From Leifsonia xyli (lineage in GTDB: Bacteria > Actinomycetota > Actinomycetes > Actinomycetales > Microbacteriaceae): 64,000 nucleotides of DNA. Below the pieces are notes generated by a model, which was not told the DNA's origin, searched no databases, and saw nothing but the letters and a program-made list of their open reading frames with translations. The stretch is taken from positions 186,001 through 250,000 of the forward strand of contig CP014761.1 in the NCBI GenBank assembly GCA_001647635.1, written 5' to 3'. A program made the translations under genes and the position numbers. Of the stretch, positions 1 to 64,000 are shown piece after piece (position 1 is the stretch's first letter; each line of letters starts with the position of its first letter).

Positions 1-2
1 GA

Positions 3-20
3 ATTAGCGAATTCGCTAAT
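3..20. promoter_or_regulatory. 18-bp perfect palindrome, probable operator of the XRE/nucleotidyltransferase pair
   Basis: ATTAGCGAATTCGCTAAT is identical to its own reverse complement. It ends 15 nt before the ATG of the XRE gene, just upstream of a GAAGGA ribosome binding site at 22-27. XRE-type antitoxins usually repress their own operon by binding such palindromes, so autoregulation is the natural inference. It is AT-rich in a very GC-rich region. The window edge hides anything further upstream. Confidence 0.55.
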
Positions 21-35
21 CGAAGGACGCCCACG

Positions 36-608
36 ATGCAGCTCAACGCTCAACTCAAGAAGGCCCGCCAGCAAGCGGGTTGGACGCAGAAGGACATCTC
101 GGCGCGCTCCGGCGTCGCGCACAGCACCATTTCCCGGTACGAGAGCGGGAAAGCTGCCGTGACCACCGCAACGCTGGAGACGCTGGCCGACAGCCTGGGC
201 ATCACCCTCCTCGCCGTGCCGGGTCGTATCAACGCTGCTGCCGACGTCGCGCAGTTCATCCGGGCGAAGCTGGCCGAAGGGAAGGCGTCGACGGCACGGA
301 GAGCGCTCATTCAGTTCTCCGACGACCTCAGGGCGGGCAATGCGTTCACGACCGCGCTCAGCTTGGCTGTGGAGCCGGACTCAACAGGCAACGCCCATTT
401 CGACGCGGCGATCGCGGGTCTGGCTGAGGTGCGATTGCGGCAACTCGGACTCGAGAGTCCGGAGTGGGTGACAGCGGAGGATCGCTATGCCGACGTCGCC
501 GAGGAGTCGCTCGGCTATCACTGGTCTGCTGAGGACTGGGACGACACCGACCCCGTTCTGCAGTCGCACGGCGTCGTCCTACCGCGAGCCACCCTGGCCA
601 GTGTGTGA
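36..608 (+). CDS. XRE-family helix-turn-helix regulator, probable antitoxin
   Basis: This 190-residue protein starts with a Cro/C1-type HTH at about residues 4-60 (LKKARQQAGWTQ, then HSTISRYESGKA), followed by an acidic C-terminal half of unknown fold. The ATG has GAAGGA 8 nt upstream. Its stop codon TGA shares its A with the ATG of the next gene, so the two are probably translationally coupled. XRE plus nucleotidyltransferase is a familiar toxin-antitoxin-like arrangement, and I infer that this is the DNA-binding antitoxin that controls the pair through the palindrome at 3-20. A stand-alone regulator is the alternative. Confidence 0.75.
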   Translation: MQLNAQLKKARQQAGWTQKDISARSGVAHSTISRYESGKAAVTTATLETLADSLGITLLAVPGRINAAADVAQFIRAKLAEGKASTARRALIQFSDDLRAGNAFTTALSLAVEPDSTGNAHFDAAIAGLAEVRLRQLGLESPEWVTAEDRYADVAEESLGYHWSAEDWDDTDPVLQSHGVVLPRATLASV

Positions 609-1212
609 TGGCCGGCGACAAGATCCTCACGCGAGCCGACATTGTGTGGGGCATCGACCAGATCCGCGCGGGGCTCGGCGAGTTCGGAGCGAGGGGGACG
701 CTGAAGATCATCGGCGGGTCGGCCATGATCCTCGGCGGCCACGCGGACCGGGAAGCCACTGTGGACATCGACGCTGTGGTTCTCGTGCCGCGTCATGCCA
801 TCGCCTCAATCGCGGCCCGCGTAGCGCGACAGCGCGGTTGGCCGGAGAACTGGATCAACCTCGAGGCGGCGGGACTCCACCCGGCGTACGCCGGCCGACC
901 GTTGTGGCAGGCGCGTCCGGATCTGTCGGATGACGCCTCACCGTCGAGTTGGCGACGCAGGAGTCGCTGCTCGCAATGAAACTGGATGCGTCGCGGCGCG
1001 GGCGAGATGACGACGACATCCGGGCTCTTATGACCGCCTGCTCTGTGGCGTCGATCGCCGAGGCCGACGACCACTTCTCGGAGTACTTCCGCGGCGAGTC
1101 GCTTCCGGACAAGGCGGTGGTACTGCTGCGCAGGCTGGGCTATCCGGACGGCGACGAGCAGCTCTACCGGCACATACCGCGGTCCGTCCCGCTCTCCGAC
1201 CGAAGATCCTGA
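608..1212 (+). pseudogene. Nucleotidyltransferase-fold protein (AbiEii/DUF6036-like), frameshifted, probable toxin
   Basis: The first frame opens at ATG 608 (or GTG 605). It holds the minimal nucleotidyltransferase signature: GGS at about residues 36-38 and DID at 53-55, the expected metal ligands. That frame closes at 979 after an unrelated tail. The family-like continuation VELATQESLLAMK lies in another frame from 943 to the stop at 1212 and includes a DDDDIRALM segment. Restoring one C near 936-942 (gcctcaccg to gcctccaccg) joins the halves into about 201 residues. As written, the product would keep the active site but lose its C-terminal part. Whether the lesion is real or a sequencing error is open. 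Pairing with the XRE gene suggests a toxin. Confidence 0.6.
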
Positions 1213-1258
1213 CCACCCCCACCCGGCGTTCCGGCGCGGCAAGCCCGTGAACGTCCGG

Positions 1259-1264
1259 TAAATT
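1259..1264 (+). promoter_or_regulatory. -10 box for smc (leaderless type)
   Basis: TAAATT lies 7 nt before the GTG start of smc, and no Shine-Dalgarno sequence is visible between them. The spacing puts the transcription start at or next to the start codon. Confidence 0.45.
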
Positions 1265-1271
1265 CGCCTGC

Positions 1272-4200
1272 GTGTACTTGAAGAGTCTGACGCTCAAGGG
1301 CTTCAAGTCGTTCGCGCAGCCGACGACGTTCGCCTTCGAGCCGGGCGTCACCTGCGTCGTCGGCCCGAACGGGTCCGGCAAGTCGAACGTCGTCGACGCG
1401 CTCGCCTGGGTGATGGGGGAGCAGGGCGCCAAGACGCTGCGCGGCGGCAAAATGGAGGACGTCATCTTCGCCGGCACCGCCACCCGCGGTCCGCTCGGCC
1501 GCGCCGAGGTGCAGCTCACCATCGACAACTCCGACGGCGCCCTGCCGATCGAGTACTCCGAAGTCACGATCTCGCGCACGCTGTTCCGCAACGGCGGCAG
1601 CGAATACGCCATCAACGGGCAGTCCTGCCGCCTCCTGGATGTGCAAGAGCTGCTCAGCGACTCCGGCCTCGGTCGCGAGATGCACGTCATCGTCGGTCAG
1701 GGTCAGCTCGACGCCGTCCTGCACGCCAGCCCCGAGGACCGCCGCGGCTTCATCGAAGAGGCAGCCGGCATCCTGAAGCACCGCCGCCGCAAGGAGAAGA
1801 CGCTGCGCAAGCTGGAGGCGATGCAGACCAACCTGACGCGCCTCAGCGACCTGGCGGGCGAGGTCCGCCGCCAGCTGAAGCCGCTCGGGCACCAGGCCGA
1901 GATCGCGCGCGAGGCGCAGTCCATCGCCGCCGTGGTCCGGGATGCGCGGGCGCGCCTGCTCGCGGATGAGGTGGTCACCCTCCGCCGCACCCTCGACGAC
2001 CACGGCCGCACCGAGGCGGAGCGGCACAGCGAGCAGATCGTGCTGCAGGAGCAGCTGGAGCAGAAGCAGCTCCGCCGCACCCGCCTCGAGCAGGCGCAGG
2101 TGGGGGATGCCGTCGACAGGGCCCGCAGCACCGCCTTCGCCCTGGAATCGGTGCAGGAGCGGCTCCGGGGGCTCTTCACCCTCGCCAATCAGCGCGTCGC
2201 GCTGCTCGGCAGCCAGGCCGACTCCTCCGACGCCGCCCCGAGCGTCACCCCGCAGAACGTCCAGGACGCCCGCGACGAGGCCGAGCGCCTGCGCGGCGTG
2301 GTGACCGAGGCGGAGGCGGCGTGGACCGCGGCGCAGGCCGCCACCCGCAACGCCCGCGCCCGGCTGGACGCGGTGGATGAGGAGATCGCGGCGCAGAGCG
2401 CGCTGGTCTCCCGTCACGACCTGGAGATCTCCAAGCTGAACGGTCAGGCCGAGGCGGCCGCCCAGCGGTTGGCGGCCGTCCGCGGCGAGGTCCTCCGCCA
2501 GCAGAACGCCCTCGACGCCGCGACTGAGCGGCGGGAGCGCGCCCGCGCCGAGTTCGCGGCCCGCGAGGCCGAGGCGGCGACCGCGGACATCGGAGAGGGC
2601 GACCTCGACGAGGCCTACGAGCTCGCGCAGGCGGCCGTCTTCGAGGCCGAGGGCGAGATCGAGCGCCTGCGCGAGGAGCTGCACACGCTCGAACGCGAAC
2701 GCGACGCGCTGGCCGCCCGCACCAGCGCCCTGTCGCTCGCGCTCGACCAGAAGGACGGCTCGGCCGCCCTCGTCGCCGCGCGCCTCGACGGCGTCCGCGG
2801 TCTCGTCGCCGAGCACGTCCGCGTCCATCCCGGGCACGAGGCGGCCATCGCCGCCGCCCTCGGCACGCTCGCCGACGCCGTCCTCGCCGACGACCGCGGA
2901 TCCGCGCGCGCCGCCGTCGCACACGCCGCGTCCGGCGACCTCGGCCGGGTCGAGGTCGTGATCGCCGATGCCGCCGCCGCCGACGTCGATCTGACCGGCG
3001 TCGCCGGCGTCGTTCCGGCGGCCACCGTGGTGGAGGCGCCCGCGGGCGTCCGCGGCATCCTCGCGTTCACCGCGATCGCCGACGACCTGGAGGCGGCCCA
3101 GCGCGCCTTCGAGGCGTTCCGCGGCCGCGCTCTCGGCGGTCCGGTGACCATCATCACGAGGTCCGGCGACGTGCTGACCGAGCACGTCCTCCGCGGCGGC
3201 TCCGGCGCCAAGCAGAGCCGCATCGAGCTCATCGCCGACCGGGAGGCCGCGCAGGAGCGCCTGACCGAGGTGACATCGCTCATCGACCGCGCGAAGTTCG
3301 CGCTCGCCGAGCAGCGCGGCGTGCTGCAGGTGGCGAAGGAGCAGTCGCAGGCGGCCCTGACGACCCTGCGCGAGTTCGACGCCAAGCTCGCGGCGCGAAC
3401 CGAGCAGCTCAACCGTCTCAAGGTCCAGCTGGAGGCGTCCCAGGCCGAGTTCGACCGGCTCAGCAAGGCGCTCGAGCAGGCCGCCGAGCGTGTGGCAGAG
3501 GCCGAGCAGGCGGCCGAGAAGGCGAAGGCGGAGCTGGATGCGGCCCGCTCGCGTCCCCGCCCCATCCTCGACGTCAGTGCCCGCGACGGCCTGTCGGCCG
3601 AGCTGGATGCCGCCCGCGAGGCGGAGGTGGAGGCGCGCCTGGCCGTCGAGACGGCGAAGGAGCGCGTCCGCGCCGAGCAGGCCCGCGGCGAGGCCCTCGC
3701 CCGCCGCCTCGACGCCGAGCGGGCCGCCGCCGAGGAGGCCGCCCGCCGCGCGGTCATCCGCAGGCGCCAGCTGGACGCCGCCGAGTCCGTGATCGCCGCC
3801 CTGCCCGCGGTGCTGTCCTCGGTCGACCGCAGCGTCGCGCAGGCCCGCGTCGAGCTGGCCACGGCGGAGGCCGAACGCGCCAGCCAGAACGAGGAGCTCG
3901 CGACGCTGCGCCGTGACGAGAACGCCGTCCGCGAGCGGCTGCAGGCCATCACCGAGTCGGTGCACGGCCTGGAGCTGCAGATCTATGAGAAGAAGCTGCA
4001 CCTGTCGAGCCTGCTGGAGCGCGCCGGCAGCGAGCTCGGCCTGGTCGAGGACGTGCTGGTCGCCGAGTACGGGCCGGAGGTCCCCGTTCCGGTGGACGTC
4101 GCCCGCGGCGAGGAGCAGGGCGCCGAGCCCGACGCCGAGCCGCAGACGGTCCCCTTCGCTCGTGAGCAGCAGCAGAAGCGCCTCGCCGCCGCCGAGCGCA

Positions 4201-4820
4201 AGCTCGCGCAGCTCGGCCGCGTCAACCCGCTCGCGCTCGAGGAGTTCGCCGCCCTGGAGCAGCGGCACAAGTTCCTCACTGAGCAGCTGACCGACCTCAC
4301 TAACACCCGCAAGGACCTGCTGACGATCATCGAGGACATCGACGAGCGGATGCAGACGATCTTCGAGTCCGCGTTCGCCGACACCGAGGCGGCGTTCACG
4401 CGCGTGTTCCCCATCCTTTTCCCCGGCGGCCAGGGGAGCATCACGCTGACCAACCCGGACGACCTGCTCACCACGGGCATCGAGGTCTCGGTGAAGCCGG
4501 CCGGCAAGAAGATCGAGCGCCTGTCGCTGCTCTCGGGCGGCGAGCGGTCGCTCGCGGCGGTCGCCCTGCTGATCGCGATCTTCAAGGCGCGCCCCAGCCC
4601 CTTCTACATCATGGACGAGGTGGAGGCGGCCCTCGACGACGCCAACCTCGGCCGCCTGCTGACGATCTTCGAAGACCTCCGCGAGAGCAGCCAGCTCATC
4701 GTGATCACGCACCAGAAGCGGACGATGGAGATCGCGGACGCGCTCTACGGCGTCTCGATGCGGCAGGACGGCGTGTCCGCGGTCGTCGGCCAGCGCGTCG
4801 CGCAGGAGCAGGCCAGCTAG
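1272..4820 (+). CDS. smc: Chromosome segregation protein SMC
   Basis: This 1182-residue condensin ATPase compacts and segregates the chromosome, normally with ScpA and ScpB. The Walker A motif GPNGSGKSN is at residues 31-39. Long coiled coils flank a hinge at roughly 510-650. The C-terminal head carries the ABC signature LSGGERS at about 1087 and the Walker B MDE at 1114-1116. The length is normal for the family. The start is GTG directly after a leaderless-type -10 box. In most actinobacteria smc follows rnc and mutM and precedes ftsY. Here a toxin-antitoxin-like pair lies upstream and an opposite-strand CHAD gene separates it from ftsY. Confidence 0.97.
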   Translation: MYLKSLTLKGFKSFAQPTTFAFEPGVTCVVGPNGSGKSNVVDALAWVMGEQGAKTLRGGKMEDVIFAGTATRGPLGRAEVQLTIDNSDGALPIEYSEVTISRTLFRNGGSEYAINGQSCRLLDVQELLSDSGLGREMHVIVGQGQLDAVLHASPEDRRGFIEEAAGILKHRRRKEKTLRKLEAMQTNLTRLSDLAGEVRRQLKPLGHQAEIAREAQSIAAVVRDARARLLADEVVTLRRTLDDHGRTEAERHSEQIVLQEQLEQKQLRRTRLEQAQVGDAVDRARSTAFALESVQERLRGLFTLANQRVALLGSQADSSDAAPSVTPQNVQDARDEAERLRGVVTEAEAAWTAAQAATRNARARLDAVDEEIAAQSALVSRHDLEISKLNGQAEAAAQRLAAVRGEVLRQQNALDAATERRERARAEFAAREAEAATADIGEGDLDEAYELAQAAVFEAEGEIERLREELHTLERERDALAARTSALSLALDQKDGSAALVAARLDGVRGLVAEHVRVHPGHEAAIAAALGTLADAVLADDRGSARAAVAHAASGDLGRVEVVIADAAAADVDLTGVAGVVPAATVVEAPAGVRGILAFTAIADDLEAAQRAFEAFRGRALGGPVTIITRSGDVLTEHVLRGGSGAKQSRIELIADREAAQERLTEVTSLIDRAKFALAEQRGVLQVAKEQSQAALTTLREFDAKLAARTEQLNRLKVQLEASQAEFDRLSKALEQAAERVAEAEQAAEKAKAELDAARSRPRPILDVSARDGLSAELDAAREAEVEARLAVETAKERVRAEQARGEALARRLDAERAAAEEAARRAVIRRRQLDAAESVIAALPAVLSSVDRSVAQARVELATAEAERASQNEELATLRRDENAVRERLQAITESVHGLELQIYEKKLHLSSLLERAGSELGLVEDVLVAEYGPEVPVPVDVARGEEQGAEPDAEPQTVPFAREQQQKRLAAAERKLAQLGRVNPLALEEFAALEQRHKFLTEQLTDLTNTRKDLLTIIEDIDERMQTIFESAFADTEAAFTRVFPILFPGGQGSITLTNPDDLLTTGIEVSVKPAGKKIERLSLLSGGERSLAAVALLIAIFKARPSPFYIMDEVEAALDDANLGRLLTIFEDLRESSQLIVITHQKRTMEIADALYGVSMRQDGVSAVVGQRVAQEQAS

Positions 4821-4827
4821 CCCGTCC

Positions 4828-5610
4828 TCACCACTCGATGGCGGCGAGGGCGTCGTCGAGCGGCGCCAGCGCCTCGGCGGCCTGTCGCTCGCAGTCGGCG
4901 GCGATCGGGTCGAGCGTGCCGTCGGGCGCTCCTTCGCGCAGTTGCCTGGCCAGCAGGATGAGATCGCGGTGGTCGCCGAGCGCGTCCTGGACCGTCTCTG
5001 CGGCCTCGGCCAGGCGCACGGCACGGTCGCCGAGGTCGTCGGCCACCGCCTCGGCGGCGTAGCGCAGCCGACGCGCAGCCTTACGGGTCGCGTGCCGCTG
5101 TTCCAGCGCGTCGCCCTCGCCCCGCTGTACGCGGCGGACGGCCTTCTTGAGCCCCTTCTGCGCGACCTTCCCGGGATCCGCTTCGCCGGCATCGCTCAAC
5201 GGGGGAGCCGCCGCGAACTGCTGCAGGTCCGCCAGCAGCTCCCGGTGGCCGCGGCTGCGCAGCAGCCGAAGGAGGTCGTCCAGCGCACGTTCGTGCTGCT
5301 CCCGCGTCCTCGCCGCCAGGGCCGAGATCGTCTCCACCACCGCGGCGCTCATCTGCTCGTTCGCCAACCCGGCCAGGTCCCCTGCGCGCACCTCCAGGTC
5401 GCGCACGTTGCCGAGTCGGTGCCCGAGGGTCTTCATCCGGGCACGCAGTCGCCGGTCCTCCTCACGATCGAACGCGCGGCGGTACACGCTCAGGATGCTG
5501 CGCAGCCGCCGCACCCGCGTGCGCGCCTGATGGACCGCGTCCTCGCCGCCCGTCTCGATCGCCACCAGCTGCTCCGCCAGCTCCGCCGAGACCCCCACGA
5601 GCGCGTACAT
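4828..5610 (-). CDS. CHAD-domain protein
   Basis: The 260-residue product fits the CHAD family: conserved histidines and basic helices such as AVHQARTRVRRLRSIL near the N-terminus, GNVRDLEV, and a second helical half with KAARRLRY. CHAD domains are all-helical, positively charged and are known to bind polyphosphate. The role here is not known. The frame also allows an ATG at 5625, but a TACCGT box at 5617-5622 sits 6 nt before the ATG at 5610, matching the leaderless starts elsewhere in this window, so 5610 is preferred. The gene points away from ftsY and converges on smc with a 7-nt gap. Confidence 0.85.
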   Translation of the reverse strand: MYALVGVSAELAEQLVAIETGGEDAVHQARTRVRRLRSILSVYRRAFDREEDRRLRARMKTLGHRLGNVRDLEVRAGDLAGLANEQMSAAVVETISALAARTREQHERALDDLLRLLRSRGHRELLADLQQFAAAPPLSDAGEADPGKVAQKGLKKAVRRVQRGEGDALEQRHATRKAARRLRYAAEAVADDLGDRAVRLAEAAETVQDALGDHRDLILLARQLREGAPDGTLDPIAADCERQAAEALAPLDDALAAIEW

Positions 5611-5635
5611 GACCACACGGTACATCCGGCCCGGC

Positions 5636-5641
5636 TAATCT
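5636..5641 (+). promoter_or_regulatory. -10 box for ftsY (leaderless type)
   Basis: TAATCT ends 7 nt before the ftsY ATG. The short divergent gap to the CHAD gene leaves no room for a conventional leader on either side. Confidence 0.45.
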
Positions 5642-5648
5642 GATCATC

Positions 5649-6524
5649 ATGGCTGACCGCACCCCCTGGTCTCTGTCGGGCGCCCTTCGCGGGCTGTTCG
5701 CCAAGAAGACCATCGACGACGACACCTGGGACGACCTCGAGACGGCGCTGATCACCGCCGACTTCGGACCGGATGTCACCGAGGCGGTCGTCGACGACCT
5801 GCGCGCGAAGGTGGAGCGGTACCACACGACCGACCCGGCCGACCTGCAGCGGATGCTGCGCGAGACGCTCGAGGAGCGCCTGTCCAAGCTCGACACCACG
5901 CTCAAGCTGAGCGATCGCCCGGCGGTCGTGCTGGTCGTCGGCGTGAACGGCGTCGGCAAGACCACGACGATCGGCAAGTTCGCGAAGTTCCTGCGCACCT
6001 ACGACCGCTCGGTGGTCGTCGGCGCGGCGGACACGTTCCGCGCCGCGGCCGTCGAGCAGCTGGCGACCTGGGCCGAGCGCGCGGGCGCCGAGATCGTCCG
6101 CCCGCAGCAGCAGGGGCAAGATCCTGCGTCCGTCGCGTTCCAGACCGTCGAGAAGGCGAAGCGCGACGGCACCGAGATCGTCATCATCGACACCGCCGGC
6201 CGGCTGCAGACCAAGGGCGGTCTGATGGACGAACTGTCCAAGATCAAGCGCGTCGTCGAGAAGCAGTCGCCGATCGCCGAGGTGCTGCTCGTCCTCGACG
6301 CGACGACCGGCCAGAACGGCCTGGCGCAGGCGGAGGCGTTCCTCGAGCACGCCGGGGTGACCGGACTCGTGCTCACCAAGCTCGACGGCTCGGCGAAGGG
6401 CGGTTTCGTGCTGGCCGTGCAGGAGCGCACGGGCATCCCGATCAAGCTGGTCGGACAGGGCGAGGGGATCAACGACCTGACCGGTTTCACCCCGCACGTC
6501 TTCGCCCAGCAGCTGGTGGGATAG
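5649..6524 (+). CDS. ftsY: Signal recognition particle receptor FtsY
   Basis: This SRP receptor GTPase delivers ribosome-SRP complexes to the membrane translocon. In the 291-residue sequence an N-terminal helical N domain (about 1-85) is followed by the G domain: GVNGVGKT at 98-105, DTAGR at 181-185 and TKLDGSAKGG from 243. The long acidic A domain of E. coli FtsY is absent, as is common in Gram-positive bacteria. Its partner ffh lies 0.5 kb downstream, and only a DUF2004 gene separates them. Confidence 0.97.
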   Translation: MADRTPWSLSGALRGLFAKKTIDDDTWDDLETALITADFGPDVTEAVVDDLRAKVERYHTTDPADLQRMLRETLEERLSKLDTTLKLSDRPAVVLVVGVNGVGKTTTIGKFAKFLRTYDRSVVVGAADTFRAAAVEQLATWAERAGAEIVRPQQQGQDPASVAFQTVEKAKRDGTEIVIIDTAGRLQTKGGLMDELSKIKRVVEKQSPIAEVLLVLDATTGQNGLAQAEAFLEHAGVTGLVLTKLDGSAKGGFVLAVQERTGIPIKLVGQGEGINDLTGFTPHVFAQQLVG

Positions 6525-6527
6525 GGT
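6522..6527 (+). promoter_or_regulatory. -10 box for the DUF2004 gene, overlapping the ftsY stop codon
   Basis: TAGGGT starts on the TAG stop of ftsY and is followed by 6 nt and then the ATG at 6534. The termination codon therefore doubles as the first half of a -10 box. Confidence 0.4.
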
Positions 6528-6533
6528 CGCGCC

Positions 6534-7034
6534 ATGGCGATCGAGCACGACTTCTTCGGCCTCATCGACGAGACGGCGAGCGGCGGCCTCGCCTGGGACG
6601 ACACGGTGGAGCTGGGCGACCAGGCCGTCGAGGTCGAACTTCTGGCCGACGACGAGAGCGGTGTGCCGGAGTTCGCGCTGGACTCGGCCGCAGCGCTCAT
6701 CCAGGCGCTGGAGGGCTTCGACGCCCGGGCACGCGATGCGCTGATCGCCGAGCTCAGCTCCCGTCAGTCGGCCACGACCAGCTACATCGACGAGCACGTC
6801 GACAAGCTGGGCGACGACCTCCTCGACCTGCTCGTCTACAACTCCGGCGACATCGCCATCGACGTGCTGCGGTCGCTGCAACTGCTCACCGTCGTCATCC
6901 AGGCTGACCGCGCCGACGAGGACGAGGTGTTCGCGACCTTCGACTACTCCATCGCGCCGGACGAGACGGATGCGGTGCTGACGGTGTCGTTCGACGTGCG
7001 CGGCGACGTGGTCTCGGTGGAGACCCAGTCGTAG
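6534..7034 (+). CDS. DUF2004 family protein
   Basis: This acidic 166-residue soluble protein has no signal peptide or membrane segment. The overall sequence, with a central YIDEHVDKLGDDLLD helix and a C-terminal FDYSIAPDETDAVLTVSFD strand region, resembles the DUF2004 family, for which no function is established. It lies between ftsY and ffh on the same strand, probably with its own leaderless promoter at the ftsY stop. Confidence 0.75.
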   Translation: MAIEHDFFGLIDETASGGLAWDDTVELGDQAVEVELLADDESGVPEFALDSAAALIQALEGFDARARDALIAELSSRQSATTSYIDEHVDKLGDDLLDLLVYNSGDIAIDVLRSLQLLTVVIQADRADEDEVFATFDYSIAPDETDAVLTVSFDVRGDVVSVETQS

Positions 7035-7039
7035 CCCGG

Positions 7040-7045
7040 TAGAAT
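7040..7045 (+). promoter_or_regulatory. -10 box for ffh
   Basis: TAGAAT lies 9 nt before the ffh ATG. The intervening aacgggatc has no convincing ribosome binding site, so the transcript is probably leaderless or nearly so. Confidence 0.45.
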
Positions 7046-7054
7046 AACGGGATC

Positions 7055-8626
7055 ATGGCTACTTTCGGCTCGCTGTCCGACCGTCTTGCGGACACCTTCA
7101 AGAACCTTCGCACCAAGGGCAAGCTGTCTCCGGCGGATGTCGACGGCACCGTGCGCGAGATCCGGCGCGCTCTGCTCGACGCCGACGTGGCGCTCCCGGT
7201 GGTCAAGGACTTCACCGGCAAGGTGCGCGAGCGCGCGCTCAGCGACGAGGTGAACAAGGCGCTGAACCCAGCTCAGCAGGTCGTCCAGATCGTCAACGAG
7301 GAGCTGATCGGCATCCTCGGCGGTCAGCAGCGTCGCCTGCAGTTCGCGAAGCGTCCGCCGACGGTCATCATGCTCGCCGGCCTCCAGGGCGCCGGTAAGA
7401 CGACGCTCGCCGGCAAGCTCGGCAAGTGGCTCGTGAAAGACGGCCACACGCCGCTCCTGGTCGCAGCCGACCTCCAGCGTCCCAACGCCGTCACCCAGCT
7501 GCAGATCGTCGGCGAGCAGGCGGGCGTCCCCGTCTTCGCCCCCGAGCCGGGCAACGGCGTCGGCAACCCGGTCAAGGTCGCCAAGGACGCTCTGAAGTTC
7601 GCCGAGACCAAGCAGTACGACACGGTCGTCATCGACACCGCCGGCCGTCTGGGCGTCGACGCCGAGCTGATGAAGCAGGCCGCCGACATCCGCAAGGCGA
7701 CCGACCCGGACGAGGTCCTCTTCGTCATCGACGCGATGATCGGTCAGGACGCGGTCGCGACGGCGAAGGCGTTCCAGGACGGCGTCGACTTCACCGGCGT
7801 CGTGCTCTCCAAGCTCGACGGCGACGCGCGCGGTGGCGCCGCGCTCTCGGTCGCCTCCGTCACCGGCCGTCCGATCATCTTCGCCTCCACCGGCGAGAAC
7901 CTCGACGACTTCGAGCCGTTCCACCCGGACCGGATGGCGTCGCGCATCCTCGACCTCGGTGACATCCTCACCCTCATCGAGCAGGCCCAGGAGGCCTTCG
8001 ACGAGGAGGAGGCGCGCAAGGTCGCCGAGAAGTTCGCGACCGACAGCTTCACGCTCGACGACTTCCTCAAGCAGATGCAACAGCTGCGCAACATGGGCTC
8101 CATCAAGAAGATGATGGGCATGCTGCCGGGCGCCGGCCAGATGAAGCAGCAGCTCGACAACTTCGACGAGAAGGAGATCGTCCGCACCGAGGCGATCATC
8201 CAGTCGATGACGAAGGCCGAGCGCACCAACCCGAAGCTGTTGAACGGCTCCCGCCGCTTGCGCATCGCGAAGGGATCGGGCACCACCGTCACCGAGGTGA
8301 ACCAGCTCGTGACGCGGTTCGAGCAGGCCGCGAAGATGATGAAGACCGTCGCCAAGGGCGGCGTGCCGAACGTCCCCGGCATGGGACCCATCCCCGGCGC
8401 CTCCTACGCGGGTCGCAAGCAGCCCAAGAACAAGAAGAAGAGCGGATCGCGCTCCGGCAACCCAGCGAAGCGCGCGGCGGAGAACGCCGCGCTGGCAGCC
8501 GGCGTCAAGCCGGGCGGTTCGGCGGGCGCGGGCGGCAGCGGCTTCGGCCTCGGCAGTGCCCCGGCCCCGCAGGGCGGCCCGTCCGACGACGAGATGGCCG
8601 CTCTCCAGAAGTTCCTCGGCCGCTAG
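7055..8626 (+). CDS. ffh: Signal recognition particle protein Ffh
   Basis: This 523-residue SRP54 homologue binds 4.5S RNA and signal peptides of nascent membrane and secreted proteins, then docks with FtsY. The N domain spans about 1-95. The G domain has GLQGAGKT at 109-116 and DTAGRLG further on. The methionine-rich M domain follows, with MQQLRNMGSIKKMMGMLPG. The C-terminus extends beyond the E. coli protein by a Lys-rich then Gly/Ala-rich tail of some 80 residues, common in actinobacteria. The gene converges with an SGNH-hydrolase gene 9 nt away. Confidence 0.97.
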   Translation: MATFGSLSDRLADTFKNLRTKGKLSPADVDGTVREIRRALLDADVALPVVKDFTGKVRERALSDEVNKALNPAQQVVQIVNEELIGILGGQQRRLQFAKRPPTVIMLAGLQGAGKTTLAGKLGKWLVKDGHTPLLVAADLQRPNAVTQLQIVGEQAGVPVFAPEPGNGVGNPVKVAKDALKFAETKQYDTVVIDTAGRLGVDAELMKQAADIRKATDPDEVLFVIDAMIGQDAVATAKAFQDGVDFTGVVLSKLDGDARGGAALSVASVTGRPIIFASTGENLDDFEPFHPDRMASRILDLGDILTLIEQAQEAFDEEEARKVAEKFATDSFTLDDFLKQMQQLRNMGSIKKMMGMLPGAGQMKQQLDNFDEKEIVRTEAIIQSMTKAERTNPKLLNGSRRLRIAKGSGTTVTEVNQLVTRFEQAAKMMKTVAKGGVPNVPGMGPIPGASYAGRKQPKNKKKSGSRSGNPAKRAAENAALAAGVKPGGSAGAGGSGFGLGSAPAPQGGPSDDEMAALQKFLGR

Positions 8627-8639
8627 CCTCGCGGGCTAG
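8623..8639. terminator. Short hairpin spanning the ffh and SGNH-hydrolase stop codons
   Basis: CTAGCC at 8623-8628 and GGCTAG at 8634-8639 form a 6-bp stem with a 5-nt loop. The stem contains the TAG stops of both convergent genes. There is no T-tract, so termination activity is doubtful. Confidence 0.25.
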
Positions 8640-9355
8640 AGAGCGAGGTTGAGAGGGCGCAGCTTCGACTCGATCGTCTGCGCGACGACCTTCTGTCCGG
8701 CCGCGTTCGGGTGGATGCCGTCCGGCTGGAGCAGGTTCTGGTGGCCGACGAGCGGGAAGCCGATGTCGAGCCATGTGCCGTTCACATCCCGGACGGCGTC
8801 GCCGACGATCCCGTCGACCGTGGTCATCGTCGCGGGCGGCTGATCCGAGCCCCAGATGCCGGTGACGCCGATGATGGTCGCCTCGGGGAACTTCTCCCGC
8901 AGTTCGCGGAGCATGGAGTCGGCGTTGGCCGTCACCTGGGCCGGGTCCTGCTCGCGGTCGTTGCGGGTCGCGGCGAGCATGATGACCTCCGGGTGGAGGT
9001 GCAGAGCCTGGTCGACCTGCTGGCGGTACGTCGTGCCGTTCCAGCCGGCCTTCACGAAGCCGGAGCCGGAGACGGCCAGGTCGGTGAGCCGCCAGCCGTG
9101 TTCGGCGGCGATGAGCGCGGGCCACGCCTGGCTCGGGGCGACGCCCTTGCCGAAGGCGATGGAGTCGCCGATCGCGACGGCGTCGACGGGCGCGGCAGCG
9201 TCCGCGTGGCCCGCTCCGGCGACGGGCGCGGCGACGGCCGACGACCGTGGATCCGCGGCGAGAGGGCGTGCGGTGGGGGCGGCGGCGCAACCCGCCAGAG
9301 CGAGCAGAACGGCGGTGAGGGCCGCTGGTGCCAGGAGGGCGATTCGGGTGCGCAC
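8636..9355 (-). CDS. SGNH/GDSL-hydrolase lipoprotein (copy 1 of 3)
   Basis: This 239-residue protein has a lipoprotein signal ending in LAGC (Cys23). An SGNH-hydrolase domain follows, with the nucleophile motif GDS at 63-65, AATRND as the block III Asn and DGIHPNAAG carrying the catalytic Asp and His near the C-terminus. The family includes secreted esterases, lipases and carbohydrate deacetylases, and the substrate cannot be told from sequence. The GTG start follows a TAGCCT box (9363-9368) by 7 nt. It is the last of three tandem paralogues sharing the pattern GDSI, AWP, GxxL and GF. Confidence 0.85.
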   Translation of the reverse strand: MRTRIALLAPAALTAVLLALAGCAAAPTARPLAADPRSSAVAAPVAGAGHADAAAPVDAVAIGDSIAFGKGVAPSQAWPALIAAEHGWRLTDLAVSGSGFVKAGWNGTTYRQQVDQALHLHPEVIMLAATRNDREQDPAQVTANADSMLRELREKFPEATIIGVTGIWGSDQPPATMTTVDGIVGDAVRDVNGTWLDIGFPLVGHQNLLQPDGIHPNAAGQKVVAQTIESKLRPLNLAL

Positions 9356-9362
9356 GGGTGCG

Positions 9363-9368
9363 AGGCTA
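9363..9368 (-). promoter_or_regulatory. -10 box for SGNH copy 1
   Basis: Read on the minus strand, TAGCCT is followed by 7 nt and then the GTG at 9355, the same architecture seen at its two paralogues. Confidence 0.4.
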
Positions 9369-9436
9369 AACGCAGCAACCTGCGAAAAAGCCGTGTGTGA
9401 CTTCCGGGCGTGTCGACGCGGTGCTAGTCGCTACGT

Positions 9437-10147
9437 TCAGCGGAAGACGAACTGCGAGGCGATGTGATCCGCGATGGTGTCGGCCAGCATCCTCTGACCC
9501 GCCACGGTGGGATGCACGTGGTCGGACAGCACCAGCTCCGGATGCCCGGTGAACGGCTGGCCCAGCTCGACCCAGGAGCCGCCGACGTCGAGCACCGCCT
9601 CCTTCACGGTCTTGTCGATGACCGCGATCTGGGCCGGCGGCTGATCGGACCCCCAGAGCGGTCCGACGCCGATGATCCGGGCATGGGGGAGCGCCGTCCG
9701 GAGACGCTGGAGGGCCGCGGTGGCCGCCGCCTTCAGCCCCTCCGTCGATGCGAAGACGTCGTTGCGCGTCCCGCCGATGAGCACGACGTCCGGCCGCAAC
9801 CGGATGACGGCGCTGACCTGGTCGTCGAAGGTGTGGGTGTTGAGCCCCTTGACGGTGAAGCCGGCGGCGCTCTCGGCGAAGTCGCTGAGCGTCCAACCGA
9901 AGCGGTCGGCGACGAGCAGCGGCCAGGCGTCCTCCGCCGGCACACCGTTGCCGATCGCGATCGAGTCGCCGATCGCCGCCGCCGTCACAGGCGCGGCCGT
10001 CGGCGTGCTCGTGGGGCTCGGGGAGGAGAGAAGGGTGGGAGCGGGGGCGGCCTGCCCCGCCGCGGTGCAGCCGGCGAGGGCTGTGGCGACGATGGTCGCG
10101 GCGACGAGGGTGGCGAGGCGGGCCCCGAGGGAACGTCGGTTCGTCAC
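9437..10147 (-). CDS. SGNH/GDSL-hydrolase lipoprotein (copy 2 of 3)
   Basis: The second paralogue has 236 residues with a basic N-terminus and lipobox LAGC (Cys27). A Ser/Pro/Thr-rich tether of about 25 residues leads to the hydrolase domain, with GDS at 60-62, GGTRND and DHVHPTVAG for the catalytic Asp/His. It is predicted to be anchored on the outer face of the membrane. The GTG start lies 6 nt after TAGCGT (10154-10159), so it may be transcribed separately from its neighbours. Substrate unknown. Confidence 0.85.
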   Translation of the reverse strand: MTNRRSLGARLATLVAATIVATALAGCTAAGQAAPAPTLLSSPSPTSTPTAAPVTAAAIGDSIAIGNGVPAEDAWPLLVADRFGWTLSDFAESAAGFTVKGLNTHTFDDQVSAVIRLRPDVVLIGGTRNDVFASTEGLKAAATAALQRLRTALPHARIIGVGPLWGSDQPPAQIAVIDKTVKEAVLDVGGSWVELGQPFTGHPELVLSDHVHPTVAGQRMLADTIADHIASQFVFR

Positions 10148-10153
10148 GCCGCT

Positions 10154-10159
10154 ACGCTA
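10154..10159 (-). promoter_or_regulatory. -10 box for SGNH copy 2
   Basis: Read on the minus strand, TAGCGT is followed by 6 nt and then the GTG at 10147. Confidence 0.4.
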
Positions 10160-10181
10160 CCCGAGGCGTCTGGGAGCCGCT

Positions 10182-10859
10182 TCACGCGCCGAGCTTCGAC
10201 TCGACGACGGCGGCGATCGCCTGCTGGCCTGGCAGCGTGGGATGCTCGCCGTCGTCCTGCACCAGACCCGCGAGACCCCGGTACGGCTGGCCGAGGTCGA
10301 GCCAGTCGCCCCCGACGCCCTCGACGGCCTGCTGCAGCGCCGAGTCCAGCGGAGCGAGGTCGTCGTCGGAGGCGGCGCCCGAGAGCGCGTTGAAGCCGAC
10401 GATGCGCGCGCCCGGAAGGTCGCTGTGCACGCGGTCGACCGCGTTCTGCATGGCGGTGGAGACCTCGGCGAGATCCTGACCGAGGTCGTTGTCCGAGGCG
10501 CCGATGAGCACCAGTTGCGCCTTGGCCGCGATGGCCGTGTCCACCTGGGCCGAGAAGTCGTGTCCGTCCGAACCCTGAGCGACGAAGCCCGCCCCCGGAA
10601 CGCTCAGATTGTCGAGCCGCCACCCGCGCGACTGCGCGACGAGAGCGGGCCACGCCTCCGACGGCTCCAAGCCCAGTCCCGACTCGATCGAGTCGCCGAC
10701 GATCGCGACGCGCTCTGCCGCGGCGGTCGGCGTCGAGGCCGCGCCGACCGCGTCGGCGGCGCCCCCGTTCGTCACCGCGCACCCCGACAGCGCCGCCAGG
10801 GCCAGCAGCGCGGCGCTGATGGCCGTGGCTGCCGCGGCGAGGGGGCGTCGAGCGAGCAT
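10182..10859 (-). CDS. SGNH/GDSL-hydrolase lipoprotein (copy 3 of 3)
   Basis: The third paralogue is taken from ATG 10859 (225 residues) because TACGGT at 10866-10871 precedes it by 6 nt. A GTG at 10865 would add two residues. The lipobox is LSGC (Cys27). The nucleophile motif GDS is at 55-57, GASDND gives block III and DGEHPTLPG gives the catalytic Asp/His. All three copies keep the full catalytic set, so none looks decayed. Confidence 0.85.
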   Translation of the reverse strand: MLARRPLAAAATAISAALLALAALSGCAVTNGGAADAVGAASTPTAAAERVAIVGDSIESGLGLEPSEAWPALVAQSRGWRLDNLSVPGAGFVAQGSDGHDFSAQVDTAIAAKAQLVLIGASDNDLGQDLAEVSTAMQNAVDRVHSDLPGARIVGFNALSGAASDDDLAPLDSALQQAVEGVGGDWLDLGQPYRGLAGLVQDDGEHPTLPGQQAIAAVVESKLGA

Positions 10860-10865
10860 GCACAC

Positions 10866-10871
10866 ACCGTA
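10866..10871 (-). promoter_or_regulatory. -10 box for SGNH copy 3
   Basis: Read on the minus strand, TACGGT is followed by 6 nt and then the ATG at 10859, which decides the start in favour of ATG over the upstream GTG. Confidence 0.4.
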
Positions 10872-10893
10872 CGCGCGGATCCTATGGATGCGC

Positions 10894-12030
10894 TCAGCGC
10901 GCCAGCCCGCTCCGCAGCTCGTGCGTGAGCGAGCTCACCACGGCCTGCAGGCTGCCGCCGTTCTGCTCGGCCACCGCGAGCTGGCGCTGGTAGCTCGCGC
11001 CCGTGTCCAGGACGGTGAGCACGGTTCCGAGCTCTTCCACGCAGCCGAGGCGCTCGGCCTCCGGCTGCAGGTCCTCGACCAGCTCCCGGAGCAAGTCCGA
11101 GACCAGCCGCTCGCTGCCGTCCGGCGCGAGGATGATCTCCGCATCCAGCCCGTACCGGGCGGCCCGCCACTTGTTCTCCCGCACGAACCACGGCTGCAGG
11201 GTGACCGGCTCCACGCCCTCGTCCAGCTGCCCCGACATCCGGTCGGTGAGGCAGTGGATGAGGGCCGCGACGGCGCCGACCTCGTCCGGGGTCGAGAGGC
11301 CGTCGCAGGCGCGCATCTCGACCGTTCCCCACTTCGGCGACGGGCGGATGTCCCAGCGCACCTCGGAGTGGTCCTCGACGACTCCGGTGGTCACCAGGTC
11401 CTGCACGTACTCCTCGTAGTTCGCCCAGGTGCCGAACTGCCACGGCAGACCGGCGGTCGGCAGCTGCTGGAACATCAGCGCGCGGTTGGAGGCGTACCCC
11501 GTGCGTGCGCCCGCCCAGAACGGGCTCGACGCGCTGAGCGCCTGAAGGTGCGGGTAGTACGTGAGCAACCCGTTGACGATGGGGAGCGCCTTGTCGACCG
11601 AGTCGATCCCGACGTGCACGTGCACGCCCCAGATCATCATCTGGCGACCCCACCACTGCGTACGGTCGAGCAGGCGGTCGTAGCGCTCGTTCGGCGTCAC
11701 CTTCTGGTCGAACCACTGGGCGAAGGGATGCGTCCCCGCGCACATCAGCTCCACGCCCAGCGGGTCGGTCACCTCCCGGACGAGCCCGATCAGCTCCTGC
11801 AGATCGGTGATCGCGGCGGGGACCGTCCTGTGCACCCGGCTGACCAGCTCGACGGTGTTGAGCAGCAGCTCGTGCGTGATCTGCGGATGCTCGCGGCCGT
11901 CCGGCGTCCCCAGCTCCCGGAGCACCTCGTCGGCGATGTGGACGAGGTCGCCGGTGGACCCGTCCACCAGCGCCAGCTCCCACTCGATGCCGACGGTGGA
12001 GCGCTCGGACTCCGAGAATTCGATCTGCAT
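10894..12030 (-). CDS. ybdK: YbdK-type carboxylate-amine ligase (GCS2 family)
   Basis: The product belongs to the glutamate-cysteine ligase type 2 family. The N-terminus GIEWELALVD carries the family's acidic metal ligands. A GVHVHVGID segment and RWDIRPSPKWGTVEMRACD follow. YbdK proteins show weak gamma-glutamylcysteine ligase activity in vitro, and the true substrate is unclear. The reading frame extends to a TTG at 12069, but similarity to the family starts at MQIEFSESE, so ATG 12030 is chosen (378 residues). It is divergent from rpsP. Confidence 0.85.
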   Translation of the reverse strand: MQIEFSESERSTVGIEWELALVDGSTGDLVHIADEVLRELGTPDGREHPQITHELLLNTVELVSRVHRTVPAAITDLQELIGLVREVTDPLGVELMCAGTHPFAQWFDQKVTPNERYDRLLDRTQWWGRQMMIWGVHVHVGIDSVDKALPIVNGLLTYYPHLQALSASSPFWAGARTGYASNRALMFQQLPTAGLPWQFGTWANYEEYVQDLVTTGVVEDHSEVRWDIRPSPKWGTVEMRACDGLSTPDEVGAVAALIHCLTDRMSGQLDEGVEPVTLQPWFVRENKWRAARYGLDAEIILAPDGSERLVSDLLRELVEDLQPEAERLGCVEELGTVLTVLDTGASYQRQLAVAEQNGGSLQAVVSSLTHELRSGLAR

Positions 12031-12052
12031 GCGGTCGTCCCGTCCATCCGAT

Positions 12053-12082
12053 TGTTCAAAGGGGCGCAATGTCTGACAGAAT
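12053..12082 (+). promoter_or_regulatory. Candidate rpsP promoter
   Basis: TTGTTC at 12053-12058, an 18-nt spacer and CAGAAT at 12077-12082 form a sigma70-like promoter. It would give an rpsP leader of about 120 nt. A reverse-strand TATTCT at 12078-12083 overlaps the -10 box and could serve the divergent ybdK gene. Confidence 0.35.
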
Positions 12083-12211
12083 AGCTAGTTGAGTTCGACG
12101 TGCCCGACCCTCTATCCGGCCCGTGGGACGAACATTAGACCTCCTGCCGAGTGTGCCCCCACGCCCACGGCAGTCAGTTCGACACAACTCATCCACTCAT
12201 ACAGGAGAATC

Positions 12212-12688
12212 GTGGCTGTCAAAATCCGTCTGAAGCGCCTGGGCAAGATCCGCGCTCCGTACTACCGCATCGTCGTCGCCGACTCGCGCACCAAGCGCGA
12301 CGGTCGCGTCATCGAGGAGATCGGTCTGTACCACCCGACCGAGGAGCCCTCGCGCATCGAGGTCGACTCCGACCGCGCGCAGTACTGGCTGAGCGTCGGC
12401 GCCCAGCCGACCGAGCAGGTCACCGCGCTGCTGAAGCTCACCGGCGACTGGGGCAAGTTCAAGGGCGACAAGAACGCCGTCTCGACCGTGAAGACCGCTG
12501 ACGAGAAGGTCGCGTTCGTCGCCGACGAGAAGAAGAAGCCGGTCCTGAAGCCGAAGGCCGAGAAGCCGTCCGCCGCCGAGGCCGAGGCCGTCGTCGAGGC
12601 CGAGGTCGAGCGCGAGGAGGCCGACGAGGCCAACGTCGTCGCCGAGGCCGAGGCCATCGCGGACGACGCGTCCGACGAGAAGGCCTGA
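12212..12688 (+). CDS. rpsP: 30S ribosomal protein S16
   Basis: The conserved S16 core ([13 protein letters not shown] at the start, [20 protein letters not shown]) occupies about the first 90 residues of 158. The remainder is an Ala/Glu/Val-rich acidic tail, an extension frequent in actinobacteria. The GTG at 12212 has AGGAG at 12203-12207. The open frame runs further upstream, but the family N-terminus fixes this start. It leads the rpsP-khpA-rimM group of 30S subunit genes. Confidence 0.96.
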
Positions 12689-12692
12689 CGTC

Positions 12693-12923
12693 TTGCTCGC
12701 ACCCGCGCTCACGCACCTGGTCAAGGGGATCGTCGATCACCCTGACGACGTCCACGTCGTGGCCAAGAGCTCCCCGCGTGGCGAGGTCCTCGAGATTCGC
12801 GTGAATCCCGAGGACCTCGGCCGGGTGATCGGCCGCTCCGGCCGCACGGCGAAGGCTCTCCGCACCCTCGTGAACGCGTTGGCCGACGGCCGGCGCGTCC
12901 GTGTCGACGTCGTCGACGACTGA
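12693..12923 (+). CDS. khpA: KH-domain RNA-binding protein KhpA
   Basis: This 76-residue single-KH protein has the signature GRVIGRSGRTAKALR. KhpA proteins bind RNA, usually with KhpB/EloR, and affect cell elongation and small-RNA biology in Gram-positive bacteria. The start is a TTG 4 nt after the rpsP stop. The position between rpsP and rimM is conserved in actinobacteria and Firmicutes. Confidence 0.9.
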   Translation: MLAPALTHLVKGIVDHPDDVHVVAKSSPRGEVLEIRVNPEDLGRVIGRSGRTAKALRTLVNALADGRRVRVDVVDD

Positions 12924-12924
12924 G

Positions 12925-13569
12925 GTGGCGGACCACAAACTGCCTCGCAAGGAGGTCGCTCCCCGGCCCGGTCAGACCGAGCTGCGCGTGGGGCGTCTCA
13001 CGAAGGCGCACGGCCTCAAGGGCGCGCTGAAGCTCGAGCTGTACACGGACGAGCCCGAGAAGCGGTTCGTGCCCGGAGCGGTGTTCACCCTGCAGGTGCC
13101 CACCGCATCCAAGTGGCACGGCAAGACGCTCGAGCTGTCCGAGCTGCGCTGGTACAACGGCCACCCGGTCGGGTTCTTCGTGGGCGTCGACGACCGCACG
13201 GAGGCCGAGACGCTCGTCAAGGCGATCCTGTGGGTCAGCCAGGACGAGAAGCAGCTGCCCGACGAGGAGGACGCCTGGTACGACCATCAGCTGGTCGGCC
13301 TTGACGCGCTCCGCGACGGAGTGAAGGTCGGCCGCGTGGCGCGCGTCGACCACCTGCCGGCGCAGGACCTGCTGGCCGTCACCACGGCGGACGGCGAGGT
13401 GCTGGTGCCGTTCGTCAAGGCGATCGTGCCGGAGGTCGATCTGACCGCCGGCACCGTGACGCTCACGCCGCCGGCCGGGCTCTTCGAAGAGATCCCCGAC
13501 GACGAACCGGAACCGGAATCGGCGCCGGAGACCGCGCCGGACGACGCTCCGAGCGAGGACGAGGACTGA
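12925..13569 (+). CDS. rimM: Ribosome maturation factor RimM
   Basis: RimM binds S19 and helps 30S head maturation. The RimM N domain begins at RVGRLTKAHGLKGALKLELYTDEP, and a PRC-barrel half holds WYDHQLVGLDA and DLLAVTTADGEVLVPFV. The C-terminus ends in an acidic Pro/Glu-rich tail. GTG 12925, one nt after the khpA stop, is preferred; a GTG at 12901 would overlap khpA by 23 nt and add eight unconserved residues. Length is 214 residues. rimM is normally followed by trmD, but here a GntR/MFS pair intervenes. Confidence 0.94.
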   Translation: MADHKLPRKEVAPRPGQTELRVGRLTKAHGLKGALKLELYTDEPEKRFVPGAVFTLQVPTASKWHGKTLELSELRWYNGHPVGFFVGVDDRTEAETLVKAILWVSQDEKQLPDEEDAWYDHQLVGLDALRDGVKVGRVARVDHLPAQDLLAVTTADGEVLVPFVKAIVPEVDLTAGTVTLTPPAGLFEEIPDDEPEPESAPETAPDDAPSEDED

Positions 13570-13570
13570 G

Positions 13571-13598
13571 AAGAGGGCGACCCACGGGTCGCCCTCTT
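13571..13598. terminator. Bidirectional terminator between rimM and gntR
   Basis: AAGAGGGCGACC at 13571-13582 pairs perfectly with GGTCGCCCTCTT at 13587-13598 around a CACG loop. It sits exactly between two convergent stop codons, with AA on the left arm and TTTCT on the right, so it can serve both strands. Confidence 0.8.
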
Positions 13599-13604
13599 TC
13601 TCGC

Positions 13605-14252
13605 TCAGCCGACGATCGCGAGTCCGCGTCCGCGGAGGGCGCGGGCGTCCGCATCCAGAGCCGACAGCAGCCGTTCGTGGGTCCCGACGATGTGGGCGTG
13701 GATGCGCTCCGCCGCCGCGTCCGACTGCCGCTCGGCGATGAGCCGGACGATCTCGCGATGCTCCTGCCACGCCTCCTCGCTCCGCGCCGCGAGCCACCGC
13801 GAGCGGGCGAGCCGCGTCATGGCCGAGTCCACGGCGTCGGCGAAGAAGTGGTTGCCCGACAGTGCGGCGAGCCGGACGTGGAAGTGCGTCCCGGCCCGGA
13901 CGGCCTCGTCCGCCGGAGCGGTCGTGTCGAATTCGTCGAGGTGGGCGGCGAGCGACGCGATGTCCGCGTCGGAGGCCCGGGCGCAGCTGAGCCGTGCGGC
14001 CGCGGTCTCCACCGCGTCCCGCAGCTCGCTGAGACGCGCGATCTCGCCGAGGTCGATGGGGGAGACCTGCCAGGCGCGGCCGTCGCGTGCCACCAGCCCC
14101 TCCGCCTCCAGTCGCATGAGAGCGGCGCGCAGCGGTGTACGGGACGCGCCGAGTTCGGCTTCGAGACCGCGCTCGGTGAGGCGCGATCCGGGCACGCGAT
14201 CGAGGTCGAGGATCTGCGAGCGCAGGCGGTCGTACACGGTGGGCTCGGCCAT
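13605..14252 (-). CDS. GntR-family (FCD/FadR-type) transcriptional regulator
   Basis: This 215-residue protein has an N-terminal winged HTH at about 5-65 (LTERGLEAELGASRTPLRAAL) and an all-helical FCD effector domain. The FCD domain has the usual Asp/His metal or ligand residues (ELRDAVE, HFHVRLA, HREIVRLI, HIVGTHERLL). A strong AGGAGG precedes the ATG. It is transcribed divergently from an MFS permease, and three GGTATACC palindromes lie between them, so it most likely represses the permease, and possibly itself, in response to an organic acid or similar ligand. Confidence 0.9.
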   Translation of the reverse strand: MAEPTVYDRLRSQILDLDRVPGSRLTERGLEAELGASRTPLRAALMRLEAEGLVARDGRAWQVSPIDLGEIARLSELRDAVETAAARLSCARASDADIASLAAHLDEFDTTAPADEAVRAGTHFHVRLAALSGNHFFADAVDSAMTRLARSRWLAARSEEAWQEHREIVRLIAERQSDAAAERIHAHIVGTHERLLSALDADARALRGRGLAIVG

Positions 14253-14263
14253 GGTCCTCCTTT

Positions 14264-14271
14264 GGTATACC
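14264..14271. promoter_or_regulatory. GntR operator palindrome, copy 1
   Basis: GGTATACC, an 8-bp perfect palindrome just upstream of the gntR ribosome binding site. It is the first of three copies with centres exactly 13 bp apart. Confidence 0.65.
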
Positions 14272-14276
14272 GACGC

Positions 14277-14284
14277 GGTATACC
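14277..14284. promoter_or_regulatory. GntR operator palindrome, copy 2
   Basis: GGTATACC, the middle copy of the three-site array in the divergent gntR-MFS intergenic region. Confidence 0.65.
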
Positions 14285-14286
14285 GC

Positions 14287-14292
14287 TATGGT
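14287..14292 (+). promoter_or_regulatory. -10 box for the MFS permease
   Basis: TATGGT is followed by 6 nt and then the ATG at 14299. The box overlaps operator copy 3, so a bound regulator would block RNA polymerase. Confidence 0.4.
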
Positions 14293-14297
14293 ATACC
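14290..14297. promoter_or_regulatory. GntR operator palindrome, copy 3
   Basis: GGTATACC, ending one base before the permease ATG and overlapping its putative -10 box. This placement suits direct repression. Confidence 0.65.
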
Positions 14298-14298
14298 C

Positions 14299-15510
14299 AT
14301 GAACCGCCGGATCGAACGCCGTCCCCGCCCGTGGCTGATGCTCGCGTTCGGCGTGCTCGCCCAGGCGAGCTCGACCGTGTTCGTGTCGACGCCGGCGTTC
14401 CTCATCCCGCTGCTGCTCACCGAGCGCGGGCTGAGCCTGGCGCAGGCCGGCCTGTTGGCCTCCGCGCCCACGCTCGGCCTCGTGCTGACCCTGATCGCGT
14501 GGGGCGCGCTGAGCGACCGGATCGGTGAGCGCTGGGTCATCGCCTCGGGGCTGGCGGTCACCGCCCTGGCCGCGATCGCCGCGATGTTCGTCGACTCCTA
14601 CCTCGCGCTCGGCGCGCTCTTCCTGGTGGGCGGGATGGCGTCCGCCAGCCCCAACGCGGCCAGTGGTCGCGTGGTGATCGGCTGGTTCCCGAAGGAGCGG
14701 CGCGGGCTCGCCATGGGCATCCGGCAGATGTGCCAGCCGCTCGGCGTCGCCATCGCGGCGGTGAGCGTCCCGCTGCTGGCGTCGTCGGGCGGGATCGCGG
14801 CCGCGCTCGTCGTGCCCGCGGTGCTGTGCGGCGTGTCCGCGGTCCTGTGCGCGATCGGGATCGTCGACCCGCCACGGCCGCCGCGTCGAGCCGCGGACGG
14901 CGAGGAGGCGCACCCGCAGGCCGTGTGGCGGCCGTACCGCGAGACGTCGCTGCTGTGGCGCATCCACGGTGTGTCGATGCTGCTGGTCGTGCCCCAGTTC
15001 ACGGTCTCGACCTTCGGGCTGGTGTGGCTGGTGTCGCAGCTCCACTTCTCGTCGCTCGCGGCCGGCATCGTCATCGGCGTCAGCCAGTTCGCCGGGGCGA
15101 TCGGGCGCATCGGGATCGGCGTGCTCAGCGACCGCGTGGGCAGCCATCTGCGACCGCTGCGGTGGGTGTCGCTCTGCGCCGTCGCGGTGATGCTGCTGAT
15201 GGCGGCGGCGTCGGCCCTCGGCTCGGTCGCCGCGGCGGTCATCCTCATCGTCGCAGCCATCGTGACGGTGGCCGACAACGGGCTGGCCTACACATCCGTC
15301 GCCGAGATCGCCGGGCCGTTCTGGTCGGGACGGGCGCTCGGGGCGCAGAACACCGGTCAGTTCCTGGCGGCGTCCGTCGTCGGCCCCGCCGTCGGCGCCC
15401 TCATCGGCTGGGTCGGGTACCCGCTCGCCTTCGCTCTGGTGGCCGTCTGCCCGGCCGTCGCGACCCTGCTCGTCCCGCGGGATCGGGAGCTCGCGGTCGT
15501 GCCCGCCTAG
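14299..15510 (+). CDS. MFS transporter
   Basis: This 403-residue permease has about 12 hydrophobic segments. The loop 2-3 motif is [11 protein letters not shown], and the equivalent in the second half is [29 protein letters not shown] after helix 4 is typical of organic-anion or CynX/NimT-like MFS families. The substrate is unknown. Although the frame stays open far upstream, ATG 14299 is the only sensible start next to the promoter/operator array. Together with gntR it forms a regulated uptake or efflux unit placed between rimM and trmD. Confidence 0.88.
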
Positions 15511-15513
15511 ACT
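15508..15513 (+). promoter_or_regulatory. -10 box for trmD, overlapping the MFS stop codon
   Basis: TAGACT begins with the TAG stop of the permease and ends 8 nt before the trmD ATG. It gives trmD its own promoter, consistent with its separation from rimM. Confidence 0.4.
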
Positions 15514-15521
15514 CTCATTCC

Positions 15522-16205
15522 ATGCGCATCGACATCGTCACGATCTTCCCGACCTTCTTCGATGTGCTCGACATCTCCCTGCTCGGCAAGGCCCGGCAGT
15601 CCGGGCTGATCGAGCTGGGCGTGCACGACCTGCGCGACTTCACGCACGACCGGCACCGCACCGTCGACGACACGCCCTACGGCGGTGGAGCCGGGATGGT
15701 CATGAAGCCTGAGCCGTGGGGCGATGCGCTCGACGGCATCCTGGACGGCGCGTCCGACCCGGTGGTGATCTTCCCGTCGCCCGCGGGCGAGGTGTTCACC
15801 CAGGCGACCGCGCGCGAACTGGCGCAGGAGCAGCACCTCGTCTTCGGCTGCGGCCGCTACGAGGGGATCGACCAGCGTGTGTTCGACGAGACGGCGTCCC
15901 GGGCGCGCGTGCGGCTGATGAGCATCGGCGACTACGTCCTCAATGGCGGAGAAGTGGCCACGATGGCGATGATCGAGGCCGTCGGCCGCCTCATCCCGGG
16001 CGTCGTCGGCAACCCCGAGAGCCTGGTGCAGGAGTCCCACGAGGACGGGCTGCTCGAGTACCCGAGCTACACCAAGCCCGCGGTCTGGCGCGGTCGCGAG
16101 GTCCCGCCGGTGCTGCTCTCGGGCAACCACGGCGCCGTCGACGCCTGGCGCCACGAGCAGCAGCTCGCTCGCACCCGCGCCGTCCGTCCCGACCTGCTGC
16201 CCTGA
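15522..16205 (+). CDS. trmD: tRNA (guanine(37)-N1)-methyltransferase
   Basis: TrmD transfers a methyl group from SAM to G37 next to the anticodon and prevents +1 frameshifting. The 227-residue product shows [13 protein letters not shown] at the start, [27 protein letters not shown], and the trefoil-knot SAM site [12 protein letters not shown]. The C-terminal domain includes [11 protein letters not shown]. The length is normal. Start and promoter are defined by ATG 15522 after TAGACT. Confidence 0.96.
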
Positions 16206-16217
16206 CCCGGCCGCTCG

Positions 16218-16982
16218 TTACGGGGCGGTCAGGACGAGCGGGCCGTCGTCGGTGATCGCGACCGTGTGCTCGGAGTGGGCGCCGCGGGAGCCGTCCGCGC
16301 TGCGCAGCGTCCAGCCGTCGCGGTCGGTGTAGATCTCGTCGGTCGTCTCGAGGAACCACGGCTCGATCGCGATCACGAGGCCCGGGCGCAGCGGGTAGCC
16401 GCGGCCGGCGCGCCCGTCGTTCGAGATATGCGGATCGCCGTGCATCGTGCGCCCGACGCCGTGGCCGCCGAACTGCGTGTTGATCGAGTAGCCCTCGGCG
16501 TGCGCGACCGCGGCGATCGCGGCCGAGATGTCGCCGATCCGCCCGCCCGGCTGCGCCGCCTGGATGCCCGCGGCCAGCGCCCGCCGGGTCGTGTCGATCA
16601 GGCGCAGGTCCTCGTCGCGCGGAGTCCCGACCACCAGGCTCACCGCCGAGTCGGCGACCCAGCCGTCGACGGAGGCGGCGAAGTCGAGGGTGAGGAGGTC
16701 GCCGTCCTGCAGCCGGTAGTCGTGCGGGAGGCCGTGCAGCACGGCGTCGTTGACGGAGGTGCAGATCACCTTGCCGAACGGGCTCGCGCCGAACGACGGG
16801 TGGTAGTCGATGTAGCACGACTCCGCGCCGCGGCGGCGGATGAGGTCGTGTGCGAGCGCATCCAGCTCCAGCAGGTTCACGCCCACCCGGGCGGCGGCCG
16901 CGGTCTCGGCGAGCACCTCGGCCACGAACCGGCCGGCCGGGCGCATCTGCTCGATCTCGGCGGGGGTCCTCAGCTCGATCAC
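16218..16982 (-). CDS. map: Type I methionine aminopeptidase
   Basis: This enzyme removes the initiator Met from nascent proteins. The 254-residue sequence has the five metal ligands of the pita-bread fold: two Asp in TLDFAASVDGWVADSAVS, His in GGHGVGR, Glu in AIEPWF and Glu in HSEHTVAI. The substrate His is in YIDYHPSFG. The frame is open upstream to 17048, but GTG 16982 has AGGAG just before it and starts the family-like VIELRTPAEIEQM. It points against trmD and rplS, an unusual insertion into this ribosomal locus. Confidence 0.94.
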   Translation of the reverse strand: MIELRTPAEIEQMRPAGRFVAEVLAETAAAARVGVNLLELDALAHDLIRRRGAESCYIDYHPSFGASPFGKVICTSVNDAVLHGLPHDYRLQDGDLLTLDFAASVDGWVADSAVSLVVGTPRDEDLRLIDTTRRALAAGIQAAQPGGRIGDISAAIAAVAHAEGYSINTQFGGHGVGRTMHGDPHISNDGRAGRGYPLRPGLVIAIEPWFLETTDEIYTDRDGWTLRSADGSRGAHSEHTVAITDDGPLVLTAP

Positions 16983-17061
16983 ACGGTCTCCTCTCGACGT
17001 ACGGCTCCAGTCTCGCAGGTGCGTGCGGCAAACCCGCAGCCGCAGCACAGCCGCGGCTCGC

Positions 17062-17067
17062 TACGCT
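17062..17067 (+). promoter_or_regulatory. -10 box for the small membrane-protein gene
   Basis: TACGCT is followed by 6 nt and then the GTG at 17074, matching the leaderless pattern. Confidence 0.35.
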
Positions 17068-17073
17068 GGAAGC

Positions 17074-17568
17074 GTGTTCATCCGCAAGGCGTTCTACTGG
17101 TGGCTCTTCCCGTCCGCCGTGGTGCTGCCCGCCTGGCTGCTGATCGGCTGGGCGGCGTTCAGCCAGGGGAGCGGGTGGTCGTTCCTCGGGCTCCTGGTGC
17201 TGTGCCCCATCCTGTTCATCGCGACGCTCGTGGTGAGCGGCATCGTCATGGCCCGCCGGAGCGTCCGCGAGCGCCGCGCCGTGTCGTGGTGGGATGTGCT
17301 GCTCTTCGGGCTGTGGGACCTCACGATCATCGGGTTCGGCTTCTTCCTCCCGGGTGCGACCGGGTGGTTCGCGGTCGTCGGCATCCTGTTGTTCATCGCG
17401 CTCTTCTGGGTCGCGCTGTGGGAGCTCCTGAGAGAGACGCGGACCCGCGTGCAGGCGACGTTCGCCGCGTACGAGCGGGCCGCGAGGCCGCAGGTCCCGT
17501 CGGAGCAGGCGGCACCGGTCGACCACGGCGAGTACATCGTGATCGAGGAGCGGCTCGACCGCGACTGA
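17074..17568 (+). CDS. Small membrane protein of unknown function
   Basis: The 164-residue product has four strongly hydrophobic segments: about residues 8-28, 36-58, 72-90 and 96-116. A basic loop (MARRSVRERRAV) lies in the middle, and the C-terminal tail of about 45 residues is hydrophilic and probably cytoplasmic. No known family is recognised. It lies alone between map and rplS. Confidence 0.7.
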   Translation: MFIRKAFYWWLFPSAVVLPAWLLIGWAAFSQGSGWSFLGLLVLCPILFIATLVVSGIVMARRSVRERRAVSWWDVLLFGLWDLTIIGFGFFLPGATGWFAVVGILLFIALFWVALWELLRETRTRVQATFAAYERAARPQVPSEQAAPVDHGEYIVIEERLDRD

Positions 17569-17573
17569 CCGCT

Positions 17574-17603
17574 TTGGCGAAACGGGTGCTCGCATGGCAG
17601 AAT
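17574..17603 (+). promoter_or_regulatory. Candidate rplS promoter
   Basis: TTGGCG at 17574-17579, an 18-nt spacer and CAGAAT at 17598-17603 would start a leader of about 140 nt before rplS. That leader contains a GGCTC/GAGCC stem (17624-17628 with 17639-17643), whose role is unknown. Confidence 0.35.
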
Positions 17604-17749
17604 TGATCCTTGTGCCGCGGCCAGGCTCTGCCACGGGGGAGCCAGCACTTCACGCGGACACACCACAATCGAACCCAGACGGCCGATCCTCGCACTGAGG
17701 CGGCCCGAGTCCGTTCCCGACCGGTGGCGGGTACAGAGAGCGAACAGCC

Positions 17750-18097
17750 ATGCACATCCTCGACCAGGTGGACGCCGCGTCCCTCAAGCAGGACATCCCC
17801 GCGTTCCGCGCCGGCGACACCGTCAAGGTGCACGTGAACATCATCGAGGGCAACCGCTCTCGTATCCAGGTCTTCCAGGGCGTCGTCATCGGCCGCTCCG
17901 GCGAGGGCGTCCGCGAGACCTTCACGGTCCGCAAGGTCTCCTTCCAGGTCGGCGTCGAGCGCACGTTCCCGGTCCACTCGCCGGTCATCGACCACATCGA
18001 GGTCGTCACCCGCGGTGACGTCCGCCGCGCGAAGCTCTACTACCTGCGCGAGCTCCGCGGCAAGAAGGCGAAGATCAAGGAGAAGCGCGAGAACTGA
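17750..18097 (+). CDS. rplS: 50S ribosomal protein L19
   Basis: The 115-residue L19 lies at the 30S-50S interface. The sequence is typical: [49 protein letters not shown] and [18 protein letters not shown] strong terminator follows the stop. lepB, which often lies between rplS and rnhB in actinobacteria, is not present here. Confidence 0.97.
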
Positions 18098-18124
18098 TCT
18101 CGCCCGCTCCTCATCCAGAGCATC

Positions 18125-18160
18125 CCGAGCCCCCGGTCCTGACATGGACCGGGGGCTCGG
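18125..18160 (+). terminator. Rho-independent terminator after rplS
   Basis: CCGAGCCCCCGGTCC at 18125-18139 pairs perfectly over 15 bp with its complement at 18146-18160 around a TGACAT loop. It is followed by TCGTTTAT, a weak T-tract. It separates rplS from rnhB. Confidence 0.85.
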
Positions 18161-18165
18161 TCGTT

Positions 18166-18171
18166 TATCCT
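18166..18171 (+). promoter_or_regulatory. -10 box for rnhB
   Basis: TATCCT just after the rplS terminator is followed by 6 nt and then GTG 18178 (9 nt to ATG 18181). Confidence 0.35.
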
Positions 18172-18180
18172 GGGGAGGTG

Positions 18181-18861
18181 ATGACCCCGGTCTCTCCGTC
18201 GCTGCGGTTCGAGAAGTCCCTCTACCGCCAGGGCGTCACGTCGATCGTCGCGGTGGACGAGGTGGGGCGCGGGGCGCTCGCGGGTCCCGTCGCGGTCGGA
18301 ATGGTCGTCATCGACACCGCCGTGAAGCGCATCCCGCCGGGGCTGCGCGACTCCAAGCTGCTGCCGGAGGCGGTGCGCGAGTCCCTCGATCCGCTGTGCC
18401 GCAAGTGGGCGATGCACCACGCCGTCGGGCTCGCCACGGCGGCCGAGGTCGACGCGCTCGGCATCATGCGCTGCCTCGGCCTCGCCGGCGCCCGGGCCCT
18501 CGCCCAGCTGGAGGAACAGGGCGCGCTGGTGCACGAGAGCACGCTCATCCTCGACGGCAACTACGACTACCTCAATCCGGCGCTGATGCGTCCGGCGAAA
18601 GTCGTCACCCGCATCAAGGCGGACCGGGACTGCGCGTCTGTCGCCGCGGCCTCGGTCATCGCGAAGGTGCACCGCGACCGGATGATGATCGCCCACGACG
18701 CGGAGTACCCGGGGTACGGCTGGGCGAGCAACAAGGGGTACTCGTCGCCCGAGCATTTCGCCGCGATCGCCCAGCTCGGGCCGAGCGCGCTGCACCGGCT
18801 GACGTGGCTCAAGCAGCCGACGCTGATGGACGACATCGAGGAGCTCAGTCCACAGGTCTGA
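18181..18861 (+). CDS. rnhB: Ribonuclease HII
   Basis: RNase HII cuts RNA in RNA-DNA hybrids, including single ribonucleotides. The 226-residue sequence carries the catalytic DE pair in VDEVGRGALAGP (Asp26, Glu27), RDSKLL, the Asp in ILDGNYDYL and KADRDCASVAAASVIAKVHRD. GTG 18178 is an equally possible start, one codon upstream. It is probably transcribed from its own promoter behind the rplS terminator. Confidence 0.95.
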   Translation: MTPVSPSLRFEKSLYRQGVTSIVAVDEVGRGALAGPVAVGMVVIDTAVKRIPPGLRDSKLLPEAVRESLDPLCRKWAMHHAVGLATAAEVDALGIMRCLGLAGARALAQLEEQGALVHESTLILDGNYDYLNPALMRPAKVVTRIKADRDCASVAAASVIAKVHRDRMMIAHDAEYPGYGWASNKGYSSPEHFAAIAQLGPSALHRLTWLKQPTLMDDIEELSPQV

Positions 18862-18892
18862 CCGCTCGGACGCGCGCGCCCTCCATCCGGCA

Positions 18893-18898
18893 TAGACT
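18893..18898 (+). promoter_or_regulatory. -10 box for the DUF2469 gene
   Basis: TAGACT is followed by 9 nt and then the ATG at 18908, with no clear ribosome binding site. Confidence 0.35.
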
Positions 18899-18907
18899 TG
18901 ACGGACG

Positions 18908-19231
18908 ATGGATGAAGACGAGTTCGACGACTACGACCGCGAGGTCGAGTTGGCTTTGTATCGCGAGTACCGGGACGTCGTCTCGCAGTTCAAGTACGTG
19001 ATCGAGACGGAGCGCCGCTTCTATCTCGCGAACGAGGTGGAGTTCGTGCGCCGCGACACGGAGCACGACTTCTACTTCGAGCTGACGATGAACGACGTCT
19101 GGGTATGGGACGTCTACCGCGCAGACCGGTTCGTGAAGTCGGTGCGCGTCCTGACGTTCAAGGACGTCAACATCGAGGAACTCTCCTCGAAGGAGTTCGA
19201 GCTGCCCAAGGAGCTCGCGCTCGACGAGTGA
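18908..19231 (+). CDS. DUF2469 family protein
   Basis: This 107-residue, very acidic protein is a conserved actinobacterial family of unknown function, typically next to rnhB, as here. It starts MDEDEFDDYDREVELALYRE and is rich in aromatic residues (RRFYLANEVEF, DFYFELTMNDVWVWDVYR). No signal or membrane segment is seen. It converges on the PEBP gene with a 3-nt gap. Confidence 0.9.
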   Translation: MDEDEFDDYDREVELALYREYRDVVSQFKYVIETERRFYLANEVEFVRRDTEHDFYFELTMNDVWVWDVYRADRFVKSVRVLTFKDVNIEELSSKEFELPKELALDE

Positions 19232-19234
19232 CCG

Positions 19235-19780
19235 TCAGCGCTCGTAGGTGCCGGTCAGGCGGCCGCGGGCAAGCACGTGTCCCCGCATGGCGTCCACCAC
19301 GGTGGCCGGGCGGAGCGTGGCGTCACCCGGGACCGGGCGGTCGAGCGCGTAGAGCTGGAAGACGTAGACGTGCGGGCCGTGGCCGGGGATCGGCCGTGGG
19401 CCGTGGTACCCCTTCTGGCGGAACGAGATGATGCCGTCGCCGTGGCGGCCGCCCGCGACCAGCTCGCCCGCGTCGACACCCGTAACTCCAGGGTCGAGCC
19501 GCGCGACGGCGTGGACGATCGGGCGTGAGAACGGCACGTCGCGGTCTTCGACGACGAGGACGAGCTGGCGGGCCTCCGCCGGAACGCCGGACCAGGTGAG
19601 GGCGGGGGAGACGTTGTCGCCGACGGGACGGCCGGCGGTCCTCCGGGGCATCGGCTCGCCGTCGGGGAAGTCGGGGCTCGCGATGGACAGTGTCTCGGGG
19701 GCGTGGAGACCGGGGGCGTGCCAGGTGAGCGAGTCCTCGCCGGCGCGCCGGTTGCGGAGCAGGTGACCGAGCCGGGCCAT
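19235..19780 (-). CDS. YbhB/YbcL family (PEBP) protein
   Basis: The 181-residue product belongs to the phosphatidylethanolamine-binding-protein/Raf kinase inhibitor-like family. It has SIASPDFPDGEPMP, NVSPALTWSGVPAEARQLVLVVEDRDVP and GYHGPRPIPGHGPHVYVFQLYALD, the usual anion-binding pocket segments. The reading frame continues far upstream, but ATG 19780 has AGGAC before it and starts at the family N-terminus. Bacterial members have no well-established role. No signal peptide is visible. Confidence 0.88.
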   Translation of the reverse strand: MARLGHLLRNRRAGEDSLTWHAPGLHAPETLSIASPDFPDGEPMPRRTAGRPVGDNVSPALTWSGVPAEARQLVLVVEDRDVPFSRPIVHAVARLDPGVTGVDAGELVAGGRHGDGIISFRQKGYHGPRPIPGHGPHVYVFQLYALDRPVPGDATLRPATVVDAMRGHVLARGRLTGTYER

Positions 19781-19927
19781 GGGCGTCCTTTCGTCGGGGC
19801 GGGTCCACGTTAGTCGCTGGGCCGCCGGTTTGCGTCCACAGGTGGTCACGGCGACGACTTCTCCACAGATCCGCGCTCTCCGGTCCGCCCATCGCCGACT
19901 CTCGCGAGGCTGGAGGCGGAGGTTCTC

Positions 19928-20284
19928 ATGGCACAGAAAGACGAATTGGGACGCCGCGGCGAGCAGGTCGCGGCCGAATGGCTGCAGGAGCGCGGGTACC
20001 GGCTCCTCGACCGCAACTGGCGGTGCCCGTCGGGCGAGCTCGACCTGATCCTGCGTGACGGGGCGACGCTGGTGTTCGCCGAGGTGAAGACGCGGTCGTC
20101 GCTCGAGTTCGGTCATCCGTTCGAGGCGATCACATCCCGGAAGGCGGCGCGACTGCGACGGCTTGCGGCGGCCTGGTGCCGAGAACGCGGTCCCGGTTCG
20201 GCGGAGGTGCGCATCGACGCGGTCGCCGTGACGGATGCGTGGACCGAGCGTCCGCTCGTCGAGCACCTCACCGGGATCGCCTGA
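19928..20284 (+). CDS. yraN: YraN (UPF0102) family protein
   Basis: This 118-residue protein with a restriction-endonuclease-like fold has GRRGEQVAAEWL near the N-terminus, GELDLILRDG and VFAEVKTRSS. These fit the Glu-Asp-Glu-x-Lys nuclease-like core of the family. The function is uncertain, probably DNA-related. Its TGA stop overlaps the comM ATG, so it is co-translated with comM, dprA and, further on, xerC. Confidence 0.92.
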   Translation: MAQKDELGRRGEQVAAEWLQERGYRLLDRNWRCPSGELDLILRDGATLVFAEVKTRSSLEFGHPFEAITSRKAARLRRLAAAWCRERGPGSAEVRIDAVAVTDAWTERPLVEHLTGIA

Positions 20285-21822
20285 TGACACTCGCACGCAC
20301 CTTCGCCATAGCGCTCGACGGACTGCGCGGTCACGTCGTGGAGGTCGAGGCCGACATTTCGGCGGGGCTCCCGGCCTTCGTGCTGATCGGTCTCCCGGAC
20401 ACCGCGCTCGGGGAGTCGCGCAAGCGCGTGGGGGCCGCGGCCGTCAACGCCGGGTGTCCGCTCACGCAGAAGAAGCTGACGGTCAACCTGTCGCCCGCTG
20501 CGCTGCCGAAGCAAGGCTCGGGGTTCGACCTCGCGATCGCGATCGCCGCGCTGTCGGCCGCGGGCACCGTGCCCGCCGACTCGGCGGCGCGCGCGGTGCA
20601 CATCGGCGAGCTGGGCCTCGACGGCCGCCTGCGTCCCGTGCCGGGCGTGCTGCCGGCCGTGCTCGCCGCTCGCGATGCGGGCTTCTCGCGGGTGTTCGTC
20701 CCGGCGGCGTGCGCCGACGAGGCCGGACTGGTCGACGGCATCGAGATCGTCGCGGTGACCGGGCTGCGCGCCACGGCGATCGCCCACGGCGCCGACCTCG
20801 ACCCGATCGACGAGGAGGCCGTGTCCGCCGCCGCGACAGAGCAGGAGGCGGTCGTCGAACCCGACCTCGCCGACGTGGCCGGCAACGATGAGGCGGTTGA
20901 GGCTCTGGTCGCCGCGGCCGCCGGTGGCCATCACGTGTCGATGGTCGGGCCGCCTGGTGCGGGGAAGACGATGCTCGCCGCGCGTCTGCCGTCACTCCTG
21001 CCGGACCTCTCCGACACCGCCGCGCTGGAGGCCACGTGCATCCGCTCCCTGACCGGCCTCCGCGTCGGGTCCGACCTCGTGCGTCGGCCGCCGTTCGAAG
21101 CGCCGCACCACACCGCATCCGCCGCGGCGCTCGTCGGCGGCGGCAGCGGGCGCATCACTCCGGGCGCCATCGTCCGGGCGACCCACGGCGTCCTCTTCCT
21201 CGACGAGGCCGCCGAGTTCCCGCCCTCGGTGCTCGACGCCCTGCGGCAGCCGCTCGAGAACGGGACCATCACCATCCATCGGGCCAGAGGCGCGGCGACC
21301 TTCCCGGCGCGTTTCCAGCTCGTGCTCGCCTCCAACCCGTGCCCGTGCGGCCACTGGGGCTCGGCCGACGCGGAGTGCACCTGCACCCCGATGGCGCGAC
21401 GCCGGTACCAGGCCCGCATGTCCGGACCGCTGATCGACCGGGTCGACATCCGGCTGACGGTCCGCAGGCTCGGCCTCGCCGCCGTCCGCGGCGCACTCGC
21501 GCGCGGTTCCGGCCGGACGAGCAGCGACCTCCGCGAGAGGGTGGCCGCTGCCCGGGAGCGCACCGCCGAACGGCTGCGTGGCACCGAGTGGACCCGGAGC
21601 GCCGAGGTCGCAGGAAGCTGGCTCCGCGCCCCCGAACGGCGCCTCAGCCCGGGCGTCACCGCCCCGATCGACCGGGCGCTCGAACGCGGCATGATCACCA
21701 TGCGCGGGTACGACCGCGCCCTCCGTCTCGCGTGGACCCTCGCCGACCTCGACGACAGCTCCTCTCCGGATGTCGACCACGTCGGTCGGGCGCTCTTCCT
21801 CCGCCGCGGGATCCCCGCATGA
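20284..21822 (+). CDS. comM: ComM-like Mg-chelatase-family AAA+ ATPase
   Basis: The 512-residue product has an N-terminal Lon-protease-like domain (ISAGLPAFVLIGLPD, KLTVNLSPAALPK), the Walker A GPPGAGKT at 222-229, Walker B GVLFLDEAAEF near 302-312 and the Cys-rich NPCPCGHWGSADAECTC insert typical of YifB/ComM. In Vibrio, ComM is a helicase that promotes branch migration during natural transformation. The overlap with dprA (ATGA) supports a DNA-processing role. Confidence 0.94.
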   Translation: MTLARTFAIALDGLRGHVVEVEADISAGLPAFVLIGLPDTALGESRKRVGAAAVNAGCPLTQKKLTVNLSPAALPKQGSGFDLAIAIAALSAAGTVPADSAARAVHIGELGLDGRLRPVPGVLPAVLAARDAGFSRVFVPAACADEAGLVDGIEIVAVTGLRATAIAHGADLDPIDEEAVSAAATEQEAVVEPDLADVAGNDEAVEALVAAAAGGHHVSMVGPPGAGKTMLAARLPSLLPDLSDTAALEATCIRSLTGLRVGSDLVRRPPFEAPHHTASAAALVGGGSGRITPGAIVRATHGVLFLDEAAEFPPSVLDALRQPLENGTITIHRARGAATFPARFQLVLASNPCPCGHWGSADAECTCTPMARRRYQARMSGPLIDRVDIRLTVRRLGLAAVRGALARGSGRTSSDLRERVAAARERTAERLRGTEWTRSAEVAGSWLRAPERRLSPGVTAPIDRALERGMITMRGYDRALRLAWTLADLDDSSSPDVDHVGRALFLRRGIPA

Positions 21823-23288
21823 ACGCCGCGTGCGGGCGCTGCGTGGTGGCGCGGGCGGTCACAGGGGGCGTCGAGAGTCCCGGCTCGTCCGAGCCGCCCG
21901 GGTCCGCAGAGTCGGTGGGGCGCTCGACGTCCGGGGAGTCCCCGAAGTCCGACCGCACCTCCACCTCCGGGCACACCGCCATTCCCGGCCTCGCTCGACG
22001 GGAGCTGGATAGAGTGTTGGCGCCCGTTCGCCCGAGTGGCGACGGTCTGGTCGACGGCCTGGCGATACTCGAGGAACGCTTCGCGCGCGTCGCGCTGAGC
22101 ACGGCGATCGAGCCGGGCGACCTCGACGCCGGACGGCTCGTCGAAGCGCTCGGACCGGTCGGTCTCCTCCGAGCGATCGTCAACGCGCCGAATGGCGCTG
22201 CCGCGCCTATCGCAGCGGTTGAAGACCGAGGCGGCACCAGTGTCCATGCAATGACCCTCGATCGAGGCTCCACGGCCGAGCCCGAGGAAACCGGAGACAG
22301 ACGAATGAGCGATGCCCTCGCGCGTTGGCGTCCCCGTCTGTCCCTCGCCGAATCCGTGAGAGCGCTGGAACGGGCCGCTCGGATCGGCGCCCGCCTGCTC
22401 ACACCCGACTCGCCATGGTGGCCCGAAGGCTTCGCCTCCCTCGACGACGGTCCGCCCTTGTCGCTGTGGGTCAGGGGAGACGGCGCCCGGCTGCAGCACC
22501 TCGGCCGGTCGGTCGCTCTCGTCGGTGCGCGGGCGTGCACCGAGTACGGGGAGCACGTCGCCATGGAAGGCTCCGCCGGTCTCACCGATCGCGGCTTCGC
22601 CATCATCTCGGGCGGAGCGTACGGCATCGACGCGGCAGCGCACCGGGCCGCACTCGCCAGCCGCGGTGTGACCGTCGCCTTCCTCGCCGGAGGCGCGGAC
22701 CGCCTCTACCCGGCCGGCAACAGCGACCTCCTCAAACGCGTCGCCGCGGATGGTGTTGTCGCAGCCGAACTCCCACCGGGATCGGCCCCGACCCGGTGGC
22801 GGTTCCTGATGCGCAACAGGCTCATCGCGGCCACCGCCACGGCCACGGTCGTCGTCGAGGCCGGTCACCGCTCCGGCTCGCTGAACACCGCCGGCCACGC
22901 GGCCCAGATGGGCCGTCCTCTCGGTGCGGTTCCCGGCAGCGTCCTGTCACCCGCGTCCGCGGGATGCCATCGTCTCATCCGCGAGTACGCCGCCACCTGC
23001 GTGACGACCCCCGACGAGATGGCCGAGCTCGCGGAACCGTTCGCCGCGGCGCCGCCGCCCGACCCGACACCGCCGGCAGCCACGTCCGAGGATGCGGCGG
23101 AGACCGGGGACGAGCGCGCCGTCCTCACAGCCTTGGGAACGCGCCGCTCCTCCAGCGCAGACGAGATCGCCGCCCGGTCGGCGTTGCCCTTCACCACCGT
23201 CGCCGCCGTCCTCGGCCGCCTCGATCTCGCAGGCCGGGCACGCGAGAGCGCCGGCGGCTGGACCCTGATCGACGGAAGCCGCGGCTGA
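21819..23288 (+). CDS. dprA: DNA-processing protein DprA
   Basis: DprA protects incoming single-stranded DNA and loads RecA. The Rossmann core runs from SVALVGARACTEYGEHVA through SGGAYGIDAAAHRAAL and AGGADRLYPAGN to RWRFLMRNRLIAA and EAGHRSGSLNTA. A winged-helix domain ends the protein. From ATG 21819 (overlapping the comM stop) it would have 489 residues, about 100 more than usual. The first 65-85 residues are Ser/Gly/Pro-rich and do not look conserved. GTG 22014, after a TAGAGT-like box, is an alternative start close to the conserved RFARVALSTAIEPGD. Confidence 0.88.
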   Translation: MNAACGRCVVARAVTGGVESPGSSEPPGSAESVGRSTSGESPKSDRTSTSGHTAIPGLARRELDRVLAPVRPSGDGLVDGLAILEERFARVALSTAIEPGDLDAGRLVEALGPVGLLRAIVNAPNGAAAPIAAVEDRGGTSVHAMTLDRGSTAEPEETGDRRMSDALARWRPRLSLAESVRALERAARIGARLLTPDSPWWPEGFASLDDGPPLSLWVRGDGARLQHLGRSVALVGARACTEYGEHVAMEGSAGLTDRGFAIISGGAYGIDAAAHRAALASRGVTVAFLAGGADRLYPAGNSDLLKRVAADGVVAAELPPGSAPTRWRFLMRNRLIAATATATVVVEAGHRSGSLNTAGHAAQMGRPLGAVPGSVLSPASAGCHRLIREYAATCVTTPDEMAELAEPFAAAPPPDPTPPAATSEDAAETGDERAVLTALGTRRSSSADEIAARSALPFTTVAAVLGRLDLAGRARESAGGWTLIDGSRG

Positions 23289-23420
23289 TGCGAGGGGAAG
23301 GGTCGACGGTGCGAGCACCTCCGGGCGGATCGAGCCGGACTGCACCGGGTGGGCGCCCGATGCGTGGAGCGTCGCGCGTCGCTGCGGACAGGCGAGCTCC
23401 GGGGGAGCGAAGCTGGAGGA

Positions 23421-24422
23421 GTGCAGCTGGGCCCCGCGATCGACGACTACGAGCGCCACCTCCGGGTGGAGCGCGGGTACTCGCCGCAGACGGTTCGCGC
23501 CTATCGGGCAGACCTGACGGCGCTCGCCGCCTTCGCCGCGGAGCGCGGTGTCGATTCCGCTGCCGAGTTGACCCTCGACCTCTATCGCGACTGGCTCTGG
23601 GAAGGCTCCCAACGCGGACTCGCCAAGTCGACCCTCGCGCGCCGATCCGCCTCCGCCCGTGGCTTCAGCGCCTGGCTCGCTCGGACGAGTGCGTATCCGG
23701 CGCCCTCGAGCGCCCTGCCGGCGAACTCGAACAGCGCAGAGGACGAGGACGAGTCGGACGCGCCGAGCGAGCGCGAAGACTCCGGGGCCGGTGTGGTCGA
23801 CGCGGCGGCGCGGCTCCGGGCACCGAAGGCGGACAAGACGCTCCCGCGAGTGATCACTCGCGGGCAGATGGACGGAATCCTGACCGGGCTCGCAGCCCGG
23901 GCGGACGAGGGCGATCCGGGGTCGATACGGGATGTGGCGGTCGTCGAGCTGCTCTATGCGGCAGGGGTCCGCGTGTCGGAGTTGACCGGGCTCGACGTCG
24001 ACGACGTGGATCTCGACCGGTTGACGCTCCGGGTCGTCGGCAAGGGGTCCAAAGAGCGAGTGGTCCCCTTCGGGGTTCCGGCGCTGCGCGCGGTGCAGCG
24101 GTGGCTGAACGAAGGGCGCCCCCGGTTCGCGGTAGCGGGGTCGGGGCCGGCGCTGTTCCTCGGTTCGCGCGGCGGACGGATGGGAAGCCGCGCCGTGTAC
24201 GAGCTGGTGGCCGGGCTGCTCGCGGGCGTCCCCGGGGGCGGTCCATCCGGTCCGCACGCGCTGCGGCACACGGCAGCCACCCACCTGCTCGACGGCGGTG
24301 CGGACCTGCGCGCGGTCCAGGAGCTGCTCGGCCACGCGAGTCTCGGGACGACCCAGATCTACACCCACGTGTCCAGCGAACGCCTGAAAGAGGCCTACCG
24401 CCTCGCCCACCCGCGCGCCTAG
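23421..24422 (+). CDS. xerC: Tyrosine recombinase XerC
   Basis: This site-specific recombinase resolves chromosome dimers at dif with XerD. The 333-residue sequence from GTG 23421 has the SAM-like core-binding domain (about 5-90) and the catalytic domain with Arg184, Lys208, His279, Arg282, His305 and nucleophile Tyr314, all present. Between the domains lies an acidic, Ser-rich insert at about residues 92-132 that is longer than in E. coli XerC. The frame is open from 23349, but the upstream residues do not resemble the family. Confidence 0.92.
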
Positions 24423-24469
24423 CGACAGCCGACCGAGCGGGCGCGCCGTGGGCGTGCGGCCCGGCCGCG

Positions 24470-25021
24470 CTACCCCGACCCCAACGGCAGCAGAATCGCC
24501 GGCGGCACCCGGCCGAAGAACAGCATCGGGGAGACGTACTGACCGTCGACGCGGACGCCGACGTGCAGGCAGCGGCCGTCGCAGTGTCCTCCGGACGCCA
24601 CAGAGCCGATGACCGTCCCGCGCGCGACCGGGGTGCCGACCGGCACCATCCCGTCGACCGGTTCGTAGCTCGACAGCACACTGCCTCCGTGATCGAGCGT
24701 CACAACGGGACGGTCGACGACGAGCCCGGAGAATCGCACCACAGCGTCGCTCGGGGCGGCGACAGCGGCGCCGCCGACTGCTCCGAGGTCGATGCCTCGG
24801 TGGCCTGCGGAGTACGCGGTAGCCGGCGCGACGTACGGAGCCACGATGTCCGGCGATGGCGGGGCCGCCAGCGGCCAGGACCACTTCGCTTGCGACCCCG
24901 TGGCCGCAGGGTCAGCAGCCGGCGGGCGCGCGGCGGCGCCCCACGGCCCCGCAGCGGCGAGCGCCACCGCGACGATCACGGCACCGCCCACGACCCGCGC
25001 CCAGCGCATCCCGGTCCCCAT
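24470..25021 (-). CDS. Secreted M23-family (LytM-type) peptidase-like protein
   Basis: The 183-residue protein has an N-terminal signal peptide or anchor (about 8-30) and a LytM/M23 domain. Metal ligands His and Asp are in AGHRGIDLGA. The second metal His is in CLHVGV, where the usual first His of HxH is replaced by Cys, as in many actinobacterial members. It could cut peptidoglycan cross-bridges, or act as a non-catalytic regulator of such enzymes. It converges on xerC and is divergent from the sugar-porter gene. Confidence 0.85.
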   Translation of the reverse strand: MGTGMRWARVVGGAVIVAVALAAAGPWGAAARPPAADPAATGSQAKWSWPLAAPPSPDIVAPYVAPATAYSAGHRGIDLGAVGGAAVAAPSDAVVRFSGLVVDRPVVTLDHGGSVLSSYEPVDGMVPVGTPVARGTVIGSVASGGHCDGRCLHVGVRVDGQYVSPMLFFGRVPPAILLPLGSG

Positions 25022-25112
25022 GTCGCACCCGCCCTCCCTGTCGGCAGCGTGCCGACCCTCACGCCCAGCCTCCCGTCATCGGCTGCCGTGGACCCGCCCG
25101 CCCTCTGGATCC

Positions 25113-25133
25113 GTGGAGAATCCGTCTCTCCAC
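25113..25133. repeat. 7-bp inverted repeat in the M23/sugar-porter intergenic region
   Basis: GTGGAGA at 25113-25119 and TCTCCAC at 25127-25133 form a perfect inverted repeat with a 7-nt spacer. It lies about 140 nt before the porter gene and could be an operator or a leader hairpin. Confidence 0.3.
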
Positions 25134-25272
25134 AGGCCTGTGACCGCAGCGGTTCCCGGGCGGTTCTCCGGAGCCGCTTCCCGGCGTACCGTGATGTCTG
25201 CCCTCGTCGCGCCGCCTCTCCAGCGGGCGCGGCACGGACAGTGGGGGCGCGCACAACCGAAAAAGGGATGAC

Positions 25273-26774
25273 ATGTCTGAACAACGCAAGGGATCCACCG
25301 ACACGACCGAGGACAACGCACCTCAGCCCACTGCGAAGATGCGACGAAGGGTCACCGGTCTGGCCGTCGCCGCGGCGGTCGGCGGCTTCCTGTTCGGCTT
25401 CGACTCGTCGGTCATCAACGGCGCTGTCGACTCGATCCAGCACAACTTCGCGCTGAACGCGGTGATCACCGGCTTCATCGTCGCCGTCGCCCTGCTCGGC
25501 TGCGCCGTCGGCGCCTTCCTCGCCGGCCGCCTGGCCGACCGCTGGGGCGTCTCAAGGTCATGCTGCTCGGGGCGGTCCTCTTCCTTGCCAGCTCGATCGG
25601 CGCAGGCCTGGCCTTCTCGGCATGGGACCTCGGCTTCTGGCGCGTCATCGGCGGTCTGGGCATCGGCATCGCCTCCGTCGTGGCGCCCGCGTACATCGCG
25701 GAGATCTCACCGCGCCAGTCGCGTGGGCGGCTCGCGTCGCTGCAGCAGCTCGCCATCACCATCGGTATCTTCGTGGCGCTCCTCTCGGACGCGCTTCTCG
25801 CCGGCATCGCCGGGTCCGCGTCCCAGCAGCTGTGGTTCGGGCTGGAGGCCTGGCGCTGGATGTTCCTCGTCGGCGTGATCCCCTCGGTCGTCTACGGCAT
25901 CCTCGCCCTGACGCTCCCGGAGTCGCCCCGGTTCCTGCTCGCCACCGGACGTCACGAGGAGGCGCGCAAGATCTTCCTCACCCTCGTGCCGGAGGGCGAT
26001 GTCGACCGTCAGGTCGGCGACATCGAGAACGCCATCAAGGAGGACAAGGAGGGCGCGAAGGCGACCCTCGCCGGCAACAGGCTCGGCTTGAAGCCGATCG
26101 TCTGGATCGGCATCATCCTGTCGGTGTTCCAGCAGTTCGTCGGCATCAACGTGATCTTCTACTACTCGACGACGCTATGGCAGGCGGTGGGCTTCACGGA
26201 GAAGAGCTCTCTGCTGATCACCGTCATCACGTCGGTCACGAACGTGGTGGTGACGATCGTCGCGATCCTGCTCGTCGACCGCGTGGGACGACGCCCGATC
26301 CTGCTCACCGGATCGGTGGGCATGGCGCTGTCGCTCGGCGTGATGGCGCTCTCGTTCGCCTTCGCCGTGAAGCACGACGGCGCGGTGAGCCTCCCGGCCC
26401 CGTGGGGGCCGATCGCGCTCGTCGCCGCGAACATCTTCGTGATCTGCTTCGGCGCCTCCTGGGGCCCGCTGGTGTGGGTGCTCCTCGGCGAGATCTTCCC
26501 GAGCCGCATCCGCGGCAAGGCGCTCGGCGTCGCGGCGGCGGCGCAGTGGATCGCCAACTTCCTCATCACCGTGTCGTTCCCGGCGCTGGCGGACTTCTCG
26601 CTGCCGTTCACGTACGGGATGTACGCCGTGTTCGCGGCCCTGTCGTTCTTCTTCGTGTTCTTCAAGATCCCCGAGACGAACGGCATGGCGCTGGAGCAGG
26701 CCGAGACCCTGTTCAAGAACTCCGGAGGGCGCACGCGCGGCCCGCAGGTGCGCTCCACCGGCGACTCTGCCTGA
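25273..26774 (+). pseudogene. Sugar porter (MFS, SP family), frameshifted
   Basis: Frame 1 from ATG 25273 encodes helices 1-2 (GGFLFGFDSSVINGAV) and then RLADRWG, where the sugar-porter signature needs R and K/R next. Frame 3 resumes with LKVMLLGAVLFLASS and continues to 26774 with PESPRFLLATGR, QQFVGINVIFYYS, DRVGRRPILLTGS and KIPETNG. One missing C near 25548 (tggggcgtctc for tggggccgtctc) restores a protein of about 500 residues. Xylose or glucose type H+-symport is likely. The lesion may be a sequencing error. Confidence 0.85.
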
Positions 26775-26787
26775 CGCCCATTCCTGA

Positions 26788-26793
26788 TAGGAT
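26788..26793 (+). promoter_or_regulatory. -10 box for rpsB-tsf
   Basis: TAGGAT lies just after the porter stop and would give an rpsB leader of roughly 200 nt. Confidence 0.35.
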
Positions 26794-26838
26794 GTCTGAA
26801 GCACTCCGCTCGTCGGGGTGACTACGCGTGCCCGAACG

Positions 26839-26860
26839 TCCTGCGGTGTGATCCGCAGGA
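26839..26860 (+). promoter_or_regulatory. Hairpin in the rpsB leader
   Basis: TCCTGCGG pairs with CCGCAGGA around a TGTGAT loop, an 8-bp stem about 135 nt before the rpsB start. Ribosomal-protein leaders often carry autoregulatory structures; whether S2 binds here is unknown. Confidence 0.3.
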
Positions 26861-26995
26861 TCGGGACGCGCATCCACCGGTCTCCTCATCGCCCGCGGTT
26901 CGCCGTGCAGGGCGGCGGGGTGCGGATGCGCGCGGGGCACCAGGAGTGGCGGCCGCCGGCCGTCGCAGACAACCGCAACCAAAAGGAGAACGGCA

Positions 26996-27904
26996 ATGGC
27001 CGTCGTCACCATGCGCCAGCTGCTCGACAGCGGCGTCCACTTCGGGCACCAGACCCGCCGCTGGAACCCGAAGATGAAGCGCTTCATCCTCACCGAGCGC
27101 TCCGGCAGCTACATCATCGACCTGCAGCAGTCGCTCGCGTACATCGACAAGACGTACGACTTCGTGCGCGAGACCGTCGCCCACGGCGGCACCATCCTGT
27201 TCGTCGGCACCAAGAAGCAGGCCCAGCAGGCGATCGCCGAGCAGGCGACCCGCGTCGGCCAGCCCTACGTCAACCAGCGCTGGCTGGGCGGTCTGCTGAC
27301 CAACTTCCAGACCGTGTCCAAGCGCCTCGCCCGCATGAAGGAGCTCGAGGAGCTCGACTTCGAGGGCACCACCAGCGGCTTCACCAAGAAGGAGCTGCTG
27401 ATCAAGAAGCGCGAGCTGGACAAGCTCCACAAGTCGCTGGGCGGCATCCGCAACCTGTCGAAGACCCCGAGCGCGCTCTGGGTCGTCGACACCAAGAAGG
27501 AGCACCTCGCGATCGACGAGGCCAAGAAGCTGGGCATCCCGGTCATCGGCATCCTCGACACCAACTGCGACCCCGACGAGGTGCAGTACCCGATCCCGGG
27601 TAACGACGACGCGATCCGCTCCGTCACGCTGCTCACCCGCATCGTGGCCGACGCCGCGGCCGAGGGTCTCATCCAGCGCCACCAGAAGCCCGAAGAGGGC
27701 GCCGAGCAGGCCGAGCCGCTCGCCGAGTGGGAGCAGGAGCTGCTCGCGCAGTCGTCCGACGAGGTCCAGTCGAGCGCCGAGACCGCCAAGGCCGCTGACG
27801 CCGACCTGGCCGAGGCCAAGGCCGACTCCGCCGACGTCATCGCCGAGGGCGAGGCCGACGCCGAGGCCGTCGAGGCCGAGGCGACCGACGCCGAGTCCAA
27901 GTAA
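26996..27904 (+). CDS. rpsB: 30S ribosomal protein S2
   Basis: The S2 core is clear: [49 protein letters not shown] and [20 protein letters not shown] further tail of about 70 residues, rich in Ala, Glu and Asp, follows the core (302 residues in total). AAAAGGAGAA precedes the ATG. tsf follows after 30 nt in the conserved rpsB-tsf order. Confidence 0.97.
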
Positions 27905-27934
27905 GTCTTCGAGACAGAAGGTTCCAGTCAGAAC

Positions 27935-28765
27935 ATGGCAAACATCAGCATCGCCGACATCAAGGCTCTCCGTGAGCAGCTCGGCACCGGCATGGTCGAC
28001 ACCAAGAAGGCGCTCGAGGAGGCCGACGGCAACGTCGAGAAGGCCACCGAGATCCTGCGCCTGAAGGGTGCGAAGGGCAACGCCAAGCGCGCCGACCGCT
28101 CCACCAGCGAGGGCCTCGTCGCCGCCAAGGAGAACGGCAACGGCACCGCCACGATGATCGAGCTCGCCTGCGAGACCGACTTCGTCGCCAAGGGCGAGAA
28201 GTTCGTCGCGCTGGCCGACAAGGTGCTCGACGCGGCCGCGGCCGCCGGCGCCACCACCGTCGAGGAGGCCCTCGCGGCCCCCGCCGGCAGCCAGACCGTC
28301 GCCGAGCTCATCGGTGACGAGGCCGCCATCCTCGGCGAGAAGGTGGAGCTCCGCCGCATCGCCGTCGTGAACGGCGAGCACTTCGCGATCTACCTGCACA
28401 AGACCTCCAAGGACCTGCCCCCGCAGGTCGGTGTCGTGCTCGGCTACGCCGGCGACGACGCGGAGACCGCCCGCAGCATCGCGCAGCACATCTCGTTCGC
28501 GAACCCGACCTACCTCAGCCGCGAGGACGTCCCGGCCGACGAGGTCGAGAACGAGCGTCGTATCGTCGAGGAGATCTCGCGCAACGAGGGCAAGCCCGAG
28601 GCCGCGCTCCCGAAGATCATCGAGGGTCGCCTCGGCGCCTACTTCAAGCAGGTCGCCCTGCTCGAGCAGGAGTACGCCCGCGACAACAAGCTCACCATCA
28701 GCCAGGTGCTGAAGGAGTCGGGTCTCACCGTCTCCGGCTTCGCCCGGTTCAAGGTCGGCGCATAA
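27935..28765 (+). CDS. tsf: Translation elongation factor Ts
   Basis: EF-Ts exchanges GDP for GTP on EF-Tu. The 276-residue protein begins with the UBA-like domain (IKALREQLGTGMVDTKKALEEADGNVEKA) and contains the signature ELACETDFVAKGEKF, followed by the dimerisation domain and YLSREDVPADEVENER. It is second in the rpsB-tsf operon and is followed by a strong terminator. Confidence 0.97.
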   Translation: MANISIADIKALREQLGTGMVDTKKALEEADGNVEKATEILRLKGAKGNAKRADRSTSEGLVAAKENGNGTATMIELACETDFVAKGEKFVALADKVLDAAAAAGATTVEEALAAPAGSQTVAELIGDEAAILGEKVELRRIAVVNGEHFAIYLHKTSKDLPPQVGVVLGYAGDDAETARSIAQHISFANPTYLSREDVPADEVENERRIVEEISRNEGKPEAALPKIIEGRLGAYFKQVALLEQEYARDNKLTISQVLKESGLTVSGFARFKVGA

Positions 28766-28775
28766 GCAGACGATG

Positions 28776-28811
28776 AAGGAGTCCGGATCGTGAAAACGGT
28801 CCGGACTCCTT
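28776..28811 (+). terminator. Rho-independent terminator after tsf
   Basis: A 16-bp stem (12 perfect outer pairs AAGGAGTCCGGA/TCCGGACTCCTT, then four inner pairs with one G-U) is closed by a GAAA tetraloop at 28792-28795. TTCTGT follows. It cleanly ends the rpsB-tsf unit. Confidence 0.9.
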
Positions 28812-28828
28812 TTCTGTGCGCCACCGAC

Positions 28829-28834
28829 TAGCAT
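28829..28834 (+). promoter_or_regulatory. -10 box for pyrH
   Basis: TAGCAT after the tsf terminator gives pyrH its own promoter with a leader of about 30 nt that includes GGAAGGA. Confidence 0.3.
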
Positions 28835-28870
28835 CGACCAGAACCACACACGGAAGGACGCTATTCACGT

Positions 28871-29584
28871 ATGTCGGCAGTCAACAAGAGACGCAGGGTC
28901 CTTCTGAAACTCTCCGGCGAGGCGTTCGGCGGCGGCCAGCTCGGCGTCAACCCGGACATCGTCAGCAGCATCGCCCGTGAGATCGCCCAGGCGGCTCAGG
29001 ATGTGGAGATCGCCATCGTCGTCGGCGGCGGCAACTTCTTCCGCGGCGCCGAGCTGTCGCAGCGCGGCATGGACCGCGGCCGCGCCGACTACATGGGCAT
29101 GCTCGGCACGGTCATGAACTCGCTCGCGCTGCAGGACTTCCTGGAGCAGGCCGGAGCCGAGACGCGCGTCCAGTCCGCCATCTCGATGACCCAGGTCGCC
29201 GAGCCCTACATCCCGCGCCGAGCAGAGCGACACCTCGAGAAGGGCCGTGTCGTCATCTTCGGCGCCGGCGCCGGCCTGCCCTACTTCTCCACCGACACGG
29301 TCGCCGCGCAGCGCGCGCTGGAGATCAGCGCCGACGTCGTGCTCGTCGCCAAGAACGGCGTCGACGGCATGTACGACGACGACCCGCGCACCAACCCCGA
29401 CGCCCGCAAGATCGACCAGATCACGCACCAGGAGGCGCTGCAGCAGAACCTGAAGGCGGTCGACTCGACCGCGCTCAGCCTCTGCATGGACAACGGGATG
29501 CCGATGCGCATCTTCGGCATCGAGCCGGCGGGCAACGTCACCGCGGCTCTGCTCGGCGCCGAGATCGGGACACTGCTCGGCTGA
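28871..29584 (+). CDS. pyrH: UMP kinase
   Basis: UMP kinase phosphorylates UMP to UDP in pyrimidine nucleotide synthesis. The 237-residue amino-acid-kinase-fold protein has [44 protein letters not shown] and the nucleotide-binding [13 protein letters not shown]. The family length is normal. GGAAGGA lies 12 nt before the ATG, rather far. frr follows as in most bacteria. Confidence 0.96.
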
Positions 29585-29601
29585 GCCGGGCGGCCTCGCA
29601 A

Positions 29602-29607
29602 TAGACT
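29602..29607 (+). promoter_or_regulatory. Candidate -10 box for frr
   Basis: TAGACT in the pyrH-frr gap would start a short leader containing GGAGAG, so frr may be expressed both by read-through and from this site. Confidence 0.3.
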
Positions 29608-29639
29608 AGACACCGACCCACCGATCTGAAGGAGAGACC

Positions 29640-30194
29640 GTGATCGCGGATGTGATTTCCGACGCACGCCAGCGCATGAGCAAGACCGTGGACGCGGCGA
29701 GGGAGGACTTCGGCACCGTGAGCGCGGGCCGCGCCAACCCGGCTCTCTTCCAGAAGGTGCTCGTGGACTACTACGGCTCGCCGACCCCGCTGGCCCAGCT
29801 GGCCGGTCTGCAGAACCCGGAGGCGCGCGTCCTTCTCGTCACGCCGTACGACAAGTCGGCGCTGAAGGAGATCGAGAAGGCGATCGTCAACATGCCGAAC
29901 CTGTCGGCGAACGTCGGCAACGACGGCGAGATCGTCCGCGTGACGCTCCCCGAGCTCACCGAGGACCGCCGCAAGGAGTTCGTCAAGATCGTGCGCGGCA
30001 AGGGCGAGGACGCCAAGGTGGCCATCCGCAACATCCGCCGCAAGGCCAAGGACGACCTCGACGCCCTCAAGGGCGAGGTCGGCGACGACGAGGTGGCGCG
30101 CGGCGAGAAGGAGCTCGAGACCATCACCCGCACGCACGTCGACGCCGTCGACGAGGCGCTGAAGCGCAAGGAAGCCGAGCTCCTCGAGGTCTAG
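29640..30194 (+). CDS. frr: Ribosome recycling factor
   Basis: RRF splits post-termination ribosomes with EF-G. The 184-residue all-family sequence has [42 protein letters not shown] and [17 protein letters not shown], then a basic helix [14 protein letters not shown]. The GTG start has GGAGAG upstream. Only 3 nt separate it from cdsA. Confidence 0.97.
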
Positions 30195-30197
30195 CCC

Positions 30198-31232
30198 ATG
30201 ACCGAGGACAGTTCATCCCGGCCGCCCACCCCACCCGCGGCGGCGACGCCTCCGGTCGGGGCGCAGCCGTCGGGGGCTCCGTCCCGCCGGGCCAAGCCGC
30301 GGTCGCGCGACGAGCTGCGGGCGCAGGTGCAGGCCACGCGCGCCGACTTCGAGCGCCAGGTGCAGGCCCGCAAGGCGCAGCTGGATGCGACCAACGAGCG
30401 CATCGCGGCGCGCACCGGCCGCAATCTGATCCTGGCCATCGTGATCGGCGTGGCGGTCGGGGCGGTCGTCGTGGTCAGCCTGATCTTCATCAAGCAGCTG
30501 TTCCTGGTGTTCGGCATCGCCATGATCGGCTTCGCCGCCTTCGAGCTGGCGCAAGCGTTCCGCGGCGCCGGGCGGCGGGTGCCGCGCATCCCGACGGTGG
30601 CGGCCGCGGTAGGGATCGTGCCGGCCGCCTTCTATCTGCACGCCGGCGGACAGCTGGTGGCGCTTTCGGCCGGCATCGTCCTGGTGGTGCTGTGGCGACT
30701 GGTGGAGCTCGTCGTCCCGGCCGGGCGAACGGGTCCCAAGGCGCTGGGTCTCGACCTCCTCTGGTCGGTGTTCGTCCAGCTGTACGTCACTCTGCTCGGC
30801 AGCTTCGTCATCCTGCTCCTCGCTGAGGACGGGGGCGAGTGGTGGGTGCTGGCGTTCCTCATCCTCGTGGTGTCGGTGGACACCGGCGCCTACGTGAGCG
30901 GGCTGTCGTGGGGCAAGCACCCGATGGCGCCGACCATCAGCCCCAAGAAGACGTGGGAGGGGTTCGCGGGCGCGAGCGCGGCGGCGATCATCGCGGGCAT
31001 CCTGCTCGCGGTGTTCATGATCGGCGAGCCGTGGTGGTTCGGCATCCTCTTCGGCGTCGTGGTGCTGCTGACGGCGACGGCAGGCGACCTGGCGGAGTCG
31101 CTCATCAAGCGCGACCTGGGCATCAAGGACATGAGCTCGTGGCTGCCCGGCCACGGAGGGTTCCTCGACCGGCTCGACTCCATCCTGCCGTCGGCAGCGG
31201 TCACGTACGTGCTGTTCCTCATCTTCCGATGA
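30198..31232 (+). CDS. cdsA: Phosphatidate cytidylyltransferase
   Basis: CdsA makes CDP-diacylglycerol, the precursor of anionic phospholipids. The 344-residue protein starts with a Pro-rich, then charged cytoplasmic region of about 75 residues. About eight membrane segments follow. The signature near the C-terminus reads SLIKRDLGIKDMSSWLPGHGG then DRLDS. SPKKTWEGFAGA is also typical. The stop overlaps the ATG of the next frame. Confidence 0.95.
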   Translation: MTEDSSSRPPTPPAAATPPVGAQPSGAPSRRAKPRSRDELRAQVQATRADFERQVQARKAQLDATNERIAARTGRNLILAIVIGVAVGAVVVVSLIFIKQLFLVFGIAMIGFAAFELAQAFRGAGRRVPRIPTVAAAVGIVPAAFYLHAGGQLVALSAGIVLVVLWRLVELVVPAGRTGPKALGLDLLWSVFVQLYVTLLGSFVILLLAEDGGEWWVLAFLILVVSVDTGAYVSGLSWGKHPMAPTISPKKTWEGFAGASAAAIIAGILLAVFMIGEPWWFGILFGVVVLLTATAGDLAESLIKRDLGIKDMSSWLPGHGGFLDRLDSILPSAAVTYVLFLIFR

Positions 31233-31789
31233 CAGAATGGGGGCGTGAGCACCTTCCCCGCAACCCCAAGTCCCAGCAGGGGTACGACGTCGAGCAGGTG
31301 GATGAGTTCCTCCTCACCGCACGCCGCGCGTACGACGGCGACGAGTCGGCGCCCGACCTGACGGCGGCGGACATCCGGCACACGGCCTTCGCGATGCAGA
31401 AGGGCGGCTACTCGACCACGCACGTCGACGCGGCCCTCGAACGCCTGGAGGACGCCTTCGCCGCCCGGGAGCGGGACGCGGCACGGGCACAGGCCGGAGA
31501 CGCCGCCTGGTTCGAGGACGCGCGCACCACGGCGCAGGTGGTCCTCAATCGGCTCGACCGCCCGCTGGGGCACCGGTTCGACCGTGTCAGCATCCTGACC
31601 CTCGGGTACAACCGCAACGACGTCGACCGTTTCGCGAACCGTCTGGTGCGCTACTTCCAGGACGGCCGGCCGATGAGCGTCGAGGAGGTTCGGACGGTCA
31701 CATTCCGTGAGCAGCGCGGCGGATATCGCGAGGTCCAGGTCGATCTGCTGCTCGACGCCGTCACCGACGTCATGCTGGCGGTTCGCTGA
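31229..31789 (+). CDS. DivIVA-domain repeat protein, start uncertain
   Basis: The 186-residue frame holds four DivIVA-type motifs of the form GY-x4-VD: GYDVEQVDEFL, GGYSTTHVDAALERL, GYNRNDVDRFANRL and GGYREVQVDLLLDAV. This matches the actinobacterial DivIVA-repeat family, whose role is unknown. The frame can start at ATG 31229, overlapping cdsA. A better family-like N-terminus (V-S-T-F-P-R-N) starts at GTG 31245 in another frame, 6 nt after CAGAAT at 31233-31238. It joins only if one C is added to the run at 31256-31259, so a sequencing deletion is suspected. Confidence 0.75.
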   Translation: MTEWGREHLPRNPKSQQGYDVEQVDEFLLTARRAYDGDESAPDLTAADIRHTAFAMQKGGYSTTHVDAALERLEDAFAARERDAARAQAGDAAWFEDARTTAQVVLNRLDRPLGHRFDRVSILTLGYNRNDVDRFANRLVRYFQDGRPMSVEEVRTVTFREQRGGYREVQVDLLLDAVTDVMLAVR

Positions 31790-31805
31790 GTGCGGGGGCG
31801 GAATC

Positions 31806-31834
31806 TTGGGTTTTCCGGCGATCTCCGTTATCGT
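31806..31834 (+). promoter_or_regulatory. Promoter of the transglycosylase-like gene
   Basis: TTGGGT at 31806-31811, a 17-nt spacer and TATCGT at 31829-31834 give a well-spaced promoter immediately upstream of the GTG starts at 31838 and 31844. Confidence 0.4.
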
Positions 31835-31837
31835 TCT

Positions 31838-32557
31838 GTGATCGTGGGTAGACGAGCAGCTGAAGCGGAGATCGTACCGCTGACTCCGGCCAACCCGGTC
31901 GGGGTCGCGTTCAAGCGATCCAGGCGTCCGCATGTCCGTTCGCGTGCCGCCATCGCGGGCTTCGCCTTCATCGCCGTGGCCGGGTTCGCCCTGGTCAACG
32001 TCATCGACCCGTTCTCGGGCACGACGACCACGCCGGCGTATGCGGAGTCGCTGCAGCAGATCCCGACGACCCAGCGCTACGAAGGTGCGCCCGCCCAGGA
32101 GCTGACGGCTCCGGATGCCCCGGCGCAGACGATCACGCGCGAGGCCGTCTCGGTGAAGGCCAAGCCCACCCCGACTCCGACGCCGACCCCCACCCCGACG
32201 GCATCGAAGAAGTCGTCCTCGTCCTCGTCCTCGGGCAACAGCAATCCGACCGCGCCGATCCCCACCGCCGGTACCGCGCGCGACCTGGGTTACCAGATGA
32301 TGCAGGCGCGCGGCTGGGGCGACGACCAGTGGGGCTGCCTCGACTCGCTGTGGAGCCGCGAATCCGGCTGGCGCGTGAACGCCTCCAACCCCAGCGGCGC
32401 GTACGGCATCCCGCAGGCCCTTCCGGGCAGCAAGATGGGCCCCGGATGGGAGACCGACGCCTCGGTGCAGATCAACTGGGGTCTCGGCTATATCGCCGGC
32501 CGCTACGGCACCCCGTGCGGCGCCTGGGCGCACTCCGAGTCCTCCGGCTGGTACTGA
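31838..32557 (+). CDS. Secreted lytic-transglycosylase-like protein
   Basis: From GTG 31838 the 239-residue product has a cytoplasmic basic N-terminus, one hydrophobic segment (AAIAGFAFIAVAGFALVNVI) acting as an uncleaved or cleaved signal, a Pro-Thr repeat and poly-Ser linker, and a C-terminal domain. The domain has CLDSLWSRESGWRVNASNPSGAYGIPQALPGSKM, the catalytic Glu being in SRESGW. It resembles SLT-type domains that cut peptidoglycan glycan strands and is a common actinobacterial wall protein. GTG 31790 and GTG 31844 are alternative starts. Confidence 0.85.
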   Translation: MIVGRRAAEAEIVPLTPANPVGVAFKRSRRPHVRSRAAIAGFAFIAVAGFALVNVIDPFSGTTTTPAYAESLQQIPTTQRYEGAPAQELTAPDAPAQTITREAVSVKAKPTPTPTPTPTPTASKKSSSSSSSGNSNPTAPIPTAGTARDLGYQMMQARGWGDDQWGCLDSLWSRESGWRVNASNPSGAYGIPQALPGSKMGPGWETDASVQINWGLGYIAGRYGTPCGAWAHSESSGWY

Positions 32558-32580
32558 TCCGTCCAGTACGGCGACGCGCC

Positions 32581-32586
32581 TAGACT
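32581..32586 (+). promoter_or_regulatory. -10 box for the small zinc-ribbon-like gene
   Basis: TAGACT is followed by 6 nt and then the ATG at 32593, without a ribosome binding site. Confidence 0.4.
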
Positions 32587-32592
32587 GGACGC

Positions 32593-32892
32593 ATGCCGCG
32601 CTCCAACCGTCCCCGAGGCCGCTCTGCCGGCCGCCGGGAGGAGGAGCCGGACGGACTCGACCGCCTGCTCGCCGGCTGGCGGCGCACGGAGACCCGGCGC
32701 GGCGTCGAGTGGAACGTTCAGCCGGTCTCCGCCGTCCAGGCGCAGAAGACGTACTCCTGCCCGGGCTGCGGGCGTGATATCCCGCCCGGGACCGCCCACC
32801 TCGTGGCGTGGCGTGCCGACGGCGTCCTCGGCGACGCCGCCGACCTCGCGGCGCGGAGACACTGGCACGAGTCCTGCTGGAGGATCGCATGA
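32593..32892 (+). CDS. Small conserved protein with CxxC and HxxxC metal-site-like motifs
   Basis: This 99-residue basic protein has an Arg-rich N-terminus (PRSNRPRGRSAGRREEE), a central VEWNVQPVSA segment and CPGCGRDIPPGTAHLVAW followed by RRHWHESCWRIA. The paired Cys and the His/Cys near the end could bind zinc. I do not recognise a characterised function. Its TGA overlaps the ATG of the hydrolase, so the two are coupled. Confidence 0.75.
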   Translation: MPRSNRPRGRSAGRREEEPDGLDRLLAGWRRTETRRGVEWNVQPVSAVQAQKTYSCPGCGRDIPPGTAHLVAWRADGVLGDAADLAARRHWHESCWRIA

Positions 32893-33632
32893 GCACCGAA
32901 GGAACCACCACCGAGATCCGCGGCGGCGTCGAGCTGCCCGCCCGGCGCGAGGACATCGAACTGCGCACCCGGGACGGGTTGACGCTCGTCGGGGAGTTGG
33001 CGAGTCCGCTGGACCGCGAGCCCGTGGCGACGCTCGTCACCCTGCACCCGCTGCCGACCGCAGGCGGGTTCATGGACTCGCACATCCTCCGCAAGGCCGC
33101 CGCCCGGTTGCCCGCCCTGGCAGACATCGCCGTGCTGCGCTTCAACACGCGCGGCACGGCGTCGCCGCGCGGACGCAGCGAGGGCGCCTTCGACGACGGC
33201 GTGGGGGAGCGCTACGACGTGGAGGCCGCCATGGCGTTCGTCGCCGAGCGCGGGCTGCCGCACCCGTGGCTGGTCGGGTGGTCCTTCGGCACCGAGCTCG
33301 CGCTCATGTACGGCCGCGAGCTCCCGGTCGACGGCGTCATCCTGCTGTCGCCGCCGCTCCACCGCGCCAAGCCGAACCACGTGGCCGCGTGGGCGGGGGA
33401 GACGCGCCCGGTCGTCGCGCTCATTCCGGAGCACGACGACTTCCTGCGGCCCGCCGAGGCCGAGCAGAAGTTCGCGTCGTTCCCGCAGATCGAGCTGGTC
33501 GACGTCGAGGGTGGCAAGCACCTGTGGGTGGGCGAGAACCAGACGCGCCGCGTGCTCACCGAGATCGTGCAGCGGGTGAACCCGTCGGCGCTGCCGCTGC
33601 CGACCGAGTGGCCGTCGGCGGCGGGAGCCTGA
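32889..33632 (+). CDS. Alpha/beta hydrolase
   Basis: The 247-residue product has an alpha/beta-hydrolase core: a TLHPLPTAGGFMDS oxyanion-region loop, FNTRGTASPRGRSEG, the nucleophile elbow GWSFGTEL, an acidic residue after a late strand (ALIPEHDDF) and the catalytic His in GGKHLW. It resembles short dienelactone-hydrolase-like or alanine/arginine-type bacterial hydrolases. The substrate is unknown. It converges on the AI-2E permease with a 1-nt gap. Confidence 0.85.
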   Translation: MSTEGTTTEIRGGVELPARREDIELRTRDGLTLVGELASPLDREPVATLVTLHPLPTAGGFMDSHILRKAAARLPALADIAVLRFNTRGTASPRGRSEGAFDDGVGERYDVEAAMAFVAERGLPHPWLVGWSFGTELALMYGRELPVDGVILLSPPLHRAKPNHVAAWAGETRPVVALIPEHDDFLRPAEAEQKFASFPQIELVDVEGGKHLWVGENQTRRVLTEIVQRVNPSALPLPTEWPSAAGA

Positions 33633-33633
33633 G

Positions 33634-34671
33634 CTACAGCTCGTTCTGCCGCGGGATCACGACCTGCTTCACGATCAGCAGGATGGCCGCGGCGAACGGG
33701 ATGGCGACGAGCGCGCCGAGGATGCCGAGCAGCGTGCCGCCCGCGAGGGCCGCGACCACGACCAGGGCGCCGGGCACGGACACCGCGCGGTTCATGATGC
33801 GCGGGCTCAGCACGTACGCCTCCACCTGCATGTAGATCAGGTAGTAGATCGCGGCGGCGATCGCGGTCGGCGTCCCGGAGAGGAAGCAGGCCGCCACGAT
33901 GATGACCGAGCCGGTGATGGTTCCGACGAGCGGGATCAACGAGAAGAAGAACGCGATCGACGCGAGCAGGATGGGGAACTTCGCGCCGATCACCGTCAGG
34001 AAGATCGCGCTGAGCACGCCGTTGACGAGAGCGAGCGACACCTGGCCCATGACGTACTTGCCGACCGAGTCGGTGATCTGGTCTCCGATGTCGGCGAAGC
34101 GCGCGCGCCGGGAGGCGGGGACGAGCTGGTACGCCGACCGCTTGATGCTCGGCAGCGACGCGGTGAAGTAGATGGTCAGGATGATCACGATGATGACGCC
34201 GAAGAGGCCCTGGACGATCCCGACGCCGGTCTGCAGCACCTTGGAGGTGATGTCCGGCAGGTTCTGCTGCAGCCACTGGGTGACGGCGTCGATGTTCTGC
34301 TGATTGACGATGCCGGGGAACTGGTGCTGGAGGCTGAGGAACCACTTCTCCGCGTCGCCGTTGTTCACCCAGTTGATGGTGTTCTGCACCAGCTGGGAGG
34401 CCTGGTCGACGGCGATCGGCACGATCGCCCAGATCAGGCCGACGAAGGCCCCGATGATGACGACGAGGGCTACCACGAGCGCCAGCCAGCGCGGGAAGCG
34501 CCGACGCTCGAGGAAGGAGATCAGCGGCTCGATGCCGAGCGCCAGGAACAGCGCGGCACCGATGTAGGTGATGATCGTGGCGAGGCTGACGATGGCGCTC
34601 AGGATGAGCAGACCCAGGCCGACGCCGAGGACGCCGATGAGACCGAGGCGGAACGGGTTCTGGATCTTCAC
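33634..34671 (-). CDS. AI-2E family transporter (permease)
   Basis: This 345-residue membrane protein has about eight hydrophobic segments and the family pattern. ITYIGAALFLALGIEPLISFLERR is followed by a large polar loop after the third segment, GKYVMGQVSLALVNGVLSAIFL, FFFSLIPLVGTITGS and a C-terminal ALVAIPFAAAILLIVKQVV. Members include the E. coli TqsA type and Na+/H+ antiporter-like proteins, so the name does not prove autoinducer export. The GTG start has AGGGGGAA upstream. It lies 15 nt after the coiled-coil gene on the same strand and may be its operon partner. Confidence 0.88.
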   Translation of the reverse strand: MKIQNPFRLGLIGVLGVGLGLLILSAIVSLATIITYIGAALFLALGIEPLISFLERRRFPRWLALVVALVVIIGAFVGLIWAIVPIAVDQASQLVQNTINWVNNGDAEKWFLSLQHQFPGIVNQQNIDAVTQWLQQNLPDITSKVLQTGVGIVQGLFGVIIVIILTIYFTASLPSIKRSAYQLVPASRRARFADIGDQITDSVGKYVMGQVSLALVNGVLSAIFLTVIGAKFPILLASIAFFFSLIPLVGTITGSVIIVAACFLSGTPTAIAAAIYYLIYMQVEAYVLSPRIMNRAVSVPGALVVVAALAGGTLLGILGALVAIPFAAAILLIVKQVVIPRQNEL

Positions 34672-34686
34672 GTGTTCCCCCTGGGA

Positions 34687-37521
34687 TCAGTCGCGGTCTG
34701 CGGTCACCTTCTCGGCCTGCTGCAGGACGCCCCGGAGGTTCTCGAAGTACCCGGCCACGGCCTCACGCTCGATCCTAATCTGGGCCAGGCGCTCCTCGGC
34801 GTCGGCGACCAGGCGTTGCGTGCGCTCTTCGGTCTCGGCCAGAAGCGCGTCGGAGCGCTCCTCGGCGTCCCGGATGATCGCGGCCGCCGTGTCCTCGGCC
34901 TTCTTGCGGGCCTCGGTGACGGTGCGCCGGGCTTCGGTCTCGAAGGCCTCCGCCTCGGAGCGGGCCTGCGCGGTGCGCTTGACCGCGTCCGCCAGCTGGA
35001 CGTTCGCCTCGTCGAGGTACTTCTGCGTCTGGGCCACGGCCTCCTGGTGGCGGGCGAGGTACTCCTTCTCGGCCTCGTCGCGGCGGGCGCGGAGCTCGAC
35101 GTCGAGGTCGATGCGGGCCTGCTCCATCTCGCGCGTGCGCGCATCGACCTCCTCGAGGGTGGTCGTGCGGAGAGTCGTCAGCTCGGTGTCGAGCGCCGCG
35201 CGGGCGCCGGCGGCCTCCTGCTCGAAGGCGGCCGTGCGCTCGGCGAGCTCGGCCTCCAGGGCGGTGCGCGCCTCGGCGACCTCGCGGGCGAGCTCCGCGC
35301 GCGCCTCGGCTGTCTCCTTCTCGAGGGCGACCCGGGTCTGCTGCGCCTCGTCGGCGATCGTCAGGCGCGAGCGCTCCGCCTCGCGCTCGAGCTCGAGGCG
35401 CTGCTGCTCCCGCTGGTCGGCGAGCTCGTTCGCGGTCGCCTCGCGCTTGTCGGCCAGGTCGGTGGTGGTGTTCCGGATGTCCTCGGCGAGGCGGCTGCGC
35501 GTCTGGTCCGACTCGGCGGCGAGTGCGCTCTTGGTCTGCGCGACCTCGGCCGCGAGGGCCTTCTTGGTCTGCTCGACCTCAGCGACCAGCGCCGACTTCG
35601 TCGTCGTCACCTCGGTCTCGAGCGCGGACTTCGTCTGCTCGACCTCCGCGGCGAGCTCCGCCTTGGTCTGCTCGACCTCGGCGGCCAGCTCGGTCTGCGT
35701 GCGCGCGACCTCGTCGGCCAGGGCGGCCTTCGTCGTGGTGACCTCGGCTTCGAGCGCCTTCTTCGTCTGCTCGACCTCCGCCGCGAGGGCCGCCTTGGTC
35801 GTGGTGACCTCCGTCTCCAGGCTCGACCGGGTCTGCTCGACCTCGGCGGCGAGGGAGGTGGTGGTCGACTCGACCTCGGCGGCGAGGCGCGCGCGGCCCG
35901 CGGTCAGCTCGGCCTCGACGGCGCTGCGTTCGCGGGCGATCTCGTCGGCCAGCGCCGAGCGGGCGGTGTCGACTTCGGTCGCGAGCTCCGCTCGGAGGTC
36001 GGCGGCCTCCGCCTCCAGCTCGCGGCGCTGGCGCTCGGCGTCCGCGGCCAGGCGGGCACGGGTCTGCTCGACCTCGGCAGCCAGTTCGCTCGCGGTCTGC
36101 TCGCGGTCGGCGGCCAGCTGAGCGGCGGTTGCGGCTCGATCGGCCTCCAGGGCCGTCCGGGTTTCGGTCGTCTCCTTCTGGAGCGTGGTCCGCGTCTGCA
36201 GCACGTCGTCGGCGAGCTGCGTGGTGGTGCGCTCGACCTCTTCCGCGAGGGCGGTCTTGGTCGTGGTGACCTCGCTCTCGAGCGCGGCACGGGTGGAGGT
36301 GACCTCGTTCTCCAGGGCGGACCGGGTGGTGGCGACCTGCGTCTCGAGCTCCGACTTCATGCGCGACACCTCTTCGGCCAGCGCCGAACGGGTGCGGGTG
36401 ACCTCGTCGGCGAGCTCCGCCTTGGTGCGCTCCACCTCGTCCGCGAGCGCGCTGCGGGTCGTGGTGACGTCGGCCTCGAGCGCGGATCGCGCCTGCTCCA
36501 CCTCGGCGGCGAGGGCGGACTTCGTCTGCTCGACCTCGGCGGCGAGGGACTTGGTGGTCTGCTCCACCTCGGTCGCGAGCGCCAGCCGGCGCGTCTTCTC
36601 CTCGTTCTCGAGATCGGCGCGGGTCTGCGCCGCGGCGGCGGCGAGCTCCGACCGCTGCTCCTCGACCTCGGCGGCCAGGTCGGCGCGGGCCTGCGCGGCC
36701 TCGGCGGCGAGGGCGTTGCGCGTCTCGGCCTCCTCTGCGGCGAGGCGGTCGGCGGTCTCGGCGACGCGACGGTCGAGCTCCAGGCGGGTCTGGGCGGCCT
36801 CGCGCTCGAATGCCGCGCGGTCCTCTGCCAGCGCGTTCTCGAGCTCGGCCCGACGGGAGGCGATGGTCCGGTCGAGTTCGGCGGCCTCGGCGCGGGCGGC
36901 CTCCGCCTCGCGGGAGGCCACGGCCTTCAGCTCGGCGGCCTCGCGGTCGGCCTCGGCTCGCACCGCCGCGGCCTCCCGCTTGCTCGTCGCGCGCAGCTCC
37001 GCCGCCTCGGTGGCGACGGCGCCGCGGATGGCGGCCGCCTCGCGCATGGCGTCGTTGAGCAGGGTCTCCTTGTCGGCCCGGGTCTTGGTGAGCAGCTCTC
37101 CCGACTCGATCTGCGCATCCTCGAGCAGCGTCGTGGCGCGCGCCTGGGCGTCGGCCAGGATGCGCTCGGCCTGCGCGGCCGCGGCCTTCTTGACCTTCTC
37201 GATCTCGGCGGCCACGCCCGCGCGCAGCTTCTCAGCGTCGATGTCGGCCTGGGCGATCAGGCGGGTGGACTGCTCCTCGGCGACCCGGAGGGTGTTCTCG
37301 AGCTTCGTGCCGAGCCCGGAGTACGTCGGGCTGCCGACCTCCTCGATCTCGGCGTTGAGGTCGTCGATGCGGGCCTGCAGCCGCTTGATCTCCTTGGCGG
37401 AGTCGGCCGCCTTGGTGTTGGACGCGATCAGCTCGCGACGCAGCTCCTGCAGCGCCTTGTCGACCTCGTCCTTGTCATAGCCGCGGAAGGCCTGCGTGAA
37501 GGTGGATTCGTCGGTGGCCAC
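34687..37521 (-). CDS. Giant DivIVA-like coiled-coil protein with hendecad repeats
   Basis: This 944-residue cytoplasmic protein begins with a DivIVA-like motif (TFTQAFRGYDKDEVDKALQEL, about 7-27) and a heptad coiled coil. Residues 224-795 are 52 uninterrupted 11-residue repeats of the type KSALAAEVEQT, with hydrophobic residues at repeat positions 4 and 8 and Thr or Ala at 11. A further charged coiled coil with several AEER-type segments ends the protein. The layout recalls the Streptomyces polarity proteins Scy and FilP, but the repeat differs. CAGGAG precedes the GTG start. I infer a cytoskeletal or polar scaffold in cell growth or division. Confidence 0.85.
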   Translation of the reverse strand: MATDESTFTQAFRGYDKDEVDKALQELRRELIASNTKAADSAKEIKRLQARIDDLNAEIEEVGSPTYSGLGTKLENTLRVAEEQSTRLIAQADIDAEKLRAGVAAEIEKVKKAAAAQAERILADAQARATTLLEDAQIESGELLTKTRADKETLLNDAMREAAAIRGAVATEAAELRATSKREAAAVRAEADREAAELKAVASREAEAARAEAAELDRTIASRRAELENALAEDRAAFEREAAQTRLELDRRVAETADRLAAEEAETRNALAAEAAQARADLAAEVEEQRSELAAAAAQTRADLENEEKTRRLALATEVEQTTKSLAAEVEQTKSALAAEVEQARSALEADVTTTRSALADEVERTKAELADEVTRTRSALAEEVSRMKSELETQVATTRSALENEVTSTRAALESEVTTTKTALAEEVERTTTQLADDVLQTRTTLQKETTETRTALEADRAATAAQLAADREQTASELAAEVEQTRARLAADAERQRRELEAEAADLRAELATEVDTARSALADEIARERSAVEAELTAGRARLAAEVESTTTSLAAEVEQTRSSLETEVTTTKAALAAEVEQTKKALEAEVTTTKAALADEVARTQTELAAEVEQTKAELAAEVEQTKSALETEVTTTKSALVAEVEQTKKALAAEVAQTKSALAAESDQTRSRLAEDIRNTTTDLADKREATANELADQREQQRLELEREAERSRLTIADEAQQTRVALEKETAEARAELAREVAEARTALEAELAERTAAFEQEAAGARAALDTELTTLRTTTLEEVDARTREMEQARIDLDVELRARRDEAEKEYLARHQEAVAQTQKYLDEANVQLADAVKRTAQARSEAEAFETEARRTVTEARKKAEDTAAAIIRDAEERSDALLAETEERTQRLVADAEERLAQIRIEREAVAGYFENLRGVLQQAEKVTADRD
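35137..36852 (-). repeat. 52 tandem degenerate 33-bp units encoding hendecad repeats
   Basis: The stretch is exactly 1716 bp, 52 units of 33 bp, each encoding one 11-residue repeat with no insertion or deletion. The most regular units read KAALADEVART, KSALETEVTTT and KAELAAEVEQT. The units are diverged at the DNA level, so they are under protein-level selection and are not a recent minisatellite. Confidence 0.85.
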
Positions 37522-37711
37522 TGTTGTTACTCCTGGGGATGTTCGGGTCGACCCGCCTCACGCGCGCCGCGACGATCCTACAATTCGCGGGTGTACGCCC
37601 GCACGGGGGGTGCCGAAAGCGTCCAGGCAAGGGTTAGCTGCCTTTCAGGCATGTCCGGTATCGTCGTGTGACTGTGCCCGCCCCCGAACTTCGGCACATG
37701 AGGAGTCCTGC

Positions 37712-39580
37712 TTGCGTTTCGTACTCGCCATCGTCGCGTTCGTCGTCGCCGCGGTCATGATCGTGGCCGGCATCGCGCAGCGCACCGTCTTCGCGCCGCC
37801 GACCCGCATCGAGGCCGGCGCGACCGTCTCCGGAGACCCGCGTTACCTGGTGATCGACGGCTCCGCGCTCAACGCCCACCCCGGGCAGCAGACCCTGACG
37901 ATCTCTGACGCCCCCGCGGGCGCCACGCCGGTCGTGGCTTACGGCCGTACAGCGGACGTCAAGGCGTGGCTCGGCGACCAGAAGTACGTCGCCGTGCGCT
38001 ATCAGAAGTCCACCGGTGACCTGACGACGAAGGCCGTGACGCCGAAGCCGACCGCGTCGAGCAGTGAGGAGTCGAGCTCCACCGCGACGCCGGCTCCCAC
38101 TCCGACGCCCGCCGCGACGGCGGGTGCGACCACCGGGTCGTCGACCGCCGCGACCGCGGGGCCCAACCCGGCGGGCTCGGACCTCTGGCTCGAGGAGTTC
38201 GACGGCGAGGCCGCCCAGGTCACCCGCATGAACATCCCGGACGACGTGAGCGTCATCGTCGCCACCGACGGCACGAAGGCGGCGCCGTCGCGCCTCACCG
38301 TGACGTGGCCCGTCGACTCCAGCACGCCGTGGGCCTTCCCGCTCATCATCGGCGGGCTCATCCTCCTCGTCATCGGCATCGCCCTGTACCTCTGGGGCCT
38401 GTACACCCACCGCCGCTCGCGCGGCCCGCGCCGCAAGAGCGGCCCGAAGATGCCGAAGCTTCCCAAGGCCCCCAAGTACAAGCCCACCGCCATGATCGAG
38501 ACCACCCCGCGAGGCCGCCGTTCCAGCCGCCGCGCCCGCGTCATCCTGCCCGTCGCCGTGGCCGGCGCCCTGGCCCTCACCGGCTGCACGACCGGCACGG
38601 ATGCTGCCACGACGCCGTCGAAGACCGCGACCCCGCTCGCGACGGAAGCGCCCGACGCGCAGGGGCAGCTGCCGCCCGCCGTGACGGTTCCGCAGCTGGA
38701 GCGGATCGTGAAGCGCATCTCGGATGCGGCGGCACAGGCCGACGCCAAGGCCAGCCCCGACCTCGCCAAGGCGCGCTTCACGGGCCCGGCGCTGCAGCTC
38801 CGCACCGCGAACTACGCCATCCGCGCGAAGAAGGCCGACGAGCCGGCGCTGCCCGCCATCCCGGCGAGCCCGATCGTGCTCTCGCTCCCGCAGGCGACCG
38901 ACGCGTGGCCGCGCACTGTCGCCGCCGTCATCGACAGCCCCAAGGACGCGAAGGGCAACGCCCAGGCGCCCATCGCGCTGACGCTCGTGCAGGCGACGCC
39001 GCGCGACAACTACCAGGTGGAGTACGCCGTCTCGCTCGAGCCCAAGGCCAAGGTGCCGAACCTCGCACCGGCGAGCATCGGCTCCGCGGTCGTCCCGCCG
39101 GACTCGAAGCTGCTCGCCCTCCCGCCGGAGAAGGTGGCCGCGGCGTACGGCGACATCCTGATGAACGGCGACAAGAGCCAGTACGCGAGCCTGTTCAGCG
39201 CGGAGGGCGACACCCTGCGCACCCAGGTCGGCGCCGACTGGAAGGCCAAGCAGAAGGCGGCCGTCCCCGCTACGGCGTCGCTGACGTTCACGAGCGCGCC
39301 CGGTGACGGCAAGGACGTCGCCATGGCGACCAACGACTCCGGTGCGATCGTCTGGACAGACCTTAAAGAGTCGCAGGTGCTGAAGGTCGTTGAGGCGGGC
39401 GCCGAGGTGAGCGCCGGTGCGACCGCTGCCGCGCTCAGCGGGGTCGCGTCTTCGAAGACCGGCATCCAGTCCGACTTCGGCTACCAGCTCGCCTTCTACG
39501 TGCCGCCGGCGGGTTCCGACGCCAAGATCACCCTGCTCGGGTTCGCGCAGGGCATGACCTCGGCCGAGCAGATCCCGTAA
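37712..39580 (+). CDS. Membrane protein fused to a lipoprotein-like domain, function unknown
   Basis: From TTG 37712 (GAGGAG upstream) the 622-residue frame encodes a membrane segment at about 3-22, an extracytoplasmic domain with a Thr/Ser/Pro-Ala linker, and a second membrane segment in WAFPLIIGGLILLVIGIALY near residue 210. A very basic cytoplasmic loop follows. Then comes a typical lipoprotein signal, RVILPVAVAGALALTGC, in the middle of the protein, and an exported domain of about 320 residues with an FSAEGDTL segment. No family is recognised. An in-frame ATG near 38493 (M-I-E-T-T-P) could start the lipoprotein half separately. Confidence 0.7.
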   Translation: MRFVLAIVAFVVAAVMIVAGIAQRTVFAPPTRIEAGATVSGDPRYLVIDGSALNAHPGQQTLTISDAPAGATPVVAYGRTADVKAWLGDQKYVAVRYQKSTGDLTTKAVTPKPTASSSEESSSTATPAPTPTPAATAGATTGSSTAATAGPNPAGSDLWLEEFDGEAAQVTRMNIPDDVSVIVATDGTKAAPSRLTVTWPVDSSTPWAFPLIIGGLILLVIGIALYLWGLYTHRRSRGPRRKSGPKMPKLPKAPKYKPTAMIETTPRGRRSSRRARVILPVAVAGALALTGCTTGTDAATTPSKTATPLATEAPDAQGQLPPAVTVPQLERIVKRISDAAAQADAKASPDLAKARFTGPALQLRTANYAIRAKKADEPALPAIPASPIVLSLPQATDAWPRTVAAVIDSPKDAKGNAQAPIALTLVQATPRDNYQVEYAVSLEPKAKVPNLAPASIGSAVVPPDSKLLALPPEKVAAAYGDILMNGDKSQYASLFSAEGDTLRTQVGADWKAKQKAAVPATASLTFTSAPGDGKDVAMATNDSGAIVWTDLKESQVLKVVEAGAEVSAGATAAALSGVASSKTGIQSDFGYQLAFYVPPAGSDAKITLLGFAQGMTSAEQIP

Positions 39581-39652
39581 CGCAGGGCGGCGACGCGAGT
39601 ATCCTGAAGAGTCGTGCTCGGGCATGATCGAGCACCGTCACGTGGAGGATCA

Positions 39653-40639
39653 ATGAGCAACGTCCCGCCCCCGCCCACCAACCTGCGCGGGGCCGTCGAC
39701 CTCAGCTCGCTCGTCAACCGTCCGGCTCCCGCCGCCGGGGCAGCGAGTGGCGCGGCCGGTGCGCCCGCCGGGCAGCCGACGGGTGATCTGACCCTGCCGA
39801 GCCTGTATTTCGAGGGCACCGACGCCAACTTCAACGACTTCATCGACCTGTCGATGCGGGTGCCGATCGTCGTCGGGCTGGGCACCGAGCGGTCGGAGCA
39901 GTGGCAGCAGTTCGCCCCGGTGCTCGACCGCGCCGTGGGGAGGTTCCAGGGCCGCCTGGTCAGCGTGAAGATCGACGTGGATGCGAACCCGCAGCTCACG
40001 CAGGCGTTCCAGGCGCAGGCGGTTCCCACGGTGGCCGCGCTGGTCGCCGGCCGCCCGGTGCAGCTGTTCGCCGGTGTCGTCGCCGAGGACCAGCTCCGCG
40101 ACGTGTTCGAGCAGCTGCTGCAGCTCGCCGCGCAGAACGGCGTGACCGAGTCGGTGACCGTCGAGAGTGGCGCTGACGGCGCGGACTCCGACGTCGCGGC
40201 CGCGGAGCCGGCTCCCGAGCCTCCGCTCCCGCCCCTGCACCAGGAGGCGTACGAGGCGATCGATCGCGGGGATTATGAGGGCGCCATCCGCGCCTACCGC
40301 ACGGCGATCGCCCAGGACCCGCGAGACACCATGGCCGCCGCGGGCCTGGCGCAGGTCAGCCTCCTCGCCCGGCTCAGCGGCCACTCGGCCGACGAACTGC
40401 GGACCGCGGCCGCCGAGGCGCCGCGTGACGCGGAGGCGCAGCTCGGGGTCGCCGACCTCGACATCTCCGGCGGTCACGTCGAGGACGCCTTCGACCGGCT
40501 CCTCACGCTCTTCCCGTCGCTCGACGCCGCCGGCAAGGAGCAGGTGCGGGCCCGCATCCTCGAGTATTTCGAGATCGTGGGTGTGGACGACCCGCGAGTC
40601 GGCAAGGCCAGGGCTAGGCTGGCGTCGCTGCTGTACTGA
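39653..40639 (+). CDS. CnoX-like co-chaperone (thioredoxin fold plus TPR)
   Basis: The 328-residue protein has a Pro/Ala-rich N-terminus, a thioredoxin-like domain at about 50-155 and C-terminal TPR-like helices from about 190 (HQEAYEAIDRGDYEGAIRAYRTAIAQDPRD). The thioredoxin CxxC motif is absent: the equivalent place reads GLGTERSEQW. This matches the YbbN/CnoX family, holdases that work with GroEL and DnaK. GTGGAGG lies just before the ATG. Confidence 0.88.
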   Translation: MSNVPPPPTNLRGAVDLSSLVNRPAPAAGAASGAAGAPAGQPTGDLTLPSLYFEGTDANFNDFIDLSMRVPIVVGLGTERSEQWQQFAPVLDRAVGRFQGRLVSVKIDVDANPQLTQAFQAQAVPTVAALVAGRPVQLFAGVVAEDQLRDVFEQLLQLAAQNGVTESVTVESGADGADSDVAAAEPAPEPPLPPLHQEAYEAIDRGDYEGAIRAYRTAIAQDPRDTMAAAGLAQVSLLARLSGHSADELRTAAAEAPRDAEAQLGVADLDISGGHVEDAFDRLLTLFPSLDAAGKEQVRARILEYFEIVGVDDPRVGKARARLASLLY

Positions 40640-40706
40640 GCCCGACCCCCACGGGCCGCGGTCGGCGGCGTCTCTCGTCCCGCTCACCGCTCAGGAGTGA
40701 TGGCCC

Positions 40707-41492
40707 ATGTCTCGTGTGCTCGTCGTCGGAGGCACCGGCCTGGCCGGCCGCGCCGTCACCGCCGAGGCGATCGAACGCGGCCACGACGTGGTCGTCGCCG
40801 CGCGGCGGGTGCCCGACGACGACGCCGACGCCTACGTGAACGGCGCCGCCTACGTCACGGCGGACCTGGTGACCGGCGCGGGCCTCGAGGAGGCGGTGGA
40901 CGGCGTCGACGTCATCGTCGACGCCAGCAACGCGGTCGGCAAGCAGGCGGCGCACGTCTTCGCCGTCGGCGCGCAGAACCTGGTCCACACGGCGGCGCGT
41001 TTCGGCGTGCACCGTGCGGTGGTCCTCTCGATCGTGGGCGTGGACGGGTCCTCCTACGGCTATTACCGCGCGAAGGCCGCGCAGGAGCGGGCGTACCGGG
41101 AGTCTCCGCTCGACACCCGGATCGTGCGGGCGACCCAGTTCCACGACTTCGTCACGGCGATCTTCGACCGCGGGCGTCCCCTGGGAGTGCTGCTCACCCC
41201 GAGCGGCACCCGGTTCCAGCCCATCGCGGTGACCGATGTCGCGCGCGTGCTGGTCGACGTGGCCGAGGGTGCCGGCGAGCCGGACAGCGTCCGCCACATC
41301 GGCGGACCGCGCGTGGAGTCGGCGCGCTCGCTCGCCGAGCAGTGGAAGCGCGCGAGCGGCAGCCGCCGCTACATCCTCCCGATCCGCCTCGGCGGGGGAC
41401 TGGGCGCCACCTGGCGTGCGGGCCGCAATCTCGTCCCCGAGCACGCCGTCGACGGCGTGCACTACGGCGCCTGGGTCGACTCCCGCGCCTGA
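40707..41492 (+). CDS. SDR/NmrA-like NAD(P)-binding protein
   Basis: This 261-residue atypical short-chain dehydrogenase/reductase has the nucleotide motif VVGGTGLAGRAV at the N-terminus, VDVIVDASNA, a YYRAKAAQE segment in the place of the YxxxK motif, and IAVTDVARVLV near the substrate domain. Its relatives include NmrA-like redox sensors and NADH-ubiquinone reductase-like proteins. The substrate is unknown. CAGGAG precedes the ATG. It converges on glgB. Confidence 0.85.
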   Translation: MSRVLVVGGTGLAGRAVTAEAIERGHDVVVAARRVPDDDADAYVNGAAYVTADLVTGAGLEEAVDGVDVIVDASNAVGKQAAHVFAVGAQNLVHTAARFGVHRAVVLSIVGVDGSSYGYYRAKAAQERAYRESPLDTRIVRATQFHDFVTAIFDRGRPLGVLLTPSGTRFQPIAVTDVARVLVDVAEGAGEPDSVRHIGGPRVESARSLAEQWKRASGSRRYILPIRLGGGLGATWRAGRNLVPEHAVDGVHYGAWVDSRA

Positions 41493-41522
41493 GCGCCGCA
41501 GGAGCCGACTGCAGGCGGAGCG

Positions 41523-43730
41523 TCAGCCGCGGGGCTTCAGGTACAGCGCCCCGAGCGGCGGCAGGGTCAGCACGGCGGAGGCCGGGCGTCCCATCCACGG
41601 GTCGTCCGTGGCGGTCACCGCGCCGAGGTTGCCCACGCCCGATCCGCCGAAGGTCTCGGCGTCCGTGTTGAGCAGCTCCTCCCACTCGCCGGCGAAGGGC
41701 AGGCCGATGCGGTAGTCGCTATGCGGCGCCCCCGAGAAGTTGAACACCACGGCGATCGGCGACCCGTCGGCGTCCTTGCGGAGGAACGCGATGACGTTGC
41801 CTTGCGCGTCGGACCCGTCGAGCCATTCGAACCCCTGTGGCTCGTTGTCGCGCGCCCACAGCTGCGGGTTGTCCTTGTACACGGCGTTGAGCTGGGCCAC
41901 GAGGTTCCAGAGGCCGCGGTGCGCCGGCTGGTCGAGCATCCACCAGTCGAGTCCGCGCTCCTCGCTCCACTCCGACAGCTGCCCGAACTCCTGGCCCATG
42001 AACAGCAGCTGCTTGCCGGGGTGCGCCCACATGAAGGCGAGGAACACCCGGGCGTTCGCCAGCTGCTGCCAGTGGTCACCGGGCATCTTGCCCAGCAGCG
42101 ACCCCTTGCCGTGCACGACCTCGTCGTGGCTGATCGGCAGGAGGAAGTTCTCGCTCCACGCGTAGACGAACGAGAACGTGATCTCGCCGTGGTGGTAGCT
42201 GCGGTACATCGGGTCCTCGTGGATGTACTGGAGCGCGTCGTGCATCCAGCCCATGTTCCACTTGAGGCCGAAGCCGAGGCCGCCGGATGAGGTGGGCGCT
42301 GTGACACCCGGGTAGCTGGTCGACTCCTCGGCGATCATCACCGTGCCGGGGTTGCGCTTGTACGCGGTCGCGGTGACCTCCTGCAGGAACCCGATCGCCT
42401 CCAGGTTCTCCCGGCCGCCGTGGATGTTCGGCTCCCACTCGCCGTCGTTGCGGGAGTAGTCGAGGTACAGCATCGAGGCGACGGCGTCGACGCGGAGGCC
42501 GTCGACGTGGAACTCCTCCAGCCAGTACAGCGCGTTGGCGACGAGGAAGTTGCGCACCTGCGAGTTGCCGTAGTCGAAGATGTACGTGCCCCAGTCCTTG
42601 TGCTCGCCGCGGCGCGGGTCCGCGTGCTCGTACAGCGGCTGGCCGTCGAACCGGGCGAGCGCCCAGTCGTCCTTGGGGAAGTGGCCCGGCACCCAGTCGA
42701 GGATGACGCCGATGCCGGCCTGGTGCAGCCGGTCGATGAGGTACTTGAGGTCGTCCGGGTGACCGAAGCGGCTCGTCGGCGCGTAGTAGCCGGTCACCTG
42801 GTAGCCCCACGATCCGCCGAAGGGATGCTCGGCGAGCGGCAGGAACTCCACGTGCGTGTAGCCGAGCGCGCCGACGTAGTCGATCAGCTCGTCCGCCGCC
42901 TCGCGGTAGCCGAGCCCCGGCCGCCACGAGCCGAAGTGCAGCTCGTAGACGCTCATCGGGCCCGCGTGCGGGTCGTGCGCGGCGCGGGAGGCCATCCACT
43001 CGTCGTCCTCCCACGCGTGGCGGCTGACGGTGACGCGGGACGCGGTCGCGGGCGGCGTCTCGGCGAGCTGGGCCAGCGGGTCGATCTTGCGCACCCAGCG
43101 GCCGTCCTGCGCGAGGATGTCGAACTTGTAGATCTCGCCCTCGCCGAGGCCGGGGACGAACAGCTCCCAGACGCCCGACGAGCCCATGTTGCGCATCGAG
43201 TACAGCGTGCCGTCCCAGCCGTTGAAGTTCCCGACGACGCGGACCGCGCGCGCGTGCGGCGCCCACACGGTGAAGGAGGTGCCGACGACGCCGCCGAGAT
43301 CGCGCACATGTGCGCCGAGCGCGGTCCAGAGCGTCTCGTGGCGGCCCTCGCCGATCAGGTGCAGGTCGAGCTGTCCGATGGTGGGAAGGAAGCGGTAGGG
43401 GTCGTCCGCGGTCCACGTGCTGCCGTCGTCGTAGCGCGCCTCGATCTGGTACGCGCCGGGTCCGACGATGTCGACGCCCTGCCACACGCCGTAGCCGAGG
43501 TGGGCCAGTTCGATGTGCGCGCCGGTCGACAGCACCGCGAAGACCTCGCGGGCCAGCGGCCGGAGGGTGCGGATGACGGTGACCGGGTCGGCGACGCCGG
43601 GCGCGTTCACCTGGTGCTGCCCGAGCACCGAGTGCGGGTCGTGGTAGCTGCCGGCGGCGATCGTGGCGAGCACGGTCTCGTCGATGGCGGGCAGTTCGAC
43701 GGCGGCGGCGCCTTCGGGGATCGGGGACAT
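41523..43730 (-). CDS. glgB: 1,4-alpha-glucan branching enzyme
   Basis: GlgB introduces alpha-1,6 branches into alpha-glucan. The 735-residue GH13 enzyme has the N-terminal CBM48-type modules ([24 protein letters not shown]), [12 protein letters not shown], the nucleophile Asp415 in [11 protein letters not shown] and the acid/base Glu468 in [18 protein letters not shown] follows. It lies 29 nt after glgE on the same strand and extends the same pathway: GlgE makes linear chains, GlgB branches them. The frame is open further upstream, but the family start is ATG 43730. Confidence 0.96.
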
Positions 43731-43759
43731 GGTGCGGCTCCTCAGCTCTCGGTCGGCGG

Positions 43760-45859
43760 TCACAGCGGGCGGACGGACAGGATGTGCACGGGCTCGGTGA
43801 AGGCGTCCAGACGCACGTAGTTGTCGGTGCCCCAGGTCCAGCGCTGGCCGGTCACCCGGTCCTTCACCTCGAACTGCCGCCCGAACGGGATCCCGAACCG
43901 GGTGGGGTCGAGGTGGATGATCGTCTCGCGCACCGAGTGCGGGTCGACGTTCGCGACCACGATGACCGCGTCGGCCTTGCCGCTGCGGGTGAAGCGGCCG
44001 TCGAGGTACTTGGAGTAGACGAGGATGCTGTCGTCGTCGCTCCAGTGGATCGACAGGTTGCGCAGCTGCCGGAGCGCCGGGTGCTCGCTCCGCGCCCGGT
44101 TGAGCATGGTCAGGTAGCCCGCGAGCGAGCGTCCCTCCTGCTGCGCGCGGGTGTAGTCGCGCGGCCGGTACTCGTACTTCTCGTTGTCGATGTACTCCTC
44201 GGCTCCCGGCCGGGCCACGTTCTCGAACAGCTCGTAGCCGGAGTACACGCCCCACGTCGGTGCGGCGGTGGCGGCGATCGCGGCACGCACCTTGAACGCC
44301 GGCTGGCCGCCGAACTGCAGGTACTCGGTGAGGATGTCCGGGGTGTTCACGAACAGGTTCGGCCGCAGGTAGTCCGCCGTCTCGTGCGCGATCGAGTCGA
44401 GGAACTCCTCCAGCTCCTCCTTGGTGTTGCGCCAGGTGAAGTACGAGTAGGACTGCTGGAACCCGGCCTTCGCCAGGGTGCGGAGGATGGCGGGCCGCGT
44501 GAACGCCTCGGCCAGGAACACCACGTCCGGGTCGGTCTCGTTGACCGTGTGGATGAGCCACTCCCAGAAGTGCAGCGGCTTGGTGTGAGGGTTGTCGACG
44601 CGGAAGATGCGGACGCCGAGCGCCATCCAGTGCCGGACGATGCGGAGCACCTCCTGACGGAGCCCCTCGTAGTCGTTGTCGAAGTTGATGGGGTAGATGT
44701 CCTGGTACTTCTTCGGCGGGTTCTCCGCATACGCGATCGTGCCGTCGGGGAGGGTGGTGAACCACTCGGGGTGGGTCTGCACCCACGGGTGGTCGGGCGA
44801 CGCCTGGAGAGCCAGGTCGAGGGCGACCTCGAGGCCCGCCTGCTTGGCCTTCCCGATGAAGAAGGTGAAGTCCTTCTCGGTGCCGAGGTCGGGGTGGATG
44901 GCGTCGTGGCCGCCCTCGGCGCTGCCGATCGCCCACGGCGACCCCGGGTCGTTGGGGCCGGCGTCGAGCGTGTTGTTGGGTCCCTTGCGGAACGTGCGGC
45001 CGATCGGGTGGATGGGCGGGAGGTAGACGACGTCGAAGCCCATGGCAGCGATCTCGGGCAGGCGCTTCGCCGCCGTGCGGAAGGTGCCGGACTGCCAGGT
45101 GCCGTTCGCGCGCTTCTTCGCGCCCTCGGACCGCGGGAAGAACTCGTACCAGCTGCCGACTCCGGCGCGCGTGCGCTCGACCTGGATAGCGCGCGTGGCC
45201 GACAGGGACGGCAGGCTCACCACGGGCCGTTCGGCGAGCACCTGCTGGATGCGGTCGTCCACGGCCGCCTGGAAGCGCTCCTCGACGGGCCGCTTGGTGT
45301 CCGCGACCACCTTGGCGGCTTCGGAGAGGTGGCGGCGCTCGGCGGTGCTGCGCCGCTTGTCCTTCGACGCTCGCACCAGGAGGTCGTGGCCGATCGTCAG
45401 CATGAGCTCGACGTCGATCCCGGCCGGGACCTTCACCTCGGCGTTGTGGTGCCAGGTCGCGTACTCGTCGGCGTACGCCTGCACGCGGTAGCGCCACAGG
45501 CCGGTCTGGTCGAGCTGCACCTCCACCTCCCAGCGGTCGGTGCCGGGAGTGAGCGGGTGCATGTGGTGCTCGCTCTGCTGCCCGGCGGGGTCGAGCAGGA
45601 TGAGGTCCACGCCGATCTTGTCGTGCCCCTCGCGGAACGCGGTCGCACGGAACGGGATCACCTCGCCGCTGAACGCCGTCGCCGCCCACAGCCCCTCATC
45701 GACCTGGGGCGAGAGCTCCAGGATCGGGATGCGGGGGAGCAGGGGCTCGTAGTGCGCCGGGGGCGCCGGGGTCGCCGCGGGCGCCGACTCCACGGGGGGT
45801 TGCTTCGTGGCCGCCTCGGGCGCGGCGGCTGCTGACTTGGTCGCTGCGTTCTTCACCAC
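43760..45859 (-). CDS. glgE: Alpha-1,4-glucan:maltose-1-phosphate maltosyltransferase
   Basis: GlgE transfers maltosyl units from maltose-1-phosphate to growing alpha-glucan. The GH13_3 protein has about 699 residues. The nucleophile Asp422 is in [10 protein letters not shown] and the acid/base Glu451 in [27 protein letters not shown] and the maltose-1-phosphate-binding [15 protein letters not shown] are typical. GTG 45859 is chosen because TACGTT at 45866-45871 lies 6 nt upstream; GTG 45874 would add five residues to an already Ala/Pro-rich tail. The usual partners treS and pep2 are not in this window. Confidence 0.95.
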
Positions 45860-45865
45860 GGTCCG

Positions 45866-45871
45866 AACGTA
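45866..45871 (-). promoter_or_regulatory. -10 box for glgE-glgB
   Basis: Read on the minus strand, TACGTT is followed by 6 nt and then the GTG at 45859. Confidence 0.35.
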
Positions 45872-45903
45872 CACTCATTAACCCGCGCGTCATGAGGCTC
45901 ATC

Positions 45904-45909
45904 TAAGGT
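45904..45909 (+). promoter_or_regulatory. -10 box for glgP
   Basis: TAAGGT is followed by 7 nt and then the GTG at 45917. It lies back to back with the glgE promoter, so synthesis and breakdown genes are controlled from one short divergent region. Confidence 0.45.
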
Positions 45910-45916
45910 GGAGCGG

Positions 45917-48486
45917 GTGAAGGCCATCCGTCGATTTACCGTCCGCGCCGTCCTCCCCGACAACCTCTCCGCTCTGGAGGAGATCGCCGGCAACCTCCGC
46001 TGGTCCTGGCACGAGCCCACCAAGGAGCTGTTCGCCCGCATCTCGCCCGAGCTGTGGCAGCAGGTCAGACACGATCCGATCGCCCTCCTCGGCGCCGTCG
46101 AGCCCTCGCGGCTCGCCGAGCTCGCGGGCGATCAGGGTTACGTCGACTGGGCGAACCACATCCGCGACGACCTCCGCGCCTACCTCAGCGAGCCGCGCTG
46201 GTACCAGTCGCTCGGCGAGGGCGCGCCCAAGACCATCGCCTACTTCTCGCCGGAGTTCGGCATCGCCGCCACGCTGCCGCAGTACTCAGGCGGCCTCGGC
46301 ATCCTCGCGGGCGACCACCTGAAGGCGGCCAGCGACCTCGGCGTGCCGATCGTCGCCGCCGGGCTCTTCTACCGCTCCGGCTACTTCTCGCAGGCGATCA
46401 CGCCCGACGGGTGGCAGCTGGAGAGCTACCCGGTGCTCGACCCCGACGGCCTGCCGCTCAGCGTGCTCCGCAACCCGGACGGCACGCCGGTGCAGATCTC
46501 GCTGGCCCTGCCGGATGGCGTGCTGCACGCGCGCGTCTGGCAGGCCGCGGTCGGTCGCGTGAAGCTGCTCCTGCTCGACACCGACATCCCCGACAACGAG
46601 GAGCGCCTGCGCTCGGTCACCGACCGCCTGTACGGCGGCGGGGGAGAGCACCGGCTGCTGCAGGAGCTGCTGCTCGGCATCGGCGGCGTGCGCGCCGTGA
46701 AGGCGTGGACCGAGCTGACCGGCGCGCCCGAGGCGGAGGTGTTCCACACCAACGAGGGCCACGCCGGCTTCCTGGGGCTCGAGCGCATCTCCGACCTGAT
46801 CGGCGAGGGGCTCACCTTCGACCAGGCGCTGCAGGTCGTGCGCGCGGGCACCGTGTTCACGACGCACACGCCGGTCCCGGCCGGCATCGACCGGTTCGAC
46901 AAGCCGCTGGTCCAGCGGTATTTCTCGACGTCGCTCCTTCCGGGCGTGTCCGTGGACCAGGTGCTCCCGCTCGGTGCGGAGGACTACCCCGGCGGCTCGC
47001 CGGACGTCTTCAACATGGCGGTCATGGGCCTGCGCCTCGGCCAGCATGCGAACGGCGTGTCGCAGCTCCACGGCGACGTGTCCCGGCACATGTTCAACGG
47101 CCTCTACCCGGGCTTCGACCCGCAGGAGGTGCCGATCGACTCGGTCACGAACGGCGTCCACGCGCCGACGTGGACCGACCCGATGCTCCGCGCCCTCGCC
47201 CTGGAGCGCCTGGGCACAGAGGACACCACGCACGCCGACTGGGCCAACAGCGGCGCGGTCAGCGACCTCGACCTGTGGGGCGTGCGCAACCGGATGCGCG
47301 AGCAGCTGGTCCAGGACGCCCGGCGCCGACTCGAGCGGGCGTGGGAGGAGCAGAACCCGGGCGGCATCGCCCCCGCGTGGATGGACGACCTGCTCGACCC
47401 GAACGTCCTCACCATCGGCTTCGCCCGACGTGTGCCGACGTACAAGCGGCTCACGCTGATGCTGCACGACCCTGACCGGCTGCGCCGCATCCTGACCGAC
47501 CCGAAGCGTCCGGTGCAGTTCGTGATCGCGGGCAAGTCGCATCCGGCTGACGACGAGGGCAAGCGCCTCATCCAGAAGCTGGTGCAGTTCGCGTCGGAGG
47601 CCGACATCCGGCAGCGGATGGTGTTCCTGCCCGACTACGACATCGGGATGGCGCAGCTGCTCTACCCGGGCACGGACGTGTGGCTGAACAACCCGCTCCG
47701 CCCCTCGAGGCGTGCGGCACCTCCGGCATGAAGGCCGCGCTGAACGGCGCGCTGAACCTGTCGATCCTCGACGGCTGGTGGAACGAGTTCTACGACGGCG
47801 AGAACGGGTGGGCGATCCCGTCGGCGGACGCCGCCGGTGACGGCGCCGAGCGCGACGCGCTCGAGGCGGAGGCGATGTACGACCTCATCGAGCACCAGAT
47901 CGCGCCGCGGTTCTACGACCGCGACGGCGACGGCGTCCCGACCGCGTGGATCTCCCGCATCCGGCACACGCTGGCCACGCTGTCCGCGCCGCTGTCGGCC
48001 GAGCGGATGGTGCGGGAGTACGTGGAGCGCCTGTATGTGCCCGCGGCCTCCTATGAGGACCGCCTGACCGAGGACGACTTCGCCGAGGCGCGCTCGCTCG
48101 CCGACTGGAAGGCGAAGGTGGAGGCGGCCTGGCCGGGCGTCAACGTCGCCCACGTGGACGCCGGGGGCGTGGATGCGGTGCCGCAGGTCGGCGACGAGCT
48201 CCACGTCCGCGCACTGGTGCACCTGAACGGGCTCGACCCGTCGGACGTCGAGGTGCAGCTCGTCTACGGCCGCAGCCATGACGACGAGCTGACCGACACG
48301 CGCCACCAGGCGCTCACGGTCGACACCTCGGTGCCCGGGACGCACGACGCGACCGTCGCGCACGAGTTCGTCGGCACGGTCCGGCTCGCGTGGGCCGGCT
48401 CCTTCGGCTACACCGTCCGCGTCGTCCCCGTGAACGACCTGCTCCTCACCCCCGCCGAACTCGGCCTCGTCACCACCGCCTCCTGA
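45917..48486 (+). pseudogene. glgP: Alpha-glucan phosphorylase GlgP, frameshifted in a C run
   Basis: GlgP releases glucose-1-phosphate from alpha-glucan. The N-terminus KAIRRFTVRAVLPDNLSALEE and the region YFSPEFGIAATLPQYSGGLGILAGDHLKAASDLG are typical of the actinobacterial GT35 type. The frame breaks at about 47702-47706, where N-N-P-L-R-P needs one more C to continue as LEACGTSGMKAALNG, the PLP-lysine region (Lys606 after repair). The second part runs to 48486. The repaired protein has about 856 residues. The lesion lies in a C run and is probably a sequencing error. As written, the product would lose its cofactor site. Confidence 0.9.
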
Positions 48487-48500
48487 GCAGCCCCGCCGCC

Positions 48501-48556
48501 GAGTCCGCAAAGAGTGCACGCGAGAGGCCGCAGGAGCGTGCAGTCTTTGCGGACTC
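48501..48556. terminator. Long inverted repeat between glgP and the GNAT gene, probable bidirectional terminator
   Basis: Two 21-nt arms at 48501-48521 and 48536-48556 pair with a single mismatch around a 14-nt loop. The outer arms carry GAGTCCGCAAAG and CTTTGCGGACTC. It sits between convergent genes and so could stop both transcripts. The arm length is greater than usual for a terminator, and a dispersed repeat element is an alternative. Confidence 0.6.
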
Positions 48557-48567
48557 GATGGTGGGGG

Positions 48568-49056
48568 TCAGCGGGTCATGCGGACCGCGGGGACGGAGGT
48601 GGGGCCGACGGGGTGCGTGGCGGTCGCGCCGTCGCGCGCGAAGCCGTTGCGGCGGTAGAAGGCCTCGGCGCGGGCGTTGCCGTCCATGACCCACAGGTAG
48701 GCGGGGGCGTCGCCGATCGCCGCATCGAGCAGGAGCTGACCCGCGCCCGAGCCGTGGGCGTCGGCGAGAACGTAGATGCCCTCCAGTTCGAGCGGGCGGG
48801 GGGCGTCGTCGTCGCGCCCCGGTCCGGCGGTCGCCCAGCCGACCACCTCGCCGTCGCGGGAGGCGACGAAGGCGTCCGTCATACCGTCGGAGAGGATGGT
48901 GACCCACCCGCGGGCCCGCCGCTCGATGTCGAGCGAGGCGAGGAAGTCCGCGGGCATCCGCCCGGCATACGCCTCGCGCCAGGACAGCACGTGGACGCGC
49001 GCGATCGCGCCTGCGTCGTCCACCGTCGCCGGGCGGACCGAGATCGCGCCGGTCAT
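48568..49056 (-). CDS. GNAT-family N-acetyltransferase
   Basis: The 162-residue product has the GNAT fold: ISVRPATVDDAGAIARVHVLSWREAY at the start, EGIYVLADAHGSGAGQLLLDAAI as the acetyl-CoA pyrophosphate-binding motif and NARAEAFYRRNGFARDG near the end. The substrate is unknown. Its ATG overlaps the TGA of the ybaK-type gene, placing it third in a glgX-ybaK-GNAT unit. Confidence 0.88.
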   Translation of the reverse strand: MTGAISVRPATVDDAGAIARVHVLSWREAYAGRMPADFLASLDIERRARGWVTILSDGMTDAFVASRDGEVVGWATAGPGRDDDAPRPLELEGIYVLADAHGSGAGQLLLDAAIGDAPAYLWVMDGNARAEAFYRRNGFARDGATATHPVGPTSVPAVRMTR

Positions 49057-49541
49057 TTCGCGATCCCCGCGTAGGAGCCGCCGGTCGCCGTCAGCAGGTC
49101 GCCGGGCGACAGCTCGATGTCGAAGCCGCGCTTGCCTCCCGACACGAAGACGGTGTCGAAGAGCTGCGCGGTCTCGTCCACGACGGTCGGATGCGCGGTC
49201 TTCTGCCCGATCGGGCTGATGCCGCCCACGACGTACCCGGTGCGACGCTCGGCGACCGCCGGCTCCGCCATCGTCGCCCGCTTCGCACCGACCGCGGCGG
49301 CCAGGGCCTTGAGGTCGAGCATCCCGGTGACGGGAACCACGCCGACCACGAGCCCGAGGTCGGTGTCTGCCAACAGCGTCTTGAACACGCGGTCCGGTTC
49401 CACGCTCAGCGCCTCCGCCGCCTCCAGCCCGAACGACGGCGCTGACGGGTCATGCTCATACGGATGCGTCGCGAACGTGATGCCCGCGGCCGTCAGCGCG
49501 ACCGTGGCCGGCGTCCCCGCCGCAGCCTTCGCGCGCGCCAT
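49053..49541 (-). CDS. ybaK: Cys-tRNA(Pro)/aminoacyl-tRNA deacylase (YbaK/EbsC family)
   Basis: This 162-residue editing-domain protein clears mischarged Cys-tRNA(Pro). It shows ATVALTAAGITFATHPYEHD, VFKTLLADTDLGLVVGVVPVTGMLDLKALAAA, the conserved Lys in GAKRATMA, GYVVGGISPIGQK and FVSGGKRGFDIELSP, all typical of YbaK. The ATG has GGAGGG upstream and overlaps the glgX stop (TGATG). The frame is open further upstream but overlaps glgX there. Confidence 0.92.
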   Translation of the reverse strand: MARAKAAAGTPATVALTAAGITFATHPYEHDPSAPSFGLEAAEALSVEPDRVFKTLLADTDLGLVVGVVPVTGMLDLKALAAAVGAKRATMAEPAVAERRTGYVVGGISPIGQKTAHPTVVDETAQLFDTVFVSGGKRGFDIELSPGDLLTATGGSYAGIAK

Positions 49542-51631
49542 CAGCCCTCCTCGTCGACCCGCGGGCCGTTCGCCCTGTACAGCTGCATCGACGTGCCGCC
49601 GACGAGCCGGACCGTCCCCGGCGGGTACTCGGTCGGGTCCTCGGGAATCGGCACCTCCGTCGACGAGTCCCACAGCAGCTGGTACGACGTGACGCCGGGC
49701 GCTGCGGGCAGCGACACCTCCACGTCGTCCTCGACGCCGTGGACGATCAGCAGGATGCGGTTGAACTCCTCGGTGACCGGCGTCGACGCGGCCACGTACT
49801 GCAGCGTCCGGTTGGCGGGGGAGTTCCAGTCGTCGTCGTCCATCCGCTGACCGGTCGCGTCATACCAGTCCATGTGGCTGGCGTTCGGCGTCTCCTGGCC
49901 CGACACCGCGTAGCGGACCGGCCGGAGCGCGGGGTTGTCCCGTCGCAGCTGCAGCAGGCGCTTGGTCGTCTCGTACAGCTCCCGCTGCTCGCGCGTGCGC
50001 AGCCAGGTGAGCCAGGTCAGCTCGCTGTCCTGGCAGTACGCGTTGTTGTTGCCGCGCTGGCTGCGGCCGTACTCGTCGCCCGCGGTGATCATCGGGACGC
50101 CCGCCGACAGCAGCAGCGTCCCCATCAGGTTCCGGATGGCCTTCGCACGCACCAGGAGAATGGACTCGTCCGTCGTCGGCCCCTCGACGCCGTGGTTGAA
50201 CGAGCGGTTGTTGTCGGTGCCGTCGCGGTTGTTCTCGCCGTTGCCGAGGTTGTGCTTGACGTCGTAGGCGGTGAGGTCGGCCATCGTGAAGCCGTCGTGC
50301 GCCGTGACGAAGTTGATGGATGCGAGCGGCCCGCGCTCGGGCGAGAACGTGTTCGACGACCCCGCCAGCCGCGTGGCGAAACCGCCGATGCCGACCGGCG
50401 CCTGCCCGTTCCGCCGGGCCTCGGCGATGTCGGCGAGCCAGAAGTTGCGAACCCGGTCGCGGTAGCGGTCGTTCCACTCCGACCAGCCGTCGTGCCCTCC
50501 CGAGGGCCCGGGGAAGTTGCCGGTCTGCCAGCCGCCGAGTCCCACATCCCACGGCTCCGCGATCAGCTTCACGCCCGCGAGCGCCGGGTCGGACTGCGCG
50601 GCCAGGAGGAGCGGGTGGTCGCGGTGGAAGGACGCGTCGGTCCCGCGGCCGAGCGTGGCCGCCAGGTCGAAGCGGAACCCGTCGATCTGCATCTCGTTCG
50701 CCCAGTAGCGCAGCGAGTCGAGCACGAGCCGCTGGGGGACGGGATTGCCGAAGTCGACGGTGTTGCCGCATCCCGTGACGTCGATGTAGGCACCGGCGTC
50801 GTCGTGCCGGTAGTACGTGGCGTTGTCGATCCCGCGGAAACTGGTGCGCGGGCCGTCGTGGCCCTCCTCGGCGGTGTGGTTGTAGACAACGTCGAGGATC
50901 ACCTCGATGCCCGCCAGGTGCAGCAGCTTCACCATGCCCTTGAACTCGGCGAGCACCGCCTCCGGGCCGGCCGCCTGCGCGCCGCGTGAGGCGTAGGGCG
51001 CGTGCGGGCTGAAGAAGTTGAGGGTGTTGTAGCCCCAGTAGTTGGTCAGCCCCTCCTGGATGAGCCGCTGCTCCGACACGAACGCGTGCACCGGCAGCAG
51101 TTCGACCGCCGTGACGCCGAGGTCTTTCAGGTACCGGATGGTCGACTCGTGCGCGAGGCCCGCGTAGCTGCCGCGCAGCTCCTCCGGGACCTCCGGGTTG
51201 AGCCGGCTGATTCCGTGCACGTGCGCCTCGTAGATCACCGTGTGGTCCAGCGGGGTGGCGGGCTTGCGCGCCTCGCCCCAGTCGAAGCCGTCCGCGACGA
51301 CCACCGACCGGAAGCCGTCCGCCGCCACCCGCACCAGGCCGCGGGCGTACGGGTCGAGGAGCAGCGCCTCCGGGTCGAACGAGTTCGCGGGCGCCGTCGG
51401 GCCGGACACGCGGAGGGCGTAGCGGGTGCCGACCGTCAGCGAACGCGAACGGCCCAGCCAGACGCCGTTCGCGTCCCGGGTCATCGGCACCGCCTTGGTC
51501 AGCCAGTTCGGGTCGTGCTCGTCGAAGATGCACAACTCCATCGCATCCGCCGCCGCGGAGAACACCCGCAGCTCGCCCCCGTGCGGCCCGACGCGGACTC
51601 CCAGATTGCGCAGGGGATCGGTCGAGGTCAT
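49541..51631 (-). CDS. glgX: Glycogen debranching enzyme GlgX
   Basis: GlgX hydrolyses alpha-1,6 branches left by phosphorylase. The 696-residue GH13_11 enzyme has VIYEAHVHGISRLNPEVPEELRG, the nucleophile Asp322 in GFRFDLAATLGR, the acid/base Glu359 in LIAEPWDVG and the third Asp446 in VTAHDGFT. ATG 51631 is chosen because TACTCT at 51639-51644 lies 7 nt upstream; the frame extends to 51676. It completes the phosphorolytic breakdown pair with glgP. Confidence 0.95.
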   Translation of the reverse strand: MTSTDPLRNLGVRVGPHGGELRVFSAAADAMELCIFDEHDPNWLTKAVPMTRDANGVWLGRSRSLTVGTRYALRVSGPTAPANSFDPEALLLDPYARGLVRVAADGFRSVVVADGFDWGEARKPATPLDHTVIYEAHVHGISRLNPEVPEELRGSYAGLAHESTIRYLKDLGVTAVELLPVHAFVSEQRLIQEGLTNYWGYNTLNFFSPHAPYASRGAQAAGPEAVLAEFKGMVKLLHLAGIEVILDVVYNHTAEEGHDGPRTSFRGIDNATYYRHDDAGAYIDVTGCGNTVDFGNPVPQRLVLDSLRYWANEMQIDGFRFDLAATLGRGTDASFHRDHPLLLAAQSDPALAGVKLIAEPWDVGLGGWQTGNFPGPSGGHDGWSEWNDRYRDRVRNFWLADIAEARRNGQAPVGIGGFATRLAGSSNTFSPERGPLASINFVTAHDGFTMADLTAYDVKHNLGNGENNRDGTDNNRSFNHGVEGPTTDESILLVRAKAIRNLMGTLLLSAGVPMITAGDEYGRSQRGNNNAYCQDSELTWLTWLRTREQRELYETTKRLLQLRRDNPALRPVRYAVSGQETPNASHMDWYDATGQRMDDDDWNSPANRTLQYVAASTPVTEEFNRILLIVHGVEDDVEVSLPAAPGVTSYQLLWDSSTEVPIPEDPTEYPPGTVRLVGGTSMQLYRANGPRVDEEG

Positions 51632-51638
51632 GCGATCT

Positions 51639-51644
51639 AGAGTA
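51639..51644 (-). promoter_or_regulatory. -10 box for glgX
   Basis: Read on the minus strand, TACTCT is followed by 7 nt and then the ATG at 51631. Confidence 0.45.
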
Positions 51645-51677
51645 GTGACACACGCCTGGACCGCTGGGGAGGGCACC

Positions 51678-52856
51678 GTGCCGGTCTATCTCGACCACGC
51701 CGCCACCACGCCCATGCGCCCGGAGGCGATCGCCGCCTACGCCGAGGCCATGGGCGTCGTCGGCAACCCCTCCAGCATCCACAGCCAGGGCCAGCACGCC
51801 CGGCGGATGCTGGAGGAGGCGCGCGAGACCGTCGCCGCCACACTCGGCGCCGACCCGATCGAGGTCGTCTTCACCTCCGGCGGCACGGAGGCCATCAACC
51901 TGGCCGTGAAGGGGATGTACTGGGCGCGCAACGACAGGGTGTCGCGGCCCCGCATCCTGGCGCCCGGCGGCGAGCACCACGCGACCATGGACACGGTGGA
52001 GTGGCTGGAACGGGCCGAAGGGGCGCGGCCGGAATGGCTGCCGCTCGACGCGTCCGGCCGCATCGTCGTGCCCTCCGCGATCGAGGGCGACGACGTCGCG
52101 CTGCTCACCTTCCTCGCGGTCAACAACGAGGTGGGGACCGTTCAGCCGGTGACCGCGCTCGCCGCGGTCGCCCGGGCTGCCGGGGTGCCGGTCCACGTGG
52201 ACGCGGTGGCCGCCTACGGACACGTGCCGCTCGACTTCCGGGCGCTCGGGGTGGATGCGCTCAGCGTCTCGGCGCACAAGATCGGCGGCCCGGTCGGGAT
52301 CGGCGCGCTGGTGCTGAGCCGCGCATCCACGGTTGTGCCGCTCATCCACGGCGGCGGTCAGCAGCGGCAGGTGCGGAGCGGGACGCAGGATGTGGCGGCC
52401 GCGGTCTCGTTCGCCGTCGCCGCGCGTGCGGCGGAGGCGGAACGCGAGGCGGAGACCGTCCGCCTGGCGGCGCTGCGGGACCGGCTGATCGCCGGCGTCC
52501 GTTCGGCCGTGCCGGACGCCGTGCTGAGCGGGCCGGAGCCGGGTCCGAAGCGCGTCGCGTCCAACGTGCACTTCACCTTTCCGGGCGCCCAGGGCGACTC
52601 GCTGCTGTTCCTGCTCGACATGGCCGGCGTGTCGGTGTCCACCGGGTCGGCGTGCACCGCCGGCATCCCGGAGCCGTCGCACGTGCTCCTGGCGATGGGG
52701 CGGAGCGAGGAGGACGCGCGCAGCGCCTTGCGGTTCACCCTGGGCCGCACGTCCACCGAGGCGGATGTGGACGCGCTCCTCGCGGCGCTCCCCGCCGCCT
52801 ACGCGCAGGCCGCGCGCGCCGGTCTCGCCGAGCGCCCCTCCCGCCTCGCCCGCTGA
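51678..52856 (+). CDS. Cysteine desulfurase (NifS/IscS-type)
   Basis: This PLP enzyme takes sulfur from cysteine as a persulfide. The 392-residue sequence starts MPVYLDHAATTPMRPEA. It has GGEHHATMDT (His100 stacks on PLP), VHVDAVAAYG (Asp175), the PLP lysine Lys201 in SVSAHKIGGP and the persulfide Cys326 in STGSACTAG. GGGGAGGG lies before the GTG. mnmA follows after 34 nt, so it probably supplies sulfur for tRNA 2-thiolation. No Fe-S scaffold gene is adjacent. Confidence 0.93.
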   Translation: MPVYLDHAATTPMRPEAIAAYAEAMGVVGNPSSIHSQGQHARRMLEEARETVAATLGADPIEVVFTSGGTEAINLAVKGMYWARNDRVSRPRILAPGGEHHATMDTVEWLERAEGARPEWLPLDASGRIVVPSAIEGDDVALLTFLAVNNEVGTVQPVTALAAVARAAGVPVHVDAVAAYGHVPLDFRALGVDALSVSAHKIGGPVGIGALVLSRASTVVPLIHGGGQQRQVRSGTQDVAAAVSFAVAARAAEAEREAETVRLAALRDRLIAGVRSAVPDAVLSGPEPGPKRVASNVHFTFPGAQGDSLLFLLDMAGVSVSTGSACTAGIPEPSHVLLAMGRSEEDARSALRFTLGRTSTEADVDALLAALPAAYAQAARAGLAERPSRLAR

Positions 52857-52878
52857 GAGCGCCGACGAGAACCCCGGG

Positions 52879-52884
52879 TAGAAT
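52879..52884 (+). promoter_or_regulatory. -10 box for mnmA
   Basis: TAGAAT is followed by 6 nt and then the GTG at 52891. Confidence 0.4.
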
Positions 52885-52890
52885 CGGCGG

Positions 52891-53990
52891 GTGAAGGTTC
52901 TGGCGGCGATGAGCGGGGGGTCGACTCCGCGGTGGCGGCGGCGCGTGCGGTCGAGGCCGGTCACGACGTGGTCGGTGTGCATCTCGCGCTGTCGCGCATG
53001 CCCGGCACGCTGCGCACCGGCAGCCGCGGCTGCTGCACGATCGAGGACTCGATGGATGCGCAGCGCGCGGCGAACATCATCGGCATCCCGTACTACGTGT
53101 GGGACTTCTCCGAGCGCTTCAAGCTCGACGTGGTCGACGACTTCATCGCCGAGTACTCCGCCGGGCGCACGCCCAACCCGTGCATGCGCTGCAACGAGCG
53201 CATCAAGTTCGCCGCCCTCCTCGAGAAGGCGCTCGACCTCGGCTTCGACGCCGTTTGCACCGGCCACTACGCGGCCATCGTGACGGACGAGGACGGCAAC
53301 CGCGAGCTCCACCGCGCGAGCGCGTGGGCCAAGGACCAGTCGTACGTGCTCGGCGTGCTGACCGCCGAGCAGCTCGCGCACGCGATGTTCCCGCTCGGCG
53401 CCACGCCCTCCAAGACCGAGGTGCGGGCGGAGGCGGCGGCGCGCGGCCTGAGCGTCGCGAACAAGCCCGACTCGCACGACATCTGCTTCATCCCGGACGG
53501 CGACACCCGCGGCTGGCTCGCCGAGCGCGTCGGCACCGCCACCGGCGACATCGTCGACCGCGAGGGCAACCGCCTCGGCAGCCACGAGGGCGCGCACGCG
53601 TACACCGTGGGCCAGCGCAAGGGCCTCAACGTCGGCTACCCGTCCCCGGACGGCCGCCCGCGCTTCGTGCTGGAGGTGCGGCCGAAGGAGAACGAGGTCG
53701 TCGTCGGCCCGCGCGAGGCGCTCGACATCGCCGAGATCGCCGGCTCCCGCTACACCTGGGCCGGGCTGGCCCCGGCGGATCCCGCGACGCCGTTCGCGTG
53801 CGAGGTACAGATCCGCGCCCACGCCGACCCGGTGCCCGCTGTGGCGTCGGTGGTGGACGGCGAGCTCGTCATCCGTCCGGACGTCCCGCTCAACGGCGTC
53901 GCGCCGGGGCAGACCGCCGTGGTGTACGTCGGCACGCGCGTGCTCGGTCAGACGACCATCGACCGCACCGTGTCGGCCGTCCCCGTCTGA
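52891..53990 (+). pseudogene. mnmA: tRNA 2-thiouridylase MnmA, frameshifted near the start
   Basis: MnmA thiolates U34 of Lys, Glu and Gln tRNAs. GTG 52891 opens KVLAAMSGG, the beginning of the PP-loop SGGVDS, but the G run at 52915-52920 is one base short and the frame is lost. With one G added the sequence continues [27 protein letters not shown] and stays open to 53990. Catalytic Cys98 in NPCMRCN and Cys199 in [10 protein letters not shown] are present. The repaired protein has about 366 residues. Because the rest of the gene is intact and the lesion is a G run, a sequencing error is likely. Confidence 0.9.
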
Positions 53991-54034
53991 GCGTTCGTCC
54001 GACACAGCCGGTGCCAAGCGGCCCTCCGGCGCTC

Positions 54035-54040
54035 TAGGCT
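54035..54040 (+). promoter_or_regulatory. -10 box for the YrhK-like membrane protein
   Basis: TAGGCT is followed by 6 nt and then the ATG at 54047. Confidence 0.35.
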
Positions 54041-54046
54041 CCGGAC

Positions 54047-54724
54047 ATGGTGGCGGAGCGGGTGGTCCGGCTGCGGCGCGAGGCGTGGGGCTTCGCGATC
54101 GGCTCGCTGTTCTTCATGGTCGGGGCGGTTCCGTCGTACCAGCACGCGGTGGGCGACGCGGTCGCCAACGCAACGTTCTTCCTCGGCGCGTTGTTCTTCA
54201 CCGCGGCCGCCCTCATCCAACTCGCGCTGAGCGGGCGCAAGCCCCCGCGTACCGGCTCCACTCGGGCGGACTGGTTCGACTGGTGGGCGGCCGCCGTGCA
54301 GTTCGTCGGCACGCTGTTCTTCAACGTGAGCACGACGGAGGCGCTGATCGTCGCGCTGAACGCGCAGACCCGGGTCGGTGACGGCTGGCGTCCGGATGCG
54401 CTCGGGTCCGTCTGCTTCCTGGTGTCCAGCGGCTTCGCGGTGGTGGCGACGGTCGATCGCGACCGGCTCTGGGACCCGCAGGCGCGCACCTGGCACGGCG
54501 CCTGGCTGGGGCTGCTGGGCTCTGTCCTCTTCGGCCTCTCGGCGATCGGCGCCTACACGATCCCGGAGACCGGCGACCCGGTGAGTCTGCTCTGGGCCAA
54601 CCTCGGGACGCTGCTGGGCGCCGCGTGCTTCCTCGCCGCCGCGGTTCTGAGCCGCCGCTCCATCCCGATGCGGCCGCGGCGGCGACCGGCCCCGGCCACC
54701 CCGTCCGGCGTCGGGGGTGCCGAT

Positions 54725-54727
<3 letters not shown>
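54047..54727 (+). CDS. Multi-spanning membrane protein, YrhK-like
   Basis: The 226-residue protein has about six hydrophobic segments in pairs (GFAIGSLFFMVGAVPSY, NATFFLGALFFTAAALIQLAL, a central pair, then GLLGSVLFGLSAIGAYTIP and LGTLLGAACFLAAAVL). The repeated G-S-L-F-F pattern resembles YrhK-type domains, whose function is unknown. The C-terminus is short, basic and Pro-rich. Its stop codon overlaps the ligA -10 box. Confidence 0.7.
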
Positions 54728-56994
<2,267 letters not shown>

Positions 56995-57156
56995 CGAATC
57001 CGGTCCGTCATCCTGTGGACAGTATTCGAGTTCTCCCCCCGAATCGGGGTAGAACGGCCTGCCGTCCGCCACCCATTCATGGGTAGAGTCGAGGTGTGCG
57101 CTCCCCCGCGCACTGCAAGGGCTTAGCTCGCTCGCTCTCGGAGGGACCCGGACGGA

Positions 57157-58518
57157 GTGCTGGTCGGCTTTGCAGCTGTACTCACCGTGACCTCGGTCGT
57201 CTCCGGACTGACCGGGGCCTTCGTCGTGCCCGCAGAGAACGCTCCCACAACCTCGATCACGGCCTCGTACACCGCCCTTCCCGCGTCGATCAGCGGACCC
57301 GTCTCCGACGTCCCGGCGGCCCCGAACGGCGGCAGTGCCGCCATGTCGGTGCTCGGCGCGGTGGCCGGGATCGACGCGTCGGCGCTCCCGGGCTTCCTGG
57401 ACGCCAACCGGGCCAAGCTCGAGTCGCTGCTGCGGCAGTCGCCCGCTCCCGCCGACGTCGAGCGCGTCTGGCGGCTCATCGACCCGGCCAAGCAGAAACT
57501 CCTGGTGGAGGCCGCTCCTCACGTGGTCGGCAACCTCGAGGGCGTGCCCTACGGGGTCCGGGGCACCGCGAACGCACTCGACCTGAAGCAGACCATCGGC
57601 AGCGTCACCCGCACGCTGAAGACCGAGCACGGCCGCACCCAGCGTGTCGCCCTGCAGCGTCAGCTCGACACGCTCGACAACGTGAAGAAGGCGCTGACGA
57701 AGAAGGACGGCGTCAAGCGCACGCTGGTCAGCCTCGACCCCTCCGCCGACGCCAAGGCGTCCATCGTGGTCGGCGACCTGAGCACGGCGGCGTACGTGAG
57801 CGTCCTGGTGCCCGGGATGTACATGTCGGTGGGTGAGCAGATCGAGTCCTGGGCGCAGGTCGCGCAGGAGCAGTACGAGCTCCAGACCGGCTTCCTCCAG
57901 CGGATGCTCGGTCCACGCGGAAAGGGCGGCGCGCCGGGCGTGGCCGTGGTCGCCTGGATCGGCTACCAGACGCCGGTCCTCACGAACATCGGCGGCACGA
58001 CCCTCGCCACGCAGGGCGCCGACAGCCTGGAGCGCACGCTCGCCGGCATCCGCGCCCTCCGCAGCGGAAACCAGCCGCACCTCAGCCTGTTCGCCCACTC
58101 CTACGGATCGACGGCCGCGCTGATGGCGCTCGAACGGCACACGGTCACCGTGGACTCCCTGGCGCTGATGGGCTCGCCGGGCAGCCCGGCGCAGTCCGTC
58201 GCGGGCCTCTCGGTGACGGGCGGGAACGTCTTCGTCGGCGAGGCGCCGATGGACCCGATCGTCAACAGCGCGTTCTTCGGCAGCGACCCGGGATCGCCGG
58301 GCTACGGCGCGAAGCCGATGGGCGTGGACGGTGCGACCGACCCCATCACGCACGCCGAGCTGGCCGGATCGTCGGGCCACAACGAGTACTTCACCGCCGG
58401 TACCGAATGCATGCGCAATCTCGCCGTGATCGGCATCGACCGCGGCGACCTGGTCATCGCGGGCGGCAGCGGCTCCGGCGCGGGGTCCGACGGCGCCACC
58501 CAGGCGTCGTCCCGCTGA
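57157..58518 (+). CDS. DUF1023-type alpha/beta hydrolase
   Basis: The 453-residue protein starts with one hydrophobic segment (about 3-25, membrane anchor or signal). A helical region of about 170 residues is followed by an alpha/beta-hydrolase domain with VSVLVPGMYMSVGEQ and the nucleophile elbow FAHSYGSTAALMAL. The Cys/His-rich end SSGHNEYFTAGTECMRNLA probably carries the catalytic His. This architecture fits the actinobacterial DUF1023 family, whose substrates are unknown. The GTG start has GGAGGG 12 nt upstream. Confidence 0.82.
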   Translation: MLVGFAAVLTVTSVVSGLTGAFVVPAENAPTTSITASYTALPASISGPVSDVPAAPNGGSAAMSVLGAVAGIDASALPGFLDANRAKLESLLRQSPAPADVERVWRLIDPAKQKLLVEAAPHVVGNLEGVPYGVRGTANALDLKQTIGSVTRTLKTEHGRTQRVALQRQLDTLDNVKKALTKKDGVKRTLVSLDPSADAKASIVVGDLSTAAYVSVLVPGMYMSVGEQIESWAQVAQEQYELQTGFLQRMLGPRGKGGAPGVAVVAWIGYQTPVLTNIGGTTLATQGADSLERTLAGIRALRSGNQPHLSLFAHSYGSTAALMALERHTVTVDSLALMGSPGSPAQSVAGLSVTGGNVFVGEAPMDPIVNSAFFGSDPGSPGYGAKPMGVDGATDPITHAELAGSSGHNEYFTAGTECMRNLAVIGIDRGDLVIAGGSGSGAGSDGATQASSR

Positions 58519-58554
58519 TCCGGCCGATCCCGACCGGATGTCGGCGGCGGCGCC

Positions 58555-58560
58555 CATAAT
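58555..58560 (+). promoter_or_regulatory. -10 box for the phosphoesterase gene
   Basis: CATAAT is followed by 7 nt and then the ATG at 58568, which favours that start over the upstream GTG. Confidence 0.35.
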
Positions 58561-58567
58561 GGGTGGA

Positions 58568-60343
58568 ATGCGACCGCACGAGGACGATCCCGCCGAGCCC
58601 GACCGGGCCGAGGAGAAGCGCGGCGCCAGCCGCCGGGCGTTCCTCACGGGCGCGGGACTCGTCGCGGCCGGGGCGGTCGCCGGGGGCGTGGCAGGCGGAG
58701 CGGCGGGCGCGGCGATCGGCAGTGCCGCGGGAGCCACGTCGCCCACGGCCGACGAGTCGGGCGAGCAGTACCCTCCGCTCCCGGCGCGTAGCGGAGGCGC
58801 CGGGTTCGACCACCTCGTCGTGCTCATGTACGAGAACCGCTCGTTCGACAACCTCCTCGGGCACCTCTACGACGACGAGACGCTGCCGAAGGGCAAGCGG
58901 TTCGAGGGGCTGGCCTTCGGCGACTACAGCAACCCCGATCCCGCAGGCGGCCCGGACATCCCGGCCCACGCCTACGAGGGCACCACCGACTTCGTCATGC
59001 GCCAGCCGTCGCCCGACCCGGGCGAGGTCTACCCGCACGTCAACACGCAGCTGTACGAGGTCGTCGACCCGCCCTCCAACGCCGACGCGCGCCTGCCGCA
59101 GATGCTCCCGCCCTACAACGCGCCGAAGCCCGGCGCGAAGCCGACGATGCGCGGGTTCGTCCGCGACTACATCGGCGTGCTGCGCAAGGACACCGGGCGT
59201 GAGCCGGTGGTCGACGACTACCGCCGCATCATGGGCGGCTTCACACCGGACATGCTGCCGGTGTTCTCCACCCTCGCGCGGCAGTTCGCGGTGTACGACG
59301 ACTGGCACTGCGCGGTCCCATCGCAGACCTTCTGCAACCGCTCGTTCTTCCATGCCTCCACCTCGCACGGGTACGTCGACAACGGCGGCGCGGAGGGTCT
59401 GCGCAAGTGGTTCGACCCGAAGAACGACGCGCCGACGATCTTCAACCGGCTCGAGGAGGCGGGACGCAGCTGGCGCGTCTACTACGACGACCGGCAGCTC
59501 ATCTCGCTCACGGGCTTCATCCACGCGCCGGTGCTCGAGCCGTTCTGGAAGTCGCACTTCCGGACGATGACGCAGTTCTACGTCGACGTCGCGGAGGGCA
59601 CCCTTCCGGACTACGCGTTCGTGGAGCCGCGGTTGCTGTACGACCACAACGACATGCATCCGCCGGGCGGCCCGATGACCGCAGAGGAGGTGTCGGGCGA
59701 GGAGGTCGTCGGCGGCGCGATCTCGGACGTCCGCGCGGGAGACCTGCTGCTCCATCGCGTCTACTCGGCGATCCGCGAGTCCCGCAGCGCGAAGGGCTCG
59801 AACGCGCTCAACACGATGCTGCTGGTGACCTTCGACGAGCACGGCGGCACGTACGACCATGTCGCGCCGGGCGCGGCGACCCCGCCGGACGACAGCGGGC
59901 CGGGGGAGAACGGGTTCGGCTTCGACCGGCTCGGCGTGCGCGTCCCGGCGATCGCCATCTCGGCCTACACGGAGCGCAACACGATCATCCACGAGGAGAT
60001 GCACCACTCGGCGGTGGTGGCGACGCTCGCGAAGAAGTACCGGCTGAAGCACCTCACCGAACGCGACCGCGGCGCGCGGACGATCGACAACGCGATCAAC
60101 CGCAGCACGCCCAGACAGCCCGGCACCTGGCCGGACACGCACCCGCAGTACCTGCCGGCCAATCCCGAGGCGGACGCGCCGGCCCCGCAAGATGAGGACC
60201 GCCCGCTGAGCCCGCCCGGCGTCGGCCTGGCCGGGCTGCTGATGGCGCGGTACGGCGCGCCCGGCGCGAAGGTGCCCGTCACCTACAAGGAGGCGTACCA
60301 AGCGGTCAACGGACTGGGGCGCGGGCTGTTCGGCTCGTCCTAG
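58568..60343 (+). CDS. Tat-exported phosphoesterase (phospholipase C/acid phosphatase family)
   Basis: The 591-residue protein has a twin-arginine signal (SRRAFLTGAGLVAAGA, about 21-36) followed by a Gly/Ala-rich hydrophobic core. The mature part fits the bacterial phosphoesterase family of PlcC/AcpA-type enzymes: VVLMYENRSFDNLLGHL near the start with the metal-binding Glu-Asn, FCNRSFFHASTSHG, and LVTFDEHGGTYDHV with metal-binding Asp/Glu/His. It probably hydrolyses phosphodiesters or phosphomonoesters outside the membrane. The first membrane-side residues upstream (58538) are an alternative start. Confidence 0.9.
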   Translation: MRPHEDDPAEPDRAEEKRGASRRAFLTGAGLVAAGAVAGGVAGGAAGAAIGSAAGATSPTADESGEQYPPLPARSGGAGFDHLVVLMYENRSFDNLLGHLYDDETLPKGKRFEGLAFGDYSNPDPAGGPDIPAHAYEGTTDFVMRQPSPDPGEVYPHVNTQLYEVVDPPSNADARLPQMLPPYNAPKPGAKPTMRGFVRDYIGVLRKDTGREPVVDDYRRIMGGFTPDMLPVFSTLARQFAVYDDWHCAVPSQTFCNRSFFHASTSHGYVDNGGAEGLRKWFDPKNDAPTIFNRLEEAGRSWRVYYDDRQLISLTGFIHAPVLEPFWKSHFRTMTQFYVDVAEGTLPDYAFVEPRLLYDHNDMHPPGGPMTAEEVSGEEVVGGAISDVRAGDLLLHRVYSAIRESRSAKGSNALNTMLLVTFDEHGGTYDHVAPGAATPPDDSGPGENGFGFDRLGVRVPAIAISAYTERNTIIHEEMHHSAVVATLAKKYRLKHLTERDRGARTIDNAINRSTPRQPGTWPDTHPQYLPANPEADAPAPQDEDRPLSPPGVGLAGLLMARYGAPGAKVPVTYKEAYQAVNGLGRGLFGSS

Positions 60344-60346
60344 AAT
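60341..60346 (+). promoter_or_regulatory. -10 box for gatCAB, overlapping the phosphoesterase stop codon
   Basis: TAGAAT begins with the TAG stop of the upstream gene. It gives a leader of about 60 nt before the gatC TTG. Confidence 0.4.
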
Positions 60347-60411
60347 CGTCAGTGGGCCTTTCGCACTCGCGACCACGCCCGTTCATCATGCCTATCCCAC
60401 GGAGACGCACC

Positions 60412-60723
60412 TTGTCTGAAACCAGCGCAGGCGACATCACCGCCGAACAGGTCGCGCACTTGGCGAACCTCGCCCGGATCGACCTCAGCCCAGAAGAGCT
60501 CGAGAGCCTCACGAAGGAGCTCGGCCAGATCGTCGAGTCCGTCGCCAAGGTCCAGGAGGTCGCCGGTCCCGACGTGCCCGCCACCAGCCACCCGATGCCG
60601 CTCACGAACGTGTTCCGCGCCGACGAGGTGCGGCCGTCGCTGACCGTCGAGCAGGCGCTCTCCGGCGCCCCGGACCGCGAGGGCGACCGCTTCAAGGTCG
60701 CCACCATCCTGGACGAGGAGTAA
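60412..60723 (+). CDS. gatC: Aspartyl/glutamyl-tRNA amidotransferase subunit C
   Basis: The 103-residue subunit stabilises GatA-GatB. It shows [34 protein letters not shown] and the C-terminal [20 protein letters not shown] typical of GatC. TTG 60412 is chosen at the family N-terminus (MSETSAGD), with GGAGA at 60401-60405. ATG 60388 would add eight basic residues and is an alternative. gatA follows after 3 nt. Confidence 0.95.
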
Positions 60724-60726
60724 GCC

Positions 60727-62274
60727 ATGACCGACCTGACCCGGCTCACCGCGTCCGCCCTCGCCGACAAGCTCGCCGCGCGCGAGGTGTCCTCCGAGGA
60801 GGCCGTGCGGGCGCACCTCGACCGCATCGAGGCCGTCGACTCCGATGTGCACGCCTTCCTCCACGTCGCCGGCGACAAGGCGCTCCGCACCGCCGCCGAG
60901 ATCGACGGCCGCCGCGCCGCAGGCGACCCGCTCGGCCCGCTCGCCGGCGTCCCGATCGCCATCAAGGACGTGCTGGCCACCCAGGACATGCCGTCCACCT
61001 CCGGCTCGAAGATCCTCGAGGGATGGCTGCCTCCCTACGACGCCACCGTCGTTCGCAAGCTGCGCGAGGCCGACCTCGTGCCGCTCGGCAAGACCAACAT
61101 GGACGAGTTCGCGATGGGCTCCTCCACGGAGCACTCGGCGTACGGCCCGACACGCAACCCGTGGGACCTGGAGCGCATCCCGGGCGGCTCGGGCGGAGGC
61201 TCCGCCGCCGCCGTGTCCGCCTTCGAGGCCCCGCTCGCGCTCGGCTCCGACACCGGCGGCTCGATCCGTCAGCCCGCCGCGGTGACCGGCTCGGTCGGAG
61301 TCAAGCCGACGTACGGCGGCGTCAGCCGCTACGGCGCGATCGCCCTCGCGAGCTCGCTCGACCAGGTGGGCCCTGTGTCCCGCAGCGTCCTCGACGCGGG
61401 CCTCCTGCACGACGTGATCGCCGGGCACGACCCCTTCGACTCGACCTCGCTGACCGACAGCTGGCCGTCGATGGCCGACGCCGCACGGGCCGGCCAGCGC
61501 GAGGGCGCGCTGAAGGGCGTGCGCGTCGGCGTGATCCGCGAGATCGCCGGCGACGGCTTCCAGAAGGGCGTGAAGCAGCGCTTCGACGAGTCGCTCGCGC
61601 TGCTCGAGTCCGCGGGCGCCGAGATCGTGGAGGTCAGCGCGCCGAGCTTCGAGTACGCGGTCGCCGCGTACTACCTGATCCTCCCGGCCGAGGCGTCCAG
61701 CAACCTGGCGCGCTTCGACTCCGTGCGGTTCGGTCTGCGCGTCGACCCCGCGGAAGGTCCGGTCACCGTCGAGCGCGTCATGGCCGCCACCCGCGACGCC
61801 GGGTTCGGGCCCGAGGTCAAGCGCCGCATCATCCTCGGCACGTACGCGCTGAGCGCCGGCTACTACGACGCCTACTACGGCAGCGCGCAGAAGGTCCGCA
61901 CGCTCATCCAGCGCGACTTCCAGGCCGCGTTCGAGAAGGTGGATGTGCTGGTCAGCCCGAGCGCGCCGACCACCGCCTTCAAGCTGGGCGAGAAGATCGA
62001 CGACCCGATGGCGATGTACCTCAACGACATCACCACCATTCCGGCGAACCTCGCCGGGGTCCCCGGCATGGGGCTGCCGATCGGGCTCGCGCCCGAGGAC
62101 GGCCTGCCCGTCGGGATGCAGCTGATGGCGCCCGCCCGCTCGGACGCCCGCCTCTACACCTTCGGCGCGGCGCTCGAGCGCCTGCTGGAGGAGCAGTGGG
62201 GCGGACCGCTGCTGAGCCAGGCGCCGGATCTGAGCGCCACCGAGATGTTCGCGAGCGAAGAGGGAGCCGTCTGA
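60727..62274 (+). CDS. gatA: Aspartyl/glutamyl-tRNA amidotransferase subunit A
   Basis: GatA releases ammonia from glutamine for amidation of Glu-tRNA(Gln) or Asp-tRNA(Asn). The 515-residue amidase-signature protein has the complete Ser-cisSer-Lys triad: Lys80 in IAIKDVL, Ser155 in GGSGGGSAA and Ser179 in GSDTGGSIR. The stop overlaps the gatB ATG. Confidence 0.97.
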
Positions 62275-63788
62275 TGGCCACCGCCACCAAGGCCGAATTG
62301 ATGGATTACGACAAGGCTCTCGAGCTGTTCGAGCCGGTGCTGGGCTTCGAGGTGCACGTCGAGCTGAACACCAAGACGAAGATGTTCTGCGGCTGCGCCA
62401 ACGAGTTCGGCTCGGGCGCCAACACGAACACCTGCCCGACCTGCCTGGGTCTCCCGGGCGGTCTGCCGCAGGTCAACGAGAAGGCGATCGAGTCGAGCAT
62501 CCGCCTCGGACTCGCCCTCGGCTGCGATATCGCCGAGTCGAGCCGGTTCGCGCGCAAGAACTACTTCTACCCGGACCTCGCGAAGGACTTCCAGACCTCG
62601 CAGTACGACGAGCCGATAGCCCACGACGGCTCGATCACCATCGAGCTGGAGAACGGCCGCGAGCTCACCATCGAGATCGAGCGCGCGCACATGGAGGAGG
62701 ACGCGGGCAAGCTGACGCACGTCGGCGGCGCCACCGGCCGCATCCAGGGCGCGGACTACTCGCTCGTCGACTTCAACCGCGGCGGCGTGCCGCTGGTCGA
62801 GATCGTCACGAAGATCATCGAGGGCGCCGAGGCGGACGCGCCGGAGGTCGGCCGCACCTACGTGCGCGCCATCCGCGACATCGTGAAGGCCCTCGGCGTC
62901 TCCAACGCGCGCATGGAGGAGGGCAACGTCCGCTGCGACGCGAACGTCTCGCTCCGCCGTCGCGGCTCCTCGGAGCTCGGCACGCGCACCGAGACCAAGA
63001 ACGTCAACTCGCTGCGTTCGATCGAGCGCGCCGTGCGCTACGAGATCCAGCGCCAGGCGGCCATCCTGGAGGCGGGCGGCACCATCGTGCAGGAGACCCG
63101 TCACTGGCACGAAGACACGGGCACGACGAGCGCCGGCCGTCCGAAGTCGGACGCGGACGACTACCGCTACTTCCCGGAGCCCGACCTGGTGCCGGTCGCA
63201 CCGAGCCGCGACTGGGTCGAGGAGCTGCGCGGCACGCTGCCGGAGCAGCCGGCCGCCCGCCGCAAGCGCCTCGCCGCCGATTGGGGCTTCACCGCTCTGG
63301 AGTTCCAGGACATCGCCAACGCCGACCTGCTCGACGAGGTCGAGGCCACGGTCGCCGCGGGCGCGTCGCCTGCGGCCGCGCGCAAGTGGTGGACCGGCGA
63401 GATCGCCCGCCTCGCCAACGCGCAGAACGTGCCCGCCGGCACGCTGGTCAGCCCGCAGCACGTCGCCGAGCTCGCGGCTCTGGTCGACGCGGGCACCCTC
63501 ACCGACCGCCTGGCGCGCCAGGTGCTCGAGGGCGTCATCGCCGGCGAGGGCCGTCCGCAGGAGGTCGTGGACGCCCGCGGTCTCGCGGTCGTGTCCGACG
63601 ACGGCGCGCTGATCGCCGCGATCGACGAGGCGCTGGCCGCTCAGCCGGACGTGCTCGCCAAGATCCGCGACGGCAAGGTGCAGGCCGCCGGCGCGGTCAT
63701 CGGCGCGGTCATGAAGGCGATGCGCGGCCAGGCCGACGCGGCCCGGGTGCGCGAGCTGGTGCTCGAGCGGGCGGGGAGCGCGGAGTAG
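62274..63788 (+). CDS. gatB: Aspartyl/glutamyl-tRNA amidotransferase subunit B
   Basis: GatB phosphorylates the misacylated tRNA and carries the YqeY-like tail that binds tRNA. The 504-residue sequence shows [72 protein letters not shown] and the tail from about residue 350. The start ATG overlaps the gatA stop (TGATG), as expected for the gatCAB operon. Confidence 0.97.
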
Positions 63789-63815
63789 CCTTTGCCGGCT
63801 CCCAGGCTCGGCGTG

Positions 63816-63821
63816 CAGAGT
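63816..63821 (+). promoter_or_regulatory. -10 box for the YbaK-type gene at the window end
   Basis: CAGAGT is followed by 6 nt and then the ATG at 63828. Confidence 0.3.
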
Positions 63822-63827
63822 AGCGGT

Positions 63828-64000
63828 ATGGGCGTCTTCACACTCGGCGGTCTGACCACCGCACCTGCTTCCTCCCGCACCGACCTGCTCGCGCCGTCGA
63901 CCCTGCAGACCCTGGAGGCGCTCGGCTGGCTGGATGAGGTGGGCGTGGTCGAGATCGACCCCGACATCTCCGACACGGCCGCGACCCGCGACGAGTTCGG
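63828..64000 (+). CDS. YbaK-family aminoacyl-tRNA deacylase-like protein, partial
   Basis: Only the first 57 residues are in the window: MGVFTLGGLTTAPASSRTD, LAPSTLQTLEALGWLDEVGVVEIDPDISDTAATRDEFG. The end resembles the N-terminal part of YbaK/prolyl-tRNA-synthetase-associated proteins, which in actinobacteria can lie near gatB. The catalytic part is beyond the window, so the assignment is tentative. Confidence 0.55.
   Translation, partial: MGVFTLGGLTTAPASSRTDLLAPSTLQTLEALGWLDEVGVVEIDPDISDTAATRDEF

What the first reader, a model, noticed from the sequence alone, without database searches (positions are those of the whole stretch)
34687..37521. A 944-residue DivIVA-like protein with 52 perfectly phased 11-residue repeats
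Residues 224-795 are 52 consecutive 11-residue units (572 residues) with no insertion or deletion, in the pattern R/K-x-x-L-A-x-E-V-x-x-T. Hendecads favour a straight or slightly right-handed coiled coil, and 572 residues would be a rod of about 85 nm. The DivIVA-like N-terminus suggests attachment to a curved membrane or the cell pole. Streptomyces Scy/FilP are analogues, but their repeat differs. An AI-2E-family permease gene follows directly on the same strand.
Basis: partly seen in the sequence, partly recalled or inferred. Interest (0 to 1): 0.75.

Follow-up and report, generated by a model that had tools for sequence, protein, structure and literature searches.

The report
Giant FilP-type rod protein in Leifsonia
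This is a long rod-shaped protein of the known FilP cell-skeleton family, whose relatives differ greatly in length but change mostly in whole 11-residue steps, giving a natural set of rods for testing how rod length shapes the bacterial cytoskeleton.

Summary
The ORF (minus strand, 944 aa) carries 52 consecutive 11-residue units at residues 224-795 without an indel. The genome is Leifsonia-type (Microbacteriaceae). The protein is not merely analogous to Scy/FilP: profiles of its head and of its C-terminal motif both match one Streptomyces-type FilP lying beside a Scy-like gene. I file it as a FilP-family member with an expanded rod. FilPs of very different length, and Scy with over 1000 mostly hendecad residues, are already published. 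What I met in no paper seen is how length varies. In 122 distinct relatives the head-to-tail span takes 59 values (349-1111 residues), yet 120 fall in three of eleven classes modulo 11. In 13 chosen near pairs, 18 of 19 gaps are multiples of 11 and one is 7. The non-repeat arms show 1 pairwise gap in 18,148 aligned residues, against 0.57-12.6 per 1000 in five neighbouring genes. So phase looks constrained, while rod length is free in some lineages and frozen in others. Between families the rule weakens. A pole-linked dimeric scaffold is the best reading; localisation and function are untested.

The parts
34687..37521 (-). FilP-family coiled-coil protein, 944 aa, GTG start
37530..37534 (-). AGGAG, probable ribosome-binding site
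   Evidence: by eye
37339..37521 (-). DivIVA-like head, residues 1-61: short helix 5-11, RGYDKDEVD motif, helix 17-61
   Evidence: TIGR03544 over cut-off; 2wuj alignment; helices in both models; best period 3.53, not above the shuffle maximum on its own
37315..37338 (-). hinge, residues 62-69 (VGSPTYSG), non-helical at 62-69 in one model and 62-67 in the other
   Evidence: conserved in alignment A1
36853..37314 (-). N-terminal arm, residues 70-223, Ala-rich hendecad-like helix of fixed length
   Evidence: V20-R166 distance is 146 in 115 of 122 relatives, +7 in 3, unmapped in 4
35137..36852 (-). 52 hendecads, residues 224-795, the length-variable rod
   Evidence: varies in relatives
34810..35136 (-). 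C-terminal arm, residues 796-904, fixed length
   Evidence: E816-F926 distance is 110 in 117 of 122; 105 in one with a weak mapping score, unmapped in 4
34711..34809 (-). conserved C-terminal motif, residues 905-937
   Evidence: A3 profile, found in 80 of 149 genomes of the order and in Streptomyces-type FilP
33634..34671 (-). AI-2E-family permease, 15 bp downstream, probably co-transcribed
   Evidence: PF01594 E 2.5e-56; 52 of 53 loci
31229..31789 (+). PolyDIV-type protein with four DivIVA-like GY motifs; neighbour in the same conserved locus
   Evidence: TIGR03543 E 7.7e-65; 52 of 53 loci; start and motif count by eye

Best explanation
It is a FilP-family, intermediate-filament-like cytoskeletal protein. 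Shown by sequence: a DivIVA-like head, a hinge, a very long hendecad repeat and a conserved C-terminal motif; head and C-terminal motif homologous to Streptomyces-type FilP; length changing in relatives mostly by whole hendecads. Inferred: two chains dimerise in parallel through the head and form a nearly straight two-stranded rod of about 134 nm. The hydrophobic head tip (F12, the DivIVA F17 position) and contact with the DivIVA/Wag31 pole scaffold hold it near growing poles. Rods assemble laterally through the rod and the C-terminal motif into a stiffening meshwork. Rod length changes by gain or loss of 33-bp units, probably by unequal recombination within the repeat. Selection removes most changes that would break the helix phase between head and tail.
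For: Head: TIGR03544 over cut-off; exact RGYDxxEVD motif (definition from PMC9858780); DivIVA 2wuj E 2.3e-4 with F12/R13 on F17/R18, chain 2wuk having A in place of that F; that position is F, L, M or V in 121 of 122 relatives. FilP homology at both ends: profiles A2 (E 1.1e-12) and A3 (E 1.3e-6) match the same 312-aa protein, beside a 1244-aa Scy-like ORF. Rod; no Pro after residue 69 and 2 Gly in residues 224-795; position 1 carries net +42 and position 7 net -44 on opposite flanks of the L/V/T seam, as for inter-helix salt bridges. Phase: 120 of 122 relatives in three length classes; arms 1 pairwise gap in 18,148 aligned residues against 0.57-12.6 per 1000 in five neighbours; in 13 chosen pairs 18 of 19 gaps are multiples of 11, one is 7. 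Function from papers: FilP localises near hyphal tips, forms filaments without cofactor, 37-nm rod (PMC6599971, passages); three FilP-family proteins of different architecture form filaments (PMC2680258, passages).
Against: No direct evidence of dimerisation, filaments, polar localisation or membrane binding for this protein. Pfam DivIVA is below its gathering score (23.5 of 28). AlphaFold models are low confidence (mean pLDDT 66.5 and 66.9; pTM 0.30 and 0.26) and monomeric; the first has helix gaps at 330-345, 351-354, 366-371 and 678-691, the second at 143-147. Streptomyces-type FilP has R, not F, before RGYD. The neighbourhood differs from the filP-scy locus, where a thiolase lies beside the Scy-like ORF. 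20 of 120 family genomes gave no match. Two further weakly matching family members (G106, G214), outside the 122, are in classes 1 and 5.
Confidence: 0.72

Rival explanations
1. The quantised lengths are only a by-product of DNA repeats: unequal recombination in a 33-bp repeat changes length in 33-bp steps, and neither length nor phase is selected.
For: 33-, 66- and 132-bp tandem structure in the gene. The 15 proteins of the length-variable Leifsonia clade carry exact internal repeats of 25-77 bp, the 40 of fixed span 499 only 10-28 bp, as expected if exact repeats drive change, though longer genes also have more chances. Gaps fall inside the repeat.
Against: The non-repeat arms are almost free of indels (1 pairwise gap in 18,148 residues) while neighbours are not. 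The 40 proteins of span 499 have mean unit identity 0.47-0.59, like the 0.52-0.55 of the Leifsonia clade, yet one length. Most class shifts are to 4 and 7, which keep a coiled-coil seam. It may still be the mutational half of the best explanation.
Confidence: 0.25
2. The repeat is a lipid-surface helix like apolipoproteins or perilipins, coating membranes or storage granules.
For: Pfam Apolipoprotein E 8.7e-24, 84.7 bits, and apolipoprotein chains in the PDB search; a 1030-aa relative, L014, scores 90.1, just over the cut-off of 90; Thr at a core position in 33 of 52 units.
Against: The window protein is under Pfam's cut-off. Strongly acidic (75 K/R against 128 D/E in the repeat), narrow hydrophobic seam, one flank positive and the other negative. 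The DivIVA-like head and the FilP C-terminal motif point elsewhere.
Confidence: 0.06
3. It is a second DivIVA/Wag31-type pole organiser rather than a FilP rod.
For: DivIVA_Wag31 model matches residues 13-247, E 5.8e-7; F17-R18 equivalents kept.
Against: Wag31 score 29.7 against a cut-off of 260; the genome has a separate, better DivIVA match at G000:C1:880797-880904 (E 2.1e-14) in a 300-residue open frame; the C-terminal motif is that of FilP.
Confidence: 0.1

Closest known systems
FilP (Streptomyces coelicolor SCO5396; actinobacterial rod-domain family)
   Same: RGYD head, hinge-like stretch after the head helix, conserved C-terminal motif; hendecads and wide length variation in the family (PMC9858780, PMC2680258)
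   Different: 944 against 312 aa; 52 uninterrupted hendecads; F rather than R before RGYD; no second FilP-type gene found in the genome; different neighbourhood
Scy (Streptomyces)
   Same: Over 1000 residues, almost entirely hendecads (PMC9858780)
   Different: Scy starts at the RGYD motif without the short N-terminal helix (PMC9858780) and is a second gene beside filP; here the complete head is present
DivIVA / Wag31
   Same: Head domain and F17-R18 loop of B. subtilis DivIVA
   Different: A separate DivIVA is encoded in this genome; rod and tail unlike it
PolyDIV (window 31229-31789)
   Same: Same DivIVA-like superfamily, same conserved locus
   Different: Four head motifs in about 186 residues, no long rod

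Membership tests
FilP/Scy group | RGYDxxEVD motif before a coiled-coil helix, R before GYD (PMC9858780) | tested here: met
   RGYDKDEVD at residues 13-21; RGY in 121 and RGF in 1 of 122 relatives
FilP/Scy group | heptad coiled coil right after the motif | tested here: inconclusive
   residues 17-61 best period 3.53, power 7.0 against shuffle maximum 7.2
FilP/Scy group | rod with extended hendecads | tested here: met
FilP/Scy group | Ala-rich core, as expected for dimeric hendecads | tested here: inconclusive
   Ala is the commonest residue of the repeat (133 of 572), but the seam positions are L, V and T
FilP | homology to FilP beyond the head | tested here: met
   C-terminal profile A3 matches a Streptomyces-type FilP, E 1.3e-6.
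FilP | short helix before the motif (absent in Scy) | tested here: met
   helix 5-11 in both models, low confidence
FilP | gene near methylmalonyl-CoA epimerase or crotonyl-CoA reductase (some clusters only) | tested here: not met
   none among the nine neighbouring proteins scanned between 31.1 and 45.9 kb; not a trait of all FilP
FilP | cofactor-free filament assembly and location near growing tips | not testable with these tools
   bench work needed
Scy | starts at the RGYD motif, next to filP | tested here: not met
   12 residues precede R13; one FilP-type gene found in the genome
DivIVA_Wag31 (NF050102) | score over 260 bits | tested here: not met
   29.7 bits
Apolipoprotein (PF01442) | score over 90 bits | tested here: not met
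   84.7 bits; relative L014 reaches 90.1

The most novel reading that the evidence does not exclude
FilP rods are heritable molecular rulers with an 11-residue quantum. The helix phase between head and tail is under strong purifying selection, so each gained or lost hendecad moves the tail about 1.6 nm without turning it. Lineages then set and fix their own standoff distance or mesh period: 40 distinct proteins of the Agromyces, Cryobacterium and Microterricola groups share one length, ten genomes of another family share one, six of a third share one, while Leifsonia and others change length nearly species by species. Long Scy-like rods would have evolved several times from short FilPs without gene duplication.
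Probability: 0.25. Interest if true: 0.7.

Novelty: new member of a known kind. Interest (0 to 1): 0.45.

Why it matters
FilP assembly models link rod length to filament banding. This family offers natural rods of about 52 to 165 nm (349-1111 residues) with related heads and tails and mostly the same helix phase, so whether rod length sets band spacing, mesh size or cell stiffness becomes a direct comparison. It is also a case where the indel spectrum reveals a structural constraint that residue conservation hides.

Tried and rejected
Apolipoprotein-like lipid helix: disfavoured on charge pattern, score and homologous ends. Wag31 paralogue: disfavoured on score and on a separate Wag31. Scy orthologue: rejected because a full head is present. 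Phase tracking with a 52-unit profile suggested phase shifts near window residues 212 and 850; since that profile differs from the Ala-rich arms, I do not claim real breaks there; the Fourier angle lies between about 37 and 129 degrees up to residue 873 and jumps in the last window, 863-917. The large protein database gave only 5 hits for the head and was not pursued. An MreB search in the genome found one 65-bit match in a 654-residue frame, which could be an Hsp70; the model also matched 12 of 14 control genomes, so nothing is concluded.

Rows dropped: 13 of 143 sequences (10 cut off by short loci, whose 10 genomes were fetched again; L118, L120 and L126 for weak C-terminal score, which one search had put in classes 4, 4 and 1). 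130 were kept, 122 after removing identical cores. Of 100 family genomes with a match I examined 77; the 23 left out have E of 3e-27 or weaker, and one of them, G106, with a second genome of its genus, G214, turned up in odd classes. In one search, 61 N/C pairs were used (7 in the family, 54 of the 105 genomes outside it with a head match); matches whose C-terminal part stopped short of profile position 59 or lay on another contig were left out. The pairs were chosen by me after seeing the spans, and one of the 13 (L011/L014) has no gap.

Full report
What is there. The ORF at 34687-37521 lies on the minus strand and encodes 944 aa. Residues 224-795 are 52 consecutive 11-residue units. In-phase signature positions score 139 of 156; the best of 2000 shuffles over all phases is 47. 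The hydrophobic period is 3.667 residues, 11/3. Only 9 of 52 units match the whole consensus, so the phase is perfect and the sequence is not. The unit puts L, V and T (positions 4, 8, 11) on one narrow seam, with a net positive residue on one flank (position 1, +42) and a net negative one on the other (position 7, -44). That fits a parallel two-stranded coil better than a lipid-facing helix.

Rest of the protein. Residues 1-61 form a DivIVA-like head (TIGR03544 over its cut-off) with an exact RGYDxxEVD motif. Alignment to the DivIVA structure 2wuj places F12 and R13 on F17 and R18; the companion chain 2wuk carries A in place of the F. F17 is reported as the membrane-tip residue in B. subtilis DivIVA and as not conserved in actinobacterial DivIVAs (PMC4285798, passages). 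In the relatives here the position is F in 73, L in 25, M in 21, V in 2 and R in 1 of 122. A hinge (62-69) and a helix to the C-terminus follow. The last conserved stretch, about residues 905-937, is a family signature. Two AlphaFold models agree on head helices 5-11 and 17-61; the one built on four ungapped equal-length sequences has a short break at 143-147 and then a single helix 148-943; the one built on 15 sequences has low-confidence gaps in the repeat. Both are monomer models with pTM of 0.30 and 0.26, so they support helix, not quaternary structure.

Family. 53 loci in GTDB contigs (Leifsonia, Cryobacterium, Agromyces, Humibacter and others of Microbacteriaceae) encode relatives. The locus is conserved: the upstream ORF and the thioredoxin-TPR gene in 53 of 53, the AI-2E permease and the PolyDIV gene in 52 of 53. 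Among 120 family genomes 100 have a match to residues 1-100. With a profile of the head, 113 of 149 genomes drawn from the order and 104 of 197 from the class match; the weaker of these matches may be other DivIVA-like proteins. One class-level genus with genomes of 6-10 Mb has open frames of about 320-420 residues at the match; in the one genome I read closely (G281, locus L194) a 312-aa ORF lies beside a 1244-aa Scy-like ORF, and head and tail profiles both match the 312-aa protein; a second genome (L195) gives the same pair of matches and a 1289-residue frame. The window protein is therefore a FilP-family member.

Length. Between fixed points in the head (V20) and the tail (F926), 122 distinct relatives show 59 different spans, 349 to 1111 residues. 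Modulo 11, relative to the window, 71 are class 0, 43 class 4, 6 class 7, one class 8 and one class 10. 59 lengths need at least 58 changes on any tree; on a tree made from the arms alone the minimum is 62 changes of length and 7 of class (quick tree with some long uncertain branches). In 13 near pairs that I chose there are 19 gaps: 18 of 11, 22, 33, 44 or 66 residues and one of 7, the last in the pair L096/L139, which is also a class 0/4 pair (MAFFT with a raised gap penalty, and gap places inside repeats are arbitrary). For three of the six class-7 members the extra 7 lie between V20 and R166 (L116, L123, L124; a 7-residue insertion in the head of L123 is visible); the other three could not be mapped.

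Why phase is probably selected. Repeats of 33 bp make 11-residue steps mutationally easy, so quantisation inside the repeat is not proof of selection. The control is the arms: residues 8-211 and 797-935 show 1 gap in 18,148 aligned residues over 53 loci, each compared with the window, while five neighbouring genes show 116 in 17,916 (AI-2E, 52 orthologues), 7 in 12,256 (hydrolase, 51), 79 in 9,441 (PolyDIV, 48), 206 in 16,361 (thioredoxin-TPR, 52) and 53 in 14,555 (cdsA, 45). These are pairwise gaps, not independent events. The hydrolase is itself indel-poor (0.57 per 1000), about ten times the rate of the FilP arms. Length is another matter. 40 distinct proteins of the Agromyces, Cryobacterium and Microterricola groups all have span 499; 15 of the Leifsonia-Diaminobutyricibacter clade range 840-994. 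The fixed group has shorter exact DNA repeats (10-28 bp against 25-77 bp) at similar mean unit identity, so a mutational cause of the difference is not excluded.

Limits of the rule. Outside the family, by profile-to-profile distance, 10 of 10 genomes of one family have one length, 6 of 6 measured of another (9 had a head match) have one length, and 10 of 10 genomes of a third have ten lengths, 779-1145 (the same measure gives 926 for the window). In those 54 non-family pairs the classes are 8 (31), 7 (9), 1 (4), 10 (3), 3 (3), 9 (2), 4 (2). So the rule weakens between families while it holds within most of them. Within the family, two weakly matching genomes of one genus, G106 and G214, fall in classes 1 and 5, and 23 of 100 matching family genomes were not examined beyond that.

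What it does. FilP of Streptomyces localises close to hyphal tips, forms striated filaments without cofactor, and has a 37-nm rod; loss of filP gives crooked hyphae (PMC6599971, passages). FilP-family proteins from Streptomyces, Janibacter and M. bovis with different rod architectures all form filaments (PMC2680258, passages). FilP orthologues are described as very widespread in actinobacteria, in a survey whose genome set includes Leifsonia xyli (PMC4255298, passages); whether that species was scored for FilP there I did not see. By homology the window protein is most likely a pole-linked scaffold with a rod of about 134 nm from head to tail (906 residues at 0.1485 nm, a textbook rise, recalled). 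Polar location and stiffness are inferred.

Novelty. Length variation of the FilP/Scy group (under 200 to over 1000 residues) and hendecads in FilP and Scy are in PMC9858780 (introduction passages, and Results and Discussion in full); the words Leifsonia and Microbacteri- do not occur in its main text. Searches for hendecad with DivIVA, hendecad with bacteria, FilP with Scy, coiled-coil indels in multiples of seven, FilP orthologues, Microbacteriaceae with DivIVA (no paper) and Leifsonia with FilP listed no paper whose title or shown abstract start reports stepwise hendecad length variation; some searches listed only part of their hits, most listed papers I did not open, and subscription papers are mostly not held. 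Selection against indels in coiled coils is known elsewhere, for example in synaptonemal complex proteins (PMC8598163, passages). I therefore call the protein a new member of a known kind, with a comparative pattern that I did not find in print as the point of interest.

Noticed in passing
window 31229-31789 (+): A PolyDIV-type protein (TIGR03543) with four DivIVA-like motifs, starting at the end of cdsA and near pyrH. PMC9858780 describes PolyDIV and its UMP-kinase neighbourhood. Two DivIVA-superfamily genes within 6 kb, kept together in 52 of 53 loci.
   Followed up: partly
window 31790-32557 (+): Protein with an aggregation-promoting-factor C-terminal domain (NF052397), probably secreted, found in 52 of 53 loci.
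   Followed up: no
window about 37634-39580 (+): Divergent ORF with no Pfam match at E 0.001, yet present in 53 of 53 loci; by eye a membrane segment followed by a lipoprotein-like part, possibly two genes in one open frame.
   Followed up: no
L119, L137 and L207: FilP-type rods longer than the window's in other lineages: spans 1111 and 1064 in the family and a profile distance of 1145, against 926 for the window, in another family. Giant rods may have arisen more than once.
   Followed up: partly
L107 and L114: The only two of 122 relatives in odd length classes (10 and 8); L107 also maps with a C-terminal arm of 105 instead of 110 residues, at a weak score. They may show a relaxed phase or a wrong anchor.
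   Followed up: no
genomes G106 and G214 (same family, one genus): Weak head matches with a conserved C-terminal match in length classes 1 and 5; possibly a diverged FilP of another type.
   Followed up: no
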